A stretch of 64,000 nucleotides of DNA, taken from positions 1-64,000 of the forward strand of contig SVLF01000008.1 in NCBI GenBank assembly GCA_015068085.1, written 5' to 3'. Both the position numbers and the translations under genes were made by a program. Source of the stretch: Oscillospiraceae bacterium. Lineage in GTDB: Bacteria; Bacillota; Clostridia; Oscillospirales; JAAYXM01. A model generated the notes under the pieces. It was not told the origin of the DNA. It saw only the letters and a program-made list of their open reading frames with translations, and searched no databases. Shown piece after piece: positions 1 through 64,000 of this stretch. The number at the start of each line of letters is the position of its first letter. Position 1 is the stretch's first letter.

Positions 1-743
1 GAGCTCCAAGAGCTTGTCATTCTTATGCCTTTAGTCGCAGCAAAATCTGACTTCTTTACATAGCTTTCAAGCTTCGTATCCATACTGCTTTCTGCTTCTT
101 CAAGCACGGCGGTGATTGTCTCCGCTTTGTCCTCTTCCGTCCAGTAGTCCACGCCGCGCTGCGGAGTATAGCCGTCTGCGCCGGTGTTTCCTTTATCCCC
201 CTTGTCGCCTTTTTCGCCTGTATCGCCTTTGTCTCCCTTCGCTCCGTTGCGGACCTCAAAGGCGGCACTTTCGCCGTTGGTCAGCGTTACGGTAAAGACG
301 TTTATTCCGCCGCTCTCCGTTGAAGTCTCGGTCTGCGTCATATCGGAAATTACAACCTTGTCTATAATATCATCCACCCAATCGGGACGGGCAATGCCCG
401 GCTCGGTCTCGATGGCGTGCATTGATTCTTCGATTCTAACTTTAAAAGTTGCAGACTTTCCTATGGAGTCGCCGAGGTATGCACGGACCTCAACGTGGCC
501 ATTGCCGCTGATTTCAAGGTCATAGGCGGTTGGCGTCCACATAACGCAACTATCTTCACAAGTTATTTCAACCGGATAAGTTAGTCCGTCGGGGCGGGAA
601 TAGATAACTCTGCATTCTGCGTCTTCCAGCGCCCAGCCGGAAGTGTCAATCGCAACTGTGCGGAACATATTTTCTCCCGTTCTGCCTATGGGAAGAAGCT
701 TGCCGGTTTTGCTGACGCTTCTTTTTATAATTCTGTCGCTCAT
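1..743 (-). CDS. Phage tail/baseplate-type protein with collagen-like linker, partial (C-terminus beyond window)
   Basis: This open frame reads leftward from ATG at 743 off the window edge, so only the first 247 residues are visible. A strong ribosome site (AAAGGAG) lies about 8 bases before the start. Residues 1 to about 120 form a beta-rich segment resembling the BppU-type N-terminal domain of Firmicute phage baseplate proteins. Near residue 170 comes a short collagen-like run of Gly-x-x triplets (GDKGDTGEKGDKGDK), then the phrase DGYTPQRGVDYWTEEDKAE, which is very common in Gram-positive prophage tail proteins, then a helical stretch. Structural role in a virion tail or tail-like particle is inferred from these family hallmarks. 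No other virion gene is in the window, so whether this belongs to an intact prophage to the left cannot be judged. Confidence 0.75.
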   Translation of the reverse strand, partial: MSDRIIKRSVSKTGKLLPIGRTGENMFRTVAIDTSGWALEDAECRVIYSRPDGLTYPVEITCEDSCVMWTPTAYDLEISGNGHVEVRAYLGDSIGKSATFKVRIEESMHAIETEPGIARPDWVDDIIDKVVISDMTQTETSTESGGINVFTVTLTNGESAAFEVRNGAKGDKGDTGEKGDKGDKGNTGADGYTPQRGVDYWTEEDKAETITAVLEEAESSMDTKLESYVKKSDFAATKGIRMTSSWS

Positions 744-1227
744 GGTGTCAACGCTCCTTTTTCGGGGAGGCTGACCAATGTTGACAGATGCTGTGTATTA
801 AATTTTATTTTTTTGTACATTGTATAAATCCTCTCGTTTTTAAATGATTGTTTTTTGCGCTTTCATTCTGTGCCGGTATTATCTGCAGCTTTCTGTTGCA
901 TTCCGTGAGGCCGTCTGTCTTTTGCGCACGAAAAAACGACGGACTTCTCATCCGGCGAACTCTCCGCCGGCACAGAACTTCAGCGTTTCACCCTCGGTAT
1001 TTGTTCGCAGGCGCGCACTTCAGCGTTCAAATCCACGGCTGTAAACCGCTTTTCAGGTTACGAGAAGTATTATAGCATTGAATTTATTTTTTGGGGTGCC
1101 AAGTTTCTGCCAATTTTGTGCCAGATTTCTGCCAAGCGAAGAGGAGCTCCCGCGCTGATTGAGTTATGAGTTTAGAGTTATGAATTCCGCAAGGCTTGGC
1201 GAGTTTCTTGCAAATCTTTAATTCCAG
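744..1227. other. Gene-poor stretch, no convincing gene
   Basis: This gap separates the leftward phage gene from the promoter at 1270. I see no reading frame with a ribosome site. It holds an 11-bp tandem repeat (1097-1137, listed separately) and GC-rich short inverted repeats near 950-975 (CCGGCGAACTCTCCGCCGG). The two small frames between 844 and 1075 overlap each other and lack ribosome sites. Confidence 0.6.
1097..1137. repeat. 11-bp tandem repeat, TGCCA iterons in helical phase
   Basis: TGCCA occurs at 1097, 1108, 1119 and 1130, exactly 11 bases apart, inside an imperfect 11-mer (consensus TGCCARRTTTS). One-turn spacing puts all four on one face of the helix, as in iterons or cooperative protein sites. 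It may also simply be the worn end of an old coding or mobile sequence. Confidence 0.7.
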
Positions 1228-1267
1228 AACACAGAGAAAATGTTGTTGCATTTCCTCTGTGTTTTTT
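1228..1267 (+). terminator. Rho-independent terminator
   Basis: Arms AACACAGAGAAAATG (1228-1242) and CATTTCCTCTGTGTT (1249-1263) form a stem with one mismatched position, a 6-base loop and a T run at 1262-1267. No gene on the plus strand precedes it within the window, so it probably ends the transcript of a lost gene. Confidence 0.6.
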
Positions 1268-1269
1268 CG

Positions 1270-1298
1270 TTGAACAGAAAAAGCATTTGTGGTATAAT
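1270..1298 (+). promoter_or_regulatory. Sigma-A promoter feeding the hairpin chain and Bro-N gene
   Basis: TTGAAC (1270-1275), 17-base spacer, TATAAT (1293-1298). The -10 is followed at once by a perfect 10-bp hairpin, so the transcript would begin inside or just before structured RNA. Confidence 0.75.
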
Positions 1299-1457
1299 GA
1301 TTTCAAGCAAAGCTTGAAATCAGCGATATAAATTCCTGACGGAATTTGCGATATACCTTGCGGTGCGATATATTACTTCGTAATGCGATATGTCCCTTCG
1401 GGACGAGATTAAGGAATTTATATTATATCGCAACAGAGCAAAGCGGAGTTATATCGC
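1299..1457 (+). repeat. Chain of small hairpins separated by GCGATAT units (5' leader)
   Basis: Directly after the -10 box lies a 10-bp stem with AAA loop (1299-1321). Then come small stems: AATTCC/GGAATT (1331-1346), ATTAC/GTAAT (1372-1384) and GTCCC/GGGAC (1392-1404), plus a weak ACC/GGT at 1355-1364. The motif GCGATAT stands between them at 1323, 1348, 1365 and 1385. The outer segment 1323-1336 is complementary to 1413-1431 apart from a bulge, so the whole can close into one multi-branched structure. ATATCGC recurs at 1450-1456. It resembles mobile intergenic palindromic elements scattered in gut Clostridia genomes, but here it sits in a leader. Confidence 0.75.
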
Positions 1458-1555
1458 CAAAAAGCGTGGCATCTAAATCGTTCACTGATTTTAAAGTTTG
1501 ATATACAAGGGACAAAAATATATTGCGATAAAACTCTTTTATGGAGGTTATACAT

Positions 1556-2407
1556 ATGGATAATAAAATACAGATGTTTGATGATAAAAAAATAAGAACT
1601 GCATGGAACGAAGAAACAGAAGAATGGTATTTTTCTGTCAGCGATGTAGTCGAAATATTAACTGACAGTAAAGATGTTAAGCAATACATAAAAAAGATGC
1701 GAAGCCGCGATGCAGAACTTAATTCCAAGTGGGGTACAATTTGTACCCCTGTTGAAATGATTGCTCTGGATGGAAAGAAAAGAAAAATACAAGCAGCAGA
1801 TGTTGCCGGAATTCTTCGCATAATTCAATCTATTCCGTCACCTAAAGCAGAACCTTTTAAGATGTGGCTTGCCGAAGTCGGAAAAGAACGAATTGATGAA
1901 ACTATTGACCCTGAACTTGCAATTGATAGAGCAATAGAAACTTATCAAAAGAAAGGCTACAGTGACGAATGGATACATCAAAGGATTTTATCTATCAGGG
2001 TGCGCAATGCTTTGACTGATGAATGGGATAAACACGGAGTTCAAAAGGGTGTAGAATATGCTATTCTTACAGATGAGATTACAAAAGCTTGGTCGGGAAT
2101 GACAACACGAAAATATAAAAATCTCAAAGGACTTACGAAAGAAAATTTGAGAGATAATATGAGTGACCTTGAACTTGTACTCAATATGCTTGCAGAAGCA
2201 ACAACTACGGAACTTTCAAAAACCACCAACCCGAAAACATTTAAAGAAAATGTTGAAATAGCAAAACAAGGTGGTAATGTAGCGGGGAATGCAAGAAAAG
2301 AAATTGAAGAAAAATCTGGAAGATCTGTTATTACATCAAAAAATGCAAGTGAATTAAACCAAGTTGTGGTTGATTTAATAGAAAACATATCGAAAGATGA
2401 TGAATAA
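1556..2407 (+). CDS. Bro-N domain protein, DinD-like (phage antirepressor / DNA-damage-inducible type)
   Basis: I choose ATG 1556 (283 residues) because GGAGG lies 8 bases upstream; the in-frame ATG at 1541 overlaps that ribosome site. Residues about 1-100 look like a Bro-N (BRO/antirepressor) DNA-binding domain: a WNEETEEWYFSVSDVVEIL opening and a KWGTICTPVEM segment. The C-terminal half carries the GGNVAGNARKEIEEKSGR stretch characteristic of DinD proteins, which in E. coli are SOS-induced and modulate RecA. The exact role here is unknown. Codon use is AT-rich, unlike the downstream chromosome, fitting acquired DNA next to phage material. The leader hairpin chain and the promoter at 1270 belong to this gene. 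Confidence 0.75.
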   Translation: MDNKIQMFDDKKIRTAWNEETEEWYFSVSDVVEILTDSKDVKQYIKKMRSRDAELNSKWGTICTPVEMIALDGKKRKIQAADVAGILRIIQSIPSPKAEPFKMWLAEVGKERIDETIDPELAIDRAIETYQKKGYSDEWIHQRILSIRVRNALTDEWDKHGVQKGVEYAILTDEITKAWSGMTTRKYKNLKGLTKENLRDNMSDLELVLNMLAEATTTELSKTTNPKTFKENVEIAKQGGNVAGNARKEIEEKSGRSVITSKNASELNQVVVDLIENISKDDE

Positions 2408-2498
2408 CAAATATAAATTTTTTTGTCCCTAACTTGACAAAATCATATAAGGATTGTCGAAATATGTCGAAAGGAAGAATTAAAGGAGAGGAACGAAA

Positions 2499-3455
2499 AT
2501 GAGTTTGAAAAGATCACAAATATTGTATCATTATTGTAGCTTAGATACCTTTTTCTCGATTGTTAAAAGTTCTTCAATTTGGTTATCAGATGTAAAAAAA
2601 TCTAATGATTCTAAAGAAATGAAATGGCTTAGACATAAGTATTATTATTATATATTGGAAAAGTATAAGGAAACAAATGATGAAAATATAAAAAGTATTT
2701 GCGAAATTATTCTTTCAATGTCTACTAAAGATGATTTCCAAGAATGTCCCGCATGGTTGTTACCAGCCTGCGGAAAGACAGCTGAACAAATCTTTGATAT
2801 TTTTAATAGTTTAAGAGTATATACATTTTGCTTAAGTCAAAAATTTGATTCATTAGGACAGTGGCGTGGATATGCTGATGGTGGACAAGGAGTAGCCATT
2901 GGATTTTCTAAATCATATCTTAATGCAGTTAAAGGGCGAGGGCTTCTATGTCCTATATCGAATTTTATATTTGGAAATATTTCGTACAAAACAGAGTTCA
3001 CTTCATTGTTTGATTCGATTTTTTCAATGCATGACCAAACAAATGTGGCAGAATTTGTTTTCAAAAATTTACAAGATATTACTCATATATCAGCCCTGTT
3101 TAAAAGTCCATCATTCAAAGAAGAAAAAGAATGGCGAATTGTTTGTTCAATGAGTGATTATGGACTTACAAAAGAAATGTTGCATTTCGAGAACTTTGAT
3201 ATGGTTTCAACACCTACATTTAAGAAAAAATTTTCTACACCAAGGATTGATTATTGTATTAAAAAGTCAGATATTATACCTCATGTCGAGTTGAAATTCA
3301 ACGATATGTCAAAGGCAGTAAAATCTATTGTATTAGGACCAAAATGTAATGCCACAGAGAAAGATATATATCATTTGTTGTTGAATTTGGGGTGGGATAG
3401 TAAAACTTTAGAGTCAGATGTTGAAATTATTCGTTCAGAATCTTCATATCGATAA
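2499..3455 (+). CDS. DUF2971 family protein
   Basis: A 318-residue soluble protein starting at ATG 2499 behind AAAGGAGAGG. The opening ILYHYCSLDTFFSIVKSSS and the following WLSDVKKSNDSKEM are hallmarks of DUF2971; the later segments QWRGYADGGQGVAIGFSKS and FKEEKEWRIVCS are the other conserved blocks of that family. Its biochemical activity is not established, but such genes often sit in variable islands beside phage and defence genes. Strongly AT-rich, so likely acquired together with the preceding Bro-N gene. Both flanks share a short motif (CCTAACTTGA at 2428 and 3550, then GATTGTC), which may mark cassette ends or related promoters. Confidence 0.75.
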   Translation: MSLKRSQILYHYCSLDTFFSIVKSSSIWLSDVKKSNDSKEMKWLRHKYYYYILEKYKETNDENIKSICEIILSMSTKDDFQECPAWLLPACGKTAEQIFDIFNSLRVYTFCLSQKFDSLGQWRGYADGGQGVAIGFSKSYLNAVKGRGLLCPISNFIFGNISYKTEFTSLFDSIFSMHDQTNVAEFVFKNLQDITHISALFKSPSFKEEKEWRIVCSMSDYGLTKEMLHFENFDMVSTPTFKKKFSTPRIDYCIKKSDIIPHVELKFNDMSKAVKSIVLGPKCNATEKDIYHLLLNLGWDSKTLESDVEIIRSESSYR

Positions 3456-3611
3456 AATGATATTGTTATCTGGATAAGGATTGGTTGATATTTGTAAAGG
3501 TTATCAATCTTGTAGCAATGGCTATTATACATATAAATAATTTTTCAATCCTAACTTGATATGAACTACCACTAAAAAGATTGTCATCTAAATTATACAG
3601 TCTTTATATAA

Positions 3612-3655
3612 TGAGTTTGCAAAGCAAACTCAATGAATTGCATTTCGTGCATTTG
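3612..3655 (+). promoter_or_regulatory. Leader hairpins before the TetM-like gene
   Basis: A -10-like TATAAT (3607-3612) is followed at once by the stem GAGTTTGC-AAA-GCAAACTC, then by a second dyad around 3637-3654. The arrangement copies that at 1293-1321 (TATAAT then stem with AAA loop). A possible -35, TTGTCA (3581-3586), is 20 bases from this -10, longer than optimal. Such leaders could work by attenuation, as reported for tet(M); this is inference. Confidence 0.4.
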
Positions 3656-3669
3656 AGAGGTGAGATAAG

Positions 3670-5571
3670 ATGAGCATAACGCTTGGTATACTCGCACACG
3701 TTGATGCGGGCAAAACAACGCTTTCCGAGCGGATTTTATACCACACAAATACCATCCGCACGTTCGGACGCGTGGATGACGGTCAGTCCTGCCTTGACTG
3801 GAGCGAGATTGAGCGTGAGCGCGGGATAACTGTGTTTTCCGATGCGGCGCGGATAGAGTATGGCGGGCGCACATTAACACTCATCGACACTCCCGGTCAC
3901 TCCGATTTTTCCGCAGAAACCGAGCGTGCAATATCGGTTATGGATTATGCGCTTCTTGTTATAAGCGCGGTGGAGGGAGTGCAGAGCCACACGGAGACCG
4001 TGTGGCGGCTTTTGCGGGAATACAATGTACCCACCTTCTTTTTTATAAACAAAGCTGATCTTGCAACTGCGGATGTTCCCGGTGCGCTCTGGGATATTCA
4101 CGCTCGATTAAGCCGTGATGTGATTGACTTTTCTTCTGATTTTTCGGAGGAGCTTGCCGAGCGGGACGAGGCGCTTTTTGATGAGTTTATGGAGAAGGGA
4201 AGCGTTGAGCTTTCCGGCACCGTGAGGCGGCTTGTGAGGAACGGGAAAATATTTCCGTGCTGGCAGGGCTCGGCACTGCGCGATGAGAATATAGATGCAT
4301 TGATTTCGGGTATAATGTCAATTGCGGAGGAAAACGAAGCAAGCGATAGCTTTTGCGGCGTGTGTTATAAAATCCGCCGCCGCGGGGATAAGCGCCTTGC
4401 ATATATAAAAGTACGGTCGGGGACGCTGGCTGTGAAGGATCGCGTGGAAACACCCGCCGGTGAAAGAAAAATTGATGAGCTATATTTTCCGAACGGGGAA
4501 AAGCTTGTTCCCGAAAAATGTGCACGCAGCGGGGATATCTGTGCTGTTTCAGGTCTGTCTGATGTGCGTGCAGGTGATGTTATCGGGAAGGATGCCGCGC
4601 GGACGGAATTTAAGACCGCACCTGTTTTTTCTGCCCGTGTGATTTATGATAAAAAGTATACAACGCGTGAGATACTTGAGAAGCTTAAGGTTTTAGAGGA
4701 TGAGGAAAACACGCTTTCCGTAAGGTATACGGAAAGCCTTGGCGAAATCTCAATCGGCGTGATGGGGCGGATAAGTCTGCAGGTAATTGCGTATGAGTTC
4801 CGGCGCCGCTTCGGGGTTGATATTTCGTTTGACACGCCGCGCGTTGTGTTCCGCGAGACGGTGAAAAGCTCGGTCGTTGGCTATGGGCATTTTGAACCCC
4901 TGCGCCACTATGCAGAGGTTCACATCCGTATAGATCCTGCACCGCGCGGGAGCGGAATTAGCTTTTGCAGTGAGCTTTCCGGTGATGTGCTTTCTCCGGA
5001 CACGCAACGGCTTGTGAAAACGCATATTTTTGAAAAGACGCACAAGGGCGTGCTTACCGGTTCTGACATATGCGATGTCCGGTTTGTCCTCGTAAACGGT
5101 GCAACGCACGAAAAGCACACCGAGGGCGGGGACATCCGCGAGGCGACTTACCGCGCGATACGTCAGGGGCTTATGCGTGCGGAGAGCGTTTTGCTTGAAC
5201 CGATATACAGCTTCACGGCAAGGAGCGATATTTCGCTTTCCGGAAAAATTATGGCAGATGTCCGCAAAATGGGCGGAAGCTTTTCTCCACCGGAAATTGA
5301 CGGAGAGGTTGCGATAACATGCGGCAGAGCACCGGCAAGATTCCTTGGGGATTATGCTGAAGAGCTGATAACGCAAAGCGGCGGCAGAGCGAGCCTTGCG
5401 CTTGCATTTGACGGCTATGAGCCGTGCGTGGAGGCGGAGAAGATAGCTCGGGAAATTTCCTATAATCCGGAAGCAGACCTTGAAAATACGCCGGATTCCG
5501 TTTTCTGTGCAAAGGGCGCGGGATTTAACGTAAAATGGTATGATGCAGAAAAATATATGCATTGCAAGTGA
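3670..5571 (+). CDS. TetM-like ribosomal protection GTPase (translation factor, EF-G family)
   Basis: 633 residues, the usual length for tetracycline ribosomal protection proteins (about 640). GTPase motifs are intact: G1 AHVDAGKTT (residues 9-17), a G2 region around RERGIT, G3 DTPGH, G4 NKAD. The central beta domains and EF-G-like domain IV and V follow. TetM-family proteins bind the ribosome and dislodge tetracycline using GTP. By eye the sequence is well diverged from the classical Tet(M/O/W) sequences, e.g. RTFGRVDDGQSCLDW in place of their switch segment. It may therefore be a chromosomal relative with another ribosome-rescue role. Start ATG 3670 has GAGGTG upstream. It stands alone, ahead of the galactose operon. 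Confidence 0.8.
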   Translation: MSITLGILAHVDAGKTTLSERILYHTNTIRTFGRVDDGQSCLDWSEIERERGITVFSDAARIEYGGRTLTLIDTPGHSDFSAETERAISVMDYALLVISAVEGVQSHTETVWRLLREYNVPTFFFINKADLATADVPGALWDIHARLSRDVIDFSSDFSEELAERDEALFDEFMEKGSVELSGTVRRLVRNGKIFPCWQGSALRDENIDALISGIMSIAEENEASDSFCGVCYKIRRRGDKRLAYIKVRSGTLAVKDRVETPAGERKIDELYFPNGEKLVPEKCARSGDICAVSGLSDVRAGDVIGKDAARTEFKTAPVFSARVIYDKKYTTREILEKLKVLEDEENTLSVRYTESLGEISIGVMGRISLQVIAYEFRRRFGVDISFDTPRVVFRETVKSSVVGYGHFEPLRHYAEVHIRIDPAPRGSGISFCSELSGDVLSPDTQRLVKTHIFEKTHKGVLTGSDICDVRFVLVNGATHEKHTEGGDIREATYRAIRQGLMRAESVLLEPIYSFTARSDISLSGKIMADVRKMGGSFSPPEIDGEVAITCGRAPARFLGDYAEELITQSGGRASLALAFDGYEPCVEAEKIAREISYNPEADLENTPDSVFCAKGAGFNVKWYDAEKYMHCK

Positions 5572-5663
5572 CAAAATGACATAAAAAGCGTTACCTTTTG
5601 CTATTTATAAATTGCCTGTTATGGTATACAATAGATAATACATTACTATACGGCGGTGAGTTT

Positions 5664-6833
5664 ATGGAAAAGCTTATTGATTCTTTTTGTGAGTTGTTCG
5701 GAAAGCGCGACGGTGTTTCCGTGTACAGTGCGCCGGGACGTGTTGAACTGGGCGGGAACCATACCGACCATCAGCGCGGATGCGTGCTTGCGGCAGGGGT
5801 GAACCTCGATATGCGCGCTGCGGCGGCAAAAAACGGAGAAGCGCTTATCCGTGTTAAGAGCGAGGGATATCCGTTAATCGAGATTGACCTTGCGGATTTA
5901 TCGGTGCGTGAAGAGGACAAAAACACAACCTCCGCACTCGTTCGCGGTGTTGCCGATGCGTTTTCAAAGCGCGGGAAGGATGTCTGCGGTGCGGATATGT
6001 ATATCGTATCAGATGTTCTGCGCGGGTCCGGGCTTTCAAGCTCCGCGGCGTTTGAGGTGCTTGTCGCAACGGCGCTTTCGGATCTTTGCGGCGCGGGATT
6101 TGATGCTGTGGAGATTGCCGAGATAGGGCAGTATGCGGAGACGGTGCATTTCGGAAAGCCGAGCGGGCTTATGGACCAGACGGCAAGCTCCGTCGGCGGC
6201 ATAGTCGCGATCGACTTTGGCGAAAGTCCTGCTAAAATAGAAAAGATAGAATGTGATCTCAAAGCTCACGGCTATGACCTTGTTATAGTTGACGCGGGTG
6301 CGGATCATGCTGACCTTACGGCGGAATATGCAAGCATTCCCGCAGAGATGAAAAGCGTTGCAAAGCTTTTCGGAAAGGAAGTTCTTTCTGAGGTTGCGGA
6401 GAGTGAGTTTTATTCGCGCATTGCAGAAATAAGGCGTGATGCGGGCGACCGTGCAACACTGCGTGCGGTGCACTTTTTCGCGGAAAATCTGCGTGCCGTG
6501 CGTGAGGCAGAATGTTTGCGCAACGGCGATTTTGAGGGGTTTTTAAAGCTTGTTTCGGAGTCCGGCAACTCGTCGTTTAAATACCTGCAGAACATCTATG
6601 TATCGGGAAGCGTTCGCGATCAGGCGATGGCATATGCGCTTGCCGTGTGCGAAAAGCTTCTTTCCGGACGCGGTGCAGTGCGTGTTCAGGGCGGCGGCTT
6701 CGGTGGCACGCTTGAGGCGTTTGTGCCGTGTGAGATGACGGAAAGCTTCTGCGCGGGCGTTGATAATATGATAGGAAAAGATATGTATAAGGTTCTCACC
6801 GTTCGTAAATACGGTGGAATGAAAATAAGGTAA
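5664..6833 (+). CDS. galK: Galactokinase
   Basis: First gene of the Leloir operon; phosphorylates galactose to galactose-1-phosphate with ATP. I start at ATG 5664 (389 residues), preceded by GGCGGTGAG; the longer frame from 5598 has no ribosome site. GHMP-kinase motifs are present: signature GRVELGGNHTDHQRG near residue 30, the ATP-loop GSGLSSSAAFEV near 120, and the C-terminal GGGFGGTLEAF. The signature has GGN where enteric GalK has GE(H), as seen in other Clostridia. Followed 41 bases later by galE. Upstream, a weak promoter (TTGCCT, 16 bases, GATAAT at 5634-5639) may drive the operon; no clear operator is seen. Confidence 0.93.
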   Translation: MEKLIDSFCELFGKRDGVSVYSAPGRVELGGNHTDHQRGCVLAAGVNLDMRAAAAKNGEALIRVKSEGYPLIEIDLADLSVREEDKNTTSALVRGVADAFSKRGKDVCGADMYIVSDVLRGSGLSSSAAFEVLVATALSDLCGAGFDAVEIAEIGQYAETVHFGKPSGLMDQTASSVGGIVAIDFGESPAKIEKIECDLKAHGYDLVIVDAGADHADLTAEYASIPAEMKSVAKLFGKEVLSEVAESEFYSRIAEIRRDAGDRATLRAVHFFAENLRAVREAECLRNGDFEGFLKLVSESGNSSFKYLQNIYVSGSVRDQAMAYALAVCEKLLSGRGAVRVQGGGFGGTLEAFVPCEMTESFCAGVDNMIGKDMYKVLTVRKYGGMKIR

Positions 6834-6874
6834 CAGTGAAGAGAGAAGAGATTAGGAAAGGAATGGTTGTAAAT

Positions 6875-7864
6875 ATGAAAATTGCAGTGCTTGGCGGTGC
6901 GGGGTATATCGGTTCGCACACTGTCCGTGGGCTTGTTGAGCGCGGCCACGCGGTAACGGTTATAGATAACCTTCAAACGGGATATCTCGCGTCTGTCCAC
7001 GCGGGTGCGGAGTTTTTAAAGGGAGATATCCGGGATAAGGAGTTTTTGAGAGGTGCTTTCTGCGGTGCGGGCTTTGATGCCGTAATTCACTTTGCCGCAT
7101 GCTCGCTTGTCGGCGAGAGCGTGACAGACCCGCTGAAATACTATAACAACAACGTCGGCGGGGCAATAACCCTGCTCGAGGTTATGGTCGAGGCGGGAAT
7201 TGACAAGATTGTGTTCTCATCCACTGCGGCAACCTATGGTGAGCCGGAAAGAGTGCCGATTCTCGAGGACGACAGAACGTGCCCGACAAATCCGTATGGA
7301 GAGACGAAGCTTGCGATGGAAAAGATGTTCAGGTGGGCGGGCGATGCCCACGGTATACGCTTTGTGTCGCTCCGCTATTTCAACGCCTGCGGTGCGGACG
7401 CGAGCGGTAATATCGGAGAGGCGCACAATCCGGAATCACACCTCATTCCGCTTATTCTTCAGGTGCCCAACGGAAAGCGAGAGGCGATATATGTTTTCGG
7501 TGACGATTATGACACGAAGGACGGAACGTGCGTGCGCGACTACATCCACGTCACGGACTTGTCCGATGCTCATATTCTTGCCGTTGAGTATCTTGAAAAC
7601 GGGGGAAAAAGCGATATCTTCAACCTTGGCAACGGTGTGGGCTTTACCGTGCGCGAGGTTATCGAGAGTGCCCGCCGCGTTACGGGGCATCCGATACCGG
7701 AGATTGTTTCCCCGCGCCGCGCGGGAGATCCGGCACGGCTTATCGCATCAAGCGACAAGGCACGCAAGATTCTCGGGTGGAACCCGAAGCACGCCGACCT
7801 TGATGAGATTGTCGGCTCTGCGTGGAACTGGCACAAAACGCATCCGGAGGGATATAATGCGTGA
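6875..7864 (+). CDS. galE: UDP-glucose 4-epimerase
   Basis: Interconverts UDP-galactose and UDP-glucose with bound NAD. I choose ATG 6875 (329 residues) because the protein then begins MKIAVLGGAGYIGSHTVRGL, the standard Rossmann start, with GGAAAGG upstream; the earlier in-frame ATG codons leave no room for a ribosome site or lack one. Visible are the nucleotide-binding GGAGYIG (residues 6-12), the catalytic YGETK Tyr-x3-Lys pair, the FSSTAATYG segment with the catalytic Ser/Thr, and the RDYIHVTDL block typical of GalE. Sits between galK and galT on one strand with short gaps, consistent with a single transcript. Confidence 0.95.
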   Translation: MKIAVLGGAGYIGSHTVRGLVERGHAVTVIDNLQTGYLASVHAGAEFLKGDIRDKEFLRGAFCGAGFDAVIHFAACSLVGESVTDPLKYYNNNVGGAITLLEVMVEAGIDKIVFSSTAATYGEPERVPILEDDRTCPTNPYGETKLAMEKMFRWAGDAHGIRFVSLRYFNACGADASGNIGEAHNPESHLIPLILQVPNGKREAIYVFGDDYDTKDGTCVRDYIHVTDLSDAHILAVEYLENGGKSDIFNLGNGVGFTVREVIESARRVTGHPIPEIVSPRRAGDPARLIASSDKARKILGWNPKHADLDEIVGSAWNWHKTHPEGYNA

Positions 7865-7910
7865 ACGGGGTTCGCGCAGATAACAGATAATAGAGAAGAG
7901 TGAAGAATTG

Positions 7911-9392
7911 ATGAGTGTATATTCGGATATAAATGCGCTGGTTTTATATGCCATGGAGCGGGAGCTTATTTCACCGCTTGATGAAACGTATATAAAAAAC
8001 CAACTGATTGATATTCTCGGGCTTTCGGAGTTTAAAGAAGCGGAAGCGGCGGAAAAAGAGCTTGAAGAAATTCTTACCTCGCTGTGCGATTTTGCCGCGG
8101 AGAGAGGGATAATAGAGGATACGCAGACCGAGCGCGACCTTTTCGACACGCGCATAATGGGCGTGCTTACGCCGCGGCCGTCGGAGGTTGTTTCAAAGTT
8201 CTGCGAGATGTATCTTGAAAGCCCGGAGTGCGCGACCGACTGGTATTATAATTTTTCTCAGGATACCGATTATATTCGGCGTTACAGAATAGCGCGGGAT
8301 ATGAAGTGGACAGCGGAGACGGAGTATGGCACGCTTGACATCACGATAAACCTTGCAAAGCCGGAAAAGGACCCGCGCGCAATTGCCGCGGCAAAAAATG
8401 CGCCGAAAGCCGGATATCCCGCGTGTGCGCTGTGCGCAGAGAGCGAGGGCTATGCCGGAAGGCTTGATTTTCCGGCAAGGCAGAACCACAGGATTGTGCC
8501 GATAGAGGTAAACGGCGAGCTCTGGAAGTTTCAGTATTCACCGTATGTTTACTATAACGAGCATTGCATTGCGCTGAATTCTGCCCACGTTCCGATGAAG
8601 ATTGACGATGCGGTTTTCGAAAAGCTTCTGTCCTTTATTGATGTTTTCCCGCATTATTTCATCGGCTCAAATGCAGATCTCCCGATTGTCGGAGGTTCAA
8701 TCCTTTCCCACGAGCATTTTCAGGGTGGACGCTATACCTTTGCGATGGAGCGCGCACCCGTGGAAAAGGAGTACACCGTGCCGGGTTTTGAGGATGTAAC
8801 GGTCGGGCGCGTGAAGTGGCCGATGTCGGTCATCCGCATTGCCTGCGCGGATAAAGAGAGACTCTCTGCGCTTGCCGCGCGCATACTCGGTGCGTGGCGT
8901 GAATATACTGACGAAGAGGCGTATATATTTGCGTATACGGACGGAACCCCGCACAACACAATAACGCCGATTGCAAGGCGGCGCGGTGAGATGTATGAGC
9001 TTGATCTCGTTTTGCGTAACAACATCACAAACGACGAGCATCCGCTCGGGGTTTATCACCCGCATAAAGAGCTTCACCATATAAAGCGCGAGAACATAGG
9101 GCTTATTGAGGTGATGGGGCTTGCCGTGCTTCCGTCACGCCTGAAAAAGGAGATTGGTCTTATGTGTGAGTACGCAAAGGCGGGGCGCGATTTCTCGGAG
9201 TGTGAAGAGATTGAAAAGCACGCCGCGTGGGCGCGGGAGATATTGCCGAAAAAGCCTGCGGATATGAGCTTTCTTGAATACTTCAAGCAGGAAATAGGCA
9301 AGGTTTTTGCCGAGGTTCTTGCGTGCGCGGGCGTGTTCTCGCGTGACGGTGCGGGAATGGCGGCGTTTGATAAGTTCATCGGCAATATATGA
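7911..9392 (+). CDS. galT: UDP-glucose--hexose-1-phosphate uridylyltransferase, Firmicute type
   Basis: Transfers UMP between UDP-glucose and galactose-1-phosphate, closing the Leloir pathway with galK and galE. 493 residues from ATG 7911, the size of the GalT class found in low-GC Gram-positives, larger than the about 350-residue enteric form. Family blocks are visible: PACALCAESEGYAGR (N-terminal domain), SHEHFQGG (active-site histidines of the HIT-like fold), and the C-terminal HPHKELHHIKRENIGLIEVM. TTG 7908 directly before the ATG is a less likely start; the ribosome site (AGAGTGAAG) is weak. Ends 16 bases before the lysozyme gene. Confidence 0.93.
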   Translation: MSVYSDINALVLYAMERELISPLDETYIKNQLIDILGLSEFKEAEAAEKELEEILTSLCDFAAERGIIEDTQTERDLFDTRIMGVLTPRPSEVVSKFCEMYLESPECATDWYYNFSQDTDYIRRYRIARDMKWTAETEYGTLDITINLAKPEKDPRAIAAAKNAPKAGYPACALCAESEGYAGRLDFPARQNHRIVPIEVNGELWKFQYSPYVYYNEHCIALNSAHVPMKIDDAVFEKLLSFIDVFPHYFIGSNADLPIVGGSILSHEHFQGGRYTFAMERAPVEKEYTVPGFEDVTVGRVKWPMSVIRIACADKERLSALAARILGAWREYTDEEAYIFAYTDGTPHNTITPIARRRGEMYELDLVLRNNITNDEHPLGVYHPHKELHHIKRENIGLIEVMGLAVLPSRLKKEIGLMCEYAKAGRDFSECEEIEKHAAWAREILPKKPADMSFLEYFKQEIGKVFAEVLACAGVFSRDGAGMAAFDKFIGNI

Positions 9393-9408
9393 ATGAAAAG
9401 AGAAAAGA

Positions 9409-10137
9409 ATGCAAAGACATAAGCTGACACAGCGGATTATAATCGCCGTGCTGTTTTTTGCACTGGCGATATGCGGAATAACCATACGTTTAAGCAGTCG
9501 CGCACGGGAGCGTTTTCCCGTGCGCGGCGTTGACGTGTCCTCATATCAGGGGTATATTGACTGGGATGAGATTGAAGAGAGCGATATTGACTTTGCGTTT
9601 ATAAAGGCAACTGAGGGAAGCACCTTCCGTGACAAGATGTTTCGGGACAACATTGAAAACATTGCCGATACAGGGATTGCCACAGGTGCGTATCATTTCA
9701 TGAGCTTTGAAAGCAGCGGCGAGGCTCAGGCGGAGAATTTCATTTCGGCAGTCGATGCCGATAAAATAACGCTCCCGCCCGTTATTGACCTTGAGCTTTA
9801 CGGGAAATATAACGACAAGCCGCCGTCAGCAGCATATGTTCGCGGGATACTTGATGTGATGGTTGAAAGATTGCATGAGGAATACGGAGTTTATCCGATT
9901 ATCTATACCAACCGCCGCGCGTATTCGCTGTATGTTTCCGGAGAGTATCGCGACTGTGACATATGGCTGTGTGACCTTGTGAAGGAGCCGGCTTTGCCCG
10001 ATGGGCGAGAGTGGACGTTCTGGCAGTATTCGCACACGGAAATCCTTCCCGGATATGACGGCGAGGAAGAGCACATAGATATGAATATCTTCAATGGCTC
10101 CCGCGCAGAGTTCAGGAGATATATAAAACGAAAATAA
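9409..10137 (+). CDS. GH25 lysozyme-like muramidase, membrane-anchored or secreted
   Basis: 242 residues. Residues about 8-26 form a single hydrophobic segment near a basic start, an uncleaved anchor or signal peptide. The rest is a glycoside hydrolase family 25 domain: opening RGVDVSSYQGYIDW with the conserved Asp, FAFIKATEG, GAYHFMSF, PPVIDLEL (the Asp-x-Glu region carrying the catalytic acid) and WTFWQYS. GH25 enzymes cut the N-acetylmuramic acid to N-acetylglucosamine bond in peptidoglycan. It follows galT by 16 bases and may be cotranscribed by read-through; no metabolic link to galactose is evident. Confidence 0.9.
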   Translation: MQRHKLTQRIIIAVLFFALAICGITIRLSSRARERFPVRGVDVSSYQGYIDWDEIEESDIDFAFIKATEGSTFRDKMFRDNIENIADTGIATGAYHFMSFESSGEAQAENFISAVDADKITLPPVIDLELYGKYNDKPPSAAYVRGILDVMVERLHEEYGVYPIIYTNRRAYSLYVSGEYRDCDIWLCDLVKEPALPDGREWTFWQYSHTEILPGYDGEEEHIDMNIFNGSRAEFRRYIKRK

Positions 10138-10181
10138 GAGCGGGGCGTTATAAAATACCGGTGCACGTCAGAACTCGTTTA

Positions 10182-10249
10182 AAAAAGTTTTGGTTTTCCT
10201 TATAAACTGACTTGAAAAAGTTTTGGTTTTGGTGTATTATAAGTATAAT
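10182..10249 (+). promoter_or_regulatory. Direct repeat and promoter before first DUF4143 ATPase
   Basis: A 16-base sequence, AAAAAGTTTTGGTTTT, occurs at 10182-10197 and again at 10215-10230, 33 bases apart (about three helical turns). The second copy lies between TTGAAA (10213-10218) and TATTAT (10235-10240), spacing 16, a plausible promoter; another TATAAT is at 10244-10249. The repeats could bind a regulator. Confidence 0.45.
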
Positions 10250-10269
10250 GCGTATAAGGAGTTGTAATT

Positions 10270-11589
10270 ATGCTGAAAAGAAAAATCAGACAAGCGCTGC
10301 TTGATTGGAAGAATACACCGAACCGAAGTCCGTTAATTATCAAGGGGTGCCGCCAATGCGGCAAGACCTATTCGGTGCGTGCGTTTGCGAAGGAGCATTA
10401 CAAGCACGAGGTGTATTTGAATTTTTTCAAAAATCCCGATTATATATCCATATTTGAAGGCTCGCTTGAGATAGATAACCTGATTATTATGATGTCGGCG
10501 CTTCTCGGCCCGGATGTTGTTTTTGAGCCGGGCAACACCGTTATTATTCTTGATGAAATACAGGATTGTCCAGAAGCAAGAACAGCTCTTAAGTTTTTCA
10601 AAGAGGATGGTCGCTTTGATGTTATAGGAACAGGCTCATTGCTTGGTGTTAAGGGGTACGGAAAACAACCGAAGTCTATTCCTGTAGGTTCTGAAACCCT
10701 GATTGAAATGCATCCGCTTGATTTTGAGGAATTTTTGTGGGCGAATGGAATAACACCGCAGATTATTGATAAGTTGAAGGAATATCTGAACAGTGAAAGA
10801 CCTGTTCCGGAAGCACTGCACAAGAAGATGCAGCAGCTTTTGTTGCAATATACAGTTGTTGGCGGTATGCCCGAGGTAGTTAAGACTTTCGTTACCACCA
10901 AGCAAATGAACAGTGTACTGGCTCTGCAACGGGATATTGTCCATTCATATGAGGATGATATGGTTAAGTATGCCGACGATGCGGATAAGCCGTTGATCAA
11001 AGAATGCTTCCAATCCATACCGAAGCAGCTGAGTAAGGAAAATAAAAAATTCCAATACTCTGTTGTTAAAAAGGGAGGCACGGCTTCCAAATTCAAGGGG
11101 AGCTTGCAATGGATTGAAGATGCGGGCATCGTTTCCCGTTGCTACAATCTTGATTTACCGGAATTACCTCTTGCCGGTAACGCCATTAATGAGATATTCA
11201 AGGTGTATATGAAAGATACGGGATTGTTTGTCAGTATGCTTGAGGACGGTACCCAATACGATATTTTGCAAGGAAACTTGTTCGGCTACAAGGGCGCTAT
11301 TTTCGAAAATCTTATGGCAGATATTTTTGCCAAGATGGGACGCAAGCTTTATTATTACCATAAGGATTCGGGACTTGAGATTGATTTTGTAACAAGATAT
11401 AAGGGCGGGGCGACCTTGATTGAAGTTAAGGCGACCACGGGTAATGCAAAGAGCGTAAAAACAATTCTCGCCCATCCCGAAAAGTATCATGTAAGCGGCG
11501 CAATCAAGCTCGGCGGGTATAACATCGGCAGAAAGGACAGAATGCTCACGATTCCGTTGTATATGGGTTTTTTGCTTACAGAATATTGA
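10270..11589 (+). CDS. AAA+ ATPase with DUF4143 domain
   Basis: 439 residues. Walker A is in GCRQCGKTYS (residues 26-35) and Walker B in TVIILDEIQD (near 95), the AAA_14 layout; the middle and C-terminus are DUF4143, ending with a nuclease-like fold in which GLEIDFV and TLIEVKATTG match the D-x(n)-E-x-K pattern of PD-(D/E)XK proteins. These proteins are widespread, often in many copies per genome in gut anaerobes, and have no settled function; links to defence or toxin-like roles have been suggested from context only. ATG 10270 follows AAGGAG. A paralogue lies at 18299. Confidence 0.88.
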   Translation: MLKRKIRQALLDWKNTPNRSPLIIKGCRQCGKTYSVRAFAKEHYKHEVYLNFFKNPDYISIFEGSLEIDNLIIMMSALLGPDVVFEPGNTVIILDEIQDCPEARTALKFFKEDGRFDVIGTGSLLGVKGYGKQPKSIPVGSETLIEMHPLDFEEFLWANGITPQIIDKLKEYLNSERPVPEALHKKMQQLLLQYTVVGGMPEVVKTFVTTKQMNSVLALQRDIVHSYEDDMVKYADDADKPLIKECFQSIPKQLSKENKKFQYSVVKKGGTASKFKGSLQWIEDAGIVSRCYNLDLPELPLAGNAINEIFKVYMKDTGLFVSMLEDGTQYDILQGNLFGYKGAIFENLMADIFAKMGRKLYYYHKDSGLEIDFVTRYKGGATLIEVKATTGNAKSVKTILAHPEKYHVSGAIKLGGYNIGRKDRMLTIPLYMGFLLTEY

Positions 11590-11650
11590 TAATGAAAAAC
11601 GGTCTGTCGATAGGAAATGGCATAGAATTTCGGTTATAAAGTAATGAAAC

Positions 11651-11690
11651 AAAGGGATTGTAGCGAAATGCATTTTGCTACAATCCCTTT
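11651..11690. repeat. 40-bp inverted repeat between convergent genes (family copy 1)
   Basis: Arms AAAGGGATTGTAGC (11651-11664) and GCTACAATCCCTTT (11677-11690) pair perfectly; the 12-base centre GAAATGCATTTT is itself nearly palindromic. It sits between the DUF4143 gene and the leftward ribU gene and could act as a bidirectional terminator, though neither side has a strong T run. A close relative lies at 53580-53623. Confidence 0.7.
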
Positions 11691-11701
11691 GGGGTATTCA
11701 G

Positions 11702-12265
11702 CTAAGCCGTGATTCTTTTAATAAACACCGAAAGACGTTTGTAAAGCAAAACAGTTACGGTGCTCACGGCAAGTGTTTTTATTGCGTTGAATGCCGTTAC
11801 ATACCAGAAGACTTCAGAAAAAACGGATGCCGCGCTCTGCCCCATATAGAGAGGAAAAACAACAAAGCGGTTTGCAATGAGCGCCGCGCCGGTTCCGGTA
11901 AAGCACGCGATAATAAGCGTTAGGATAACGGTTTTAAGTCCTTTTTTGTATTTATACACGCTGCAGGGAACAATAATATATGCGATTGTGACAAGTGCAT
12001 TTGCAACCTGTCCTGCGCCGCCGCTCGTTGTACCGATAAGGCACAGAAGCTCTTTGAGCACACAGGCAATAATGCCGGAAAGCGGGCCGAAGAGAAAGCC
12101 GGTAAGAAGAATGAAAACGTTGCCGAAATCAAGCTTTAAATACGGCGTTGCGGGAAATACCGGAAATTCAAACAGGCTGATAACGTAGCTCAAAGCAACA
12201 AACAGCCCGATGATTACCATTTTTCTCGTGGTAAATGTTTTTTTATTCTGGTTTATTGTGTTCAT
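11702..12265 (-). CDS. ribU: ECF transporter S component, RibU-like (riboflavin uptake)
   Basis: 187 residues with about six membrane helices. The opening FVALSYVISLFEFPVFP, the LKLDFGNVFILLTGFLFGPLSG block and GGAGQVANALV match the RibU/ECF S-component family, which captures riboflavin (or a related vitamin) and docks on the shared EcfAAT energising module, not encoded here. GAGGTGACC precedes the ATG at 12265. It lies 19 bases downstream of the DUF5050 gene on the same strand, so is probably cotranscribed. No FMN riboswitch is visible upstream of either gene, so ligand assignment rests on family resemblance only. Confidence 0.8.
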   Translation of the reverse strand: MNTINQNKKTFTTRKMVIIGLFVALSYVISLFEFPVFPATPYLKLDFGNVFILLTGFLFGPLSGIIACVLKELLCLIGTTSGGAGQVANALVTIAYIIVPCSVYKYKKGLKTVILTLIIACFTGTGAALIANRFVVFPLYMGQSAASVFSEVFWYVTAFNAIKTLAVSTVTVLLYKRLSVFIKRITA

Positions 12266-12284
12266 GGAAGGTCACCTCGTAAAG

Positions 12285-13577
12285 TCAGTTCAGGCACTCT
12301 TTTTCCGTGCCGTCTTTTTTTATTCTGTAAAGCTTCTTGTCGTTGTAGTCGCTGAAATAATAGAGATATTCACCGTCGGAGGAGAGATTGTTCGCGCCGT
12401 CGCTGCAGAGCTTCACCGCGCCGCTTCCGTCCTCGTTCATACGGATGATTGAGCCGTTGTCGGCAAAGTCAACAAAGAAAACGTATCCGTCGGAAACGTT
12501 GATGTAGCCCGAGCGGGAGTTATTAAGCGGTTCATACACCGAGCCGTCTGCTGTCATGCGCCAGATGTTAAGCTCGTCATTGCCTTGCCTGAAATAAAGA
12601 TTGTTGTCATAACCGGAAACGAAGTATACGGACTCATATCCCATAAGCGTTTTGCTTTTGCCGTCGAGAGAAAGACGGTAGAAGTTTGCCTCGTCGTTGC
12701 GGTCATTGATGTAGAGGTTTGTACCGTAGCAGTAAAGCATCTCCGTGGAGATATCCGAAAGCTGAGTGAGGTTTTTGCCGTTTGTGTCCATACTGTATAC
12801 GCGGCACTCCTCGTTCCAGTTGATGAAGTACATCTTATCGCCTATTACGATAAGGTTTGTTGCCATAACGTCTGCCACGCGTGTGTGCTCCGAGCCGTCA
12901 AGCTTCATTTTGAATATCGAATAATCGCGGGCTTTATCAACAAAGTAGAGCCAGTCTCCGACAACGTTGAGCGCGGAAACATTTCCATCGCATAAAAGCG
13001 TGCTCTTTCCGTCGCGCAGCGCGAAGAGAGAATTGCCCTTTGCGATATCACAGTAGAAAACTGTGTCGTCGGCAAAGGCGAGAACGCCGCCGCTTGAAAG
13101 GTTGCCCATGGTGTTTCCGATAGCAAGCGGGGTTGCGCTTGTTCTGTCGTATGCAGCATTAAGATACTTGCGGCGAAGCTCCGTGTCATCAATATCCTCG
13201 ATGAACGATAATGCCGAAATGCTGTCGCGGCTTTTAAAATATACGCCCATAAGCTTATCATAAAGCTCTGTGTCATCAGGTGCGTGTGTGATAGCCTGCT
13301 TTAAGCTGTCAGCGGCATTGTCGAAATCGCCTTTTTGTACATATACGTCTGAAAGCTTTATTGCGGCATCCCTGTTTGCACTGTCATCTTTAAGAATGCT
13401 CTTATAGGTGTTTGCCGCTTTTGTAAGCTTGCCTCTGTCTGTGAGAGCCTGTGCCGCGGTTTCTCGTTCTTGCACAGAACCGCCTGCCGGTGCAGTGGAA
13501 ATAAATATAATTGCGAAAATTATCGCGGCAAGCAAAAGAATGCCTGCTGCCGTTCCGATGATAAGCTTTTTATTCAT
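12285..13577 (-). CDS. Membrane-anchored TPR + DUF5050 beta-propeller protein
   Basis: 430 residues from ATG 13577, chosen because AAGGAG is 11 bases upstream; the GTG at 13589 overlaps that site. Residues about 5-26 are one hydrophobic helix (LIIGTAAGILLLAAIIFAII), placing the rest outside the cell. Residues about 40-125 contain two TPR-like units (AANTYKSILKDDSANRDAA, then AADSLKQAITHAPDDTELY). From about 150 on, repeated blades with motifs such as GDWLYFVDK, DGSEHTRV, GDKMYFINW and GEYLYYFSD are typical of DUF5050. The fold predicts a binding or scaffold role on the cell surface; no catalytic residues are evident. Cotranscription with ribU is suggested by the 19-base gap. Confidence 0.78.
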   Translation of the reverse strand: MNKKLIIGTAAGILLLAAIIFAIIFISTAPAGGSVQERETAAQALTDRGKLTKAANTYKSILKDDSANRDAAIKLSDVYVQKGDFDNAADSLKQAITHAPDDTELYDKLMGVYFKSRDSISALSFIEDIDDTELRRKYLNAAYDRTSATPLAIGNTMGNLSSGGVLAFADDTVFYCDIAKGNSLFALRDGKSTLLCDGNVSALNVVGDWLYFVDKARDYSIFKMKLDGSEHTRVADVMATNLIVIGDKMYFINWNEECRVYSMDTNGKNLTQLSDISTEMLYCYGTNLYINDRNDEANFYRLSLDGKSKTLMGYESVYFVSGYDNNLYFRQGNDELNIWRMTADGSVYEPLNNSRSGYINVSDGYVFFVDFADNGSIIRMNEDGSGAVKLCSDGANNLSSDGEYLYYFSDYNDKKLYRIKKDGTEKECLN

Positions 13578-13726
13578 AGAATTATTCACTCCTTGCTATA
13601 GCTTGTATTTAATTTTACACTATTTTCGCGCGCAAGTCCAGTGAATTATAAAAAAATATATCATATTTAAAAATCGTAGAAAATCTTAAAACTCCGATAG
13701 GAAAAAAAGCGACAAAAAGGCTGTAA

Positions 13727-13757
13727 AGTTATATTCTTATTCTATAAGAATATAACT
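13727..13757 (+). promoter_or_regulatory. Large inverted repeat abutting the SIS operon ribosome site
   Basis: Arms AGTTATATTCTTAT (13727-13740) and ATAAGAATATAACT (13744-13757) are perfect complements with a TCT centre. The right arm ends one base before GGAGG, the ribosome site of the gene at 13771. It could be an operator for a dimeric repressor or, in RNA, a hairpin that controls access to the ribosome site. Confidence 0.7.
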
Positions 13758-13770
13758 GGAGGTTTTTGTT

Positions 13771-14523
13771 ATGTCAATAGCATCGGAATACCGTGACGGC
13801 GTTATAAAGCTTGTTACGGAAATAGCCGGCACTCAGGAAGAAAACATAAAGCGCGGCGCACGTCTTTGCGCAGACGCAATTAAAAACGGAAAACTTATCA
13901 ACGTAATCGGTCCGGGCGGTCACTCCAATATCGCCGTTGAAGAGGTTCTCTGGCGCGCGGGCGGCCTTGTTCACGTAAATGCAATTCTCGACCCCGGAAC
14001 AAACGTTATCCACGGCGCAAAGCGCTCCAACATCGTTGAGCGCACACCGGGATATGCAAAAGCGGTGTTTGATTCTTACCGTCTCACCGAGGGTGACGTT
14101 CTTATCATCGTAAACGCTTACGGAATTAACTCTATGACGGTAGACAGTGCGCTCCTCTGCCGCGAGCGCGGGATAAAGTCAATAGGAATTACGTCCACCT
14201 CATTTGCATATACCGTGCCGAAGGATGCGCCGAGCCGCCACCCGTCGGGACAGAATTTGTCTGACCTTGTTGATGTGTATATCGACAACCATCTGCCGCT
14301 CGGAGATGCAATAATCAAGCTTCCGGGGATGGAGCAGAAAATGGGCTCTACTTCTACATACGCAAACTGCTTCTCGATAAATCTGCTTATGATGCAGACG
14401 GCACAGGAGCTTCTCAACGACGGGATAACTCCGGCTGTATGGCAGAGTGCGAATATGCCGGACGGAGATAAGCTCAACAAGCGCTACGAGGATGAGCTTC
14501 TGCCGAGAATAAGACATCTGTAA
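13771..14523 (+). CDS. SIS domain (sugar isomerase-type) protein, first of tandem pair
   Basis: 250 residues, start fixed by GGAGG 8 bases upstream. It is a single SIS domain of the UPF0309-like type, which binds phosphorylated sugars: GPGGHSNIAVEEVLWRAG near residue 48, NAILDPGTNVIHGAKR, VNAYGINSM, and SRHPSGQNLSDL. The following gene is a clear paralogue with the same blocks in the same order. Members isomerise, deaminate or sense sugar phosphates; the substrate here is unknown. Placement directly behind the inverted repeat at 13727 suggests regulated expression. Confidence 0.85.
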   Translation: MSIASEYRDGVIKLVTEIAGTQEENIKRGARLCADAIKNGKLINVIGPGGHSNIAVEEVLWRAGGLVHVNAILDPGTNVIHGAKRSNIVERTPGYAKAVFDSYRLTEGDVLIIVNAYGINSMTVDSALLCRERGIKSIGITSTSFAYTVPKDAPSRHPSGQNLSDLVDVYIDNHLPLGDAIIKLPGMEQKMGSTSTYANCFSINLLMMQTAQELLNDGITPAVWQSANMPDGDKLNKRYEDELLPRIRHL

Positions 14524-14548
14524 TATAAAAGTGAAGGAGAAATATAAA

Positions 14549-15295
14549 ATGGATTCTACATTGATTTTTTACAAAGAAGTTGTTGCAACGCTTGACCGCG
14601 TTGTGAAAGAGCAGTCTGAGAACATCGAGAAAGCGGCAACCGTTATCGCCGATACAATTCAGGCAGGCGGTATGTTCCATATTTTCGGAACCGGCGGTCA
14701 TTCCAATATGGCGGCTATTGAAATGTGCCATCGCGCAGGTAATCTTTGCTGTGCAAATGCAATTCTCGATCCCGGTCTTTCGTGTGAGCACGGCGCAACA
14801 CGCTGGAACGAGCGCGTTGTCGGCTATGCAAACGAGGTTATGCGCTATTATCGCGTAAAAGAGGGCGATGTTATGCTTCAGATAAACGCATACGGTATTA
14901 ACTCCGTAACCATCGACACTGCAAATTACTGCCGCGCAAACAACATCCCGCTCATTGCAATCACCTGCCCTGAGCTTACAGACACGGTTGACCGCAAGCA
15001 GCACAACCGCCATCCGTCGGGCGCAAGCCTCTATGAGCTTGCCGATATCGTCATTAACGACTACACACCGGTGGGTGAGGCTATCGTTCCGATCGAGGGA
15101 TGCACCTATAAGGCAAGTCCGGCATCTACGATAATCAATCTTTTCATTGTTGATTCGATAAATGCAAAGGTATGCGAAATCCTTGCAAGCCGCGGCGTTA
15201 AGCCCGATGTGTGGGTAAGCGGCAACGGCGCAGAGGGAGACCGCCTCAACCAGAAGAACATGGATAAGTGGTTCTGGAGACTCCGCCATATATAA
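14549..15295 (+). CDS. SIS domain (sugar isomerase-type) protein, second of tandem pair
   Basis: 248 residues from ATG 14549, which follows AAGGAG by 9 bases; the GTG at 14531 lies before that site. Shared with the upstream paralogue are GTGGHSNMAAIEMCHRAG, NAILDPGLSCEHGATR, INAYGINSV and NRHPSGASLYEL. Loop residues differ at several places (GTGG against GPGG, the CANAILDPG lead-in), so the two may have split tasks or form a hetero-oligomer. SIS proteins commonly act as dimers or tetramers with shared active sites. Cotranscribed with the first copy (25-base gap) and followed by a hairpin at 15308. Confidence 0.85.
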   Translation: MDSTLIFYKEVVATLDRVVKEQSENIEKAATVIADTIQAGGMFHIFGTGGHSNMAAIEMCHRAGNLCCANAILDPGLSCEHGATRWNERVVGYANEVMRYYRVKEGDVMLQINAYGINSVTIDTANYCRANNIPLIAITCPELTDTVDRKQHNRHPSGASLYELADIVINDYTPVGEAIVPIEGCTYKASPASTIINLFIVDSINAKVCEILASRGVKPDVWVSGNGAEGDRLNQKNMDKWFWRLRHI

Positions 15296-15307
15296 CAAAA
15301 ATAGTTG

Positions 15308-15343
15308 ATAATAATCCATTCGCTGTTGCGAATGGATTATTAT
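15308..15343 (+). terminator. Hairpin after the SIS operon
   Basis: Arms ATAATAATCCATTCGC and GCGAATGGATTATTAT pair fully over 16 bp with loop TGTT. The 3' T run is poor, so termination may rely on the right arm's own TTATTAT. Confidence 0.65.
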
Positions 15344-15356
15344 TCTGCAACAAACA

Positions 15357-15380
15357 GCCCTGCCGGATTTTTGGCAGGGC
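15357..15380 (-). terminator. Rho-independent terminator of the amidohydrolase gene
   Basis: Read leftward: GCCCTGCC, loop AAAAATCC, GGCAGGGC, then TGTTTGTTG. Seven bases beyond the stop of the gene starting at 16275. Confidence 0.7.
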
Positions 15381-15387
15381 CTAAGCT

Positions 15388-16275
15388 TTATTTATCCATT
15401 TTCAGGAGACGGAGCGCATTTTCGCGGCAGACTTTGTTGTAGCAGTCCTGAGAAATGTGACCGTTTGTGACCGCATCGTCAAGGAAGTTTGTGAGAATGA
15501 GCCTTTCATCCTGATTCGGCACGCAGATATCCGTTCCGAAATACAGGCGGTCTTTAAATTCTTCAAGGAACTTATACCCAAACTCCGGGTCGCGCATAAT
15601 GGCGTTCTGTCCGCTTCCTGCCGACATATCGCCGTGGAGATTGGGGTATTTTCTCATAAGCTCAACCACGCGTCCGCCGGGAGTTACTTTGCCGGTTGGA
15701 TATCCGTCGCGGTTGCCTACATCTCCGCTGATTTCCGCCCAGAACTTCTGGGAGTGACCGAGGAATGTGAGCTTCGGGAATTTTTGCAATGCACGCTCTA
15801 AGCGCGGAAGTCCCGGCTCGTCAACAAGTCCGTAGTCGTTACCCATATTTCCTATGTGAAAGGTTAGTGGGAGACCGGATTTTTCTACGTGATAAAAAAG
15901 GTTTTCAACCATCGGGTCGTCAAAGTACATATTAGCGCAGACCTCGCCTACGCCCTTTGCACCCTGAGCCTTATAATATTCAAGAAAAGGTGTGAAATCC
16001 GTTGTGGGGGAGTTGTCGCCCATGCGCGGGTCAATGCTGCAGAACCATACGAAGGTTTCGGGATATTTATTGGCAATTCTTCGACAATCACCGCTTGTGT
16101 TATAATGGAATGTACCCTCGGGATTTGCACCCGGCAGAAGCACACCGAACTCTATTCCCATGCGGTCATACATTTCCCGAAGCTCTTCGGGCGTTGCATA
16201 GTTTGAACCGTTAAAACGCGGCATATCATCCTCCCAGGAGGTGTGAACGTGGATGTCAATTTTCTTTACCAGCAT
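15388..16275 (-). CDS. Amidohydrolase family protein (amidohydrolase 2 type)
   Basis: 295 residues starting at ATG 16275 (AGGTGG 8 bases upstream; GTG 16287 is less well placed). The N-terminal KKIDIHVHTSW carries the metal-binding His-x-His. LTFHIGN provides a further His, LTFLGHSQKFW the next, and YFGTDI the metal Asp, the order expected for the TIM-barrel amidohydrolase-2 family (ACMSD and related decarboxylases/hydrolases). Substrate unknown. It converges on the SIS gene pair and stands back to back with a TSUP exporter and LysR gene, but no shared pathway is evident. Confidence 0.82.
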   Translation of the reverse strand: MLVKKIDIHVHTSWEDDMPRFNGSNYATPEELREMYDRMGIEFGVLLPGANPEGTFHYNTSGDCRRIANKYPETFVWFCSIDPRMGDNSPTTDFTPFLEYYKAQGAKGVGEVCANMYFDDPMVENLFYHVEKSGLPLTFHIGNMGNDYGLVDEPGLPRLERALQKFPKLTFLGHSQKFWAEISGDVGNRDGYPTGKVTPGGRVVELMRKYPNLHGDMSAGSGQNAIMRDPEFGYKFLEEFKDRLYFGTDICVPNQDERLILTNFLDDAVTNGHISQDCYNKVCRENALRLLKMDK

Positions 16276-16384
16276 AGCATTTTCCACCTTTATGTAATAA
16301 TATTTTTCATCGTGAAAACACGATTTGTAACTTTAGTATAGCACAACAGAATCCATTGTCAAGCTTAGTTAAGCCCTTGTCAAT

Positions 16385-17149
16385 TTATGAGAAAACACCG
16401 AGGAAAGTCTCAATTAAAAGAACAGAAAGAATGGTCAGCATTGCGGGAAAGACAAGCTTTTCGCCGCGCTTTACGGCGAGTGCTGCACCGATGTAGCTAC
16501 CGAGCATATTGCTCAGTGTGCACGGAATGGCAACGTGCCATATCATGTGCCCGCCGATAATATAGTTAAAAAGCGCGGTGAAATTGGAAATAACAATTAT
16601 GATTTTTCCGTTGCCGCAGCCAATCCTCAGGTCATATCCCAAAAGAAGAGAAAATACAATCATTGCGATGCTTCCGCCACCCGGACCGAAAAGCGCATCA
16701 TATGCACCGAGTAACACACCGGAAAGCATACTCAGCAGAACGGTTTTTACATTCATCGGCGGTCTTGAATCGGATGGGAACTTTACCTTCCGTTTGAAAA
16801 ACATAAATAAAACGGCTATCGGGATGCAAACTGCAATAATAACCTTTATTTTTTCTCCGTCAAGTCCGAGAATAATGCGTGTTGACAGCATAGACGCGGC
16901 TATTGTAAGAGGGAAAGCAATGAGCGCTGTTCTGATGTCTGCAAAACCTTCTTTTAAGTATTTCAGACCGGAGCAAAGAGTTCCGCATCCGCTTTGAAGC
17001 TTGTTGCAGGCGTATGCGCTGTGCATTGGCATGCCTGTGAGCATATAGGCGGGTAGTGCAATAATTCCACCACCTCCCGCAATCCCGTCAAGGACTCCGG
17101 CGACAAACAGAAGAGGGATAAGATCGAGTAAGCATGATAAATATTCCAT
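16385..17149 (-). CDS. TSUP family anion exporter (TauE/SafE, DUF81)
   Basis: 254 residues from ATG 17149, eight hydrophobic segments. The opening VAGVLDGIAGGGGIIALPAY and the mirrored second-half motif GAYDALFGPGGGSIAM are the two half-repeats of the TSUP family, which moves small organic or sulfur-containing anions such as sulfite or sulfoacetate across the membrane. GTG 17161 is an alternative start. It is divergent from the LysR gene at 17251 across an 101-base AT-rich gap, the usual position for a LysR target. Confidence 0.85.
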   Translation of the reverse strand: MEYLSCLLDLIPLLFVAGVLDGIAGGGGIIALPAYMLTGMPMHSAYACNKLQSGCGTLCSGLKYLKEGFADIRTALIAFPLTIAASMLSTRIILGLDGEKIKVIIAVCIPIAVLFMFFKRKVKFPSDSRPPMNVKTVLLSMLSGVLLGAYDALFGPGGGSIAMIVFSLLLGYDLRIGCGNGKIIIVISNFTALFNYIIGGHMIWHVAIPCTLSNMLGSYIGAALAVKRGEKLVFPAMLTILSVLLIETFLGVFS

Positions 17150-17250
17150 AATTTCAATCACCGCTATTGATTATAAAATATTTTAATGTTATAATCAAAT
17201 ATAAATAACTATATAAAAACTATTTATATATATTTATGGTGGTGTGACAT
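17150..17250. promoter_or_regulatory. Divergent control region between TSUP exporter and LysR gene
   Basis: Very AT-rich, with several overlapping ATAAT/ATTAT dyads around 17190-17215 that could host LysR T-N11-A sites and divergent promoters. I cannot single out one operator. Confidence 0.35.
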
Positions 17251-18192
17251 GTGTTCAGATATATGGATTATGCTTTGGCGGTATATGAAGAGAAGTCGTT
17301 CACAAAAGCTGCGGAGAGGCTTTTTATTTCTCAGCCATCGCTGTCTCTTACAATCAAAAAGCTTGAGAAAATGCTGGGTGCACCGGTGTTTGAGCGTGGG
17401 GGGAAGGAGATAACGCCGACTCTTGTAGGTGAGCGGTATATATCTGCGGCAAGGGAGATAAATCGGATAAAGACGGGCTTTGCAAACGAGCTTGACGATA
17501 TGGTAAATCTGCGGCGCGGGAAGATAACCGTAGGCAGTACGTACTTTATATCTTCGTATATCCTGCCCGGAATATTGCGGAAATTCAAAGAAAAATATCC
17601 CGAGATAGAGGTGCGTGTGGCAGTAGACAGCTCCGTCGCTCTTGTGTATATGCTTGAGAATGGCGAGGTTGATATTGTTATAGATAATGATATGCCGGAT
17701 TATGCCGACTGCGAACATATTTCGCTGATGAATGAAAAAGTCTTGCTGGGAATACCGGAGGGCTTTAAGATAAACAAAAGCCTTTCGGATAAACTCCTTA
17801 CGGAGCAGGAGATAAAATGTGCGAAGTACAGCGCGGTGAAAACGGTTGGTGTTTCACAGCTTCGCGGAGAAAAATTCATATTGCTGAAGCCCGGAAACAA
17901 GATGCGCGAGATTTCGGACGCTATTTTTACCGAAGCAGATTTCATTCCGGATGCAGAATTTGAATTTGATCAGCTTATGACGTCATTAAGCTATGCGGAA
18001 AACGGATTCGGTATATGCTTTCTTACGGACACGGTACTGAGATACGGAAGTGGATATCCGAAGCTTTGCCTCTACGTGCCGGAAACGGAAAGGAGAGAAA
18101 GAACGCTCTACATAGTTCACAAAAAGAACAGATATCTCACCCGCGCGGCAAAGGCATTTATTGATGAAATGTACCAAAGCGGGGAAAGATAA
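17251..18192 (+). CDS. LysR family transcriptional regulator
   Basis: 313 residues beginning at GTG 17251, with GGTGGTG 6 bases upstream. Residues 1-60 are the winged helix-turn-helix (FTKAAERLFISQPSLSLTIKKLEKMLGAPVFERGGKEITPT), written here in parts as FTKAAERLFISQPSLS and IKKLEKMLGAPVFERG. The rest is a substrate-binding-like effector domain (KITVGSTYFISSYILPGILRKF region). Probably controls the divergent TSUP exporter in response to its substrate, as is usual for LysR pairs; this is inference. Confidence 0.88.
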   Translation: MFRYMDYALAVYEEKSFTKAAERLFISQPSLSLTIKKLEKMLGAPVFERGGKEITPTLVGERYISAAREINRIKTGFANELDDMVNLRRGKITVGSTYFISSYILPGILRKFKEKYPEIEVRVAVDSSVALVYMLENGEVDIVIDNDMPDYADCEHISLMNEKVLLGIPEGFKINKSLSDKLLTEQEIKCAKYSAVKTVGVSQLRGEKFILLKPGNKMREISDAIFTEADFIPDAEFEFDQLMTSLSYAENGFGICFLTDTVLRYGSGYPKLCLYVPETERRERTLYIVHKKNRYLTRAAKAFIDEMYQSGER

Positions 18193-18238
18193 ATTGCAAA
18201 ATTCGATGTAAAAAGTGTGCTAAATTACCTGAAACTCG

Positions 18239-18267
18239 TTGTATTTTTTGTAACTGTATGCTATAAT
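18239..18267 (+). promoter_or_regulatory. Extended -10 promoter of second DUF4143 gene
   Basis: TTGTAT (18239-18244), 17 bases, TATAAT (18262-18267) with the extended element TGC just before the -10. Confidence 0.75.
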
Positions 18268-18298
18268 ATATTTGTATTATAATGACGGAGGTGCGCGT

Positions 18299-19597
18299 AT
18301 GTACCGAATTGCTATGGAAAAACTATTGAAATGGAAACAAAGCGAACGCCGCAAACCTTTAATTATCGAAGGTGCTCGTCAGGTTGGTAAGACTTGGCTT
18401 ATGAAGGAGTTTGGCAGACAGGCGTATGCCGATACCGTGTATATAAATTTTGACTCCAATTCGAGAATGGCAGAGCTGTTTTCTTCTGATTTGGATACGG
18501 AACGTTTAATTATGGGATTGGAATTGTATGCAGGACGAAAAATCAACCCTGAAAATTCCTTGCTGATTTTTGATGAGGTCCAGGAAGTTCCAAGAGCACT
18601 CAGTTCTCTTAAATATTTCTGTGAAAATGCGCCGCAGTATCATATTGTATGCGCCGGCTCTTTGCTTGGTATTGCCTTACATCAAGGCACGTCTTTCCCT
18701 GTGGGTAAGGTCGATTTCCTGAAATTGTATCCTCTTTCTTTCGGGGAGTTTTTGATGGCAACTGATAAAGAACGATTTGCCGAACTGCTTGATGAGCGAG
18801 ACTTCCGGATGATTACAAGCTTTAAGCAGACATATATTGATGCTTTGAAGCACTATTACTTTGTTGGCGGTATGCCTGAAGCTGTGCAAAGCTTTGCAGA
18901 GAATAAAGATTTCAACGAGGTTCGCGAAATCCAAAAGCGAATCCTTGCAGCCTACGAACAGGATTTCTCCAAACATGCTCCCAACGAAATCGTGCCGAGA
19001 CTCCGTATGCTGTGGAACAGCATACCATCTCAGTTGGCGAAAGAAAACAAGAAGTTTGTCTACGGTCTTGTTCGTGAAGGTGCTCGTGCAAAGGACTACG
19101 AAACCGCAATTATGTGGCTTTGCGATTGCGGCCTTGTTCATAAAGTCAGCCGTGTAAATACAGCAGGAATCCCTTTGCGGGCATATGAGGACTTGAAAGC
19201 ATTTAAGCTGTTTGTGGTAGACGTTGGACTCCTTGGCTGCATGGCAGGACTTCGTCAGCGTACTCTGCTTGACGGAAACGATCTTTTTGTTGAGTTTAAG
19301 GGGGCTCTTACTGAACAGTATGTTTGTCAGCAGTTAAAAACCATCCGGGATTTGGATGTTTACTATTACACTAACGACAGGGGTTCCTGCGAGGTGGACT
19401 TTGTTATAGATACGGGCGAGATGATCGTTCCTGTTGAAGTAAAGGCAGAAGTCAACCTCAGAGCCAAAAGTCTTAAGACTTACCGGGAAAAATTCTCTCC
19501 CGAAGTTTCCGTTCGTACATCTATGGCAGATTTCCAAAAAGAAGAAGGTCTCGTTAATCTGCCGTTGTATGCGATAGATCAGATTACCAAGATATAA
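18299..19597 (+). CDS. AAA+ ATPase with DUF4143 domain, second copy
   Basis: 432 residues from ATG 18299, preceded by GGAGGTG. Walker A in EGARQVGKTWLM (near residue 27), Walker B in SLLIFDEVQE (near 93). The DUF4143 part ends with EVDFVIDTGEMIVPVEVKAE, a PD-(D/E)XK-like pattern. Same layout as the protein at 10270, yet clearly divergent in sequence, so an old duplication or separate arrival. It has its own strong promoter. Function unsettled for the family. Confidence 0.88.
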   Translation: MYRIAMEKLLKWKQSERRKPLIIEGARQVGKTWLMKEFGRQAYADTVYINFDSNSRMAELFSSDLDTERLIMGLELYAGRKINPENSLLIFDEVQEVPRALSSLKYFCENAPQYHIVCAGSLLGIALHQGTSFPVGKVDFLKLYPLSFGEFLMATDKERFAELLDERDFRMITSFKQTYIDALKHYYFVGGMPEAVQSFAENKDFNEVREIQKRILAAYEQDFSKHAPNEIVPRLRMLWNSIPSQLAKENKKFVYGLVREGARAKDYETAIMWLCDCGLVHKVSRVNTAGIPLRAYEDLKAFKLFVVDVGLLGCMAGLRQRTLLDGNDLFVEFKGALTEQYVCQQLKTIRDLDVYYYTNDRGSCEVDFVIDTGEMIVPVEVKAEVNLRAKSLKTYREKFSPEVSVRTSMADFQKEEGLVNLPLYAIDQITKI

Positions 19598-19656
19598 AAC
19601 AGAGAATCAAAAAAAGAATATGAAATGTGCCAAAGCGGGGACACCACAAATTTTTC

Positions 19657-19685
19657 TTGACAAACAACACTTGTTTTGATAAAAT
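19657..19685 (+). promoter_or_regulatory. Promoter of the thrS T-box leader
   Basis: TTGACA (19657-19662), 17 bases, TAAAAT (19680-19685), with TGA giving an extended -10. Transcription should begin near 19692. Confidence 0.85.
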
Positions 19686-19691
19686 AAGAGC

Positions 19692-19940
19692 ACAAAAGCT
19701 GTGAAGGAAAGAGTAGCCCTTCGCGGAGCATTCAGAGAAGGATGTACTGACGGAATCTTCCGTTTTTGCTGTGAGCATCCGGTGCTGCGCATTGGTGAAG
19801 ACCGCTCCTGAGCTGCAGGGAGGAAAATAAGTATTCTCTGCCGTGAGCCTGCGTTAATGGGAAATGAGTGAAAATTAAGGTGGAACCGTGCACTTGTGCA
19901 CCCTTAATCCGTGGTAACGTCTGCGGATAAGGGTGTTTTT
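19692..19940 (+). ncRNA. T-box riboswitch, threonine-specific, upstream of thrS
   Basis: The leader contains the diagnostic T-box AAGGTGGAACCGTG (19877-19890) and the stem I AGTA-type motif in GGAAAGAGTAGC (19707-19718). A likely specifier codon ACC (Thr) stands at 19801-19803, followed by a purine as is usual. The terminator arms are 19899-19913 and 19922-19935, with a T run from 19935. Uncharged tRNA-Thr would pair with the specifier and the T-box bulge and stabilise the antiterminator, so thrS is made when threonyl-tRNA is short. The specifier assignment is from position, not folding. Confidence 0.92.
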
Positions 19941-19971
19941 TATTATATTTATATATGAAAGGATGACAGAA

Positions 19972-21726
19972 ATGGCAGAAATGAACGAACTGCAGATTTT
20001 GCGTCACAGTGCCTCGCACGTTATGGCACAAGCAGTAAAAAGACTTTTCCCCGAGGTTAAGCTTGCGATAGGTCCCGCTATCGACAACGGCTTTTATTAT
20101 GACTTTGATACCTCCGCTCCGTTTACGGCGGAGGACCTTGAGAAAATAGAAGCCGAAATGAAGAAAATCGCAAAGGAAAACCTCAAAATTGAGCGTTTTG
20201 AGCTTCCGAAGGATGAGGCACTTGAGCTTATGCGCGATGAGCCGTACAAGATTGAGCTTATCGAGGCACTTCCGGAGGGCGAGGTAATCTCCTTCTACAA
20301 GCAGGGTGAGTTTGTTGACCTGTGCGCAGGCCCGCACGTAAACTACACAAGCAAGATAAAGGCATATAAGCTTCTCAGTGCAACCGGCGCATACTGGAGA
20401 GGCGATGAGAAGAACAAGATGCTCCAGCGCATTTATGCTACGGCTTTCCAGAGCAAGGATGAGCTTAATGCGTATCTCGAGCAGCGCGAGGAAGCGAAAA
20501 AGCGCGATCATAACAAGCTCGGCCGTGAGCTTGAGCTTTTCACAACGAGTGAGGTTATCGGTCAGGGACTTCCGATTCTTCTCCCGAAGGGCGCAAGAAT
20601 AATCCAGCTTCTCCAGAGATTTGTTGAGGATGAAGAGCAGAAGCGCGGATGGCTTCTTACAAAGACTCCGCTTATGGCAAAGAGTGACCTTTACAAGATT
20701 TCCGGTCACTGGGATCATTATCAGGACGGTATGTTCATAATGGGCGATGAAGAAACAGAAAAAGAGGTATTTGCCCTCCGCCCGATGACCTGTCCGTTCC
20801 AGTATCAGGCATATCTCAACCGCGGAAGAAGCTACCGCGACCTTCCGATGCGTTTAGGCGAAACCTCAACGCTCTTCCGCAATGAGGCTTCCGGTGAGAT
20901 GCACGGCCTTATCCGCGTCCGCCAGTTCACGATTTCCGAAGGTCACCTTATGTGTACACCGGAGCAGCTTGAGGACGAGTTTAAGGGCTGCCTTGAGCTT
21001 GCGATTTATATGCTCAAGACCTTAGGGCTTTATGAGGATGTTTCTTACCGCTTCTCGCAGTGGGATCCCGATGACCGTGAAAAGTATATCGGCACGGAGG
21101 AACAGTGGAACGAGGCTCAGGATATGATGGCGAAGATCCTCGATCATCTCGAAATCCCGTACAAGGTGGGTGTCGGCGAAGCCGCGTTCTACGGTCCGAA
21201 GCTTGATATCCAGATCAAGAACGTATTCGGAAAAGAAGACACGCTCATCACTATTCAGATTGACCAGATGCTCGCTGAGAAGTTTGGTATGGAATATGTT
21301 GATGCAGACGGCGTGAAGAAAAATCCGTATATAATTCACAGAACGTCCATCGGTTGCTACGAGAGAACTCTCGCACTTCTCATTGAGAAGTATGCAGGTG
21401 CGTTCCCGGTATGGCTTGCGCCTACTCAGGTAAAGCTTCTCCCGATTGCAGACCGCCACTTTGACTATGCCTACGATGTCAAGCGCGCTCTTGAAGCCGC
21501 AGGTATTGTAAGAGTAGAGGTTGACGAGCGTAACGAGAAGATTGGCTATAAGATACGCGAAGCGCAGATGGAAAAGGTTCCGTATATGATAGTTGTCGGT
21601 GATAAGGATATTGAAAACAAAACTGTTTCTGTCCGTGACCGCCGCGACGGTGATATCGGAAGCATGCCCATAGAAGAATTTATCGCAAAGATTACCGAAG
21701 AGGTAAACAGCAAAGTAATTAAATAA
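19972..21726 (+). CDS. thrS: Threonyl-tRNA synthetase lacking the N-terminal TGS domain
   Basis: Charges tRNA-Thr. I use ATG 19972 (584 residues), with AAAGGA 7 bases upstream. The protein starts straight at the editing (N2) domain, LRHSASHVMAQAVKRLF, so the about 60-residue TGS domain of the 640-residue form is missing; no frame upstream can supply it because the T-box terminator lies there. The class II core is intact: PMTCPFQYQAY (zinc Cys), ISEGHLMC and IIHRTSIGCYERTL, followed by the anticodon-binding domain. Expression is under the T-box. A terminator follows at 21731. Confidence 0.95.
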   Translation: MAEMNELQILRHSASHVMAQAVKRLFPEVKLAIGPAIDNGFYYDFDTSAPFTAEDLEKIEAEMKKIAKENLKIERFELPKDEALELMRDEPYKIELIEALPEGEVISFYKQGEFVDLCAGPHVNYTSKIKAYKLLSATGAYWRGDEKNKMLQRIYATAFQSKDELNAYLEQREEAKKRDHNKLGRELELFTTSEVIGQGLPILLPKGARIIQLLQRFVEDEEQKRGWLLTKTPLMAKSDLYKISGHWDHYQDGMFIMGDEETEKEVFALRPMTCPFQYQAYLNRGRSYRDLPMRLGETSTLFRNEASGEMHGLIRVRQFTISEGHLMCTPEQLEDEFKGCLELAIYMLKTLGLYEDVSYRFSQWDPDDREKYIGTEEQWNEAQDMMAKILDHLEIPYKVGVGEAAFYGPKLDIQIKNVFGKEDTLITIQIDQMLAEKFGMEYVDADGVKKNPYIIHRTSIGCYERTLALLIEKYAGAFPVWLAPTQVKLLPIADRHFDYAYDVKRALEAAGIVRVEVDERNEKIGYKIREAQMEKVPYMIVVGDKDIENKTVSVRDRRDGDIGSMPIEEFIAKITEEVNSKVIK

Positions 21727-21730
21727 ATCA

Positions 21731-21770
21731 AAAAAGAGTTGCGAATCAATTTGACTTCGCAACTCTTTTT
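21731..21770 (+). terminator. Rho-independent terminator of thrS
   Basis: Arms AAAAAGAGTTGCGAA (21731-21745) and TTCGCAACTCTTTTT (21756-21770) with a 10-base loop. Confidence 0.85.
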
Positions 21771-21775
21771 GTAGG

Positions 21776-21802
21776 TGGAGCAGGTAAAGGGAATCGAACC
21801 CT
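21776..21802 (-). repeat. Attachment-site-like copy of the tRNA-Gly 3' end
   Basis: 27 bases identical to 22378-22404 (T arm, acceptor 3' strand and CCA). No tRNA body precedes it: the sequence beyond 21803 does not fold as a tRNA. Fits an att site left by recombination. Confidence 0.75.
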
Positions 21803-21911
21803 GTTTTTCAAAATGAGAAAAAAGTTCTTTGCATTGTGCGGAGGCATGTTTTGAGCTACCGTCAGAAAGAGTGACCTTCCGCACCCTGCGTCTGTCAGCA
21901 CGTCTTTTCAC
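21803..21911 (-). pseudogene. Tyrosine-integrase-like N-terminal stub
   Basis: A leftward frame from GTG 21911 has AAAGGAAC 6 bases upstream. It encodes RRADRRRVRKVTLSDGSSK near its start, resembling the R-x-D-x-R...KVTL-x-DG-x-x-K opening of the arm-binding domain in Firmicute phage integrases. After about 36 residues it runs into the attachment-like repeat, where an integrase gene would be expected to begin or end. No catalytic domain remains. The homology call is by eye over a short stretch. Confidence 0.4.
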
Positions 21912-21935
21912 GGTAAAGTTCCTTTCTTTTGAGGA

Positions 21936-21965
21936 TTGACAGAATAAGAATTTATGTGATAGAAT
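21936..21965 (+). promoter_or_regulatory. Promoter of the toxin mRNA
   Basis: TTGACA (21936-21941), 18 bases, TAGAAT (21960-21965) with extended TGA. The predicted transcript starts with a small stem CGCTC-GGAAA-CGAGCG (21971-21986), of the kind that protects 5' ends. Confidence 0.75.
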
Positions 21966-22042
21966 ATAAACGCTCGGAAACGAGCGGGGCTACCACAAAC
22001 GGTAGGCGGTTGAGTCTTTGCCCTCTGAATGGAGGGATGCAT

Positions 22043-22132
22043 ATGTACATAACATTACAGGATTTATTACAATATACTGTTGCGATAACATCTGTTTTGA
22101 CGATTGTTATTATGTTCATAAAAAGAGATTAG
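22043..22132 (+). CDS. 29-residue hydrophobic peptide, putative type I toxin
   Basis: ATG 22043 follows GGAGGG by 6 bases (ATG 22037 is too close). The peptide opens MYITLQDLLQYTV, continues with a hydrophobic segment of about 15 residues and ends FIKRD: one membrane helix with a charged tail, the profile of Fst/holin-like type I toxins that depolarise membranes. Around it are a strong sense promoter, a long structured leader (GGCTACC...ACGGTAGGC at 21988-22007), a convergent antisense promoter and a shared terminator in which the TAG stop is embedded. It matches no named family with certainty by eye. Confidence 0.65.
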   Translation: MYITLQDLLQYTVAITSVLTIVIMFIKRD

Positions 22133-22207
22133 CCGCCCAAGCGTCCAAACTTAGCGGCTAATCAATAGCTTCTATGAGGGCTAACCGTCTGCCGGTAGCC
22201 TTTTTCT
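22120..22207 (-). ncRNA. Putative antisense antitoxin RNA
   Basis: Predicted from the leftward promoter at 22214-22242 to the terminator at 22127-22163, about 88 nt. Its 5' part folds as GGCTACCG...CGGTTAGCC (22178-22200 on the plus strand). That resembles, and can pair through CTACCG/CGGTAG with, the leader hairpin of the toxin mRNA at 21988-22007. Its 3' part is fully complementary to the toxin mRNA end. This is the geometry of par-type (Fst/RNA II) modules: convergent RNAs, shared terminator, interacting repeats at both far ends. Confidence 0.65.
22127..22163. terminator. Bidirectional terminator shared by toxin mRNA and antisense RNA
   Basis: Arms GATTAGCCGC (22127-22136) and GCGGCTAATC (22154-22163) pair perfectly. 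Leftward the stem is followed by TCTTTTT (22120-22126), a good intrinsic terminator; rightward the tail is weaker. The toxin stop codon TAG lies inside the left arm. Confidence 0.75.
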
Positions 22208-22213
22208 ATATTT

Positions 22214-22242
22214 ATTGTAACCGCTTTTTATGAAATTGTCAA
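22214..22242 (-). promoter_or_regulatory. Promoter of the antisense RNA
   Basis: Leftward TTGACA (22242-22237), 17 bases, TACAAT (22219-22214): a near-consensus promoter pointing at the toxin gene. Confidence 0.8.
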
Positions 22243-22255
22243 GATGTTTTTATTC

Positions 22256-22284
22256 TTGACAGAAGCGGCTATGCGTGGTAATAT
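22256..22284 (+). promoter_or_regulatory. Promoter of a small RNA
   Basis: TTGACA (22256-22261), 17 bases, TAATAT (22279-22284), extended TGG before the -10. Almost back to back with the antisense promoter. Confidence 0.75.
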
Positions 22285-22290
22285 AAATAT

Positions 22291-22374
22291 AAAACAAGGA
22301 ACGGCTTTGACGTTACGCAGTCGACTATTTTATTCAACAGTCGCCCATTTGACGGAATGGGCGACTGCTTTTTT
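22291..22374 (+). ncRNA. Putative small RNA between toxin module and tRNA-Gly
   Basis: About 84 nt from the promoter at 22256 to a textbook terminator: arms CAGTCGCCCA (22338-22347) and TGGGCGACTG (22358-22367), then CTTTTTT. CAGTCG occurs also at 22318, so the right arm TGGGCGACTG could pair with either copy and switch folds. No ribosome site or convincing short frame is visible. It ends 4 bases before the tRNA-Gly 3' end. Confidence 0.55.
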
Positions 22375-22377
22375 GGT

Positions 22378-22451
22378 TGGAGCAGGTAAAGGGAATCGAA
22401 CCCTCCTCTCAAGCTTGGGAAGCTTGCATTCTACCGATGAACTATACCTGC
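22378..22451 (-). tRNA. tRNA-Gly(CCC)
   Basis: Cloverleaf reads leftward from 22451: acceptor GCAGGTA, D arm GTTCATCGGTAGAAT, anticodon stem CAAGC/GCTTG with loop TTCCCAA (anticodon CCC), T arm GAGGG/TTCGATT/CCCTT, acceptor TACCTGC, discriminator T and encoded CCA. Second gene of a two-tRNA unit after tRNA-Thr, with a hairpin between them. Confidence 0.93.
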
Positions 22452-22460
22452 AATATAAAA

Positions 22461-22483
22461 CGCACGGCTCAAAAGCCGTGCGC
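22461..22483 (-). terminator. Hairpin between the two tRNA genes
   Basis: Leftward stem CGCACGGCT/AGCCGTGCG with a 4-5 base loop, then TTTTATATTG. It lies 1 base beyond the tRNA-Thr 3' end and may terminate or process the transcript before tRNA-Gly. Confidence 0.6.
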
Positions 22484-22559
22484 TGGAGCTGATGAGCGGA
22501 CTTGAACCGCTGACCTGCTGATTACGAATCAGCTGCTCTACCGACTGAGCCACATCAGC
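22484..22559 (-). tRNA. tRNA-Thr(CGT)
   Basis: Leftward from 22559: acceptor GCTGATG, D arm GCTCAGTCGGTAGAGC, anticodon stem GCTGA/TCAGC with loop TTCGTAA (anticodon CGT, reads ACG), T arm AGCGG/TTCAAGT/CCGCT, acceptor CATCAGC, T, and encoded CCA. 76 nt. Confidence 0.95.
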
Positions 22560-22584
22560 ATTTATGCTTTAACGAGCATAAACT

Positions 22585-22613
22585 ATTATAATATAAAAAT
22601 GCGTTTTCGTCAA
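22585..22613 (-). promoter_or_regulatory. Promoter of the tRNA-Thr/tRNA-Gly unit
   Basis: Leftward TTGACG (22613-22608), 17 bases, TATAAT (22590-22585), 26 bases upstream of tRNA-Thr. Confidence 0.85.
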
Positions 22614-22639
22614 TGGGAAATTTGATTTTTTTTAAAATG

Positions 22640-22674
22640 GTGCGCAAAATGCCCGTATTCGACATTTTGCGCAC
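22640..22674 (-). terminator. Terminator of the XRE regulator gene
   Basis: Arms GTGCGCAAAATG and CATTTTGCGCAC, 12 bp perfect, with an 11-base loop; leftward tail CATTTTAAAAAAAATC. Confidence 0.7.
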
Positions 22675-22687
22675 TTTCTTTGTGATA

Positions 22688-23023
22688 TTATTTTCCATAT
22701 TTCTTTATGGTCTGAATGTTGTCGCGGAGAATATTAAGCTGATTTGCGCTCATCCCGCGGATGTCGTCAAGGATAAGCTTTAAGTTGCTTTCGTCTGTGC
22801 TGTCATCATAATCGGCAATTAAAGCACCTAATGAAACTTGCAGAGCATTGGCAATCGCAACAACAGTTTCAAGCTTCATACTATGATAGCCTACTTCTAT
22901 ACGAGATATATATTTTTGACTGGTTCCTACAAGCTCTGAAAGTTCTTCCTGTGTCATTTTCTTTTCGTTTCTGTAAGCCTGAATACGAGAACCTATTTTT
23001 CTGAAATCCAAATTACTGTTCAT
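22688..23023 (-). CDS. XRE family HTH regulator
   Basis: 111 residues from ATG 23023 (TGGAG 8 bases upstream). Residues about 10-65 are a lambda-repressor-like helix-turn-helix: IGSRIQAYRNEKKMTQEEL, SELVGTSQKYISRIE, VGYHSMKLETVVAIAN. The C-terminal tail of about 40 residues is helical and may dimerise. It is divergent from the lipoprotein gene at 23205, and a perfect 22-bp palindrome between them is a candidate operator. Confidence 0.88.
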   Translation of the reverse strand: MNSNLDFRKIGSRIQAYRNEKKMTQEELSELVGTSQKYISRIEVGYHSMKLETVVAIANALQVSLGALIADYDDSTDESNLKLILDDIRGMSANQLNILRDNIQTIKKYGK

Positions 23024-23106
23024 AGTTGTTCTCCATATGTGACGAATATTCAATAATATTATTATAAACAATAGCAAATATCAGTAAAACAAACTACAGT
23101 TAGATT

Positions 23107-23128
23107 AATACTAAATATATTTAGTATT
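23107..23128. promoter_or_regulatory. 22-bp perfect palindrome, candidate XRE operator
   Basis: Half-site AATACTAAATA followed directly by TATTTAGTATT (23107-23128), no spacer and no mismatch. It lies 29 bases upstream of the lipoprotein -10 (23157), overlapping or just before its -35 region, and between two divergent genes. Confidence 0.65.
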
Positions 23129-23156
23129 TTTGCTTTATTTTTCCACTCGTATATGG

Positions 23157-23162
23157 TATAAT
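23157..23162 (+). promoter_or_regulatory. Extended -10 of the lipoprotein gene
   Basis: TGGTATAAT at 23154-23162; the -35 region (TTTATT at 23134) is poor, which fits control from the adjacent palindrome. Confidence 0.6.
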
Positions 23163-23204
23163 TCATATAAAATACCAAATTCAAATAGTAAAGGAGCTGT
23201 CAGA

Positions 23205-23543
23205 ATGAAAAGGTTTGCTTCATTTCTATTGTTGTCTCTCCTCATTTTTGTTTTTGCGGGATGTGAAAAGAAAATACCGAAAAAAGAACAAAATACAACA
23301 CCTGCCGTGGTTACAACAATGGTCACGGAAGCTGCCCCAAAAGCTGAAGTTAAACCTGCGGAAAAGCCGGAAGTACTGCAGACAGAAAAAAGTGAAGAAA
23401 AATATATCGGAAATAAGAATACTCATAAGTTTCACAGAACAAGCTGTAAGGTGCTGCCAAAAGAGAAAAACAGGGTTTATCTAAAAAGCAGGGAAGAAGC
23501 GATAGACAAACACTATAAATCCTGCCAAAAGTGTAATCCATAG
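23205..23543 (+). CDS. Small lipoprotein with Ada-type Cys-rich C-terminal motif
   Basis: 112 residues from ATG 23205 (AAAGGAG 8 bases upstream). A type II signal peptide ends in the lipobox FAGC, followed by a Lys/Glu/Pro-rich spacer of about 45 residues. The C-terminal 45 residues contain YIGNKNTHKFHRTSCKVLP, then KSREEAIDKHYKSCQKCNP. Three cysteines and nearby histidines match the short metal-binding module of Ada-like proteins that is often fused to secreted nucleases and lipoproteins in Firmicutes. Function unknown; a metal- or DNA-binding surface role is conceivable. Probably controlled by the divergent XRE protein. Confidence 0.78.
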   Translation: MKRFASFLLLSLLIFVFAGCEKKIPKKEQNTTPAVVTTMVTEAAPKAEVKPAEKPEVLQTEKSEEKYIGNKNTHKFHRTSCKVLPKEKNRVYLKSREEAIDKHYKSCQKCNP

Positions 23544-23592
23544 TTTTAAAATCAGGCGGTAATCTACCTTTCGGTGACATCTGTAAATGAGC

Positions 23593-23643
23593 AAAAAGCA
23601 AGGTGATACAAGCCTTGCTTTTTTGCCGCTGATGTCGTATAAT
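23593..23643 (+). promoter_or_regulatory. Terminator overlapping the promoter of the next gene
   Basis: Stem AAAAAGCAAGG/CCTTGCTTTTTT (23593-23624) ends the lipoprotein transcript. Its right arm also supplies TTGCTT (23615-23620), the -35 of a promoter with TATAAT at 23638-23643, spacing 17. Confidence 0.7.
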
Positions 23644-23675
23644 ATATATATTAAAATTACAAGGAGAGATTTGAT

Positions 23676-24485
23676 ATGGCAAAGAACAGTTTATCGCTTG
23701 ACACGGTTTGTGCATCACTTGCATATGCAATGGGAATTGAGGCACCGGAGCGTGCGGCAGCACCTTCTGATGAACTTTGCGGATATATAGATAAGTCCTT
23801 TGGCGGGGAAAAGGCAGACAGGGTTTTTATGTATAATCCCGATGCAGTTGCACAGTGGATTGCAGAAAAATATCCGGAGCTATTGTTCTTCCGCACAGAA
23901 AAGTATTTTGATTTAAAGCTTCCGCTTTGCAGTGTTATGCCGTCCGTAACCCCGGTTTGTTTTGGTACGATGTACACCGGTGCGCAACCGGAGGTGCACG
24001 GTATCCAAAAGTATGAAAAGCCGGTTATAAAGATTGACACGCTTTTTGATGCGCTTATCCGTGCCGGTAAAAAGCCTGCAATTATTGCGGATAGTGAGTG
24101 CAGTCTCGGTAAAATTTATCTTGAGCGTGATATGGATTATTACATATGCGAGAATATGAATGAGGTAAACGCCGTTGCGGCAGAGGTTATGAAGCGTGAT
24201 GAGCATGATTTCATTCTTGTTTACAACGGGAATTACGATTCTACAATGCACAAGACCGGTCCTGAGAGTACGGTTGCTCTCGGCGAGCTTCGCGCAAACG
24301 TCCGCACATTTGCAATGTTCTCGGAGCTCATTGAAAAGCACTGGGGAAAGCATAACACGCTTGTGGGATTTGCAATGGACCACGGCTGTCATGAAATTGA
24401 CGGCGGATGCGGATCTCACGGACTTGATATGGATGAGGATCTCAATATCGAACACTATTACAAGGCATATCCGAAGAAAGGATAA
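23676..24485 (+). CDS. Type I phosphodiesterase / nucleotide pyrophosphatase-like protein
   Basis: 269 residues, AAGGAG 9 bases before ATG 23676; no signal peptide, so cytoplasmic. It resembles the alkaline phosphatase superfamily in a reduced form: SVMPSVTPVCFGTMYTGAQPEVHGI carries the nucleophile Thr/Ser region, written here around SVTPVCFGTMYTG. IADSECS follows, then LVYNGNYDSTMHKTGP with Asp and His, and GFAMDHGCHEIDGG with the metal-site Asp-His. Some of the usual metal ligands are hard to place, so activity on nucleotides or phospho-diesters is only likely. Monocistronic, with its own promoter and terminator. Confidence 0.7.
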   Translation: MAKNSLSLDTVCASLAYAMGIEAPERAAAPSDELCGYIDKSFGGEKADRVFMYNPDAVAQWIAEKYPELLFFRTEKYFDLKLPLCSVMPSVTPVCFGTMYTGAQPEVHGIQKYEKPVIKIDTLFDALIRAGKKPAIIADSECSLGKIYLERDMDYYICENMNEVNAVAAEVMKRDEHDFILVYNGNYDSTMHKTGPESTVALGELRANVRTFAMFSELIEKHWGKHNTLVGFAMDHGCHEIDGGCGSHGLDMDEDLNIEHYYKAYPKKG

Positions 24486-24525
24486 CTGTACGAGAAGTTC
24501 GTCTGAAAGAAAAATCAGACTAAGC

Positions 24526-24562
24526 CACCGCTTGTTGTTTTTGTCAGCAAGCGGTGTTTTTT
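24526..24562 (+). terminator. Rho-independent terminator
   Basis: Arms CACCGCTTG (24526-24534) and CAAGCGGTG (24548-24556), then TTTTTT. Confidence 0.85.
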
Positions 24563-24662
24563 GCGCCTCTTTGTTATTATTATCACAAAGAAAAATATAA
24601 AATAGTGCGTTTCGCCGAGATTTTCAGAATAAAATAAATAAAAATTTGTTGCGTTTCCTCCC

Positions 24663-24691
24663 TTGATAAAAGACGGAATATGTGTTATGAT
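24663..24691 (+). promoter_or_regulatory. Promoter of the PRPP synthetase gene
   Basis: TTGATA (24663-24668), 17 bases, TATGAT (24686-24691) with extended TGT. Confidence 0.75.
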
Positions 24692-24749
24692 ATAAGAGAA
24701 CTCTTGTGGGGTTTTTTAAAAAACTAATGATGAAAAGGGGATAAGTTAT

Positions 24750-25934
24750 ATGGCAAGTACCTTCAGTGCCGCACCGGATGATAAGATTCCTTATGCTCCG
24801 ATAGGTCTCATCACTCTTGACAGTTGCAGAGAGCTTGGCAGCCTTGTTGATGCAAATCTCGTTCAGCAGCGCCGCTACAATGTTGAAAACGGCAATGTTC
24901 CGCTTCACTTCCCGGCGTATCTTCGCGACAGCTATTGCATCGACCATGCAACTCCGCGTTTTGCATCGGGCGAAGGAAAGGCTGTGCTTAAGGAAACCGT
25001 CCGCGGATATGATATCTACATTCTTGCGGATATAAGCAACTACAGCTGTACATACAAAATGTACAATATGGAGTGCCACATGAGCCCGGACGATATTTTC
25101 CAGGATATTAAGCGTGTTATCGCCGCTATCGGAGGAAAGGCAAGACGTATAAACGTCATTATGCCGCTTCTCTATGAGAGCCGCCAGCACAGAAAAACAG
25201 GAAGAGAGTCTCTCGACTGCGCACTTGCGCTTCAGGAGCTTGAGCACCTCGGCGTTGAGAACATCATCACCTTTGATGCTCACGACCCGCGTGTACAGAA
25301 CGCCATTCCGCTTATCGGCTTTGAAAATGTAAGACCTACATATCAGATTATAAAGGCACTTATCCGTTCAACTCCCGACATTCAGATTGACAAGGAGCAT
25401 ATGCTTGTTGTCAGCCCGGATGAAGGCGGTATGAGCAGAAGCCTTTACTTTGCAAGTATGCTCGGGCTTAATGTCGGTATGTTCTATAAGCGCCGCGATT
25501 ACACAAAAATCGTGAACGGCAAGAACCCGATTATCAGCCACGAATTTCTTGGTGAAAGCGTTGAGGGCAAGGATGTTTTCATCCTCGACGATATGATCTC
25601 CTCCGGCGAGTCTGTTATCGACATCGCTTATGAGCTTAAGAAGCGCAAGGCAAAGCGAATTTTCGTTGGCGTAACCTTCGGTCTCTTTACCGAGGGGGCA
25701 AAGTCCTTCAATAAGGCATATGAGGACGGCGCAATAACAAAGGTGTTCTCGACCAACCTTAATTACCGTACTGAGGAAATCCTCAATGCACCGTGGTATG
25801 AGAACGTTGATATGTCAAAGTTCCTTGCTCTTATTATGGACACAATGAACCATGACATTTCAATCACATCCCTTCTCAGCCCGGTTGATAAGATAAAGAA
25901 AATTCTTGAAGAACACAGAAAAGAAGTTCAGTAA
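24750..25934 (+). CDS. prs: Ribose-phosphate pyrophosphokinase (PRPP synthetase)
   Basis: 394 residues, longer than the about 315-residue classical Prs but typical of a second class in Clostridia. It makes PRPP from ribose-5-phosphate and ATP for nucleotide, histidine and NAD synthesis. Visible are RRINVIMPLLYESRQHRKTGRES (the flexible-loop/ATP region, seen as MPLLYESRQHRK), FDAHDPR (metal-binding His-Asp block), VVSPDEGG and the PRPP-binding loop DVFILDDMISSGESV. Strongly biased codons suggest high expression. Followed 53 bases later by kdgK on the same strand, so possibly one transcript. Confidence 0.9.
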   Translation: MASTFSAAPDDKIPYAPIGLITLDSCRELGSLVDANLVQQRRYNVENGNVPLHFPAYLRDSYCIDHATPRFASGEGKAVLKETVRGYDIYILADISNYSCTYKMYNMECHMSPDDIFQDIKRVIAAIGGKARRINVIMPLLYESRQHRKTGRESLDCALALQELEHLGVENIITFDAHDPRVQNAIPLIGFENVRPTYQIIKALIRSTPDIQIDKEHMLVVSPDEGGMSRSLYFASMLGLNVGMFYKRRDYTKIVNGKNPIISHEFLGESVEGKDVFILDDMISSGESVIDIAYELKKRKAKRIFVGVTFGLFTEGAKSFNKAYEDGAITKVFSTNLNYRTEEILNAPWYENVDMSKFLALIMDTMNHDISITSLLSPVDKIKKILEEHRKEVQ

Positions 25935-25987
25935 ATTTTTAGTCCGCAAGGACAAAACAATATAAATTTTAAAGGAGCTGTTTTAAA

Positions 25988-27016
25988 ATGGCAAAAGTAG
26001 TAACATTCGGCGAAATCATGCTCAGACTCAAATCCCCGGGTCTTGAGAGATTTTTCCAGTCCCCGGCATTTGAAGCAACCTTCGGCGGCGGTGAGGCAAA
26101 CGTTGCTGTATCCCTTGCAAACTATGGCATGGATGCATCTTTCGTAACTGCTCTTCCGGCAAACGCAATCGGCGATGCCTGCGTTGCAGATGTTCGTTCC
26201 TTCGGCGTTGACACAAAGGACATCATCCGCACAAACGGCAGAATGGGTATCTACTACCTCGAAACAGGTGCAAACCAGCGTGCATCCAAGGTTGTTTATG
26301 ACCGTGAGTTCTCTGCTATCGCACTTGCAAAGCCCGGCGATTTTGATTGGGAAAAGATTTTTGACGGTGCAACATGGTTCCACATCACTGGTATCACACC
26401 GGCTATTTCCGAGTCTGCTGCAGAGCTTGCTCTTGAGTCTGTAAAGGCTGCAAAGAAGCTCGGTGTTACCGTTTCCTGCGACTTCAACTTCCGCAAGAAC
26501 CTCTGGAAGTACGGCAAGAGCGCACCGGAAGTTATGTGCGAGCTTGTTAAGTATGTTGATGTCGGTATTGCAAACGAGGAAGACTGCCAGAAGTCTCTCG
26601 GCATCACTGTCGACGTTAAGGTTGAGGACGGCGTTCTCGACACTGCAAAGTATGAGGCTCTTGCACGCAAGGTTCTTGCCGAGTATCCGGATATGAAGAC
26701 TCTTGCTATCACTCTCCGTGAGTCCAAGAGCGCAGATACAAACGGCTGGTCTGCATGTCTCTGCGACAGAGATAACTTCTATCTCTCCAGAAAGTATATG
26801 ATCACTGATATCGTTGACCGCGTCGGCGGCGGTGACTCCTTCTCCGGCGGTCTCATCTACGGTCTCAACAACTACGAGAACAAGGAAGATGCTCTCAACT
26901 TCGCTGTTGCTGCATCATGCCTCAAGCACTCCATCATGGGTGACTACAACCGTGCAACTCTCGCAGAAGTAAAGGCTCTTATGGGCGGCGACGGTTCCGG
27001 CCGTGTTCAGAGATAA
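25988..27016 (+). CDS. kdgK: 2-keto-3-deoxygluconate kinase, PfkB family
   Basis: 342 residues, AAAGGAG before ATG 25988. Ribokinase/PfkB fold: N-terminal [28 protein letters not shown] (sugar site), and the C-terminal ATP/anion-hole motif [17 protein letters not shown] with the catalytic Asp. The EIMLRL opening and overall layout are those of KDG kinases, which phosphorylate the product of uronic acid breakdown for cleavage by an aldolase. Substrate is inferred from family only. Codon use is heavily C-ending as in its neighbours. 32 bases separate it from the Ldh_2 gene, suggesting an operon. Confidence 0.85.
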
Positions 27017-27048
27017 TTACCTGCTTTTGAAAGGAAGTAAGTTTTAAA

Positions 27049-28134
27049 ATGGCATACATTAATTTAAATGTTGATGCTCTTCGCAAGTACTGCGAAGATA
27101 TCTTCTGCAAGCGCGGATACAGCGCTGAAGACAGCAAGGCTATCACCGATGTTCTTCTCACTGCTGACCTTTACGGCATTGAGTCCCACGGTGTACAGCG
27201 CCTTATCAGATACCACCTCGCTATCGAGGAGGGTTCAATCGTTCCGGACGTTAAGCCGGAAATTATTCACGAAACCCCGGTTTCCGCAGTTATCGACGCT
27301 CCTCGCTCTATGGGTCAGGTCGTAGCTAAGAAGGCCATGGAAATGGCTATTGAAAAAGCAAAGAAGACAGGCTTTGGCGTAGTTTGCGTAAAGGGCTCCA
27401 ACCACTATGGTATTGCAGGCTACTACACAAAGATGGCTGCAGATGCTGATATGATCGGTATCAGCATGACAAACACAGAGGCTATTGCTATCCCGACCTA
27501 CGGTAAGAAGGCAATGCTCGGAACAAGCCCGATTGCCGTCGCAATGCCGGCTGATCCGGTTGACTTCTGGTTTGATGCTGCTACAACGGTTATCACCCGT
27601 GGTAAGCTTGAGGTTTACAGAAAGAAGGAGCTTCCGCTTCCGCAGGGCTGGGTTGCAGACGAAAACGGTGCAGACTGTGACGATGCAAACCGCGTTCTCA
27701 AGAACATCATCGGCAAGCTCGGCGGCGGTATCTTCCCGCTCGGCGGCTTCTCCGAAGAAACCGGCTCACACAAGGGCTACGGCCTCGGTATAATTGTTGA
27801 GCTCTTCACAGCTATCGCAACAGGCGGCACAACATCTCCGCACGTTAAGAACAGCGGTAACGCTGACACATCCTTCTGCCTTATGGCTATTGATTACGGC
27901 ATATTTGGCGATAAGAAGGAAATGAAGGCCCGTATGTCCAAGCTTCTTCAGGAGCTCCGCGAGAGCCCGAAGGCTGATGGCCACGACAGAATTTTCACCC
28001 ACGGTGAAAAGGAAGTTGAGTCAAAGGCTCAGAAGCTCATCGACGGTGTTCCGGTCAACGAAAAGACACTTCAGGAGCTCCGCGACATCGGTGCTTCACA
28101 GGGTCTCAACTTCGACGACTACTTCACACTTTAA
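27049..28134 (+). CDS. Malate/L-lactate dehydrogenase family (Ldh_2) oxidoreductase
   Basis: 361 residues, AAAGGAAG before ATG 27049. Unlike Rossmann enzymes, this family binds NAD(P) in its own fold; the blocks ADLYGIESHGVQRL, GSNHYGIAGYYTKMA and GSHKGYGLGIIVEL are diagnostic. Members reduce 2-oxo acids: malate, sulfolactate, ureidoglycolate, or 2,3-diketogulonate. The coupling to kdgK suggests a 2-oxo acid from sugar-acid catabolism, by inference. High-expression codon bias. A strong terminator follows at 28147. Confidence 0.88.
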   Translation: MAYINLNVDALRKYCEDIFCKRGYSAEDSKAITDVLLTADLYGIESHGVQRLIRYHLAIEEGSIVPDVKPEIIHETPVSAVIDAPRSMGQVVAKKAMEMAIEKAKKTGFGVVCVKGSNHYGIAGYYTKMAADADMIGISMTNTEAIAIPTYGKKAMLGTSPIAVAMPADPVDFWFDAATTVITRGKLEVYRKKELPLPQGWVADENGADCDDANRVLKNIIGKLGGGIFPLGGFSEETGSHKGYGLGIIVELFTAIATGGTTSPHVKNSGNADTSFCLMAIDYGIFGDKKEMKARMSKLLQELRESPKADGHDRIFTHGEKEVESKAQKLIDGVPVNEKTLQELRDIGASQGLNFDDYFTL

Positions 28135-28146
28135 TATAAGTAAAAC

Positions 28147-28180
28147 AAAAGCCTTTTCCGCTTGCCGGAAAAGGCTTTTT
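28147..28180 (+). terminator. Rho-independent terminator of the prs-kdgK-Ldh_2 unit
   Basis: Arms AAAAGCCTTTTCCG (28147-28160) and CGGAAAAGGCTTTT (28166-28179), loop CTTGC, T run. Confidence 0.88.
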
Positions 28181-28234
28181 GCGTTGCGTTGAATTATGGC
28201 AGTAAAACAGTTCGAAAATTTCTCATAAAAGAAC

Positions 28235-28265
28235 TTGCATCGAACCTTAAGGGACGGTGTACAAT
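28235..28265 (+). promoter_or_regulatory. MerR-type promoter with 19-base spacer, SLH gene 1
   Basis: TTGCAT (28235-28240), 19-base spacer CGAACCTTAAGGGACGGTG, TACAAT (28260-28265). The over-long spacer containing a dyad is the mark of MerR-activated promoters. The block from ACTTGCATCG through CGGTGTA matches the promoter at 32139 closely, and homology continues upstream (AAAATTTCT). Confidence 0.8.
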
Positions 28266-28326
28266 TATTTTGGTCTGTAATATATTGTTCGGATTACATA
28301 ATTATATCAAGGAGGAATAAATCGAA

Positions 28327-30987
28327 ATGAAAAGAATGTTAGCAGTTTTTTTGACATTATGTATGCTGATGTGCATACTGCCGACAAATGTATTTGCGGC
28401 AACACAAATCAGCGGATCGGACATTCAGGTCAACGCGCCTGTTGCCGGTGAAAAGCCGATTGCTTATGCTTCCCTGTATAATCAGAGCTTAGAAGCCGTA
28501 AAGGTACAATGGTCGGGTGCGCTTGACGGAAACGGCTGTTTTATGGCAAACACATCGTATACGGTTACCGTTACGGTGAAAATCAAAGCCGGTCAGGACA
28601 AATACCTTGTAAACAAGGAAGGCGGCTTCAGGATCAACAGAAAGAAAGCTGTGATGACAAGCCTTTCGGAAGATAAGCAGCAGGCGGTTATAAGCTACAC
28701 CTTTGATAACGGCGCAGGCAGTGCATCGGTTTCCGCACAGACAAACACAACGCCCTCTGCATCGACGGCTCCGGCGGCGACGGCTTTAAAGGATGCAAAC
28801 TTCTATGTGGAAGCACCTTCACAGGGCGCAAAGCCAGCTACTGTCGTTACCACAGACAGAAGCGATGTGTTTGACATTTCGGGCGTGAAGTGGACGGGCG
28901 ATTTTGACGGAAACGGCTGCTTTATTGCGAAGAATACATACAGGCTTCACTTTAACATCACCGTTAAGGACGGAGTGAACGTCACCATCCCGTCAAAAGG
29001 CGTTGAAAGCGTAAGAAACTATCGCATAAACGGAAGGCTTCTGACAACGGGAGCGGTTGTCGGCAACGGAAAGCAGCTGCAGACAGGCCTTAATTTCGAG
29101 GTTCAGCTTCCCAAAGAAGCGGTGGATATGGAATATGTTTATTCAAAGGCTCAGGCGGATGCGGACCTTACTGCGGTTAATCCGAGATATGCGACGGAGA
29201 TTACGGTAAACGAAGGCGAAACGCTGGATGACTATATAGATGCATTTAATTATGAGCAGAAGAATTCGGTCAAAAGGATTGTGCTTAACTACACCTATAA
29301 CACAAGTAACGGCGATGATGAAAACGCACCGTTGACAAAGAATTCCGGGGATGCGGCGACGTTCATAAATCTTTATAACCTTGAAGAATTATGGCTTGGT
29401 CCCAACGTTGATGTGGCAGATTTCTTAAGCGATTATGCAACTGCACATGCAGGTTATGCACAGAAGAACACACATCTGCCGCTGACAGGCAGAAATTCCG
29501 AAACACAGAAGCTTACAATGTTTGTGTCGGATAAAACGCTTCCGAACGGCTTTACTGGAAACTGGAACAGAGTAAAAAGCGCTGCTGGCGCTGACGGCTA
29601 TGTATACCGCGATACGGGACCCTTCAAAAGATTTAAGTCAAGACTGTATTCGGGCGATGTTCTGTCTGCCTTCAAAAAAGGTCCGTCTGCCGGTTATGAG
29701 TGGTGCACAAAGCACGATTACAGCGAAATCAATAACACTGCAGACCGCGTATACAGGATGCTGAGCTGTGCCGGGGCTACACTTTATTACTATTCCTGTG
29801 CAAAATGCGGAAAGTGCGAATACAACCCGAATCACGTTGGAAGGTCTCTTGCCAATCTTGCAGGCAATTATCATATGCTCGCAGATAAGAGCGACCATTA
29901 CATTACGGAAAGAAATCTTTCAGACAAATATTTTATAGGTGTAAACTCACGCGGTGAAAGAGTTTATTGGAAATCCTGCGTAATGTGCGGCAAAACTCAC
30001 GGCGAAGCTTTGTATGCGGGAGATACACCCGACAATGCCGAGTGGGAGCGCGAACAGGCAACCGTTAAAAAAGACAGTGCGAATGCCTTTGCGGTGAAAG
30101 CTGACAGATACGTTACCGCCAAAATGAGCCAGTGGGCACAGAATGAAGTTCAGTGGGCGTCGCAGAACGGAATTCTTGATTTAAGCCTTTTGGGCAAAGA
30201 TTACACAAAGCCGATAACAAGACTTCAGTTTGCGTCAATCGCCGTTAAGCTTGCAGAGGTGCTGACAGGCAGAGCAATAGCCCCTGCAGAAACGGGAACA
30301 TTTACGGATACCGATAATACATATGTTTTAAAAGCGTATGCCGCAGGGATTACAAGCGGGGTGAGTGCAACGACCTTTGACCCGAACGGCACGCTTACCC
30401 GTCAGCAGATGGCAACCTTTATCCACCGTGCGCTTATGTATGTAAGGGATAATACAAACATTCGTTATACGATTTACACGCCCGAGCTTGAAAAATATTC
30501 CGATAACAGGGCAATTGCCGACTGGGCAAGAACACCAATGGGCTTTATGAACGCACTCGGTCTTGTAAAGGGTGTTTCCGATACTGCAATTTCTCCCGAT
30601 GGAAAGTGCACAATCGAACAGGCGGCAATTGTTGCAAACAGATCGGTAAATGCCGACCAGATTGGCTGGTATCAGAGTAATCCGGTAAAGGGCGATATCA
30701 GTACACTTAGCTTTGAAAACTATTTTTTCCATGCACCGGATGAACATGCACCGACTCAGGCGGACTACACAAACGGACAGCGTATATGGGTACACAGCCC
30801 CATATCGGGCTATCAGAAGGCATCGGAAAATCCGGATGTTGATTTGGATTCCATGTCTTCCTGCCGGCTTCCGACAACCTATCCATTCGCAGACTTTCCG
30901 ATGTGGGTTCGGGCAGAGGACTTTAAACCCATCAAGGATTTAAAAGACGGCGATGAAGCGTATTTCAATAATCTTTACAATAAATAA
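28327..30987 (+). CDS. SLH-domain surface protein with two N-terminal repeats and Cys pairs
   Basis: 886 residues with a Sec signal peptide ending near NVFAA (residue 24). Two homologous beta domains follow at about 30-120 and 155-255 (QWSGALDGNGCFMANTSYTV against KWTGDFDGNGCFIAKNTYRL in matching places). A middle domain at about 290-560 contains CxxC pairs (YSCAKCGKCEYN, SCVMCGKTHG) that may hold zinc. Three SLH-type modules at about 595-775 (ITRLQFASIAVKLAE, LTRQQMATFIHRAL, CTIEQAAIVANR) would bind the cell-wall polymer. Unusually, about 110 residues follow the SLH part. The promoter at 28235 puts it under a MerR protein, most likely the one at 32072. Confidence 0.82.
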   Translation: MKRMLAVFLTLCMLMCILPTNVFAATQISGSDIQVNAPVAGEKPIAYASLYNQSLEAVKVQWSGALDGNGCFMANTSYTVTVTVKIKAGQDKYLVNKEGGFRINRKKAVMTSLSEDKQQAVISYTFDNGAGSASVSAQTNTTPSASTAPAATALKDANFYVEAPSQGAKPATVVTTDRSDVFDISGVKWTGDFDGNGCFIAKNTYRLHFNITVKDGVNVTIPSKGVESVRNYRINGRLLTTGAVVGNGKQLQTGLNFEVQLPKEAVDMEYVYSKAQADADLTAVNPRYATEITVNEGETLDDYIDAFNYEQKNSVKRIVLNYTYNTSNGDDENAPLTKNSGDAATFINLYNLEELWLGPNVDVADFLSDYATAHAGYAQKNTHLPLTGRNSETQKLTMFVSDKTLPNGFTGNWNRVKSAAGADGYVYRDTGPFKRFKSRLYSGDVLSAFKKGPSAGYEWCTKHDYSEINNTADRVYRMLSCAGATLYYYSCAKCGKCEYNPNHVGRSLANLAGNYHMLADKSDHYITERNLSDKYFIGVNSRGERVYWKSCVMCGKTHGEALYAGDTPDNAEWEREQATVKKDSANAFAVKADRYVTAKMSQWAQNEVQWASQNGILDLSLLGKDYTKPITRLQFASIAVKLAEVLTGRAIAPAETGTFTDTDNTYVLKAYAAGITSGVSATTFDPNGTLTRQQMATFIHRALMYVRDNTNIRYTIYTPELEKYSDNRAIADWARTPMGFMNALGLVKGVSDTAISPDGKCTIEQAAIVANRSVNADQIGWYQSNPVKGDISTLSFENYFFHAPDEHAPTQADYTNGQRIWVHSPISGYQKASENPDVDLDSMSSCRLPTTYPFADFPMWVRAEDFKPIKDLKDGDEAYFNNLYNK

Positions 30988-31001
30988 CAGGAGGTTTCAT
31001 T

Positions 31002-31232
31002 ATGAACATTATGAAGAAAATTCCGGCATTGCTGATAGTATGTATGTTGTCAATGATGCTGCCTGTTACGGTTTCTGCCGCAAAGGTCACCAAAGTGGTA
31101 ATCACGGCTGTGGAGCCGGTTGTGGGGCAAACGCGCTCTTTTAGCGCAAGCGTTCCGGAAACTGCAAGCACCTGCACAAGAGGACATATAGTAACCTTCC
31201 TCCATCGCACGGCATCAAAAGGCCTGATATAA
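31002..31232 (+). CDS. Short secreted protein, apparent internal deletion of an SLH protein
   Basis: 76 residues, with a very strong ribosome site (AGGAGGTTTCATT) 14 bases after the previous stop. A signal peptide (MKKIPALLIVCMLSMMLPV...SAA) leads into about 30 residues (KVTKVVITAVEPVVGQTRSF) and then abruptly STCTRGHIVTFLHRTASKG. That end closely copies the C-terminal SLH motif TTCTRAQIVTFLHR of the protein at 34959. It therefore looks like the two ends of a longer surface protein joined in frame by deletion. It may be a pseudogene or still make a small secreted peptide. Confidence 0.55.
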   Translation: MNIMKKIPALLIVCMLSMMLPVTVSAAKVTKVVITAVEPVVGQTRSFSASVPETASTCTRGHIVTFLHRTASKGLI

Positions 31233-31251
31233 AAATAAAAAAGGATAAGAT

Positions 31252-31294
31252 ATAACAAATCACGAGCCGAAGCTTCCGGTTCGTGATTTGTTAT
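31252..31294. terminator. Bidirectional terminator between SLH operon and MerR gene
   Basis: Arms ATAACAAATCACGAGCCG and CGGTTCGTGATTTGTTAT pair with one wobble over 18 bp; A/T-rich on both flanks. Confidence 0.75.
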
Positions 31295-31304
31295 AAACAA
31301 AAAA

Positions 31305-32072
31305 TTATTTTTCAATCAATGCGATTATCTGAGTGATGAATTTGCTTTTGTCCTTGTGCTGGGGAGGTCCTTCAAGATAGAGATTGCGGAATACGCCCGT
31401 AAGCTTTATATCATTTTCTTCTGCATATACAATAAGCTTTTTTCGTGCCTCGGGAATATCCTCATACGCCCCGTGGTGGAAAAAGGATATTGCGGGAAGC
31501 TCCGGAACGCTTTCGATATACTCCCCGCAGCTTCCGGCGGGCACGGCAACGCAGTATGAAACCTCTTCGGGGGCATTTGTCGAATGCTCGGTAAAATACA
31601 TTCGTTTTGTTGTATCGGTTCCGTATTTTTTCATAGCTTCAAGAGCCGTGTCTCTTAAAAGATTTGTCTTGTCGGCAATTGAAACGGAATTATATGTACG
31701 GCAGTAAATTGTCTGTGGCTCAATGAAAATCTCCTTGATAATGTTGCCTTGCTTGTTGGTTCGCTCTTTTAATTTTTCTATGGTCAGGTTAAGTTCATCC
31801 CTCATTTTTTCAAGTCGATGCAACATTGGTTGCAAATCAGTCTTACCGCTGTAATACGCGCGGATTTCATCAAGGGTAAGTCCTAAATTTTGCAGTATGC
31901 GAATTGTACTTACTTTGGTAAAGGTATCAATGGTATAATATCTGTTTCCGGTGCTGCCGTCTTTTTTATCCGGTATAATAAGGCCTTTTGCCTCATAACC
32001 CAATATTGTTTTTCTGGTAATACCAACCGCGTTTGCAATCTCACCAATGGAAAATAAATTTTTTTCGTTCAT
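31305..32072 (-). CDS. MerR family regulator with GyrI-like effector domain
   Basis: 255 residues. N-terminal winged helix FSIGEIANAVGITRKTILGYEAKGL (read as IGEIANAVGITRKTILGYE) with the typical NRYYTIDTF and LQNLGLTLDEIRAYY, then a dimerisation coiled coil (about 80-110). The C-terminal about 140 residues resemble the GyrI-like small-molecule domain of BmrR/BltR/Mta relatives (EPQTIYCRTY start, SFFHHGAYEDIPEA). Such proteins untwist 19-base-spacer promoters when ligand binds. Exactly such promoters precede the SLH gene divergent from it (32139) and the SLH operon at 28235, making both its likely targets. The ligand is unknown. Confidence 0.88.
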   Translation of the reverse strand: MNEKNLFSIGEIANAVGITRKTILGYEAKGLIIPDKKDGSTGNRYYTIDTFTKVSTIRILQNLGLTLDEIRAYYSGKTDLQPMLHRLEKMRDELNLTIEKLKERTNKQGNIIKEIFIEPQTIYCRTYNSVSIADKTNLLRDTALEAMKKYGTDTTKRMYFTEHSTNAPEEVSYCVAVPAGSCGEYIESVPELPAISFFHHGAYEDIPEARKKLIVYAEENDIKLTGVFRNLYLEGPPQHKDKSKFITQIIALIEK

Positions 32073-32138
32073 AAAAAACGCCCCATTTACAGCATGAAAA
32101 TTTTTTTAGTTCTTTTTTTGAAAATTTCTGAAAAACAC

Positions 32139-32169
32139 TTGCATCGTACCCACGGGTACGGTGTATACT
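32139..32169 (+). promoter_or_regulatory. MerR-type promoter with 19-base spacer, SLH gene 2
   Basis: TTGCAT (32139-32144), 19-base spacer, TATACT (32164-32169). The spacer holds the dyad GTACCC-AC-GGGTAC (32146-32159). It is divergent from the MerR gene and near-identical in plan to 28235-28265. Confidence 0.85.
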
Positions 32170-32226
32170 CATTTTAGCATACGGCTTGATATTTTTCAAG
32201 ACTAAAAAAGAAAGAAGGAATTTATA

Positions 32227-34863
32227 ATGAAAAGACTCCTCAGCGTTCTTCTGTGCATTTGCATGGTTATGACGCTAATCCCCGCAGTAGGTGCGGCAAG
32301 TGAGCCGGCGTATCCGGATTATATTAAGATTTGCAACATTCAGCTGAATGATGGAGACTATCTTGCTTCAAACAGTGCAACTGCAGCAAGCAACAACTGG
32401 ACTCCCGGAGATGCTTATGTTGCATTGTATAAGGACGGTGTCCTTAAACTTAACAATATAAACATCGTAAACAACGAAGGCGGCACTTCAAGCGGAGACG
32501 AGGATCACGCCATTTATTGGTCTCTTAATTATCCGGGGGGATACAACCTTGTTATCGAGCTTGTTGAAGGAACAACCAACACGATAGTGGATAAAAAGTG
32601 GTCAGCCATCAATGGCGCGGATGGATGGGGAAGCGAGGGACCGAGTGTAACAATTCAGGGAAAGGGCACCCTTAATATTACCGGCGGTTCATATGGTATC
32701 TGGGTATGGCGCGATATAATTATTTCGAAGGGTGCGACCGTAAATGTGATAGGCGAATCACAGAGCGGAATTTGCAACAATACTTCAGCAGGAAGTATTA
32801 TCATAAAGCAGGGGACAGATGTCACTGTTACGGGTGGTAAGTATGGCGTAGAATCGGACAACAATGCAGTAGGAAAATTTGTTGTTATGGGCGGCGAACT
32901 CACAGTTAAGGGTAACGACGCGGTAGGTAACGAGGTTACCGAAGATTTCGGCGGCAATACCGTTTACGTAAGCAGCAATGTCAGCGGCGAAGGGCTCACC
33001 GAATGGGACGGAACATCCGAACTTAAAAACTATAAGTATTTAAGCCTTTCCGGCTTCAGTGACTCTATTACAACCTATAGTGTAAACAAAGCTTCGGTAA
33101 ATAACGGAAGCGTCGCTGTTGATTTTGAAAAATCTATGGCAGATGAGACCGTTACAATCACTGCAACTCCCGCAGCAGGTTATGAAACAGAAAGTATTAC
33201 TGTTACCGATGCGGACAGCGGAAATGTAACAGTTGTCGGCTCGGAAAACATAAGAACCTTCACAATGCCTGCAAAGAATGTTACTGTTTCTGCAACGTTT
33301 AAGCAGGCAGGCGGCGAAGAACCTGTTGCAATCGAGGACGTTGAGTTCACTCATGCTTACGATGCACAGAGAAGTCCGAGATTCCCGGCAAAGGATGATC
33401 CGATCACGCTCCGCGATTTGGATTTCCCGTTGGATGCAGACGGCGAACATATGCAGACAAACGAGGGGGAGTGGACGCTCACCAACGCAGGTGCTTATTA
33501 CTTTATGAAGGATACTGCTTCTGATTATCTTAAGCAGATAATCGAAGGAGTTGCAGGTAACTACACCGGGATCAATACCGATGAGATTATTATTCATGAG
33601 CTTAAAGACGATGATACGCATATTGCATATGGTGTGGTCGTAGCCTTTGATGCTGAAGAACAGCGTGCTTTTTATCTTGGTGATACTTGGAGCAACGGTG
33701 CAGGATATCTGCTTGCTATGGGGGTACAGGGTGATTCAACAACTATGACAGCAACTATGGTTCCTACGGATTTTATAGATACAGCGGAGTACAAAATTGA
33801 AATTGACAGAGGCGGTACATACACATTTGCTGAAGCTTCATCCGGCTATGAAGCACAGACTCCGGTTACGGTAACTGTAAGTAACAAGGGAACAGCCGCA
33901 ACAGGCGAGTTGACTGTATCGCTTTCCGGAGAAGATGCAGAAAGCTTTGTACTGAGTGCGACTACTATTGACAATATCGAAGTAAACGGCGAAGCAACAT
34001 TTACAGTTGTTCCAAAGGAAGACCTTGCGGTCACAACGCATACCGCAACTGTTTCTGTCGGCAGCGGCACCATAATTCCCAAGAGCTTTAATGTAAGCTT
34101 CTCTGTAATCGCAGGCGAAGAAGGAGAAGAAGGAGAACAGCCGTCCGGAAACAGACACTATGGCGGACTTCAGGCAGGCGGAGATACATCAAGAACAGGT
34201 GCAGATAATCTCGGCTCACAGTATAAGGATGAAGACGAGCCTGAGACCGAGACCAAGCCTGTCGTAAAGCCGGATGACGGTGTATGCGACGGAACAAGTG
34301 CAGATAATTGTCCGGCGGCAAACTTTGCTGACCTTAACACAAGCGCATGGTACCATGCAGATGTTGACTATGCAATTACAAAGGGGCTCTTCAACGGAAC
34401 ATCGGGCACTGCATTCTCACCCAACGGAAAGCTTACGCGCGCAATGCTCGTTGCCGTGCTTTACCGCGCAGAGGGCTCACCCGCAACAAACAAGAGCATC
34501 CCGTTTGCAGACGTTGATATGGGTGCATACTATGCAAATGCAGTTTCCTGGGCACAGCAGAACCGCATTGTAACCGGCGTTTCCGAAACTAACTTTGCTC
34601 CGGATGAGTATATCACACGTGAGCAGATTGCAACAATCCTTTTCCGCTATGCTTCCTACAAGGGAAGAAACGTAGACGTTAATGACGAAGCTCTCAGCTT
34701 TGCAGATGCAGCCTCCGTTTCGGATTATGCTCTTGCAGCAATGACCTGGAATATCAAGAACGGTTTTGTTCAGGGCAGAAGCGGAAATATGCTTGCTCCG
34801 CGCGAAAGTGCAACAAGAGCAGAAGCAGCAGCTCTTCTCCACAGATTTCTCGAAGCAAAGTAA
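32227..34863 (+). CDS. SLH-domain surface protein with beta-helix-like region
   Basis: 878 residues; signal peptide to about residue 23 (VGAAS). Residues about 60-280 contain repeated short strands such as VTIQGKGTLNITGGSYGIWV, DIIISKGATVNVIGES and SIIIKQGTDVTVTGG, suggesting a right-handed beta-helix as in adhesins and glycan-binding proteins. A bacterial-repeat domain (SVNNGSVAVDFEKSMADETV, about 295-360) and an unknown domain follow. An Ig-like domain (about 535-620), an acidic Glu/Gly/Pro linker and three C-terminal SLH modules (LTRAMLVAVLYRAEGS, ITREQIATILFRYAS, ATRAEAAALLHRFLE) complete it. No catalytic site is evident; a surface adhesin or glycan binder is plausible. MerR-type promoter at 32139. 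Confidence 0.85.
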   Translation: MKRLLSVLLCICMVMTLIPAVGAASEPAYPDYIKICNIQLNDGDYLASNSATAASNNWTPGDAYVALYKDGVLKLNNINIVNNEGGTSSGDEDHAIYWSLNYPGGYNLVIELVEGTTNTIVDKKWSAINGADGWGSEGPSVTIQGKGTLNITGGSYGIWVWRDIIISKGATVNVIGESQSGICNNTSAGSIIIKQGTDVTVTGGKYGVESDNNAVGKFVVMGGELTVKGNDAVGNEVTEDFGGNTVYVSSNVSGEGLTEWDGTSELKNYKYLSLSGFSDSITTYSVNKASVNNGSVAVDFEKSMADETVTITATPAAGYETESITVTDADSGNVTVVGSENIRTFTMPAKNVTVSATFKQAGGEEPVAIEDVEFTHAYDAQRSPRFPAKDDPITLRDLDFPLDADGEHMQTNEGEWTLTNAGAYYFMKDTASDYLKQIIEGVAGNYTGINTDEIIIHELKDDDTHIAYGVVVAFDAEEQRAFYLGDTWSNGAGYLLAMGVQGDSTTMTATMVPTDFIDTAEYKIEIDRGGTYTFAEASSGYEAQTPVTVTVSNKGTAATGELTVSLSGEDAESFVLSATTIDNIEVNGEATFTVVPKEDLAVTTHTATVSVGSGTIIPKSFNVSFSVIAGEEGEEGEQPSGNRHYGGLQAGGDTSRTGADNLGSQYKDEDEPETETKPVVKPDDGVCDGTSADNCPAANFADLNTSAWYHADVDYAITKGLFNGTSGTAFSPNGKLTRAMLVAVLYRAEGSPATNKSIPFADVDMGAYYANAVSWAQQNRIVTGVSETNFAPDEYITREQIATILFRYASYKGRNVDVNDEALSFADAASVSDYALAAMTWNIKNGFVQGRSGNMLAPRESATRAEAAALLHRFLEAK

Positions 34864-34909
34864 ACCCTGTACATAAATCAGGTTTTATGATGAGCTGAAA
34901 TATAAAAGT

Positions 34910-34944
34910 GGGTGCCGTTCATCCGGCACCCATAAACAATTTTT
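34910..34944 (+). terminator. Probable terminator after SLH gene 2
   Basis: Arms GGGTGCCG (34910-34917) and CGGCACCC (34924-34931), then a delayed T run at 34940-34944. Read-through into the next SLH gene is possible. Confidence 0.55.
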
Positions 34945-34958
34945 GGAGGGAATAGAAA

Positions 34959-36347
34959 ATGGCAAAAAGACTTTTAAGTGCACTTCTTTGCGTTTGCGTA
35001 TTTGCAACGCTCCTTTCCGGCATCGCATTCGGTGCAGCGACGAACATTAAGGTCACTTCGGCAGGCTATTTCAGCAACGGCGATGTAAAAACACTCAGCA
35101 TCGACTTTGGCTGGGACACGGCATCTGCAGCAAGTCGCCTTACAATTATGACAACCCGTCTGCGCTCCGAGGGCGAGGAAGGAACAGATAAGTATTACGG
35201 TGACTTCACAGACCTCGGATACTACGGCAGAGCCTTCTCATCATGGGATGAAGTTACTGCACAGGCAGGCAAGTTCGGCATGCTTCTTGCAACTGATGAG
35301 CATAAGATGGAGTACGGCAAAACAAATTCGCTCACTCTCTATTTTGAAGAGGGCGATATTCCGATGAACGTAGACAGGACCTACTATGTATATCTCTGGA
35401 CATACTACGGCGGTCACTATTATCCGGATAACCTCTTTATGGTGCTTCAGGTAAAGAACGGCGAGTTTAAATTTGCTCCGGCAAAGGGACGCAACGATTA
35501 CGGCAGCTTCACACTCCTTAAGGGCGGCGTGGCAACAACTCCGGAATTCAAGGACGTCAAGAAGTCAGACTATTTCTTCGAGCCGGTAAACTGGGCAGTC
35601 CAGAAGGCGATCACCAACGGAACATCCAACACAGCATTCTCCCCGAATGCAACATGCACACGCGCACAGATCCTCACATTCCTCTGGCGTGCCGCAGGTT
35701 CTCCGCAGCCGACAGGCGCGAATCCGTATAAGGATGTTAAGACAAGTGACTATTTCTATAAGGTAGCTCTTTGGGCAAAGGAAAAGGGCATCTACAATCC
35801 GGGCGGCACAACCTTCGGTCCGAACGCACAGTGCACACGCGCTTCCACCGTTGAGTATTTCTGGCGTTTTGCAGGCGCACCTTCCGCAGAGCGTGTTCCG
35901 TTCTCGGATGTTACGGAATCAAGCACGCTTGATAAGGCAGTTTCATGGGCAGTAAGAAAGGGTATCACAAATGGCACAGGCGGCACGGCGTTCTCCCCGA
36001 ACACCACCTGCACACGTGCGCAGATCGTTACCTTCCTCCACCGCTACTATGTAACCGCGCTTGACAACTCCCAGCTTATCACAGACCTTATAAACGCTGC
36101 AACACGCACGGTAACAAGCATGACGCTTGACCCGAATCCGCCTGAGGATTACAGAAAACAGCCGGATTGGTACGGAATTCTTACACCGCCTGCAAAGATG
36201 AGCGATGAGCGCCTTCTTGCAGAGTATGAGAACATTCAGAAGGTAATTGAAGATTTCCGCAAGCGCGACATTTATATGAGCGATGGTCCTTACTCCCGCG
36301 AGCTTGATTTGTGGTCGGAAGTAAGCCGCCGCAGACTGGATAGATAA
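34959..36347 (+). CDS. SLH-domain surface protein, small N-terminal domain
   Basis: 462 residues; signal peptide to about residue 25 (SGIAFGAA), TGGAGGG ribosome site. Residues 26-185 form a beta-rich unknown domain. Three SLH modules lie at about 195-365, each with the [CT]TRA core: ATCTRAQILTFLWRAAG, QCTRASTVEYFWRFAG, TTCTRAQIVTFLHRY. A C-terminal helical tail of about 95 residues (YDRKQPDW region to RRRLDR) extends beyond the SLH part. This is the likely donor relative of the deleted gene at 31002. Codon use indicates good expression; it could be an abundant cell-wall protein. Confidence 0.84.
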   Translation: MAKRLLSALLCVCVFATLLSGIAFGAATNIKVTSAGYFSNGDVKTLSIDFGWDTASAASRLTIMTTRLRSEGEEGTDKYYGDFTDLGYYGRAFSSWDEVTAQAGKFGMLLATDEHKMEYGKTNSLTLYFEEGDIPMNVDRTYYVYLWTYYGGHYYPDNLFMVLQVKNGEFKFAPAKGRNDYGSFTLLKGGVATTPEFKDVKKSDYFFEPVNWAVQKAITNGTSNTAFSPNATCTRAQILTFLWRAAGSPQPTGANPYKDVKTSDYFYKVALWAKEKGIYNPGGTTFGPNAQCTRASTVEYFWRFAGAPSAERVPFSDVTESSTLDKAVSWAVRKGITNGTGGTAFSPNTTCTRAQIVTFLHRYYVTALDNSQLITDLINAATRTVTSMTLDPNPPEDYRKQPDWYGILTPPAKMSDERLLAEYENIQKVIEDFRKRDIYMSDGPYSRELDLWSEVSRRRLDR

Positions 36348-36356
36348 AAAATCCCC

Positions 36357-36394
36357 AAAACAGGTTTAAGGCGATGCCTTGAACCTGTTTTTTT
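36357..36394 (+). terminator. Rho-independent terminator of SLH gene 3
   Basis: Arms AAAACAGGTTTAAGGC (36357-36372) and GCCTTGAACCTGTTTT (36376-36391) with loop GAT, one wobble, followed by more T. Confidence 0.85.
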
Positions 36395-36431
36395 GTGCAT
36401 AAATTTACAAGTTCTGCTATGTTGCCAAAGC

Positions 36432-36460
36432 TTGATTATCAGAGGTGTTTGTGCTATAAT
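36432..36460 (+). promoter_or_regulatory. Promoter of the M20 peptidase gene
   Basis: TTGATT (36432-36437), 17 bases, TATAAT (36455-36460) with extended TGC. Confidence 0.8.
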
Positions 36461-36487
36461 TTAAATAATAGAATTCAAGGAGAGATA

Positions 36488-37747
36488 ATGATGGACACAA
36501 AGCGTATTTGCAGTTTGATTGAAGAAAGAAAAGAGGAGCTTTTTGAGCTTCTTGGCAGCCTTGTCAGAATAAATTCCGAGAATTTCAGCACCGGCGGAAA
36601 TGAAGAGGAATGTGCGAAGTATATTGATAAGCTTTGCCGTGAGCTTGGGTTGGAAAGCGATGTTTATTCTCCGATGGAACTTCCGGGATTTTCTGAGCAT
36701 CCCGATTATATTCCCGGGCATAATCTTGAGAACCGTCCGAATGTCGTTGCGCGCTGGCAGGGCGAAGAAAACGTCGATGAGCTTATGCTTATGGCGCATA
36801 CGGACACTGTTGTTATAGGTGACCTTGAAAACTGGGAGATGGATCCTCTTTCGGGAGAAGTTCGCGACGGCAAGATTTTCGGCAGAGGCGCATGTGATGA
36901 TAAATATGCAATTGCGGCAGCTCTTTTTATAATAAAGCTCTTAAAGGAAGAGGGCTTTGTTCCGAAGAAGAATTTGCTCTTCGCCGGATACTGCGATGAA
37001 GAACGCGGCGGTTCCCACGGTGCAATGGCTGCGGTAATGAAGTATCCGTGCAAGCGCATTGTAAGTATGGACGGCAGAGATCAGATATGGCATTGCGGCT
37101 CCGGCGGCGGAGAGCTGAAATATCTGTTCCATACAAAGGAAACGGTTGACAGCGCGCTTGCTGCGGCAAAGGCACTTCCGACGGTGCTTGAAGAGGTGGA
37201 AAGGTTTGCGGATGCACGCAAAAAAGAGCTTGAGGCCAACCCGTATTATGCGGGAACAATTATTCCGCAGACATCTCTGCGTTACATGGGTGTCCGCGCA
37301 GGAAATCACGGTGCAGACCTCGGTAAGGGTGAGGTCCACTTTGTGTTCTACACAGACAAGGCTAAAGACGAAATTTATGCCGAGCTTCACGAAATTGAAG
37401 CTATCCTGACAGAGCGCCTTGCTCCGCTCGGCATTGTCGGAGACGGTTTTGTGCCTGAAACCAGATTTTTCCACTATGTACATACTGAGCCGGACAGTGA
37501 GGATATTAAGAATATGCTTGCGGCATCGCGCGATGTGCGCGGTATCGAACCGATAGTTTGCGGCTCGTGCCTTTCCGACCTTTCCGTTATTTCAAAATAC
37601 GGAAGCAACCGTGCATTTGCATTCGGCGCAGGGCGTGATTTCAGCCAAAAGGGCGGTGCACATCAGCCTAACGAATATATAGAGTGTGATAAGCTTGTGG
37701 AGTACACAAAGATTATTGCGGCATATGTTATCCGCACATTGGGATAA
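36488..37747 (+). CDS. M20 family metallopeptidase / deacylase
   Basis: 419 residues from ATG 36488 (AAGGAGAG just upstream; ATG 36491 is an alternative). The two-zinc site is visible: LMLMAHTDTV (first His and Asp), GRGACDDKYAI (bridging Asp), GYCDEERGGSHG (Glu pair), and a late HQPNEY His. Family members are dipeptidases, acetylornithine or succinyl-diaminopimelate desuccinylases and carboxypeptidases; I cannot tell which. Four bases before the PHP phosphatase gene, so cotranscribed. Confidence 0.87.
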   Translation: MMDTKRICSLIEERKEELFELLGSLVRINSENFSTGGNEEECAKYIDKLCRELGLESDVYSPMELPGFSEHPDYIPGHNLENRPNVVARWQGEENVDELMLMAHTDTVVIGDLENWEMDPLSGEVRDGKIFGRGACDDKYAIAAALFIIKLLKEEGFVPKKNLLFAGYCDEERGGSHGAMAAVMKYPCKRIVSMDGRDQIWHCGSGGGELKYLFHTKETVDSALAAAKALPTVLEEVERFADARKKELEANPYYAGTIIPQTSLRYMGVRAGNHGADLGKGEVHFVFYTDKAKDEIYAELHEIEAILTERLAPLGIVGDGFVPETRFFHYVHTEPDSEDIKNMLAASRDVRGIEPIVCGSCLSDLSVISKYGSNRAFAFGAGRDFSQKGGAHQPNEYIECDKLVEYTKIIAAYVIRTLG

Positions 37748-37751
37748 GAAT

Positions 37752-38552
37752 ATGAAATCTAATTTACACACTCACACAACCTACTGTGATGGAAAGAATA
37801 ATCCGGAAGAGATTGTTGTTTCTGCAATAAAGCACGGATTTGATTCAATCGGCTTTTCCGGGCACGGATATACGGATTTTGATCCTTCATACTGTATGAA
37901 GGATACAGACGGATATATTCGTGAAATAAAAGCCCTTCGCGAAAAGTATAAGAAGGACATCTGCATATATCTCGGCATTGAAGAAGATGCTTTTTGCCTT
38001 ACGGACAGAGAAAAATATGACTACATAATCGGCTCGTGCCATTACATCTGCAAGGACGGAAGGTATTATCCGGTTGATTCAAGCATCGAATGTATGAAAG
38101 AGTGCGTTTCGGCATTCGACGGGGATGTGCTGAAGCTTGCCGAGGTATATTACTCATCGTTTTGTGAGTACATATTGAGCCGCAAGCCGGATGTTATAGG
38201 CCATTTCGACCTCATAACGAAGTTTGATGAGGTAGAGCCGATTCTCTTTCTTAACAATGCAGAATACATAAAGCTTGCAACCGGATACATAAAAAAAGCG
38301 GCGCAGGCGGGCTCTCTCTTTGAGGTAAACACCGGTGCAATTTCGCGCGGATACCGGAAAACTCCGTATCCACAGCAGGAGCTTCTTTATACGCTTTTAA
38401 AGCTTGATGCGGGTATAGTGCTATCGTCGGACAGCCATAGTGCAGACACGCTTGACTTCGCATTCCCGGAAGCAAAAGCTTTGTTGCGCGACATAGGCTT
38501 TAAATATACATATATACTGCAGAATAATGAGTTTGTGAAAGACTGTCTATAA
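37752..38552 (+). CDS. PHP-domain histidinol-phosphatase family protein
   Basis: 266 residues from ATG 37752, which yields the standard PHP opening MKSNLHTHTTYCDGKN with the metal His-x-His. IGFSGHGYTDF, GIEEDAF, the IIGSCHYI and VIGHFDLI histidines, and a final SSDSH complete the trinuclear metal site of HisK/HisJ-type histidinol-phosphate phosphatases. No other his genes are nearby, so action on another phosphomonoester is possible. It starts four bases after the M20 stop. Confidence 0.85.
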   Translation: MKSNLHTHTTYCDGKNNPEEIVVSAIKHGFDSIGFSGHGYTDFDPSYCMKDTDGYIREIKALREKYKKDICIYLGIEEDAFCLTDREKYDYIIGSCHYICKDGRYYPVDSSIECMKECVSAFDGDVLKLAEVYYSSFCEYILSRKPDVIGHFDLITKFDEVEPILFLNNAEYIKLATGYIKKAAQAGSLFEVNTGAISRGYRKTPYPQQELLYTLLKLDAGIVLSSDSHSADTLDFAFPEAKALLRDIGFKYTYILQNNEFVKDCL

Positions 38553-38569
38553 GAAAAGAGGCTTGGAAC

Positions 38570-39043
38570 GTGGCGAATTTCAAAACGAATGCAATGCGGA
38601 TACTTGATTCCGCTAAGGTAAACTACAAGGTTTATACATATGAGAGTGACGGGGATTTTGACGGGCAGTCCGTTGCACGGAAAATCGGTGTGGATGAAAA
38701 CTGCGTTTTTAAAACGCTTGTTACCGTTGCTCCGTCGAAAAATCACTATGTTTTTGTTGTACCGGTTAATCGTGAGCTTGACTTAAAGGCGTGCGCGCGT
38801 GCGGTCGGTGAAAAGGCGGTTGAGATGATTGCCGTAAAGGATATCAATAAGGTGACCGGTTATATACGTGGCGGGTGCTCGCCGATAGGAATGAAAAAGC
38901 AGTATGTAACGGTGGTTGACAGCGCGTGCCTGTCTCTTGAGAAAATGGTGTTCAGCGCAGGGAAAATAGGCTATCAGGTGGAGCTTGCGCCGTCTGATTT
39001 GCTTTCCGTAACCGGAGCAAAAACCGACGATGTTGCAAGATAG
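38570..39043 (+). CDS. ybaK: Cys-tRNA(Pro)/Cys-tRNA deacylase YbaK
   Basis: 157 residues from GTG 38570 (AAGAGG 9 bases upstream). It trims mischarged Cys-tRNA(Pro) in trans. The order NAMRILDSAKVNYKVYTY, CVFKTLVT (conserved catalytic Lys), DINKVTGYIRGGCSPIGMK and VFSAGKIGYQVELAP is that of YbaK/EbsC. Lies 17 bases after the PHP gene in a same-strand run. Confidence 0.92.
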   Translation: MANFKTNAMRILDSAKVNYKVYTYESDGDFDGQSVARKIGVDENCVFKTLVTVAPSKNHYVFVVPVNRELDLKACARAVGEKAVEMIAVKDINKVTGYIRGGCSPIGMKKQYVTVVDSACLSLEKMVFSAGKIGYQVELAPSDLLSVTGAKTDDVAR

Positions 39044-39058
39044 GAAAGGAAGATGAAT

Positions 39059-39502
39059 ATGAGAAAAAAGCTTCAGGATAAGATGTTTGAGGTAAGCTAT
39101 TTGTTTGAACTGCTTATATCGGTAATAGTCGGAGTGGCGATACTTATTTTTGCCGTTCGGCTTGTTGTTGATATGTTTGATATGTCCCTGTATTCAAATG
39201 GGGCTGCGGCTCTTGTCACAGTGCTGGATGATGCAATAATTCTTGCAATCGGCGCCGAGCTTATAAAAATGCTCTGTAAGCACACTCCGGAAACGGTTAT
39301 TGAGGTGCTTGCTTTCGCTCTTGCGCGTCAGCTTATTGTAGGACATGCCGCGCCGCTTGAAAATCTCATAACGGTAGTGGCTATTGCAGTTCTCTTTGCA
39401 GTAAGAAGATTTTTGCTGAATCGCCACGATATGGTCGAAACTCCCGACGGGCTTGTGGAGATTGAGGAAAAAGAAGAAGTGCCGGATGTAATACCGTTTT
39501 GA
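39059..39502 (+). CDS. PsiE-like four-helix membrane protein
   Basis: 147 residues from ATG 39059, 8 bases after AGGAAAGGA; ATG 39053 is too close to that site. Four hydrophobic segments (about 15-37, 47-62, 77-97, 103-118), with LLISVIVGVAILIFAVRLV and LIKMLCKHTPETVIEVLAFALARQLIV blocks like the phosphate-starvation-inducible PsiE family. The C-terminus is acidic and cytoplasmic. Function unknown. Confidence 0.68.
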   Translation: MRKKLQDKMFEVSYLFELLISVIVGVAILIFAVRLVVDMFDMSLYSNGAAALVTVLDDAIILAIGAELIKMLCKHTPETVIEVLAFALARQLIVGHAAPLENLITVVAIAVLFAVRRFLLNRHDMVETPDGLVEIEEKEEVPDVIPF

Positions 39503-39517
39503 TGAGGGGAAAACACT

Positions 39518-40468
39518 ATGAAAATTGTAATTCTTGATAAAAACACTGTCACTAACGGGGATTTGTCTTTTGCGCCGATTGAGGCGATCGGTGAGGTTGC
39601 AGCATATGATGCAATGGCGCATGAAAAGCTGGCGGATGCCATCGGCGATGCGGATGCCGTTATATGCAATAAGGCGGTATTGAGCCACGACGTGATAGAG
39701 AAATGCCCGAAACTTAAATACATCGGTCTTTTTGCAACGGGATATAACAATATAGATGTTGCATATGCACGCGAGCGATGTATTGCGGTGTGCAATGTTC
39801 CGGGATATTCAACGCAGTCTGTTGCACAGCACACCTTTGCATTTATCCTTGCCCTTGCGGGAAGCACATGTGAATATACTGAGTCCACCCGTAACGACGG
39901 TTGGATAAAATCACACACATTTTCGTACTTCCCGTTCCCGCTCATTGAGCTTTCGGGGAAAACGCTCGGTATTTTCGGGTACGGAAGCATCGGCCGTGAG
40001 GTTGCAAAAATCGGTCGTGCGTTTAATATGAATATCATCGTAAACACGCGCTCATCCGAAAAGGTGACGGATGCAGAGGTAGTTGCGCGTGATGAGCTTT
40101 TTGCGCGTTCGGATTTTCTAACTCTCCATGCTCCGCTCACTCCCGAGACGGAAAAAATGGTCAACGAAAAAACGCTGTCGCTTATGAAAAAGACAGCATT
40201 TCTGATAAACACTTCGCGCGGCGGCGCGATTGATGAAAAGGCACTTGCCGGGGCATTGAATTGCGGGAAAATAGCTGGTGCGGGACTCGATGTTCTCACC
40301 GTTGAGCCGATGGCATCGGACAATCCGCTCAAATCTGCGAAAAATTGCCTTATCACCCCTCATATTGCATGGGCACCGTTTGAGACACGTGTCCGCCTTA
40401 TCGACCGCGTGGCGGAAAATTTGGCGGCATTTGCAGGTGGCACACCAATAAATGTGGTCAATAAATAA
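39518..40468 (+). CDS. D-2-hydroxyacid dehydrogenase (NAD)
   Basis: 316 residues. Rossmann motif GIFGYGSIGREVAKI near residue 150; catalytic Arg in INTSRGG, Glu in DVLTVEPM and His in ITPHIAW, all in the normal order. Closest by eye to hydroxypyruvate/glycerate and related dehydrogenases of Clostridia. It reduces a 2-oxo acid to its D-hydroxy acid, substrate unknown. Fifteen bases from each neighbour, so part of a same-strand operon. Confidence 0.88.
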   Translation: MKIVILDKNTVTNGDLSFAPIEAIGEVAAYDAMAHEKLADAIGDADAVICNKAVLSHDVIEKCPKLKYIGLFATGYNNIDVAYARERCIAVCNVPGYSTQSVAQHTFAFILALAGSTCEYTESTRNDGWIKSHTFSYFPFPLIELSGKTLGIFGYGSIGREVAKIGRAFNMNIIVNTRSSEKVTDAEVVARDELFARSDFLTLHAPLTPETEKMVNEKTLSLMKKTAFLINTSRGGAIDEKALAGALNCGKIAGAGLDVLTVEPMASDNPLKSAKNCLITPHIAWAPFETRVRLIDRVAENLAAFAGGTPINVVNK

Positions 40469-40483
40469 AAGGAGAACTCAAAA

Positions 40484-41233
40484 ATGCAGCAGACAGAAAT
40501 TTTTGTAAAATCAAGCATTGACGGAACTATGCAGCCGTCGCTGTTCTATAAGTCGCCGAACAAAGGAAGACCGCTTCTTGTTGTACTTCATACATGGAGC
40601 TATGACCGATTCAATCAGCTGGGTATGGTTCCGTATGCGGAAAAGTATGATTTCAATCTGCTTCTTCCGGAGTTCCGCGGCGCAAACCTTGTATCAAATG
40701 AGCACAAAACAGATGCGTGCGGCTCGCTTCTTGCAAAGCAGGACATCAAGGATGCCGTTGAATACATAAAGGAAAACGAGGATATAGATTCGGATAACAT
40801 ATTTCTTCTCGGTAACAGCGGCGGAGGGCATATGACACTTCTTATGGCGGGATATTGCCCGGAGCTTTTTAAGTGTATGTGTGCATATGTTCCGATAACG
40901 GATCTCACAAAATGGGTGAACGAAAACCCGAGGTATACAGAGCATATTCTTGCCTGCTGCAGCAACAGCGAAGAAGAAATGCTTAAACGCTCTCCCGTGA
41001 CGTATATGGACAAGATTGCAACAGCAAATCTCAAAATTTGTCACGGCAAATTTGACCCGTCCGTTCCGGTTACGCAGAGTATTGATTTTTTCAATGCGCT
41101 TATGAAAAAATATCCCAAAAGCCGTGTGTTCCTCGATATCTTCGATGGCGGCCACGAGCTTGACCGCGAGCAGGCAATGTACTGGATTATGTCCCAATAC
41201 GTCGGCGTAGAAAAGGTTAAAGTAACAGGATAA
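40484..41233 (+). CDS. Alpha/beta hydrolase, prolyl oligopeptidase-like
   Basis: 249 residues, AAAGGAG upstream. Nucleophile elbow GNSGGG (Ser near 111), acid in HGKFDPSVPV and His in DGGHELDRE form a complete triad. The opening PLLVVLHTWSYDRF supplies the oxyanion strand. No signal peptide. Probably a cytoplasmic esterase or peptidase, last gene of the 36.5-41.2 kb run. Confidence 0.82.
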   Translation: MQQTEIFVKSSIDGTMQPSLFYKSPNKGRPLLVVLHTWSYDRFNQLGMVPYAEKYDFNLLLPEFRGANLVSNEHKTDACGSLLAKQDIKDAVEYIKENEDIDSDNIFLLGNSGGGHMTLLMAGYCPELFKCMCAYVPITDLTKWVNENPRYTEHILACCSNSEEEMLKRSPVTYMDKIATANLKICHGKFDPSVPVTQSIDFFNALMKKYPKSRVFLDIFDGGHELDREQAMYWIMSQYVGVEKVKVTG

Positions 41234-41248
41234 AGAAGAAAAATATAG

Positions 41249-41275
41249 CAGGCAGAAGCAAAACGCTTCTGCCTG
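41249..41275. terminator. Bidirectional terminator between convergent genes
   Basis: Arms CAGGCAGAAGC (41249-41259) and GCTTCTGCCTG (41265-41275); leftward tail CTATATTTTTCTTC is the better terminator. Confidence 0.7.
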
Positions 41276-41279
41276 TGTG

Positions 41280-42542
41280 TTATTTCTGGAATTCTTCAAT
41301 GTTTTTTGCGATACTGTGGCGTATAGGCTTCCATTCAATTTTTTTGAACAGCGCCGCAATGGAAATCGGGATATACGTAAAAATGAATATCGGGAAGGTG
41401 AAGGTGTACAGAATCTTCTTCCCGGCGCTTGCGTTTATCTTATGCCACTCGGTTATCGTGGTGATAAGTCCGAAGAAATACAGAATGGCATAGAAGTTGA
41501 ACAGCGTCATAAATAATGCTATTGCCGCTGTTATGGCAATGAGCTTCATTTCCGGAAGATTGAACATTGCATATACCACAACGGAGGTGTTGATTACTGC
41601 ACCGATAAGCGTAAGCATCATTGCAGGCATTATCGTCATAAGCATATCGTAAGATGCAAAGCTCCGATTTTTGAAAATGGACTTAAAGAGCTTGCTGCCA
41701 TATGCTGCAAAGACCTGGAAAAAGCCTTTTGCCCAGCGAATGCGCTGATTCCATGAATCGCGGAAGGTGTATGGCTGCTCGTCATATAGCATGGCATCTG
41801 CCGCATAGCCGATTTTTTCGTTTTTGATAACGCTGTCGATTGAAAATTCAATATCCTCGGTGAGAAGATAATACTGCCAACCGCGGTTTTTCTCGATAAT
41901 CTTGCGGGAAACGAGAAAACCTGTGCCGGAAATTGCACAGCTCGTACCGAGAATCATGCGTGATGAATTAATGTATTTTGCCTCACGAAGGAACCAGAGC
42001 GAGGAACCTGCGGAAATCCAGTTTGTATCGTAGTTTTTTGAATTGCGGTAGCTTGTTACAATTTTATATCCGGAGGAGAAAACCTTGTTCATTTCCGAAA
42101 TATAGTTTTCATCAAGAAGATTATCTGCATCAAAAACGAAGAACCCGTCATACTGCGAAAACTTTCCGGCTTCAACAAGCTTTTTAAAACCGAAGTTAAG
42201 TGCGTAACCCTTGCCGATGTGGGTTTTGCTTTCTCTGCAGAAAACCGTGGCACCCGCACCTTTTGCAATCTCGGCAGTATCGTCGGTGCAGTTGTCGGCG
42301 ATAACGTAGATATCGCAAAGCTCACACGGGTATTTCTGCTTTTTTATGCTTTCGATAAGCTGGGAGATAACCGTTCTTTCGTTTCTCGCTGCAATGAGAA
42401 CTGCATATTTGTGGTTTTTATCGGCTGTGAATTTTTTTTGTTTTCCAAACAGCGAAACAAAAACATAAACAAGCTGATAAGAATAAAGAACGGTGAAAAA
42501 GATAAATAACAGAAGATTTATGCTGTCTAAAAAAGAGCGCAA
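41280..42542 (-). CDS. Membrane glycosyltransferase, GT2 family, processive-synthase-like
   Basis: 420 residues. TTG start at 42542 is supported by GGGAGGG 7 bases upstream and no better codon. One N-terminal helix, then a GT-A domain: YAVLIAARNE, VIADNCTDD, FFVFDADN (metal Asp-x-Asp), LLTEDIEFS (base Asp) and QRIRWAKGF (Q-x3-RW), the full set of processive beta-glycosyltransferases such as hyaluronan or poly-GlcNAc synthases. Four C-terminal helices would form the export channel. No partner genes are adjacent. It has its own promoter (42581-42609). Confidence 0.87.
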   Translation of the reverse strand: MRSFLDSINLLLFIFFTVLYSYQLVYVFVSLFGKQKKFTADKNHKYAVLIAARNERTVISQLIESIKKQKYPCELCDIYVIADNCTDDTAEIAKGAGATVFCRESKTHIGKGYALNFGFKKLVEAGKFSQYDGFFVFDADNLLDENYISEMNKVFSSGYKIVTSYRNSKNYDTNWISAGSSLWFLREAKYINSSRMILGTSCAISGTGFLVSRKIIEKNRGWQYYLLTEDIEFSIDSVIKNEKIGYAADAMLYDEQPYTFRDSWNQRIRWAKGFFQVFAAYGSKLFKSIFKNRSFASYDMLMTIMPAMMLTLIGAVINTSVVVYAMFNLPEMKLIAITAAIALFMTLFNFYAILYFFGLITTITEWHKINASAGKKILYTFTFPIFIFTYIPISIAALFKKIEWKPIRHSIAKNIEEFQK

Positions 42543-42580
42543 AAAACGTCCCTCCCTATAATCTCTTTACAAGCCTATAT

Positions 42581-42609
42581 ATTATACCTCTATAATATAA
42601 AAAAAGCAA
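42581..42609 (-). promoter_or_regulatory. Promoter of the glycosyltransferase gene
   Basis: Leftward TTGCTT (42609-42604), 17 bases, TATAAT (42586-42581). Confidence 0.75.
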
Positions 42610-42717
42610 GTAAAATATGTAATAAAAGTCTGGAGGTTGAAAACAGAACAGCCGAAATAAATGTCGGATGGCTAAGACAAAGTGAAAATTGTCTCGACCA
42701 CCCGTGTCATTGTATAA

Positions 42718-43695
42718 TCAACAGATACCGGTTAAGAGATAACGCATTTTTTCGAGAACGCCGTTCGGATTTATAAGAACTGCATCTTCAAGGTTTGCCG
42801 CAAACGGCATTGCTGTACGGAGATTGCCGTAGACGAGTGGCTCAGCGTCAAGATAATCAAAGCCTTCTTCAACCACACGGCGTATTATTTCCGAACCGAC
42901 AGAAAAACCGGCTGTTGCCTCGTGGACAATGAGAAGTCTGCCTGTTTTCCTGACGGAAGCGAGTATTGTTTCAAAATCAAGAGGAACAATTGTGCGCAGG
43001 TCAACAAGCTCAATAGAGGCTTCGGGCATTTTTTTGATTGCTTCTTCGCAAACCGGAACTCCAATGCCATAAGTAACAATTGTCAGGTCATTTCCTTCTT
43101 GCATGATATTTGCTTTGCCGAGAGGAATGAGATATTCTTCTTCGGGAAGCTCCATCGGGTCGTAGTAGAGATTTCTGTTCTCCATAAAGATGCAAGGAGT
43201 GTTGTCGCGTATTGCACTTTTGAGAAGGCCTTTTGCATCGTAAGCGTTTGAAGGTATTATAACCTTAAATCCCGGAACCTGACAGAACCAACCCTCAAGG
43301 CTTTGTGAGTGCTGTGCTGCCTCTCGGGAACCTGAGCCGTACTGTGCACGGAGTGTTATCGGAAGCTCCATCTGCCAGCCTGACATAAGGTCTGCTTTAG
43401 CTGCCTGATTTACAAGCTGGTCCATACATGCTGTTATGAAATCCATATACATAATTTCCGTAACGGGGCGAAGCCCTGCCATGGCTGCACCTACGCAAAG
43501 TCCGGTAAATCCTGCTTCAGAAATCGGGGTATCCATTGCGCGCATTACCCCGTATTTTTCATAGAGACCGCGCGTTGCATTCCATACGCCGCCGTATTCG
43601 CCGACATCCTCTGCAATGACAAAAACTTTATCGTCACGCGCCATTTCTTCATGGATTGCTTCGTTAACTGCATCAAGCATATGTATTTTTTTCAT
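42718..43695 (-). CDS. 2-oxoacid/acetoin dehydrogenase E1 component, beta subunit
   Basis: 325 residues. The transketolase-like pyrimidine domain (VFVIAEDVGEYGGVWNAT, DTPISEAGFTGLCVGAAMAG) carries the TPP-activating Glu; the C-terminal transketolase domain follows (LTIVTYGIGV, LVDLRTIVPLD, VHEATAGFSVGSEI). With the alpha subunit it decarboxylates a 2-oxo acid or acetoin on TPP. The start ATG overlaps the alpha stop by four bases, showing tight coupling. No E2 or E3 gene follows; the next gene left is an unrelated glycosyltransferase. Confidence 0.9.
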   Translation of the reverse strand: MKKIHMLDAVNEAIHEEMARDDKVFVIAEDVGEYGGVWNATRGLYEKYGVMRAMDTPISEAGFTGLCVGAAMAGLRPVTEIMYMDFITACMDQLVNQAAKADLMSGWQMELPITLRAQYGSGSREAAQHSQSLEGWFCQVPGFKVIIPSNAYDAKGLLKSAIRDNTPCIFMENRNLYYDPMELPEEEYLIPLGKANIMQEGNDLTIVTYGIGVPVCEEAIKKMPEASIELVDLRTIVPLDFETILASVRKTGRLLIVHEATAGFSVGSEIIRRVVEEGFDYLDAEPLVYGNLRTAMPFAANLEDAVLINPNGVLEKMRYLLTGIC

Positions 43696-44669
43696 ATCGC
43701 ATACCTCTCGCTGATTTTTTTGAGAAATTCCGCAGTGTCCGGGCGCGGAGAAGCCTTTCCGAAAGCTATCGCATCGTTTATTTCTGCTTCGACTTCCTCA
43801 GAGATTGCTTTTATATCATTAAAGCTTATTATCCCCTTTTCGACAAGACGCTCGGAGTATACTTTAATCGGATCGCGGTCAGCCCACCACTGAACAACAT
43901 CTTTGGGACGGAAAATTTCAAGGTCGCGTATAACACGGCAGTGCCCCTCAACGCGGTATGTTTTGAACTCTATAAGCGTGGGACCGTCTCCGCGGCGTGC
44001 ACGGTCAATCGCCTTTTTAGAGGTCTTGATGCATTCGTCAAGGTCATTTCCGTCGCATTTCACACCAACCATGTCATACGCCTTTGCACGCTCATAAATA
44101 TCCGGATTTGCGAGCGTTTTGTACGATGGAGTAGTTGCTGCAAAGAGGTTGTTCTCGCAGGCGAATATTATTGGAAGCTTCCAGAGAGACGCCATATTCA
44201 TAGCTTCATGGCACCACCCCTCATTCGAGGCACCTTCGGAGAAAAAGCAAACAGTTACTTTTCCATCGTTTAGGTACTTTGAAGCATACGCTGTTCCAAT
44301 TGAAACGGGAACACCACCGCCAACTATTCCGTTGCCACCCATAAAGCCGAGCTTCGGATTGAAGAGATGCATTGAACCACCGTAGCCATTTGAAACACCA
44401 CTTGCACGTCCCATAAGCTCTGCAAAAATCTTTTTAAGGTCAAGTCCTTTTGCTATTGCATGACCGTGCCCGCGGTGAGTTGAGAATACATAGTCATCGT
44501 CATTGAGATTTAAGCAAACGCCGAGTGCACAGGCTTCTTCGCCTGTGTAGCAGTGTACCGCACCGTCAACAAAGCCTTCGTTTGCAAGGTCTTTTATAAC
44601 GCGTTCAAATTCGCGCATTATGATCATGGTTTTCAGGTTTTGCCTGCATTGTTGTTCTTTCTTGCCCAT
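43692..44669 (-). CDS. 2-oxoacid/acetoin dehydrogenase E1 component, alpha subunit
   Basis: 325 residues. The TPP-binding block is FSEGASNEGWCHEAMN followed by ACENN; the usual GDG start is SEG here. STHRGHGHAIAKG and GYGGSMHLFN are the alpha-subunit hallmarks, close to acetoin dehydrogenase AcoA. Middle gene of SDR-E1alpha-E1beta (14 bases after the SDR). Lack of E2/E3 nearby means either they are elsewhere or the pair acts in a non-lipoyl reaction. Confidence 0.9.
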   Translation of the reverse strand: MGKKEQQCRQNLKTMIIMREFERVIKDLANEGFVDGAVHCYTGEEACALGVCLNLNDDDYVFSTHRGHGHAIAKGLDLKKIFAELMGRASGVSNGYGGSMHLFNPKLGFMGGNGIVGGGVPVSIGTAYASKYLNDGKVTVCFFSEGASNEGWCHEAMNMASLWKLPIIFACENNLFAATTPSYKTLANPDIYERAKAYDMVGVKCDGNDLDECIKTSKKAIDRARRGDGPTLIEFKTYRVEGHCRVIRDLEIFRPKDVVQWWADRDPIKVYSERLVEKGIISFNDIKAISEEVEAEINDAIAFGKASPRPDTAEFLKKISERYAI

Positions 44670-44683
44670 TTCATTTATCCTTT

Positions 44684-45457
44684 CTATATTTCTTTATTTA
44701 CGGTTCCGTTTATCGTTATTCCGCCGTCACAGGGGATAATAACGCCGTTTAAGTAGCTTGCGTCGTCAGAGGCGAGGAATGCAGCAAGGTTTGCAACATC
44801 CCCGGGCTTTCCCCAGCGCCTGAGTGGAGTGATTTGCCGGAGAAAAAATTCGTTATCAAAGTCCGGATCGTTCAGATTGCTTTCTTTTACCATTTCTGTC
44901 TCAATTGCTGCGGGGGCTATACAGTTTGTGCGGATGTTGTATTTTCCGTAATCAACGGCGAGAGAGCGCGTCAACGTTACCGTTGCCCCTTTTGTTGCAG
45001 TATATGCTGCACAACCGGGAACTCCTGCAACCCCGGCGCTTGACGCGGTGTTGATTATCGCACCTCCGCGCTCCTTCATAAGAGGAAGTGCAAATTTTGT
45101 ACAGTGATAAATTCCGTCAAGATTTATCGATAAAACCTTTTTCCAGATTTGTTCCTCAACATCACCGAGGCTTCCGTCACGCCCGCCAAGAAAAACAGAT
45201 GCATTGTTGTACAGTATATCTACGTGGTTGCATTTTTTTGCGATTTTATCGAAAGCAGACTTAACGGAAGCTTCATCGGAAATATCTGCTTTTATAAAGC
45301 AAACATCAGAAAGCTCGTGCTCAAGTGCCTTTCCTGCCGTTTCGTTTACGTCGAGAATAAAAACATACGCACCCTCTTCGGAAAATTTGCGCGTTCCTGC
45401 TTCGCCGATACCGGCAGCGCCACCGGTTATGACAGCGATTTTGTTCTTGAGTTTCAT
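44684..45457 (-). CDS. Short-chain dehydrogenase/reductase
   Basis: 257 residues from ATG 45457. Classical SDR: TGGAAGIG cofactor loop near residue 11, an acidic residue (LDVNE) after beta-2 pointing to NAD, NNAS, catalytic Ser in NTASSAG, and YTATK. First gene of the operon with the two E1 subunits, so it probably makes or uses the same metabolite, for example a diol or hydroxyketone such as acetoin. The LacI-type operator at 45480 lies just upstream. Confidence 0.88.
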   Translation of the reverse strand: MKLKNKIAVITGGAAGIGEAGTRKFSEEGAYVFILDVNETAGKALEHELSDVCFIKADISDEASVKSAFDKIAKKCNHVDILYNNASVFLGGRDGSLGDVEEQIWKKVLSINLDGIYHCTKFALPLMKERGGAIINTASSAGVAGVPGCAAYTATKGATVTLTRSLAVDYGKYNIRTNCIAPAAIETEMVKESNLNDPDFDNEFFLRQITPLRRWGKPGDVANLAAFLASDDASYLNGVIIPCDGGITINGTVNKEI

Positions 45458-45479
45458 TGTAATTACCAACTTTCTTTTC

Positions 45480-45497
45480 AGGAGAAACGTTTCTCCT
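45480..45497 (-). promoter_or_regulatory. LacI-type operator before the SDR-E1 operon
   Basis: Perfect 18-bp palindrome AGGAGAAACGTTTCTCCT, 22 bases before the SDR start codon. The centre AACGTT is typical of LacI-family sites. Confidence 0.85.
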
Positions 45498-45530
45498 TTT
45501 GTGTAAAAAATATAGATTAAGACAAAAGCC

Positions 45531-46574
45531 TTATTCTATATTCGCACGGAGAAGCAGAGCCGGGGAAACGAGAACATTTCTCTCCGGATCTTTATCACAG
45601 CCTCCGTAGCTGTTTTTTATATTGAGATATTCATATGCGTGGCGAATGGCACAGCGACCTACTTTTTCCTGATTCTGATATATCGTTGCCTGCATTATGC
45701 CACGTTTTACATATTCGCGGAGTGCATCAAAAACATCGGTTCCGACGAGCGTAACCTTTTCTTTAAGTCCGTTTTCTTCTATGTACCGGCAAACTGATTG
45801 CGATGTTGAGGTGCTCACGTATATGCAATTTATATCGGGATGATTCTTAAACAGTTCCGAAACCATACAATATGCGGTTTTCTCATTGTCTTCCGTCTCG
45901 CAAACCTCTAACGTTGAGCCGCCATTTGAAGCAATGCGAGCGATAAAGCTTTCCGTTTTTGACTTATGTACGGCAATATCAAGAGAGCCCGTGAACACAG
46001 CTGCACGAACATCCTCGCGCACGGTGCAGGAAAGAAAGTCTGCTGCGAGCTTGCCCGATAGGGGAGCGTCAATCGTGACATCGCATATGCTTCCCGGATT
46101 ATCCACACCGCCGCCAACGCGAAAAACAGGTAAATTCAGGCGGTCGGTAGCACTTCGGACGGTTTTGCTGAGCCCGAAGGTTGAGGAGCATACAATAATT
46201 AAATCTGCACCGATGTTTTTTATTTGTGTGCAAAGCTCATCAGTTTTTGTATCATCCGTTATGTAAACAAAAGTACCGCTGATACGACATTCAGAAAGAA
46301 GAGCAATTTCTTTTTCCATCCCTGTCTTCAGCTCGTCAAAATATTCCTGCCACTGTGACGGCATAATTACAGCGAGATTTATAGTTTTCCTCGCGAGCGA
46401 CTGTGCCGCGGTGTTGACAACATAACCAAGCTCTTCGGCAACGGAGCGTACCTGTTCACGGCGTGCTTCGCTTACACCGGGTTTTCCGGTGAGCGCTTTA
46501 TGAACCGTGGAAAGTGAAATATGCAACCTTGCAGCTATGTCTTTAACAGATGCGCGTTTTTCCTGCAACTTCAA
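45531..46574 (-). CDS. LacI family transcriptional repressor
   Basis: 347 residues. The HTH SVKDIAARLHISLSTVHKAL is followed by the hinge YVVNTAAQSLARK, then a periplasmic-binding-like sensor domain. TTG 46574 is used, four bases after GGAGG; TTG 46568 is also possible. Two matching operators exist, one over its own start region (46595-46608) and one before the SDR-E1 operon (45480-45497), so it represses itself and that operon. The inducer is probably the sugar or diol substrate handled by that operon. Confidence 0.9.
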   Translation of the reverse strand: MKLQEKRASVKDIAARLHISLSTVHKALTGKPGVSEARREQVRSVAEELGYVVNTAAQSLARKTINLAVIMPSQWQEYFDELKTGMEKEIALLSECRISGTFVYITDDTKTDELCTQIKNIGADLIIVCSSTFGLSKTVRSATDRLNLPVFRVGGGVDNPGSICDVTIDAPLSGKLAADFLSCTVREDVRAAVFTGSLDIAVHKSKTESFIARIASNGGSTLEVCETEDNEKTAYCMVSELFKNHPDINCIYVSTSTSQSVCRYIEENGLKEKVTLVGTDVFDALREYVKRGIMQATIYQNQEKVGRCAIRHAYEYLNIKNSYGGCDKDPERNVLVSPALLLRANIE

Positions 46575-46594
46575 TCAACCTCCGGTTTAAAATA

Positions 46595-46608
46595 GGGAAA
46601 CGTTTCTC
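46595..46608 (-). promoter_or_regulatory. LacI-type operator, autoregulatory
   Basis: GGGAAACGTTTCTC shares the core of the 45480 operator and lies about 9 bases beyond the -10 of the repressor's own promoter. Confidence 0.82.
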
Positions 46609-46616
46609 TTTTGAAT

Positions 46617-46645
46617 AATATATCACATGAGATATGTTTTGTCAA
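46617..46645 (-). promoter_or_regulatory. Promoter of the lacI-type gene
   Basis: Leftward TTGACA (46645-46640), 17 bases, TATATT (46622-46617), extended TGA. Confidence 0.82.
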
Positions 46646-46713
46646 GACACAAAAGTTTTAAACATATAACATCTGTCCGTTTAATAAAATTAAATGAAAG
46701 AGGTGTTTTTGTT

Positions 46714-46986
46714 ATGTCAAAGCAAAGCTTTATTGTACGCGCAGCGGATTTGTTTGATCTTCCTGCCGATGTGCGCGGCGGACTTATGCATATTGAAATG
46801 ACGGGAAACCGCGAGGTATATATCGAAAATCACAAGGGAATTCTGGAGCTCTCGGAAAATGAGGTGCGCCTTAATATGGGCAAAGGAAGCGTCAAGGTGA
46901 CAGGGGCGGATATAGGCGTTCTTGCGATGAATGCTGATGAAATCAGGCTTTCGGGAATAATCGGAAGCGTGAGCTTTGAAGTCTGA
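46714..46986 (+). CDS. yqfC: YabP/YqfC family sporulation protein
   Basis: 90 residues from ATG 46714 (GAGGTG 9 bases upstream). The block VYIENHKGILELSENEVRLNMGKG is the YabP/YqfC signature. In Bacillus, yqfC and yqfD are expressed in the mother cell under sigma-E and are needed for normal sporulation. Here yqfD follows 13 bases later. A CATATAAC sequence at 46663-46670 resembles a sigma-E -10, but I see no clear -35. The divergent neighbour is the LacI gene. Confidence 0.85.
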   Translation: MSKQSFIVRAADLFDLPADVRGGLMHIEMTGNREVYIENHKGILELSENEVRLNMGKGSVKVTGADIGVLAMNADEIRLSGIIGSVSFEV

Positions 46987-46999
46987 GAGGTGATGTACT

Positions 47000-48175
47000 T
47001 TGCAGAATGTGATAAACTTTTTTTGCGGAAATGTACAGGTTGAGGTGAGCTGCTCTTATCCTGAGCGCTTTTTCAATCTATGCGCGCAGAACGATATAGA
47101 GTTTTGGGATATGCAGACGATGGATATAGGTGTGTTTCGTGTACGTATGTCCGTTTCTGACTTTAAAAAGCTTCCGCAGGTTGCACGGCGGGCAATGTGT
47201 CACGTCCACATAATTGAAAGGTGCGGATTGCCGTTTTTTACATACCGTTTCAAAAAAAGAGCGGCGCTTATTTTCGGATGCGCAGTGTTTTGCCTGATTG
47301 CATGGGTGTTCACAAACTTCGTGTGGGTGATAAACATAGATGGCTTTCCGGAGCTTGATGCGGTAAAGCTCCGGGGGTCTCTTGCGGATGCAGGGCTGTC
47401 TGTTGGAAGCTATGTGCCGTCGGTTAATATATCTGAGCTTCGAAACAGTGTGCTTATTGATATGCCGGAGCTCGCGTATGTGTCTGTCAATTTCAGCGGT
47501 TCCCACGCCAATGTTACGGCAAGAAAGCGCATTTCTCCGCCGGAAGTACTTGCAAAAGAAATTCCATGTGATATAATAGCAGATAAGGACGGCGTTGTAT
47601 GTGACATTACCGTAAAGACGGGAACTCCTGAGGTTGTCCGGGGAGACACGGTCATAAAGGGGCAGATTCTTGCAAGCGGGTATATGACCGGGCGCGCCGG
47701 AAGCACAATTCTTACACATGCAGATGCGGAAATAAGCTTGCGTACATGGAGAAAAAAGAGCGCGCGGATGCAGAAAAGTTATGCGGAAAAGGTGTATACA
47801 GGCAACGAAAAAGAGCTGTATACAATAATTTTATGCGGAAAGAGAATAAAATTATATATAAACAGTGGATTTTCGTATGCCAAGTGTGATAAAATAATAG
47901 AAAAGACAGACCTTGTGCTTTTTGACGGAGTTACGCTTCCGATTTCATTGGAGAGAGCAAAGTGCCGTGAATACAAAACAGAGACGGTGAGGATGTCTTC
48001 CGAAACCGCTTATGATACTTTGGGTGAAGGGCTGCATCTCGCACTTGATATTCCGGAGAGCAGCGAGGTTGTGAACGCAGAGCTTTCCACATCCGAGGAC
48101 GAGACCTTTGCGTATGCATCCATAATTGCGGAGTGCATTGAAAAGACAGGAGAAGAAAGAGAAATTCTGAGGTGA
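47000..48175 (+). CDS. yqfD: Sporulation protein YqfD
   Basis: 391 residues from TTG 47000, with GAGAGGTG upstream. One membrane helix near residue 90 (LIFGCAVFCLIAWVFTNFVW) separates a small cytoplasmic domain from an external part with the POTRA-like WVINIDGFPELDAVKLRGSL start. This layout is standard for YqfD. Partner of yqfC in mother-cell sporulation. Eleven bases before phoH. Confidence 0.88.
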   Translation: MQNVINFFCGNVQVEVSCSYPERFFNLCAQNDIEFWDMQTMDIGVFRVRMSVSDFKKLPQVARRAMCHVHIIERCGLPFFTYRFKKRAALIFGCAVFCLIAWVFTNFVWVINIDGFPELDAVKLRGSLADAGLSVGSYVPSVNISELRNSVLIDMPELAYVSVNFSGSHANVTARKRISPPEVLAKEIPCDIIADKDGVVCDITVKTGTPEVVRGDTVIKGQILASGYMTGRAGSTILTHADAEISLRTWRKKSARMQKSYAEKVYTGNEKELYTIILCGKRIKLYINSGFSYAKCDKIIEKTDLVLFDGVTLPISLERAKCREYKTETVRMSSETAYDTLGEGLHLALDIPESSEVVNAELSTSEDETFAYASIIAECIEKTGEEREILR

Positions 48176-48186
48176 TTTAAAACAAC

Positions 48187-49191
48187 ATGGTAGAACGAAC
48201 GATAAACATAGAAAGACTCGAGCAGATGACCGATATTTTCGGTTCATTTGACGAAAACATAGGGATTTTAGAACGTGAGCTCGGCGTAACGGTATTAAAC
48301 CGAAATACAGAGCTTAAGGTTGTCGGCGACGAGGAGCGTGCAGACCGCGCGGTGAGAGTTATCGAAAGCCTGCTTGTGCTTTCTTCGCGCGGTGAGGGGA
48401 TAAACGAACAGAATATCCGGTATGCGATCGGACTTGTTGAGGAAAACAAAGAGGAGCAGATAGCGGAGCTTTCGCGTGATGTTATCTGCATCACGGTGAA
48501 AGGAAAGCCGATAAAGCCGAAAACAATCGGTCAGCGCGATTATATCAATGCAATACAGAACAACACTGTAACGCTTGGCGTCGGCCCTGCGGGTACGGGA
48601 AAGACGTATCTTGCAGTTGCGGCGGCGGTAAAGGCTTTCCGCGAAAAGAAGGTAAACCGGATAATCCTAACCCGTCCCGCGATTGAAGCAGGCGAGAAAC
48701 TTGGTTTTTTGCCGGGTGATTTGCAGAGCAAGGTAGACCCGTATCTCCGTCCGCTGTATGACGGTTTGTATGATATGATAGGTCCTGAGGCGTTCCAACG
48801 GTATATGGAGCGCGGAACAATTGAGGTTGCGCCGCTTGCGTATATGCGCGGAAGAACGCTTGACGATTCGTTCATCATTCTTGATGAAGCGCAGAATACT
48901 ACGCCGGAGCAGATGAAAATGTTCTTAACCCGTCTCGGCTTCAATTCAAAGGCGGTAATCACCGGTGATATAACGCAGATAGATTTGCCGGACGGCAAAA
49001 GCTCGGGGCTTCGCGATGCGATGCGCGTGCTTGACGGGATTGAAGACGTTGCGATGTGTATGCTTTCATCAAAGGACGTTGTGCGCCATGTGCTTGTCCA
49101 GAGAATAATAAATGCGTATGAAAAGCGCGATCGCGAAAGAGAAAAGAAATTACAACAGATAAGGAAGGATAATAAAAATGGCAGAGCATAG
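48187..49191 (+). CDS. phoH: PhoH family ATPase (PhoH-L)
   Basis: 334 residues. N-terminal KH-like region (ILERELGVTVLNRNTELKVVG), then the PhoH ATPase core: Walker A GPAGTGKTYLA near residue 140, PAIEAGEKLGFLPGD, Walker B FIILDEAQN, and VITGDITQID. PhoH-L proteins accompany YbeY and probably act in RNA handling. The 3' end overlaps ybeY by 14 bases, as in many Firmicutes. In Bacillus yqfF/pgpH lies between these two genes; it is absent here. Confidence 0.93.
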   Translation: MVERTINIERLEQMTDIFGSFDENIGILERELGVTVLNRNTELKVVGDEERADRAVRVIESLLVLSSRGEGINEQNIRYAIGLVEENKEEQIAELSRDVICITVKGKPIKPKTIGQRDYINAIQNNTVTLGVGPAGTGKTYLAVAAAVKAFREKKVNRIILTRPAIEAGEKLGFLPGDLQSKVDPYLRPLYDGLYDMIGPEAFQRYMERGTIEVAPLAYMRGRTLDDSFIILDEAQNTTPEQMKMFLTRLGFNSKAVITGDITQIDLPDGKSSGLRDAMRVLDGIEDVAMCMLSSKDVVRHVLVQRIINAYEKRDREREKKLQQIRKDNKNGRA

Positions 49192-49666
49192 CATAACGGT
49201 TGTTTCAGATACACCGAACGAAGAGCTTGAGGCTCTTATAACCCGCGTTGTAAAAGGTGCGCTTGATGCAGAGAACGTTGAGCAGAACTGTGACGTCTGC
49301 GTTATGATAACGGATGATGAAAATATCCACGAATTAAATCTTGAGCATCGCGGCGTAGACCGCCCGACCGATGTTCTCTCTTTTCCGATGCTTGAGCTTA
49401 CGCCCGGACAGAAAATAGAGGTGAATCCGCTTGAGATTGATGAGTCTACCGGTGCGGTTATGCTCGGGGATATCGTAATTTCTGCAGATCGTGCGCGTGC
49501 ACAGGCGCAGGAGTACGGCCACAGTGAGGAACGGGAATTTGCGTTTCTTACGGCTCACGGAATGCTCCACCTTCTCGGGTATGACCACGAGAAGGGCGAG
49601 GAGGACGAAAAGCTTCACTTCTCACGTCAGGAAGAAATTCTTTCGGGGCTTGGTATCGGGAGATAA
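49178..49666 (+). CDS. ybeY: Endoribonuclease YbeY (rRNA maturation factor)
   Basis: 162 residues. The zinc site HGMLHLLGYDH near residue 127 is diagnostic; DRPTDVLSFPM and MLGDIVIS are the other conserved blocks. YbeY helps process the 16S rRNA 3' end and quality-control ribosomes. GAAGGATAAT precedes the start inside phoH. Followed by dgkA. Confidence 0.95.
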   Translation: MAEHSITVVSDTPNEELEALITRVVKGALDAENVEQNCDVCVMITDDENIHELNLEHRGVDRPTDVLSFPMLELTPGQKIEVNPLEIDESTGAVMLGDIVISADRARAQAQEYGHSEEREFAFLTAHGMLHLLGYDHEKGEEDEKLHFSRQEEILSGLGIGR

Positions 49667-49715
49667 AGCAGAAAATGAATTTTCTGCAGATAAGAGATAA
49701 GGAATGATTGCACAT

Positions 49716-50180
49716 ATGAAGCAGGAGCTTAAAAAGCTTGGGAAGAGCTTTAAAGACGCGGCACAAGGGATTAAAACCGTAACACGGCACGAACGCAATT
49801 TCAGAATACATATAGTTATGATGCTCTACGTCGTTTTCTTTTCGGTAATCGGACGTGCGGAAAAGAGTGATGTTGCGTGCTTTGTGCTTTGTTTTGGCAT
49901 TATGCTTGCAGCAGAGCTTATAAACACGGCACTTGAGCTTTTGTGCGATGAGGTTACGGAGCAGTATAGCGAAAGAATCCGCGACGTAAAGGACATTGCG
50001 GCAGGGGCGGTGCTTGTGTCGGCAATTGCCTCGGCGGTTGTCGGACTGATGACGTTTTTAAGTCCTGCAGTGTTTGGCAACGTTATGACGTGTTTTGCGG
50101 AGCATCTGTGGATATTAGCGGCGTTTATCCTGTCGATTCCGTTTGCGGTTTTATTTATTTTCAGAAGAGGAAAGAAATGA
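49716..50180 (+). CDS. dgkA: Diacylglycerol/undecaprenol kinase
   Basis: 154 residues from ATG 49716; ATG 49704 touches AAGGA and is less likely, though possible. RHERNFRIHIV, the active-site AAELINTALELLCD and VKDIAAGAVLVSAI are the DgkA family blocks, with four hydrophobic segments; the C-terminal helix extends the usual 120-130 residue form. In Gram-positives it phosphorylates undecaprenol or diacylglycerol for lipid carrier recycling. The stop overlaps the rlmD start by four bases. Confidence 0.9.
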   Translation: MKQELKKLGKSFKDAAQGIKTVTRHERNFRIHIVMMLYVVFFSVIGRAEKSDVACFVLCFGIMLAAELINTALELLCDEVTEQYSERIRDVKDIAAGAVLVSAIASAVVGLMTFLSPAVFGNVMTCFAEHLWILAAFILSIPFAVLFIFRRGKK

Positions 50181-51517
50181 AAAAAGGGAATATACATACC
50201 GTTGAGATAACGGCGTATACCTCCGAGGGCGCGGGAATTGCCCGCATAGAGGGTATGGCGGTGTTTGTACCTCTTGCGCTTCGCGGTGAGGTGTGCGAAA
50301 TAATGATACTTAAAGTTGAGAAAAGCTTTGCTTATGCAAAGCTTATTCGCGTGATAGAGCCGTCGCCCGAGCGTAGGGAAAGCGCGTGTGAGTATTATCC
50401 GAAATGCGGCGGATGCACAATGTGGCATATGTCATATGAGGAGGAGCTTCGCGTAAAGGAAGAACACGTGCGCTCATGTATAGAACGGATCGCAAAGGTT
50501 GATGCACCGGTGCTTCCGATAATCGGCGCGGACGATGTGAAAAGATACCGTAATAAGGCGCAGTTTCCGGTGGGTAAAGATGCAACAAGCGGATTTTACC
50601 GTCCGAGAAGCCACGATATTGTCCCCTCGGAAAGCTGTCTTATCCAGAGTGAGGTCGCAGATGAAATCCGCGCCGCAGTCCATGAGTGGCAGAAAATGTG
50701 CAACATTTCGTCATACGATGAAAAGAGCGGGAAGGGAGTTCTTCGCCATATTTATGTGCGCAACGGAAAAGGCGGCGCATTGCTGTGCCTTGTTGTGACC
50801 GAAAAGCTGAAAGATAAGGACAAGCTTATTGAAATAATAACGGAAAAATGCCCGAAGGTGTGCGGGATAGTTCTGAATATCAATAAGGAAAAAACAAATG
50901 TCATTCTCGGAAATAAATATATAACGCTGTGGGGCTCGTCAACCCTTTCCGATGAGCTTTGCGGAAGCGCTTTTTCAATTTCACCTGCTGCGTTTTATCA
51001 GGTAAACCACGCGCAGACGGAAAAGCTTTATGACATTGCAACAACGCTTGCGCTCTCAAGCGGCGCAAAAACTGCGCTTGACCTTTATTGCGGAATAGGA
51101 ACCATAACGCTGAAGCTTGCAAAATCTATGGAGCGTGTAATAGGCGTTGAGGTAGTTCCGCAGGCGATAGAGGATGCAAAGAAAAATGCAGAGCTAAACG
51201 GAATAGGAAATGCAGAGTTTATCTGTGCAGATGCAGGTGAAGCGGCGCAGAGGCTTACCTCGCGAGGAGAAAAGCCGGATGCGATAGTGGTAGACCCTCC
51301 GCGCAAAGGTCTTTCACCCGAGGTTATAACAGAAATAAAGCGGATGAGTCCCGAGAACGTGGTGTACGTTTCCTGCGACCCTGCAACACTTGCGCGGGAT
51401 CTGAAGATTTTTGAAGAAGATAAAAGCTATAAGGTAATTTCAGTTCAACCCGTAGATATGTTTCCACGAACAAAACATGTCGAAACGGTTGTGCTGTTGC
51501 ATCGGAAATATAATTAA
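50177..51517 (+). CDS. rlmD: 23S rRNA (uracil-C5)-methyltransferase RlmD/RumA-like
   Basis: 446 residues from ATG 50177, which shares ATGA with the dgkA stop. TRAM domain at residues 1-60, iron-sulfur cysteines in CEYYPKCGGCTMWHM near 75 plus a later Cys, the SAM site DLYCGIGTITLKLA near 325, and the catalytic Cys in YVSCDPATLARDL near 410. Methylates a uridine in 23S rRNA; RlmCD in Bacillus modifies two positions. Which one applies here is not clear. Confidence 0.92.
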   Translation: MKKGNIHTVEITAYTSEGAGIARIEGMAVFVPLALRGEVCEIMILKVEKSFAYAKLIRVIEPSPERRESACEYYPKCGGCTMWHMSYEEELRVKEEHVRSCIERIAKVDAPVLPIIGADDVKRYRNKAQFPVGKDATSGFYRPRSHDIVPSESCLIQSEVADEIRAAVHEWQKMCNISSYDEKSGKGVLRHIYVRNGKGGALLCLVVTEKLKDKDKLIEIITEKCPKVCGIVLNINKEKTNVILGNKYITLWGSSTLSDELCGSAFSISPAAFYQVNHAQTEKLYDIATTLALSSGAKTALDLYCGIGTITLKLAKSMERVIGVEVVPQAIEDAKKNAELNGIGNAEFICADAGEAAQRLTSRGEKPDAIVVDPPRKGLSPEVITEIKRMSPENVVYVSCDPATLARDLKIFEEDKSYKVISVQPVDMFPRTKHVETVVLLHRKYN

Positions 51518-51532
51518 AGTGAGGAATAAAAA

Positions 51533-52168
51533 ATGAACAATAAGAATAACGTATTCATAATGGGTGACAGTTATTCAACATATGAGGGATATATTCCGGA
51601 AGGCTACCTGTTTTATTACAGCGACGGAAGAAAAGACAGCCCGATTGTCAAAGGTGTGGAAAAAACATGGTGGAAGATATTCTCAAATGAAAATGATCTC
51701 AATATAGTATTCAATGACAGCTTTTCGGGTTCGACAATATGTAATACGGTAAGAGAATCTCTTTCTGTCGAATCGTCTTTTGTAAACAGGATCGATAAAT
51801 ATATATCGGGAAAATTTTTTATTGAAAATAAAACAGACACGATGTTTATATTCGGCGGCACGAATGATTCATGGATAGATGCACCTGTAGGAAAGCTTAA
51901 GTATTCGGATTGGACTGCAGAGGACTTAAAGTGCGTATTGCCCGCGTTTTGTTATCTGATTGACAGAGCGAAGAAAGCGGTTGAAGATGTCATTGTTATC
52001 ATAAACACTGATTTAAAACAAGAAATCACCACGGGTTTTGCAGAAGCTTGTGAAAAAAATGAAATTAAATATTTATGTCTTAAAGAAATAGACAAGGAAA
52101 ACGGTCATCCTACAGAGTTGGGAATGAAGCAAATCTCCGAACAAGTTACGGAGTGCCTACATAAATAA
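51533..52168 (+). CDS. SGNH/GDSL hydrolase family protein
   Basis: 211 residues, cytoplasmic. Block I GDSYST (Ser 13), a block II Gly in SFSGSTICNT, block III FGGTNDSW, and block V as NGHPTELG with the catalytic His give a full SGNH set. Acts as an esterase or deacetylase on an unknown substrate. AT-rich compared with its neighbours, so possibly a late insertion in the operon. GTGAGG precedes the start. Confidence 0.82.
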   Translation: MNNKNNVFIMGDSYSTYEGYIPEGYLFYYSDGRKDSPIVKGVEKTWWKIFSNENDLNIVFNDSFSGSTICNTVRESLSVESSFVNRIDKYISGKFFIENKTDTMFIFGGTNDSWIDAPVGKLKYSDWTAEDLKCVLPAFCYLIDRAKKAVEDVIVIINTDLKQEITTGFAEACEKNEIKYLCLKEIDKENGHPTELGMKQISEQVTECLHK

Positions 52169-52189
52169 TAACGGAGGAGAAGTTACAAT

Positions 52190-52588
52190 ATGGCTGAATT
52201 TACAAATATTGATGAAGCGCGCGGGTATTTTGCCGGCGACTTGTTTGCGACAAGCAACGGAATAACCATAGATGAGCTGGGGGATGGCTTTTGTGTTTGC
52301 AGTATGGATATTCTGGAAACGCACAAAAATGCTGTCGGCGGCGTTATGGGCGGAGCAATATTCACGCTCGGTGACTTTGCGTTTGCTGTTGCATCAAACA
52401 ATATGCATAAAACAACCGTTGCCCAGAACGTAAGCATAAATTTTTTGTCCGGAACGCGCGGAAGCCGTCTTATCGCACACGCAAAATGCAAGAAAGACGG
52501 AAAAACCTCATGTGTCTATAATATTGACATCACGGATGATCTCGGCCGCGATATTGCGCAGTTTATCGGTACAGGCTATAAGATTTAG
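52190..52588 (+). CDS. PaaI-type hotdog thioesterase
   Basis: 132 residues. HKNAVGGVMGGAIFTLGDFAFAVASN is the hotdog helix region of PaaI-like acyl-CoA thioesterases (visible as NAVGGVMGGAIFTLGDFA), followed by QNVSINFLSG. Hydrolyses a small acyl- or aryl-CoA. GGAGGAG 11 bases upstream. Confidence 0.85.
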   Translation: MAEFTNIDEARGYFAGDLFATSNGITIDELGDGFCVCSMDILETHKNAVGGVMGGAIFTLGDFAFAVASNNMHKTTVAQNVSINFLSGTRGSRLIAHAKCKKDGKTSCVYNIDITDDLGRDIAQFIGTGYKI

Positions 52589-52601
52589 GCAGAGAAAAGA
52601 T

Positions 52602-53528
52602 ATGAAGCTTTATTTCGCCCCGCTTGAGGGGATAACGACATACACATACAGAAACACGCACGCGGAATTTTTCGGCGGCGTGGATACATACTTTTCGCCG
52701 TTTATCAACCCGAGTGAGCAGGAAAAGGTAAGCCGCAAGGGAATGCGCGATATCCTGCCTGAGAATAACCGGGTGGAGAGCTTGCGTGTGCAGGTGCTGA
52801 CGAGCAATGCGCAGTCCTTTCTCAAGTTTTGCGAAAAAATAAAACCTCTCGGCTACCGGGAGATTGATATAAACATCGGCTGTCCAGCGGGAACGGTTGT
52901 TCGGAAAGGGCGCGGCTCCGGTTTTTTGCAGTTTCCGGACGCAATTGATTCTTTCCTTGCGGAAATTTTCGCGAAAAGCGATATGAAAATATCGGTCAAA
53001 ACGAGAACGGGTTACTTCTCGCATGATGAGTTCCCGCATCTTTTGGAAATATACAACCGGTATCCGCTGTATGAGCTTACCGTTCATCCGAGAACGCGCG
53101 AAGAGCTTTACAGCGGACAGGCAAATGCAGATGTGTTTGCAAAAGCGTATGAAGCGGCGAAGAATCCACTCTGCTATAACGGCGATATCCGCGCGGTTTC
53201 TGATTTTGAAAGAATCAAAACCCGGTTTCCGAACCTTTCCGGCGTGATGCTCGGGCGGGGTGCCGTTATGAATCCCGCACTGTTCCGCGAGATACGCGGA
53301 GGGGAGAAGCTTCGCACGGAAGAACTTGTGGAGTTTTCAAAGGTGCTTATCGAGCGATACCGTGCCGTTCTCGGCTCGGATGTTTTCACCCTGCACAAGC
53401 TTAAAGAAATATGGATTTACGTTATGTGGAATTTTCCTGAAGAAAAGCGGGCGGCAAAGGCAATAAAAAAGGCAACAACGGTATCGGAATTTATCTCCGC
53501 GATATCGTCATTGCCAGAAATTAAATAA
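52602..53528 (+). CDS. tRNA-dihydrouridine synthase family protein
   Basis: 308 residues from ATG 52602. FMN TIM barrel: YFAPLEGITTYTYRN opening, EIDINIGCPAGTVVRKGRGS with the catalytic Cys, ISVKTRTGY, LTVHPRTREELYSG, YNGDIRAV and MLGRGAVMNP. Reduces uridines in tRNA D loops. Starts 13 bases after the thioesterase stop, end of the same-strand run. Confidence 0.92.
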   Translation: MKLYFAPLEGITTYTYRNTHAEFFGGVDTYFSPFINPSEQEKVSRKGMRDILPENNRVESLRVQVLTSNAQSFLKFCEKIKPLGYREIDINIGCPAGTVVRKGRGSGFLQFPDAIDSFLAEIFAKSDMKISVKTRTGYFSHDEFPHLLEIYNRYPLYELTVHPRTREELYSGQANADVFAKAYEAAKNPLCYNGDIRAVSDFERIKTRFPNLSGVMLGRGAVMNPALFREIRGGEKLRTEELVEFSKVLIERYRAVLGSDVFTLHKLKEIWIYVMWNFPEEKRAAKAIKKATTVSEFISAISSLPEIK

Positions 53529-53579
53529 GAAAATTTCTTTAGAATTCAGACAAGGTGCTGTGTTGTTTTTCTAAAGTCT

Positions 53580-53623
53580 AACAAGGGTTTGTAGCAAAAT
53601 GCATTTTGCTACAAACCCTTGTT
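53580..53623. repeat. 44-bp perfect palindrome (family copy 2)
   Basis: Positions 53580-53601 are exactly the reverse complement of 53602-53623, with no spacer and no mismatch; the inner core is AGCAAAATGCATTTTGCT. It shares the GTAGC[AG]AAATGCATTTTGCTAC core and a GGG/CCC outer stem with 11651-11690. It lies between convergent genes (DUS and AraC). No strong T run follows on either side, so it is not a textbook terminator. Confidence 0.8.
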
Positions 53624-53658
53624 GATTAAGCACTAAGCACGTTTGGGATTAATTATAA

Positions 53659-54681
53659 TTACCAATCGCCGGTAGCAAAACGGTGCATTTCGCAAAGCTC
53701 ATCCTCGCTCCAGTTATAAAGCCAAAGTGCGGCGAGGCTTTTTTGAAAGGAAGCCTCACCATTTGCACGGGCGTATTCTTTAAACTGACGGCGAAGAGCA
53801 ACGGGATTTATCCCAAACATATCAATACAGGTGTTTGAAAAATGACCGCTGTTTGAAAATCCGCATTCTTCGGCAATTTCAGAAATGCTTTTTGTGCTGT
53901 AACGTAAAAGGTCTGCGGCCTTTGCCATACGCACACCTATGAGGTAGCTGTGATATGTCTGCCCGACGGTAAGCTTGAATTTGTCGGTGAATGAGCGCTC
54001 GCTCATCATAGCTGATTTGCTTACGCTTTGCAAAGGGATGCGCTCACTGCAATTGTCTGTGATAAAGTGAACCGCATTGCTTATATGAAGCATACGTTCG
54101 TGTGCAATATGCAGCTCGGTTTTTGAAAGAGGAGTGTTTGTGTTTTTCACGCACAGCTCAAGAAGCTTTCCGATATTGTTGAAAATCTTGTGATAAATCA
54201 TTGCCTGATTTTTTTGATATTCAGAAAGAGCGGATTCGCAAATGTCATCTGCAAGCTCTTTGTCACGTCCCGAAAGCTTAGTGAACGGATGGAGCGTAAA
54301 ATTATCAAAAGCAGCAAGGGTGTAGGTAAGAGGAATGAAAGGAAGAATGTTCTTTACAAATGCATTGTCAGATATGGATATGCAGATTATGCGTGTATCC
54401 TCAAGCACGGTATGCAGTGTATCAACGGCATGAACAGAATACGGATAAATGACAGAAACACATCCTGCCGTCTGAAGAGAACGGACACCGTTTACAGTGT
54501 GATAATAGCTTCCCGAAACGGTATACCAGATCTGCGTATAGTCGTGCCAGTGGATTTCGTTGGTGGTTTTTGAGTCAACAGCGTAGATATGAACAGGAAG
54601 CTTTGCAAGCACGTTATACTCTTCACGTGTTCTGCACAGGGATGGAATAATTCCCGGGTGTGGAAAATCAAGCACTCCCAT
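53659..54681 (-). CDS. AraC family transcriptional regulator with cupin sensor
   Basis: 340 residues. N-terminal cupin-like domain (IHWHDYTQIWYTVSGSYYH region) with HWHDY typical of sugar-sensing AraC proteins. The C-terminal double HTH follows (VSKSAMMSERSFTDKFK, then ISEIAEECGFSNSGHFSNTC). An extra tail of about 35 residues follows the HTH. Divergent from the giant lyase gene, so it probably activates the lyase/solute-binding protein operon when the glycan or its fragments are present. Confidence 0.88.
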   Translation of the reverse strand: MGVLDFPHPGIIPSLCRTREEYNVLAKLPVHIYAVDSKTTNEIHWHDYTQIWYTVSGSYYHTVNGVRSLQTAGCVSVIYPYSVHAVDTLHTVLEDTRIICISISDNAFVKNILPFIPLTYTLAAFDNFTLHPFTKLSGRDKELADDICESALSEYQKNQAMIYHKIFNNIGKLLELCVKNTNTPLSKTELHIAHERMLHISNAVHFITDNCSERIPLQSVSKSAMMSERSFTDKFKLTVGQTYHSYLIGVRMAKAADLLRYSTKSISEIAEECGFSNSGHFSNTCIDMFGINPVALRRQFKEYARANGEASFQKSLAALWLYNWSEDELCEMHRFATGDW

Positions 54682-54782
54682 ATGGGCTCCTCCTCTCTTT
54701 TACCTTCTTAATTATATAATACAATAAATCAAAAAAATTTTCAAGAACTATTTGATTTTGCCGTAGATTATAATTTTTGGTA

Positions 54783-54811
54783 TTGTTTGAATTATGCGGT
54801 AATGATAAAAT
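54783..54811 (+). promoter_or_regulatory. Promoter of the surface lyase operon
   Basis: TTGTTT (54783-54788), 17 bases, TAAAAT (54806-54811), extended TGA. The AT-rich stretch 54715-54780 upstream is where AraC sites would be expected. Confidence 0.65.
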
Positions 54812-54865
54812 TATATTAACAGTTGAATTCTGTTTGCCAATAAAGAAAAAACGGGAGGAAAAGTT

Positions 54866-57800
54866 ATGAAAAAAGTTATTTCAATGCTTCTTGTATTGAG
54901 TATGTTGTTTGGGCTTATGCCAACAATTGCGTTGGGAGCCGAGGGTGATTCGTTTGATGTTACCTTTCTTGATTTAAAGGAGGGGTGTTATCTTGCAACT
55001 ACAACAGTGGGCTCAAATTGGAAGATCGATACGGCAAAAAGCGGCAAGGTTATGGTAAACGGAACAAAAAATGCTGCACGCTGGCAGGTTTCGGCAACGT
55101 ATGCTTTTTTGCAGATTGTAGCAGCGCGGGGAGATCTTGCGCTCAAATTTACTGCGCCTTCGGAGGGAACATACGATATCATTGTTCACCATCAGCCGTA
55201 TGCATCGGGACCAAACCTTGATTTATATATAAACGATACATATGTCGGAACGGTTGACGGAAAAGATGCAAACGGTTCGCACACAATTGTGCGCGAACAA
55301 AAAATAGCGGGAGTAACGCTGAAAGCCGGAGAATATGCAAACAGCATCGTTATGAGAGCGAGTAGCGGCAAATTTCAGTTTCAGGGGATAACTTTTGTGG
55401 AAACATCTTCTCCGGCAGGTATTTCAGAGATAGAGGCAGAAGTTGATAACAACGAAATGTTTGTGGGAACAACACAGAAGATAAACGTTTCGGCACAGCT
55501 TGCAAACGGCGGAAGCTACGATATTGCAAAAGGTGCTGAGAAAATTGAGTATGATGTTTCAGATCCATCGGTTGCAACGGTTTCTGATGACGGAGTCCTG
55601 AGCGCTGTTGGAGCCGGGAACGCCACCGTTACGGTAACTGCCACAGTGAATACAAAACCGTATACTGCAACACTTGATATTATAGCAAAAGTTCCGGTAA
55701 TAAACGAAATGTTTGTCACTGTACCGAGATATATTCTTCTTGATGATGCCGACGGTGAGACGCTTACCGTTTCCGCAAAGCTTACGGATGGCACGGATGT
55801 TGATATGAGCACGGCAACCGTCAGTTATACGTCACAGAACGAGTTCGCAAGCGTTTCTGATAATGGCATTGTAACTCCGGTTTCAGAGGGTATTGCACAA
55901 ATTCTTGTGAGGGTTACTACTCCGGACGGTAAGTTTAAGGAAAAAACGGTGGAAATCCCGATTTCAAAGGAAGTTATCTATCCGTCGTTTGAGCTTTACT
56001 TCAATGAGGAGTACGCATGGGATAAGGTTACCTCGGATGGATATTTCACGGCAGATACCCACGGAAGCAACTGGACGGTGAACAAAGTGCTTTCTGCGGA
56101 TATATTCTACGGCGGGACGACGAATGCCGCCCGTATTCAGAAGGACAAGGTTGAGTACATCTATCTTAAAAATTACGGAGATTTCGCCGTTGACTTTACG
56201 GTTCCGGAGAGTGGATATTATGACCTGACGGCAGAGGCTATACAATATATAAGCACAGGTCTTGCAAAGTTCTATGTAGATGGAAAATATGTCGGCGAAT
56301 ACGATACATATGCTTCGCCGGGCGATATTTATACATCCGTACCGAAAAAGCTTCGGTCTTTATATCTCGAAGAAGGAAAAACACATACTCTTCTTATCCG
56401 AAACGGCGGGAAGACGAGCGGAGGGACAAATCTCTTTATAAGAAGTGTAGGCTTTGAAGGTCGTGCAGCCCTCGACGGAATTTCAAAAGTAGAAATAGAA
56501 AAAGGCCGTTCGACTTATGCGGCAGGAGAGAGCGATGATTACAAAATCCGTGTAACGCAGAATAACGGCGCAGTATACTATCTTCCGCTTGTTTCTTCTG
56601 ACGGCTCGGTTGAGGTAACGCTTCCCGTTACAAGCTCGGAAGAGAATATAGTTTCCGTATCTGACGGAAGCTTTAAGGCAAAAGCCCCCGGCCGTGCAAC
56701 GCTTACAACAGCAGGAAAGCTCAATGGATATGATGTGTCCGGAAGTACGACGGTTACTGTAAGCGACGTTACCTATAAAGAAGTTGATGTAAACCTCTAT
56801 GAAGATACCATATACTTCACCGGAAGCTCGAAGATGCTTGAAGCCTCTGTAATTCTTTCAGACGGAAGCGTTACCGATGCGCGCAATGTTTCAAACGTTC
56901 ATTATGAGATTTCCTGTGACCCGGAAGTGGCAAAAATAGAAAACGGAGTTTTTTACGCACTTTCTGAGGGTGAGGCAACCGTAACGGCATATGCAACCTT
57001 CAATAACACCGAAAAATCCGTAAGCAAAACGGTGAAGATTGAGAACGTTAAGCTTTCTGCAATCACGGCAGAGACAGAAGATACAGTTGTTTCGGCACTG
57101 GATGAGGACGGTTCACGCATTATCGTAACGGGAGTAAAGAACAACGGCGAAACCGTGGCGCTCGATGGTGAGACAACTATTTTCAGCTATGAAAATCTCA
57201 CGCCGGATATAATTGTTGCCGATGAAGGTTATGCATATTATGTATCACGCGGCGTCGGTACAGTGCGTGTGACAGCAAAGAATGAAGCTGAGGGCTGGGA
57301 GTTTTCATGCGATGCGAAGTTTATATCAAGCTCGTCAAAAGCAGAGCCTACGATATACACAAATGTGATGCGCGAAAACGCCCTCAAAAATGCAAAAACA
57401 TATGACTGGGCAAAATCCCTTGTGGAAACAACCAAGAAAAATGCCGATAAATGGGTAGAAAACATCGACCTTTTGTATGACGCGGTGCCCACGGAAGGCA
57501 TTCCGCGCGGATATACTATCGCAACGCTTACATCTCCGGCAAATATGACATATATTTGTCCCGGTTGTGAGGTCAGCGTTGCAAAGACGACGGGCGCATA
57601 TTCGTGGGTAGTTGACCCGATTAACCGTCCGTGGAAGGTTCAGTGCCCCAACTGTAAGAGATTGTTCCCGTCAAACGACTTTGAAAGCTTCTATAAGCTC
57701 GGTATAACAGATGAGGGAACTTTCTCGCGTGAGCTGGCGCTTGAAAACCACCGTGCTCTTTTCGCTGATGAGTATGCAAAGACCGGAAGAGACTACGGCT

Positions 57801-60800
57801 ACGGTTATCTCAAAAATGAGCTGTATTCTGACAAGGACAGCACGTGGATGGTAGACGACGGCTTCGGCTGGTCCCCGCGTGACGGTGTTCCGGGATCGGA
57901 TGAGAGCGTTGTAACAAACCCGAAGTGGTCAACAATTGCCCACTATCACCATAAGCTTTGGAACAATAACGGAGCAGAAACATCAATTCTTTCGCGTGCG
58001 CTTATGGATCTGTACGAGGCGTATCTTTACACAGGAGATAAAAAATACGGCCGTGCAGGCGTTATCCTTCTTGACCGTATGGCAGATGTTTATCCGGCTT
58101 ATGATATTCAGAAGGTAAGCCTTTCATATCCTCACTCCCACGGCGGAGATTATTCGGGAAAGACCGTCGGTAATATCTGGGAAACACGTGTTGCGGAGCC
58201 TCTTATCCGCGCTTATGATGCTTTTTATCCAATGATGGATGATTCTGAGGTTATAAAATATCTTTCCGAGCGTGCACGAACGCTCAAGGGTGTAATAAAT
58301 CCCAAAACGAGCGGCGATTTAATCCGCGAGAACATTGAAAACAATGTTATCCGTGAGAGCTTTAGGGCGGCGAAAGAAGCCAAAATCTTCGGCAACTTCG
58401 GTATGCATCAGCTGGTTGTAACGCTCGCGGCGGTTGCGCTTGATGTAGAGAAAGAGACAAACGAGATGTTTGATTGGCTTATCAAACCGTTTGGAGAAAC
58501 AAAGGTGAAGGTATACGATACGGTATACCAGAACCGTGAATTTAATGCAACCGTTGAGACAAAGGGCGGCGAAATGCTTACCCGATATATGAACGAGGTT
58601 GACCGTGATGGGTTCGGAAACGAAGCAGGCGTAGGATACAATCTGCTCTGGCTGACCGAAGGGCTTGACATTGCAGAAACGATTTATCGATATGGCGCGG
58701 ATTCTGCCCTCAATCTTTTTGAAAATCCCAAATTCGTTAAGATGTTCAATACATTTATAAAAGAGCATGTAGGTAACGGATATGTACTGCATATCGGTGA
58801 TTCGGGCGCAGCGGGAAATAAGGGAAAAGCGAATATTGCGGATTCTACTCTCCGTGCATTTAATATGCTCGGTGATCCGCAGCTTGCAAAGAATTACTAC
58901 TGGGCGGTAGGCGGCGAGCTTGACGATATTCATATCGATATGTTCAGTGACAACTCAAGCCTTGCAGACAGAATACAGAAAATTATTGATGAAGAGGGCG
59001 AATATAAATTCGTCAGTGAAAATCTCACGGGCTTTGGGCTCGGTCTTCTTCGTGGCGGCGAGCTTGTAAAGAGTACAGGTGCTATCCCGGATCGCGATTT
59101 CCGCCACGATGTGTGGATGTATTACGGAAGAAACTCCGGCCACGGACACCGCGATATGCTGCAAATCGGCGTTAATGCTTATGGCTTTAACTTTATGCCT
59201 GACCTCGGCTATCCGGAAGCTACCGGAAACGATGAAAACCGCTTCCAGTGGGTAATGAATACCCTTTCTCATAATACGGTTGTTGTAAATGACGATTATC
59301 AGAACGGAATTTACGGCGGAACACCGCTTCACTTCGATAGCACAGATACGGTTCAGATTATGGATGTCGAAGCACCGAATGCATATGCGGAAACTGAGGA
59401 ATATCGTAGAACCGTTGTTTCCGTTGCGGCGTCAAACGAGGTTGCGTATACTGTTGATTTCTTCCGCGTGAAGGGAGGAAAGAGCCATACCTACAGCTTC
59501 CACACCCAGTCGTACATGGGATATTCAACGGACGATTTAACCCTTGTTCCGCAGGTGGATGAAAACGGAAATTACGAGGATACATATGCGGGACATGACA
59601 TCACCGCTGTTTATCTCGATCCGGCGACAGGCAAGGTGGTTGGAGAAAAAGAGGTTGAATACGGAGGGGACCCGAACGGACTTAACTTCACGGCTGCGTA
59701 TACGACTATGTTCCCGCGCGGGTATACATGGCTTACCAACGTAAACCGTGCAAAGGATATAGAGAGCGGAAGCTTTACCGTGAACTTTAAGCAGACCGAC
59801 TTTAACAAGCAGGTTGCAGACTCTTCAGACCTCAATATGAAGTATACCGCGGTAAATGACTGGACGCCGACAGGTCTTGGCATCGTTACCGGATATGCAC
59901 CGAGAACTGCAAGCAACAAAAATGTTCCGGGGCTTGATTATATGCTCATCCACAGAACAAGCGACGAAGAGCTTGACACTCTCTTCACCTCGGTTCTTCA
60001 GCCGTATAAGGGAGAAGAGTATATCGCGGATATCAAATCCGTTCCCGTTCTTTCCGGCGGGGAACAGGTTTCCGAAAACGAGGCAAAGGCAGTTCGTGTA
60101 ACGCTCACAAACGGAAGAGTAGACTACGTCATTTACGCGCCGGACAGCGAAAAAACCTACGCGGTTTCCGATAAGTTCATAAATTCCGGGAATAAAGAAA
60201 TCCCCGTAAGCTTTAATTTCAATGGCTTTGTGGGGGTATATACGGTGAATGATGAAGGCAAGAATATTTATTCCTATATGAATGATGGAACGCTTATCGG
60301 TGAAATGAGCGGCATCGGCAAATATACCGGTGAGGTTGTAAGCTTTACTGAGGAGCTTACGGATAAGAACTATATAACGGTAAGCTTTAACGAAGAGGTT
60401 GACCTTTCCCGTCTTGCGGGGGAATATATCTACATCGCAAACACCGGAACTCAGAACGGCTCTTATCGCATTATAAGCGCTGAAGAAAATGAGGCAAACA
60501 GCGCATATGTTGATTTATTCCTCGGAGATGTAAACGTGATAAAATCGTATGCACAAAATGCCAATCCCGAGGCGGGCTTTCTCTATAACATTGCAAAGTT
60601 CCAGAAATTTGAGATTCTGCTTTCCGAAGAATACGATGTAAAGCCCGATTTGAGCCTTAGTATATCAGGAAAGCTTTCGGTATCGGCAGGAAGCTCTGTA
60701 AGCGTGGATGTAAATGCAGGCAGCGAGGCTTCATCATCATTTACATTCGTTGGAAAGGTGCTCCCGCGCGGCGCATCCGTAAATTCGGAAACAGGCGTTG

Positions 60801-61654
60801 TTACATGGAAACCGGATTCGAGCCAGGTGGGCGAGGCAGGCTTTGTAATCGCGGCAGTTGACGAAGACGGACGCGAAGGCACAGTAAGCTTTGAGATAAC
60901 CGTTTACGGAAGCACGACAGGCGCATCGGCAAATAAAGGCGAGAATGAATCTTCTTCCGGAAATGCCGGAGGTTCTGCCGGCGGCGGAGGCGGCGGTGGC
61001 GCCGCACCGACCGACAAGCCGGAAATTGATGATGGTAAGGCGGAAAGCGACAGCGAAAAATCACCCGAGGCCTCGGGTGAAACGGAGAAGCTCCGTTTCA
61101 CAGACACCGCTAACCACGCCTGGGCAGAGAATGCGATAAACGAGCTTGCGGCTGATGGAATAATAAAGGGCACGACTGCAAGCACATTCTCTCCGGCATC
61201 AAACATCACCCGCGCAGACTTTGCAATTCTCTTGGTGCGCGCGTTTAAGCTCAAAAGCGAAAATGCGGAGAACTTTGCAGATGTAAATGCATCCGATTAT
61301 TTCGCATCTGAGATTGCAATAGCACGCAATACCGGCATCGTCAACGGTATAGGTGATAACAAGTATGCTCCCCGCAACACCATCACTCGTCAGGATATGA
61401 TGGTAATCGTCCACCGCGCACTTAATAATAAGCCTCCCTTGCCTAAAGGGAGGGGGACCGTCGAAGACGGTGGAGGGATTTACCCCGACTTCGCCACTGT
61501 CGCACCTTACGCGAAGGAAGCTGTCACTGCACTTATTGGCGCAGGACTCGTCAACGGCAAGAGCGGTCTCATCGCCCCGGCGGATTACACAACAAGAGCC
61601 GAGGTCGCAGTGCTGATTAAGAGAATACTGGATTATAAAGCCTCCCTTGCCTAA
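54866..61654 (+). CDS. Giant SLH-anchored heparinase II/III-type polysaccharide lyase
   Basis: 2262 residues. Signal peptide to about residue 25. Two homologous carbohydrate-binding-like domains (about 28-180, 370-540; compare GSNWKIDTAKSGKVMVNGTKNAAR and GSNWTVNKVLSADIFYGGTTNAAR by position) alternate with Big_2-type Ig domains (about 185-370 and 540-825; SDDGVLSAVGAGNATVTV). A lyase part follows (about 830-1700): CxxC pairs TYICPGCE and CPNCKRLFP near 890-930, an alpha-toroid, then the heparinase II/III segment NSGHGHRDMLQIGVNAYG near 1425. Next come a putative Ig domain, a Gly/Ser/acidic linker and three SLH modules (about 2075-2262). Likely cuts a uronate-containing glycan at the cell wall. 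A palindromic repeat is translated inside the SLH part and another supplies the stop. Confidence 0.88.
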   Translation: MKKVISMLLVLSMLFGLMPTIALGAEGDSFDVTFLDLKEGCYLATTTVGSNWKIDTAKSGKVMVNGTKNAARWQVSATYAFLQIVAARGDLALKFTAPSEGTYDIIVHHQPYASGPNLDLYINDTYVGTVDGKDANGSHTIVREQKIAGVTLKAGEYANSIVMRASSGKFQFQGITFVETSSPAGISEIEAEVDNNEMFVGTTQKINVSAQLANGGSYDIAKGAEKIEYDVSDPSVATVSDDGVLSAVGAGNATVTVTATVNTKPYTATLDIIAKVPVINEMFVTVPRYILLDDADGETLTVSAKLTDGTDVDMSTATVSYTSQNEFASVSDNGIVTPVSEGIAQILVRVTTPDGKFKEKTVEIPISKEVIYPSFELYFNEEYAWDKVTSDGYFTADTHGSNWTVNKVLSADIFYGGTTNAARIQKDKVEYIYLKNYGDFAVDFTVPESGYYDLTAEAIQYISTGLAKFYVDGKYVGEYDTYASPGDIYTSVPKKLRSLYLEEGKTHTLLIRNGGKTSGGTNLFIRSVGFEGRAALDGISKVEIEKGRSTYAAGESDDYKIRVTQNNGAVYYLPLVSSDGSVEVTLPVTSSEENIVSVSDGSFKAKAPGRATLTTAGKLNGYDVSGSTTVTVSDVTYKEVDVNLYEDTIYFTGSSKMLEASVILSDGSVTDARNVSNVHYEISCDPEVAKIENGVFYALSEGEATVTAYATFNNTEKSVSKTVKIENVKLSAITAETEDTVVSALDEDGSRIIVTGVKNNGETVALDGETTIFSYENLTPDIIVADEGYAYYVSRGVGTVRVTAKNEAEGWEFSCDAKFISSSSKAEPTIYTNVMRENALKNAKTYDWAKSLVETTKKNADKWVENIDLLYDAVPTEGIPRGYTIATLTSPANMTYICPGCEVSVAKTTGAYSWVVDPINRPWKVQCPNCKRLFPSNDFESFYKLGITDEGTFSRELALENHRALFADEYAKTGRDYGYGYLKNELYSDKDSTWMVDDGFGWSPRDGVPGSDESVVTNPKWSTIAHYHHKLWNNNGAETSILSRALMDLYEAYLYTGDKKYGRAGVILLDRMADVYPAYDIQKVSLSYPHSHGGDYSGKTVGNIWETRVAEPLIRAYDAFYPMMDDSEVIKYLSERARTLKGVINPKTSGDLIRENIENNVIRESFRAAKEAKIFGNFGMHQLVVTLAAVALDVEKETNEMFDWLIKPFGETKVKVYDTVYQNREFNATVETKGGEMLTRYMNEVDRDGFGNEAGVGYNLLWLTEGLDIAETIYRYGADSALNLFENPKFVKMFNTFIKEHVGNGYVLHIGDSGAAGNKGKANIADSTLRAFNMLGDPQLAKNYYWAVGGELDDIHIDMFSDNSSLADRIQKIIDEEGEYKFVSENLTGFGLGLLRGGELVKSTGAIPDRDFRHDVWMYYGRNSGHGHRDMLQIGVNAYGFNFMPDLGYPEATGNDENRFQWVMNTLSHNTVVVNDDYQNGIYGGTPLHFDSTDTVQIMDVEAPNAYAETEEYRRTVVSVAASNEVAYTVDFFRVKGGKSHTYSFHTQSYMGYSTDDLTLVPQVDENGNYEDTYAGHDITAVYLDPATGKVVGEKEVEYGGDPNGLNFTAAYTTMFPRGYTWLTNVNRAKDIESGSFTVNFKQTDFNKQVADSSDLNMKYTAVNDWTPTGLGIVTGYAPRTASNKNVPGLDYMLIHRTSDEELDTLFTSVLQPYKGEEYIADIKSVPVLSGGEQVSENEAKAVRVTLTNGRVDYVIYAPDSEKTYAVSDKFINSGNKEIPVSFNFNGFVGVYTVNDEGKNIYSYMNDGTLIGEMSGIGKYTGEVVSFTEELTDKNYITVSFNEEVDLSRLAGEYIYIANTGTQNGSYRIISAEENEANSAYVDLFLGDVNVIKSYAQNANPEAGFLYNIAKFQKFEILLSEEYDVKPDLSLSISGKLSVSAGSSVSVDVNAGSEASSSFTFVGKVLPRGASVNSETGVVTWKPDSSQVGEAGFVIAAVDEDGREGTVSFEITVYGSTTGASANKGENESSSGNAGGSAGGGGGGGAAPTDKPEIDDGKAESDSEKSPEASGETEKLRFTDTANHAWAENAINELAADGIIKGTTASTFSPASNITRADFAILLVRAFKLKSENAENFADVNASDYFASEIAIARNTGIVNGIGDNKYAPRNTITRQDMMVIVHRALNNKPPLPKGRGTVEDGGGIYPDFATVAPYAKEAVTALIGAGLVNGKSGLIAPADYTTRAEVAVLIKRILDYKASLA
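61430..61493. repeat. Palindromic interspersed repeat translated within the SLH region (copy A)
   Basis: The stretch beginning AAGCCTCCCTTGCCTAAAGG contains nested dyads (CCTCCCTT/AAGGGAGG; ACCGTCGAAGACGGT) and ends in GGTGGAGGGATTTA. It is read in frame as a foreign Pro/Gly/Lys-rich insert (KPPLPKGRGTVEDGGGIYP) between the second and third SLH modules. A second copy lies 208 bases downstream. Confidence 0.82.
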
Positions 61655-61697
61655 AGGGAGGGGGACCGCCAAATGGCGGTGGAGGGATTTTATCCCC
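61637..61697. repeat. Palindromic interspersed repeat at the end of the giant gene (copy B)
   Basis: Same opening sequence as copy A from 61638, with a different inner stem (ACCGCCAAATGGCGGT) and the same GGTGGAGGGATTT end. The TAA stop of the lyase gene (61652-61654) lies inside its first arm, so the last residues (KASLA) are encoded by the repeat. Confidence 0.85.
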
Positions 61698-61719
61698 ACA
61701 AATAACAGGAGGTTTTACA

Positions 61720-63276
61720 ATGAAAAAACTTATCACTTTAACCCTTGCAACAATTATGCTGTTCGCGCTCTGTGCGTGCGGCGGCACAGGTACAATATCA
61801 GGCGATGTTTCTTACAATATCCCTGAGGGAAAGCAACTTCCCGATGATGCTGTACTTGACATAACAATTGCAAGCCATGCATCGTGGCCGTATCAGGAAG
61901 ACTGGGCAGTGTGGAACTACATCCGCGAAAGCATCGGCGGAACGCTTAATATAAACGCTGTTCCGGCAACCGATTTCGGGACAAAGTTCCCGCTTATTAT
62001 GGCGGCACCGGATTCCTTCCCCGATCTTATCGGATTTCAGGGAAAGCCCTCGGGCTTTGCAGATTACTGCGAACAGGGTGCATTTGTCGCGCTTGATGAT
62101 TACTCGGAATTCCTTCCGGACTACAACGCATTCTGGGACGGTCTTCCCGAAAAGGACCAGTGGATGAAAAACATCCGCAGGAGCGCGGACGGAAAAGTAT
62201 ATTACACTCCGAACTACGGTATGGAGAGATACACAAACCTCCGTACATGGCTTTACCGCAAGGATATTTTAGATAAGCACGGTCTTTCCGTTCCGGAAAC
62301 TACAGAGGAACTGTACAACGTTTCCAAAAAGCTCAAGGAGCTGTATCCGGATTCTTACCCGTTCTGCATGCGCGCCGGGCTTTCAAATATAAACGTTATC
62401 GGATGCTCGTGGAAGCCAAACTTCCATTACGGTGCATATTACGATTTTGAGAACGAAAAATGGTGCTACGGTGCAACCGAGGACACTATGAAAGAAATTG
62501 TCGAGTACTTAAACCGTATGGTAAAGGAAGGTCTTATTCCGTCAGACTTTATGACAATCAATGCTTCAACATGGCAGGAGCTTGTTTCCACAAACCGCGG
62601 ATTTATTATGCCGGAATATCAGGTGAGAATTGACTTCTTTAACGGTATTGCGCGTGAGCAGATGCCGGAATTCAACCTCACCGCTATGACTCCGCCGCGG
62701 GCAGATAACGGTATCGGCATTAACAAGAACAACAAATTCAATCAGGACCCGTCGGGCTACGGTGTTCTCAATACCGGAGATGAAGCGTCAATCGCAAACG
62801 CAATGCGCTATATCAACTGGTTCTATTCAGATGAAGGAAGTCAAATTCTTTCATGGGGCAAAGAAGGCGAAACATATGAGAATGTCGGCGACAAGCGTCA
62901 GTTTATAGTAGAAAACGAAGCGGACAACGCGCAGACGCTTTACGGCTTCAAGACGATAGGCACATATACGCGCATAGACCCCGAATGTATTGATGCATCT
63001 ATCTCCGAAGAACAGGCAGCAACGACTGACTTTATCATCGGAAACATTTACCCGCATCTTGACCCGACATTATATCTTGAGTTCTCGGCAGACGACAGCA
63101 AGGCTCTTGCAGACCTTAACACATCAATTAACACCCATGTTGAGGAAAACATCCAGAAGTTCATTATCGGTCAGCGTCCGATGAGTGAATGGGATTCTTT
63201 CCGTGATGAGCTTAATGAGCTTCCGGTAAACGAGCTTCTTGCACTGTACGAAAAGGTATATAACAACGTAAAGTAA
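61720..63276 (+). CDS. Extracellular solute-binding lipoprotein (LplA-type, glycan uptake)
   Basis: 518 residues, AGGAGG ribosome site. Lipoprotein signal with lipobox FALCAC (Cys near 18-20). The body is a family 1 sugar ABC substrate-binding fold of the large LplA class, e.g. LIMAAPDSFPDLIGFQGKP, GKVYYTPNYGMERYTN, RTWLYRKDILDKHGL and YINWFYSDEGSQIL. These bind oligosaccharides and hand them to LplB/YtcP-type permeases, which are not in the window but may follow. Directly downstream of the surface lyase, so likely imports its products. Confidence 0.9.
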   Translation: MKKLITLTLATIMLFALCACGGTGTISGDVSYNIPEGKQLPDDAVLDITIASHASWPYQEDWAVWNYIRESIGGTLNINAVPATDFGTKFPLIMAAPDSFPDLIGFQGKPSGFADYCEQGAFVALDDYSEFLPDYNAFWDGLPEKDQWMKNIRRSADGKVYYTPNYGMERYTNLRTWLYRKDILDKHGLSVPETTEELYNVSKKLKELYPDSYPFCMRAGLSNINVIGCSWKPNFHYGAYYDFENEKWCYGATEDTMKEIVEYLNRMVKEGLIPSDFMTINASTWQELVSTNRGFIMPEYQVRIDFFNGIAREQMPEFNLTAMTPPRADNGIGINKNNKFNQDPSGYGVLNTGDEASIANAMRYINWFYSDEGSQILSWGKEGETYENVGDKRQFIVENEADNAQTLYGFKTIGTYTRIDPECIDASISEEQAATTDFIIGNIYPHLDPTLYLEFSADDSKALADLNTSINTHVEENIQKFIIGQRPMSEWDSFRDELNELPVNELLALYEKVYNNVK

Positions 63277-63292
63277 AAGGAGGAAGAAAATC

Positions 63293-64000
63293 ATGAAAAA
63301 AGTAATATCTGTTATCCTTGCGCTTGCATTGTGCATAAGCCTTGTTCCTGCGGCGTTCGCAGCGGACACGGGCTATGAATGGGCACGTAACCCCAAGACA
63401 TATGTGTATGAGTTTAACAACAGTGCGCACACGACAAACACTGCGGAAGCGGACAATTGGTTGCATAAGGTAGAACACAGCATCACAACCGCTGCTTCCG
63501 GTACTCAGGAATGGGGATTTGTGGGACTCCAGAATTTCCATAATTTTTACACAACAGATACATGGCTTAATATGGCAGCACATGTAAAAGAAGACGGAGG
63601 TACGCCATATTTCGGACCGGGAACGGATGTACCGACCGGAGCATATAAAACTGCATTCGGGCTTGAGCTTGATGTTGACGCATCGGGAAAGTACACGCCG
63701 AGCATCACCTTCAAAACCGGAACATCTGCCCCGATAGTTGATATTTTTCTTGTGGAAAAGCCTGCTGATGAAAATGAAGCCAAAGACTGGTATTCATCAG
63801 TGAAATATAATGATAGCGGAGCTGCAAGCGGGATTAATATCGGTAATTTCTATAATCACGTTGAGGAAACAGATTCAAGCAACAGAATTGGTATAGGCAT
63901 AAATATGTACGGTTCAACAACCGTAAACAAAACGGTTGCGCTCTCTCCTGTAACTCTTGATGCGAATAAAAATTATTTTCTTCTCATCGTTCCGTGCGGA
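63293..64000 (+). CDS. Secreted protein, partial (runs off the window end)
   Basis: Open from ATG 63293 (AGGAGGAAG 7 bases upstream) to the last base, 236 codons without a stop. A signal peptide (MKKVISVILALALCISLVP ending AAFAA) opens closely like that of the lyase at 54866. The visible mature part is beta-rich with an EFNNSAHTTNTAEADNW stretch and VDASGKYTPSITFKTG, compatible with a carbohydrate-binding domain of a further large surface enzyme. Sixteen bases after the solute-binding protein, so same operon. Confidence 0.75.
   Translation, partial: MKKVISVILALALCISLVPAAFAADTGYEWARNPKTYVYEFNNSAHTTNTAEADNWLHKVEHSITTAASGTQEWGFVGLQNFHNFYTTDTWLNMAAHVKEDGGTPYFGPGTDVPTGAYKTAFGLELDVDASGKYTPSITFKTGTSAPIVDIFLVEKPADENEAKDWYSSVKYNDSGAASGINIGNFYNHVEETDSSNRIGIGINMYGSTTVNKTVALSPVTLDANKNYFLLIVPCG

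Follow-up and report, generated by a model that had tools for sequence, protein, structure and literature searches.

Short palindromic repeats that occur both between genes and in frame inside proteins are known from the Rickettsia palindromic elements (RPE) and the protein-coding palindromes of Wolbachia; as outlined in the literature, RPE are about 105–150 bp long and lie in unrelated, largely metabolic genes (Ogata et al., via PMC2229807, PMC10969869). The element considered here shares the double habit of both systems, but compared with RPE as described it is shorter (45–54 bp, plus nested forms) and concentrated in one linker of one surface-protein family, where several repeat types occupy the same site and frame-adapted versions are spread among paralogues. 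The MITE-like enterobacterial repeats RU-1/2/3 (ERIC, YPAL) and the 107-bp Correia/NEMIS elements also contribute open frames fused to genes (PMC2759123, PMC2229807), although here no target duplication was found, and sequence, host phylum and distribution differ. GTAG- and CGTC-tagged REPs are likewise small palindromes, some of them inside genes, and for recB, two Xanthomonas species are reported to carry different REPs at roughly one position (PMC3733652). Several of the linker repeats described below (F3 and types from assembly G001) start with GTAG; however, the family to which our two focal copies belong (F1) has no GTAG end, and a Y1_Tnp/RAYT gene was not found in the genome.

In-frame palindromic repeats are therefore already known (Rickettsia, Wolbachia, enterobacteria), as scattered single events. 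What is new here is that several repeat types are concentrated in a single linker of a large surface-protein family, together with frame adaptation, nesting and spread among paralogues. In the open-licence subset of the literature searched, there was no report of repeats in the linkers of SLH domains, nor of this Clostridia element in coding sequence.

Two repeat copies at the end of a giant lyase gene

A sequence-only reading of the window (the whole 64-kb stretch of DNA analysed) had proposed that two copies of one element lie 208 bases apart at the end of a giant lyase gene, the first keeping the frame next to SLH modules 2/3 and the second donating the stop codon. The features concerned are as follows.

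54866..61654, + strand: giant surface enzyme gene, 2,262 aa (ORF call, translation, Pfam)
61061..61080, + strand: perfect 20-nt palindrome TCACCCGAGG/CCTCGGGTGA in the pre-SLH1 linker (SPEASGE), with covarying palindromic variants in paralogues
61077..61101, + strand: second coding palindrome, 11-nt arms GTGAAACGGAG/CTCCGTTTCAC, reaching the first SLH1 residues
61088..61651, + strand: C-terminal SLH triple (Pfam; PDB sequence matches to Sap/SbsB SLH; predicted fold matches 3pyw and 7sv4)
61424..61507, + strand: SLH2–SLH3 linker, 28 codons
61432..61479, + strand: copy A, 48-nt element core, family F1, frame-1 variant (class F1a), GCCTCCC...GGAGGGAT; BLAST match 61429–61481
61433–61440/61446–61453, + strand: copy A stem 1 (folding)
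61457–61462/61466–61471, + strand: copy A stem 2 (folding)
61640..61688, + strand: copy B, 49-nt element core; BLAST match 61638–61690
61641–61648/61654–61661, + strand: copy B stem 1 (folding)
61665–61670/61675–61680, + strand: copy B stem 2 (folding)

Both copies are present at the gene end, with a start spacing of 208–209. Each is about 50 bp long and folds as two hairpins (z about -2.6/-2.7), and the whole window contains exactly two occurrences of the 20-base arm pattern CTCCCTTGCCTAAAGGGAGG, compared to 0 expected from 100 shuffles. As had been read, the outer arms are alike and the inner stems are not: stem 1 (CCTCCCTT/AAGGGAGG) is common to both copies, while stem 2 is ACCGTC-GAA-GACGGT in copy A and ACCGCC-AAAT-GGCGGT in copy B. 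Copy A does keep the frame: it lies between SLH modules 2 and 3 and translates to the peptide KPPLPKGRGTVEDGGGI. Copy B reads KASLA, and its TAA at 61652–61654 terminates the ORF 54866–61654, giving the lyase the C-terminus LDYKASLA. The same junction (GATTATAAAGCCTCCCTTGCCTAA) ends five paralogues (the window lyase, L094, L096, L097 and L117), which continue into two element variants; the C-termini of other paralogues are mostly LDYIK, LDYVK and similar before the stop. The stop donation is genuine, yet only the last few residues are changed (KASLA rather than ...IK before the stop).

The encoded protein comprises Big-like, hyaluronate-lyase N-beta, heparinase II/III-like and He_PIG domains, a Gly-rich stretch and three SLH modules (Pfam and translation), with Ig-like domains in addition to the heparinase-like region; Pfam confirmed the SLH modules and the heparinase II/III-like region. 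Its predicted three-module fold is that of known SLH surface-anchor domains (PF00395; 3pyw, 7sv4), from which it differs in that the linker between modules 2 and 3 is extended by a repeat-derived peptide. This linker has 28 codons, compared to 22–23 in repeat-free paralogues and up to 66 in others. An AlphaFold2 model of the SLH triple from a shallow three-sequence alignment was of moderate confidence (mean pLDDT 60), with the solved SLH structures 3pyw and 7sv4 as top structural matches. In the model, residues 115–138 (the insert and adjoining linker) lie between helices of modules 2 and 3, with pLDDT <50 and no secondary structure. The linker is thus predicted to be an unstructured loop, which fits a tolerance of inserts, short of proof.

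Other palindromes surround the SLH tail. The coding palindrome ACCCGAGGCCTCGGGT (61061–61101 and paralogues) has four perfectly palindromic variants, counted in a scan of both strands in which perfect palindromes count twice, with paired synonymous changes among them (CCC..TCG versus CCG..TCC), which looks as though the whole palindrome had been retained or exchanged in one piece. The pre-SLH1 linker of many paralogues contains an in-frame repeat, DDESLLLEEKVPSxGEADEV, from AGCCTTCTCCTTGAGGAGAAGG...GGATGAGGTG; it is found in G000 (L083, L088, L092, L098, L100, L106, L109, L112, L114, L129, L140, L147, L149) and G002 (L221, L226, L229, L230), and pre-SLH1 linkers in G001 read VGEDIILPP and VGNGGSDVP. 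In L083, L085, L088, L093, L106, L130 and L146 a repeat TTTTGCATTTTGCAC...TGTGCGGCAACGCCGCAC lies 3' of the stop. Beyond it comes another, dissimilar remnant of an SLH C-terminus (VAVLIKRILDY...), much as though the tails had been exchanged while their former ends stayed in place.

Distribution of the element and its concentration in one linker

The element has the layout GCCTCCCTTGCCTAAAGGGAGGGGGACC-variable stem-loop-GGTGGAGGGAT, with ends (AAGCCTCCCT and GGAGGGATTT) that are complementary only in part. When 15 different copies of 49 nt from other Clostridia are compared, the arms of stem 2 covary (99.5% of cells are paired, a value reached by 0 of 500 shuffles); stem 1 shows no variation, having been a requirement of the search. 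An Rfam search gave no match at the gathering score and nothing near threshold. The element was found in 31 of 197 genomes of the order, and in many Clostridia it lies between genes; a long F1a match with SLH junctions occurs only in the genome of the window.

That genome (3.17 Mb in 145 contigs, 87.8% complete, the window being one contig) contains 44 BLAST matches to the element and about 41 F1 places, approximate counts drawn from pattern, BLAST and six-frame protein searches; an 18-base core with ≤2 mismatches has 22 matches, and the reversed-pattern control 0. About 22 of the ~41 F1 places sit in SLH2/SLH3 linkers, which make up 0.16% of the genome, compared to a background in other Clostridia genomes in which 3 of 111 exact-match copies, among the matches listed, overlap an ORF >150 aa. 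The p-values for this concentration are indicative only, since copies spread by exchange are not independent and the background is restricted to exact matches among those listed. The same repeat is both intergenic and in frame inside genes, in this genome and in other Clostridia. The central proposal of the sequence-only reading, a palindromic repeat translated in a surface protein while a second copy gives the stop, is upheld, the repeat being intergenic elsewhere. Mobility, which that reading also claimed, is suggested by copy number only: across 108 flank pairs no direct repeat clearly exceeded re-paired controls, as a target-site duplication would, and no Y1_Tnp (PF01797)/RAYT gene was detected in the 3.17 Mb, in a search that detected its positive controls. 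A RAYT-driven REP was rejected on the absence of a PF01797 match from this 87.8% complete genome.

Most captures lie in one paralogous family. The others include a single-stranded DNA-binding (SSB) protein (L161, G000:C6:18738-18791), where an F1 copy in antisense orientation is read in frame after the OB fold and ahead of the acidic C-terminal tip; a 433-aa ORF with no Pfam match (L159, G000:C111:2905-2957); and a 350-aa acidic protein of another species (L345). The antisense element has open frames, which are translated in the SSB protein and one other ORF.

A search with the SLH triple found about 72 close paralogues in the genome, mostly in ORFs of 1,000–3,000 codons. Some 72 giant SLH surface proteins in 3.2 Mb is an unusual expansion, and many resemble the window lyase. 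About 37 carry a palindromic repeat in the SLH2/SLH3 linker and about 33 the native linker of 22–23 residues. The repeats comprise four element types, two F1 reading frames and a nested insert of ~90 bp.

F1a (copy A type, PPLPKGRGTVEDGGGI): 10 linkers
F1b (ASLALKGGGPSNDGGGI, another F1 frame): 7 linkers
F1c (F1-like variant fused to an F1 remnant): 3 linkers
F2 (LLLEEKGDRRMAVDEV): 5 linkers
F3 (VGEGLRALPSTDEV): 3 linkers
F4 (SLPLEGKVSAELTDEV): 1 linker
Nested ~90-bp insert (SEAERNVGAAMNDSPVDYQNRDVTEPGEM) in hosts of classes F1a, F1b, F1c and F2: 6 complete and 2 interrupted where the contig ends

The nested form is also intergenic (L021, C103). F1b has one added base (CCCTAAA or CCTTAAA), by which an in-frame TAA is removed, and the frame in which the same repeat DNA is translated varies from paralogue to paralogue. 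Repeat DNA, rather than domains, explains the Pro/Gly-rich peptides that recur in the family (PPLPKGRGT, SLPLEGK, NDSPVDYQNRDVTEP). Perfect inverted repeats cover 8.4% of the linkers in this genome, compared to 0.7% in synonymous-codon shuffles.

In a metagenome assembly as fragmented as this one, SLH tails that do not belong together could in principle have been fused through repeats of 50–90 bp, and the 145 contigs, the 87.8% completeness, the contig ends inside nested copies (L144, L147) and two SLH regions 98.6–99.5% identical between bins all suit such an artefact. We nevertheless consider it very improbable, as the repeat is internal in dozens of contigs within one continuous frame of 1,000–3,000 codons, simple copies are shorter than usual read lengths, and three other assemblies of the genus have the same habit with other repeats. 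The near-identical regions (L131/L261, 98.6%; L121/L268, 99.5%) come from assemblies of different species and reflect either recent transfer or misbinning.

Relations among linker copies and their probable spread

The insertion had been taken as private to the window lyase, which it is not: the frame-1 variant of copy A (with the GTCGAAGAC loop) is also found in about 11 other paralogues. Its left junction (NNK) is common to L084/L140 and its right junction (GIYPD) to L152, so that copy A looks like a mosaic received from paralogues.

Within inserts, four-fold sites are 100% identical in F1a (414 pairwise sites) and F1b (262) and 91–93% identical in F2. Flank four-fold sites are ~37–67% identical, like those of paralogues with no repeat; one four-fold comparison anchored the flanks at the insert edge, where F1a/F1c members with other junctions are misaligned, and two other flank comparisons, including that of fine-scale identity decay, use linker boundaries. 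The flanks are thus saturated at four-fold sites while the inserts are identical, and fine-scale identity is back at the native level ~20–30 nt from the insert. Insert classes are scattered on the tree of the flanking modules (29 changes compared to 26–33 when shuffled; 2 of 63 branches starred). Plain inheritance with the SLH module was rejected, being opposed by the flank divergence and the poorly resolved flank tree. A special recombination breakpoint at the linker was likewise set aside, as paralogue-distance correlations across it are no lower than across other boundaries.

If the linker DNA were a hot target of an active palindromic element, with most paralogues hit independently and selection keeping only the in-frame inserts, this could account for the identical inserts between saturated flanks, for the occurrence of four or more element types, two frames of F1 and nested copies at a single site, and for the different palindromes of orthologous genes. 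We regard this as rather unlikely. Independent insertion should yield both orientations, but F1 linker copies have one orientation in 22 of 22 (two-sided p 5e-7, indicative as copies are not independent), with no antisense F1 found in SLH2/SLH3 linkers of this genome. It should also yield intergenic-type sequences, yet each frame class carries its own variants: none of the intergenic F1 copies read in this genome has the frame-1 GTCGAAGAC loop (it is intergenic in other Clostridia, L319 and L405), and F1b-type loops (CCCTAAA/CCTTAAA) are confined to SLH genes except for the copies in C2, C6 and C111. Junction residues, moreover, are common to members within a linker class.

Together, identical inserts, diverged flanks, scattered tree positions, one orientation and frame-specific variants favour few founder captures followed by very short-tract copying among paralogues, which we consider the best explanation overall and probably the correct one. 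The source would be the two-hairpin repeats of ~45–54 bp (and longer nested forms) that are mainly intergenic in many gut Clostridia; this polarity, from intergenic repeat to linker, is suggested by the wide intergenic occurrence of the element and by native linkers being common across the genus. A few copies would have been captured in frame in the exposed SLH2/SLH3 linker of the large surface-enzyme family, which may accept inserts because the loop is modelled as unstructured and all three SLH modules survive an insertion that keeps the frame, with a near-neutral effect on the protein. Founders would have been fitted to the frame through changes in loops rather than stems, frame 1 as the 48-nt form and the second F1 frame by one extra base, which abolishes the in-frame TAA. 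From there, linkers with a repeat may have been passed among the ~72 divergent paralogues through exchange of very short tracts (gene conversion), so that about half of them lost the native 22–23-residue linker, with copies recombining and nesting. Copy A would be one product of this capture and exchange, and copy B would have arisen likewise at the 3' end of the gene, the TAA of the element becoming the stop in five paralogues.

Several points count against this explanation. Tracts of less than ~100 nt are unusually short for gene conversion, which is itself inferred and not observed, and for the founder step (transposition or template switching) neither a target-site duplication nor an enzyme was found. 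Constraint on the palindrome, or a single source copy inserted repeatedly, could likewise account for the perfect identity at four-fold sites.

Repeat-bearing linkers in other species of the genus

SLH tails number 57 in assembly G001, 17 in G002 and 45 in G004, all of the same genus. Palindromes of other types occupy their linkers: G001 has GTAGGGGCGGATATCATCCGCCC with its relatives, G002 has GTAGGGGAGGGTCTCCGCGCCCTCCC and G004 has CCTTCCCCTTGAGGGGAAGG. F1 itself is found in linkers of G001 (L282) and G002 (L222), read in yet another way. F2 is nearly identical in G004 although its flanks are only ~79% identical, and age and constraint are for this reason hard to separate. The closest orthologues of the window lyase have the following at the site of copy A.

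L293, 69% identity: G001-type palindrome
L225, 69% identity: F3
L228, 64% identity: third element
L265, 63% identity: no repeat
L244, 61% identity: F4 type

The same peptide is thus absent from these relatives, whose orthologues have other palindromes or the native linker at this site; the sequence-only reading had named the same insert in orthologues of distant genera as the mark of an old protein feature. Were the Pro/Gly-rich peptide instead an inherited SLH linker, with the intergenic repeats derived from it, nested and simple forms would be expected in many paralogues, as is the case. This reading is nonetheless barely credible, being strongly contradicted by orthologues lacking the peptide, by the repeat being intergenic in many Clostridia, by native 22–23-residue linkers common to four species of the genus and by the translation of one DNA in different frames in different paralogues.

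It is also conceivable, if improbable, that SLH linkers in this genus are a cassette-like zone of diversification, in which palindromes serve as portable modules exchanged among dozens of enzymes and are kept because variation in linker length and charge is useful, tuning or disguising the surface enzymes. Linkers range from 22 to 66 residues within one family, repeats have been captured before SLH1 too, and inverted-repeat coverage of linkers is ~10-fold that of synonymous shuffles; the sister species, in which this coverage is 8.8%, 10.5% and 6.0%, have the same habit with other repeats. However, a dedicated enzyme was not found, distance correlations across the linker are no lower than elsewhere, about half of the paralogues retain the native linker, and the same repeats occur in the SSB linker, which fits mere tolerance.

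Whether spread by founder capture and short-tract exchange, as we favour, or otherwise, copies A and B belong to a pattern that runs through the family, in which repeat DNA has taken over a protein loop. With ~70 paralogues and one linker, the family offers tens of parallel cases of in-frame repeats and has built-in controls in its native linkers, two F1 frames, nested inserts and sister species with other repeats. Neutral versus useful shaping of proteins by repeat DNA therefore becomes directly testable, as does the movement of repeat copies between paralogues.
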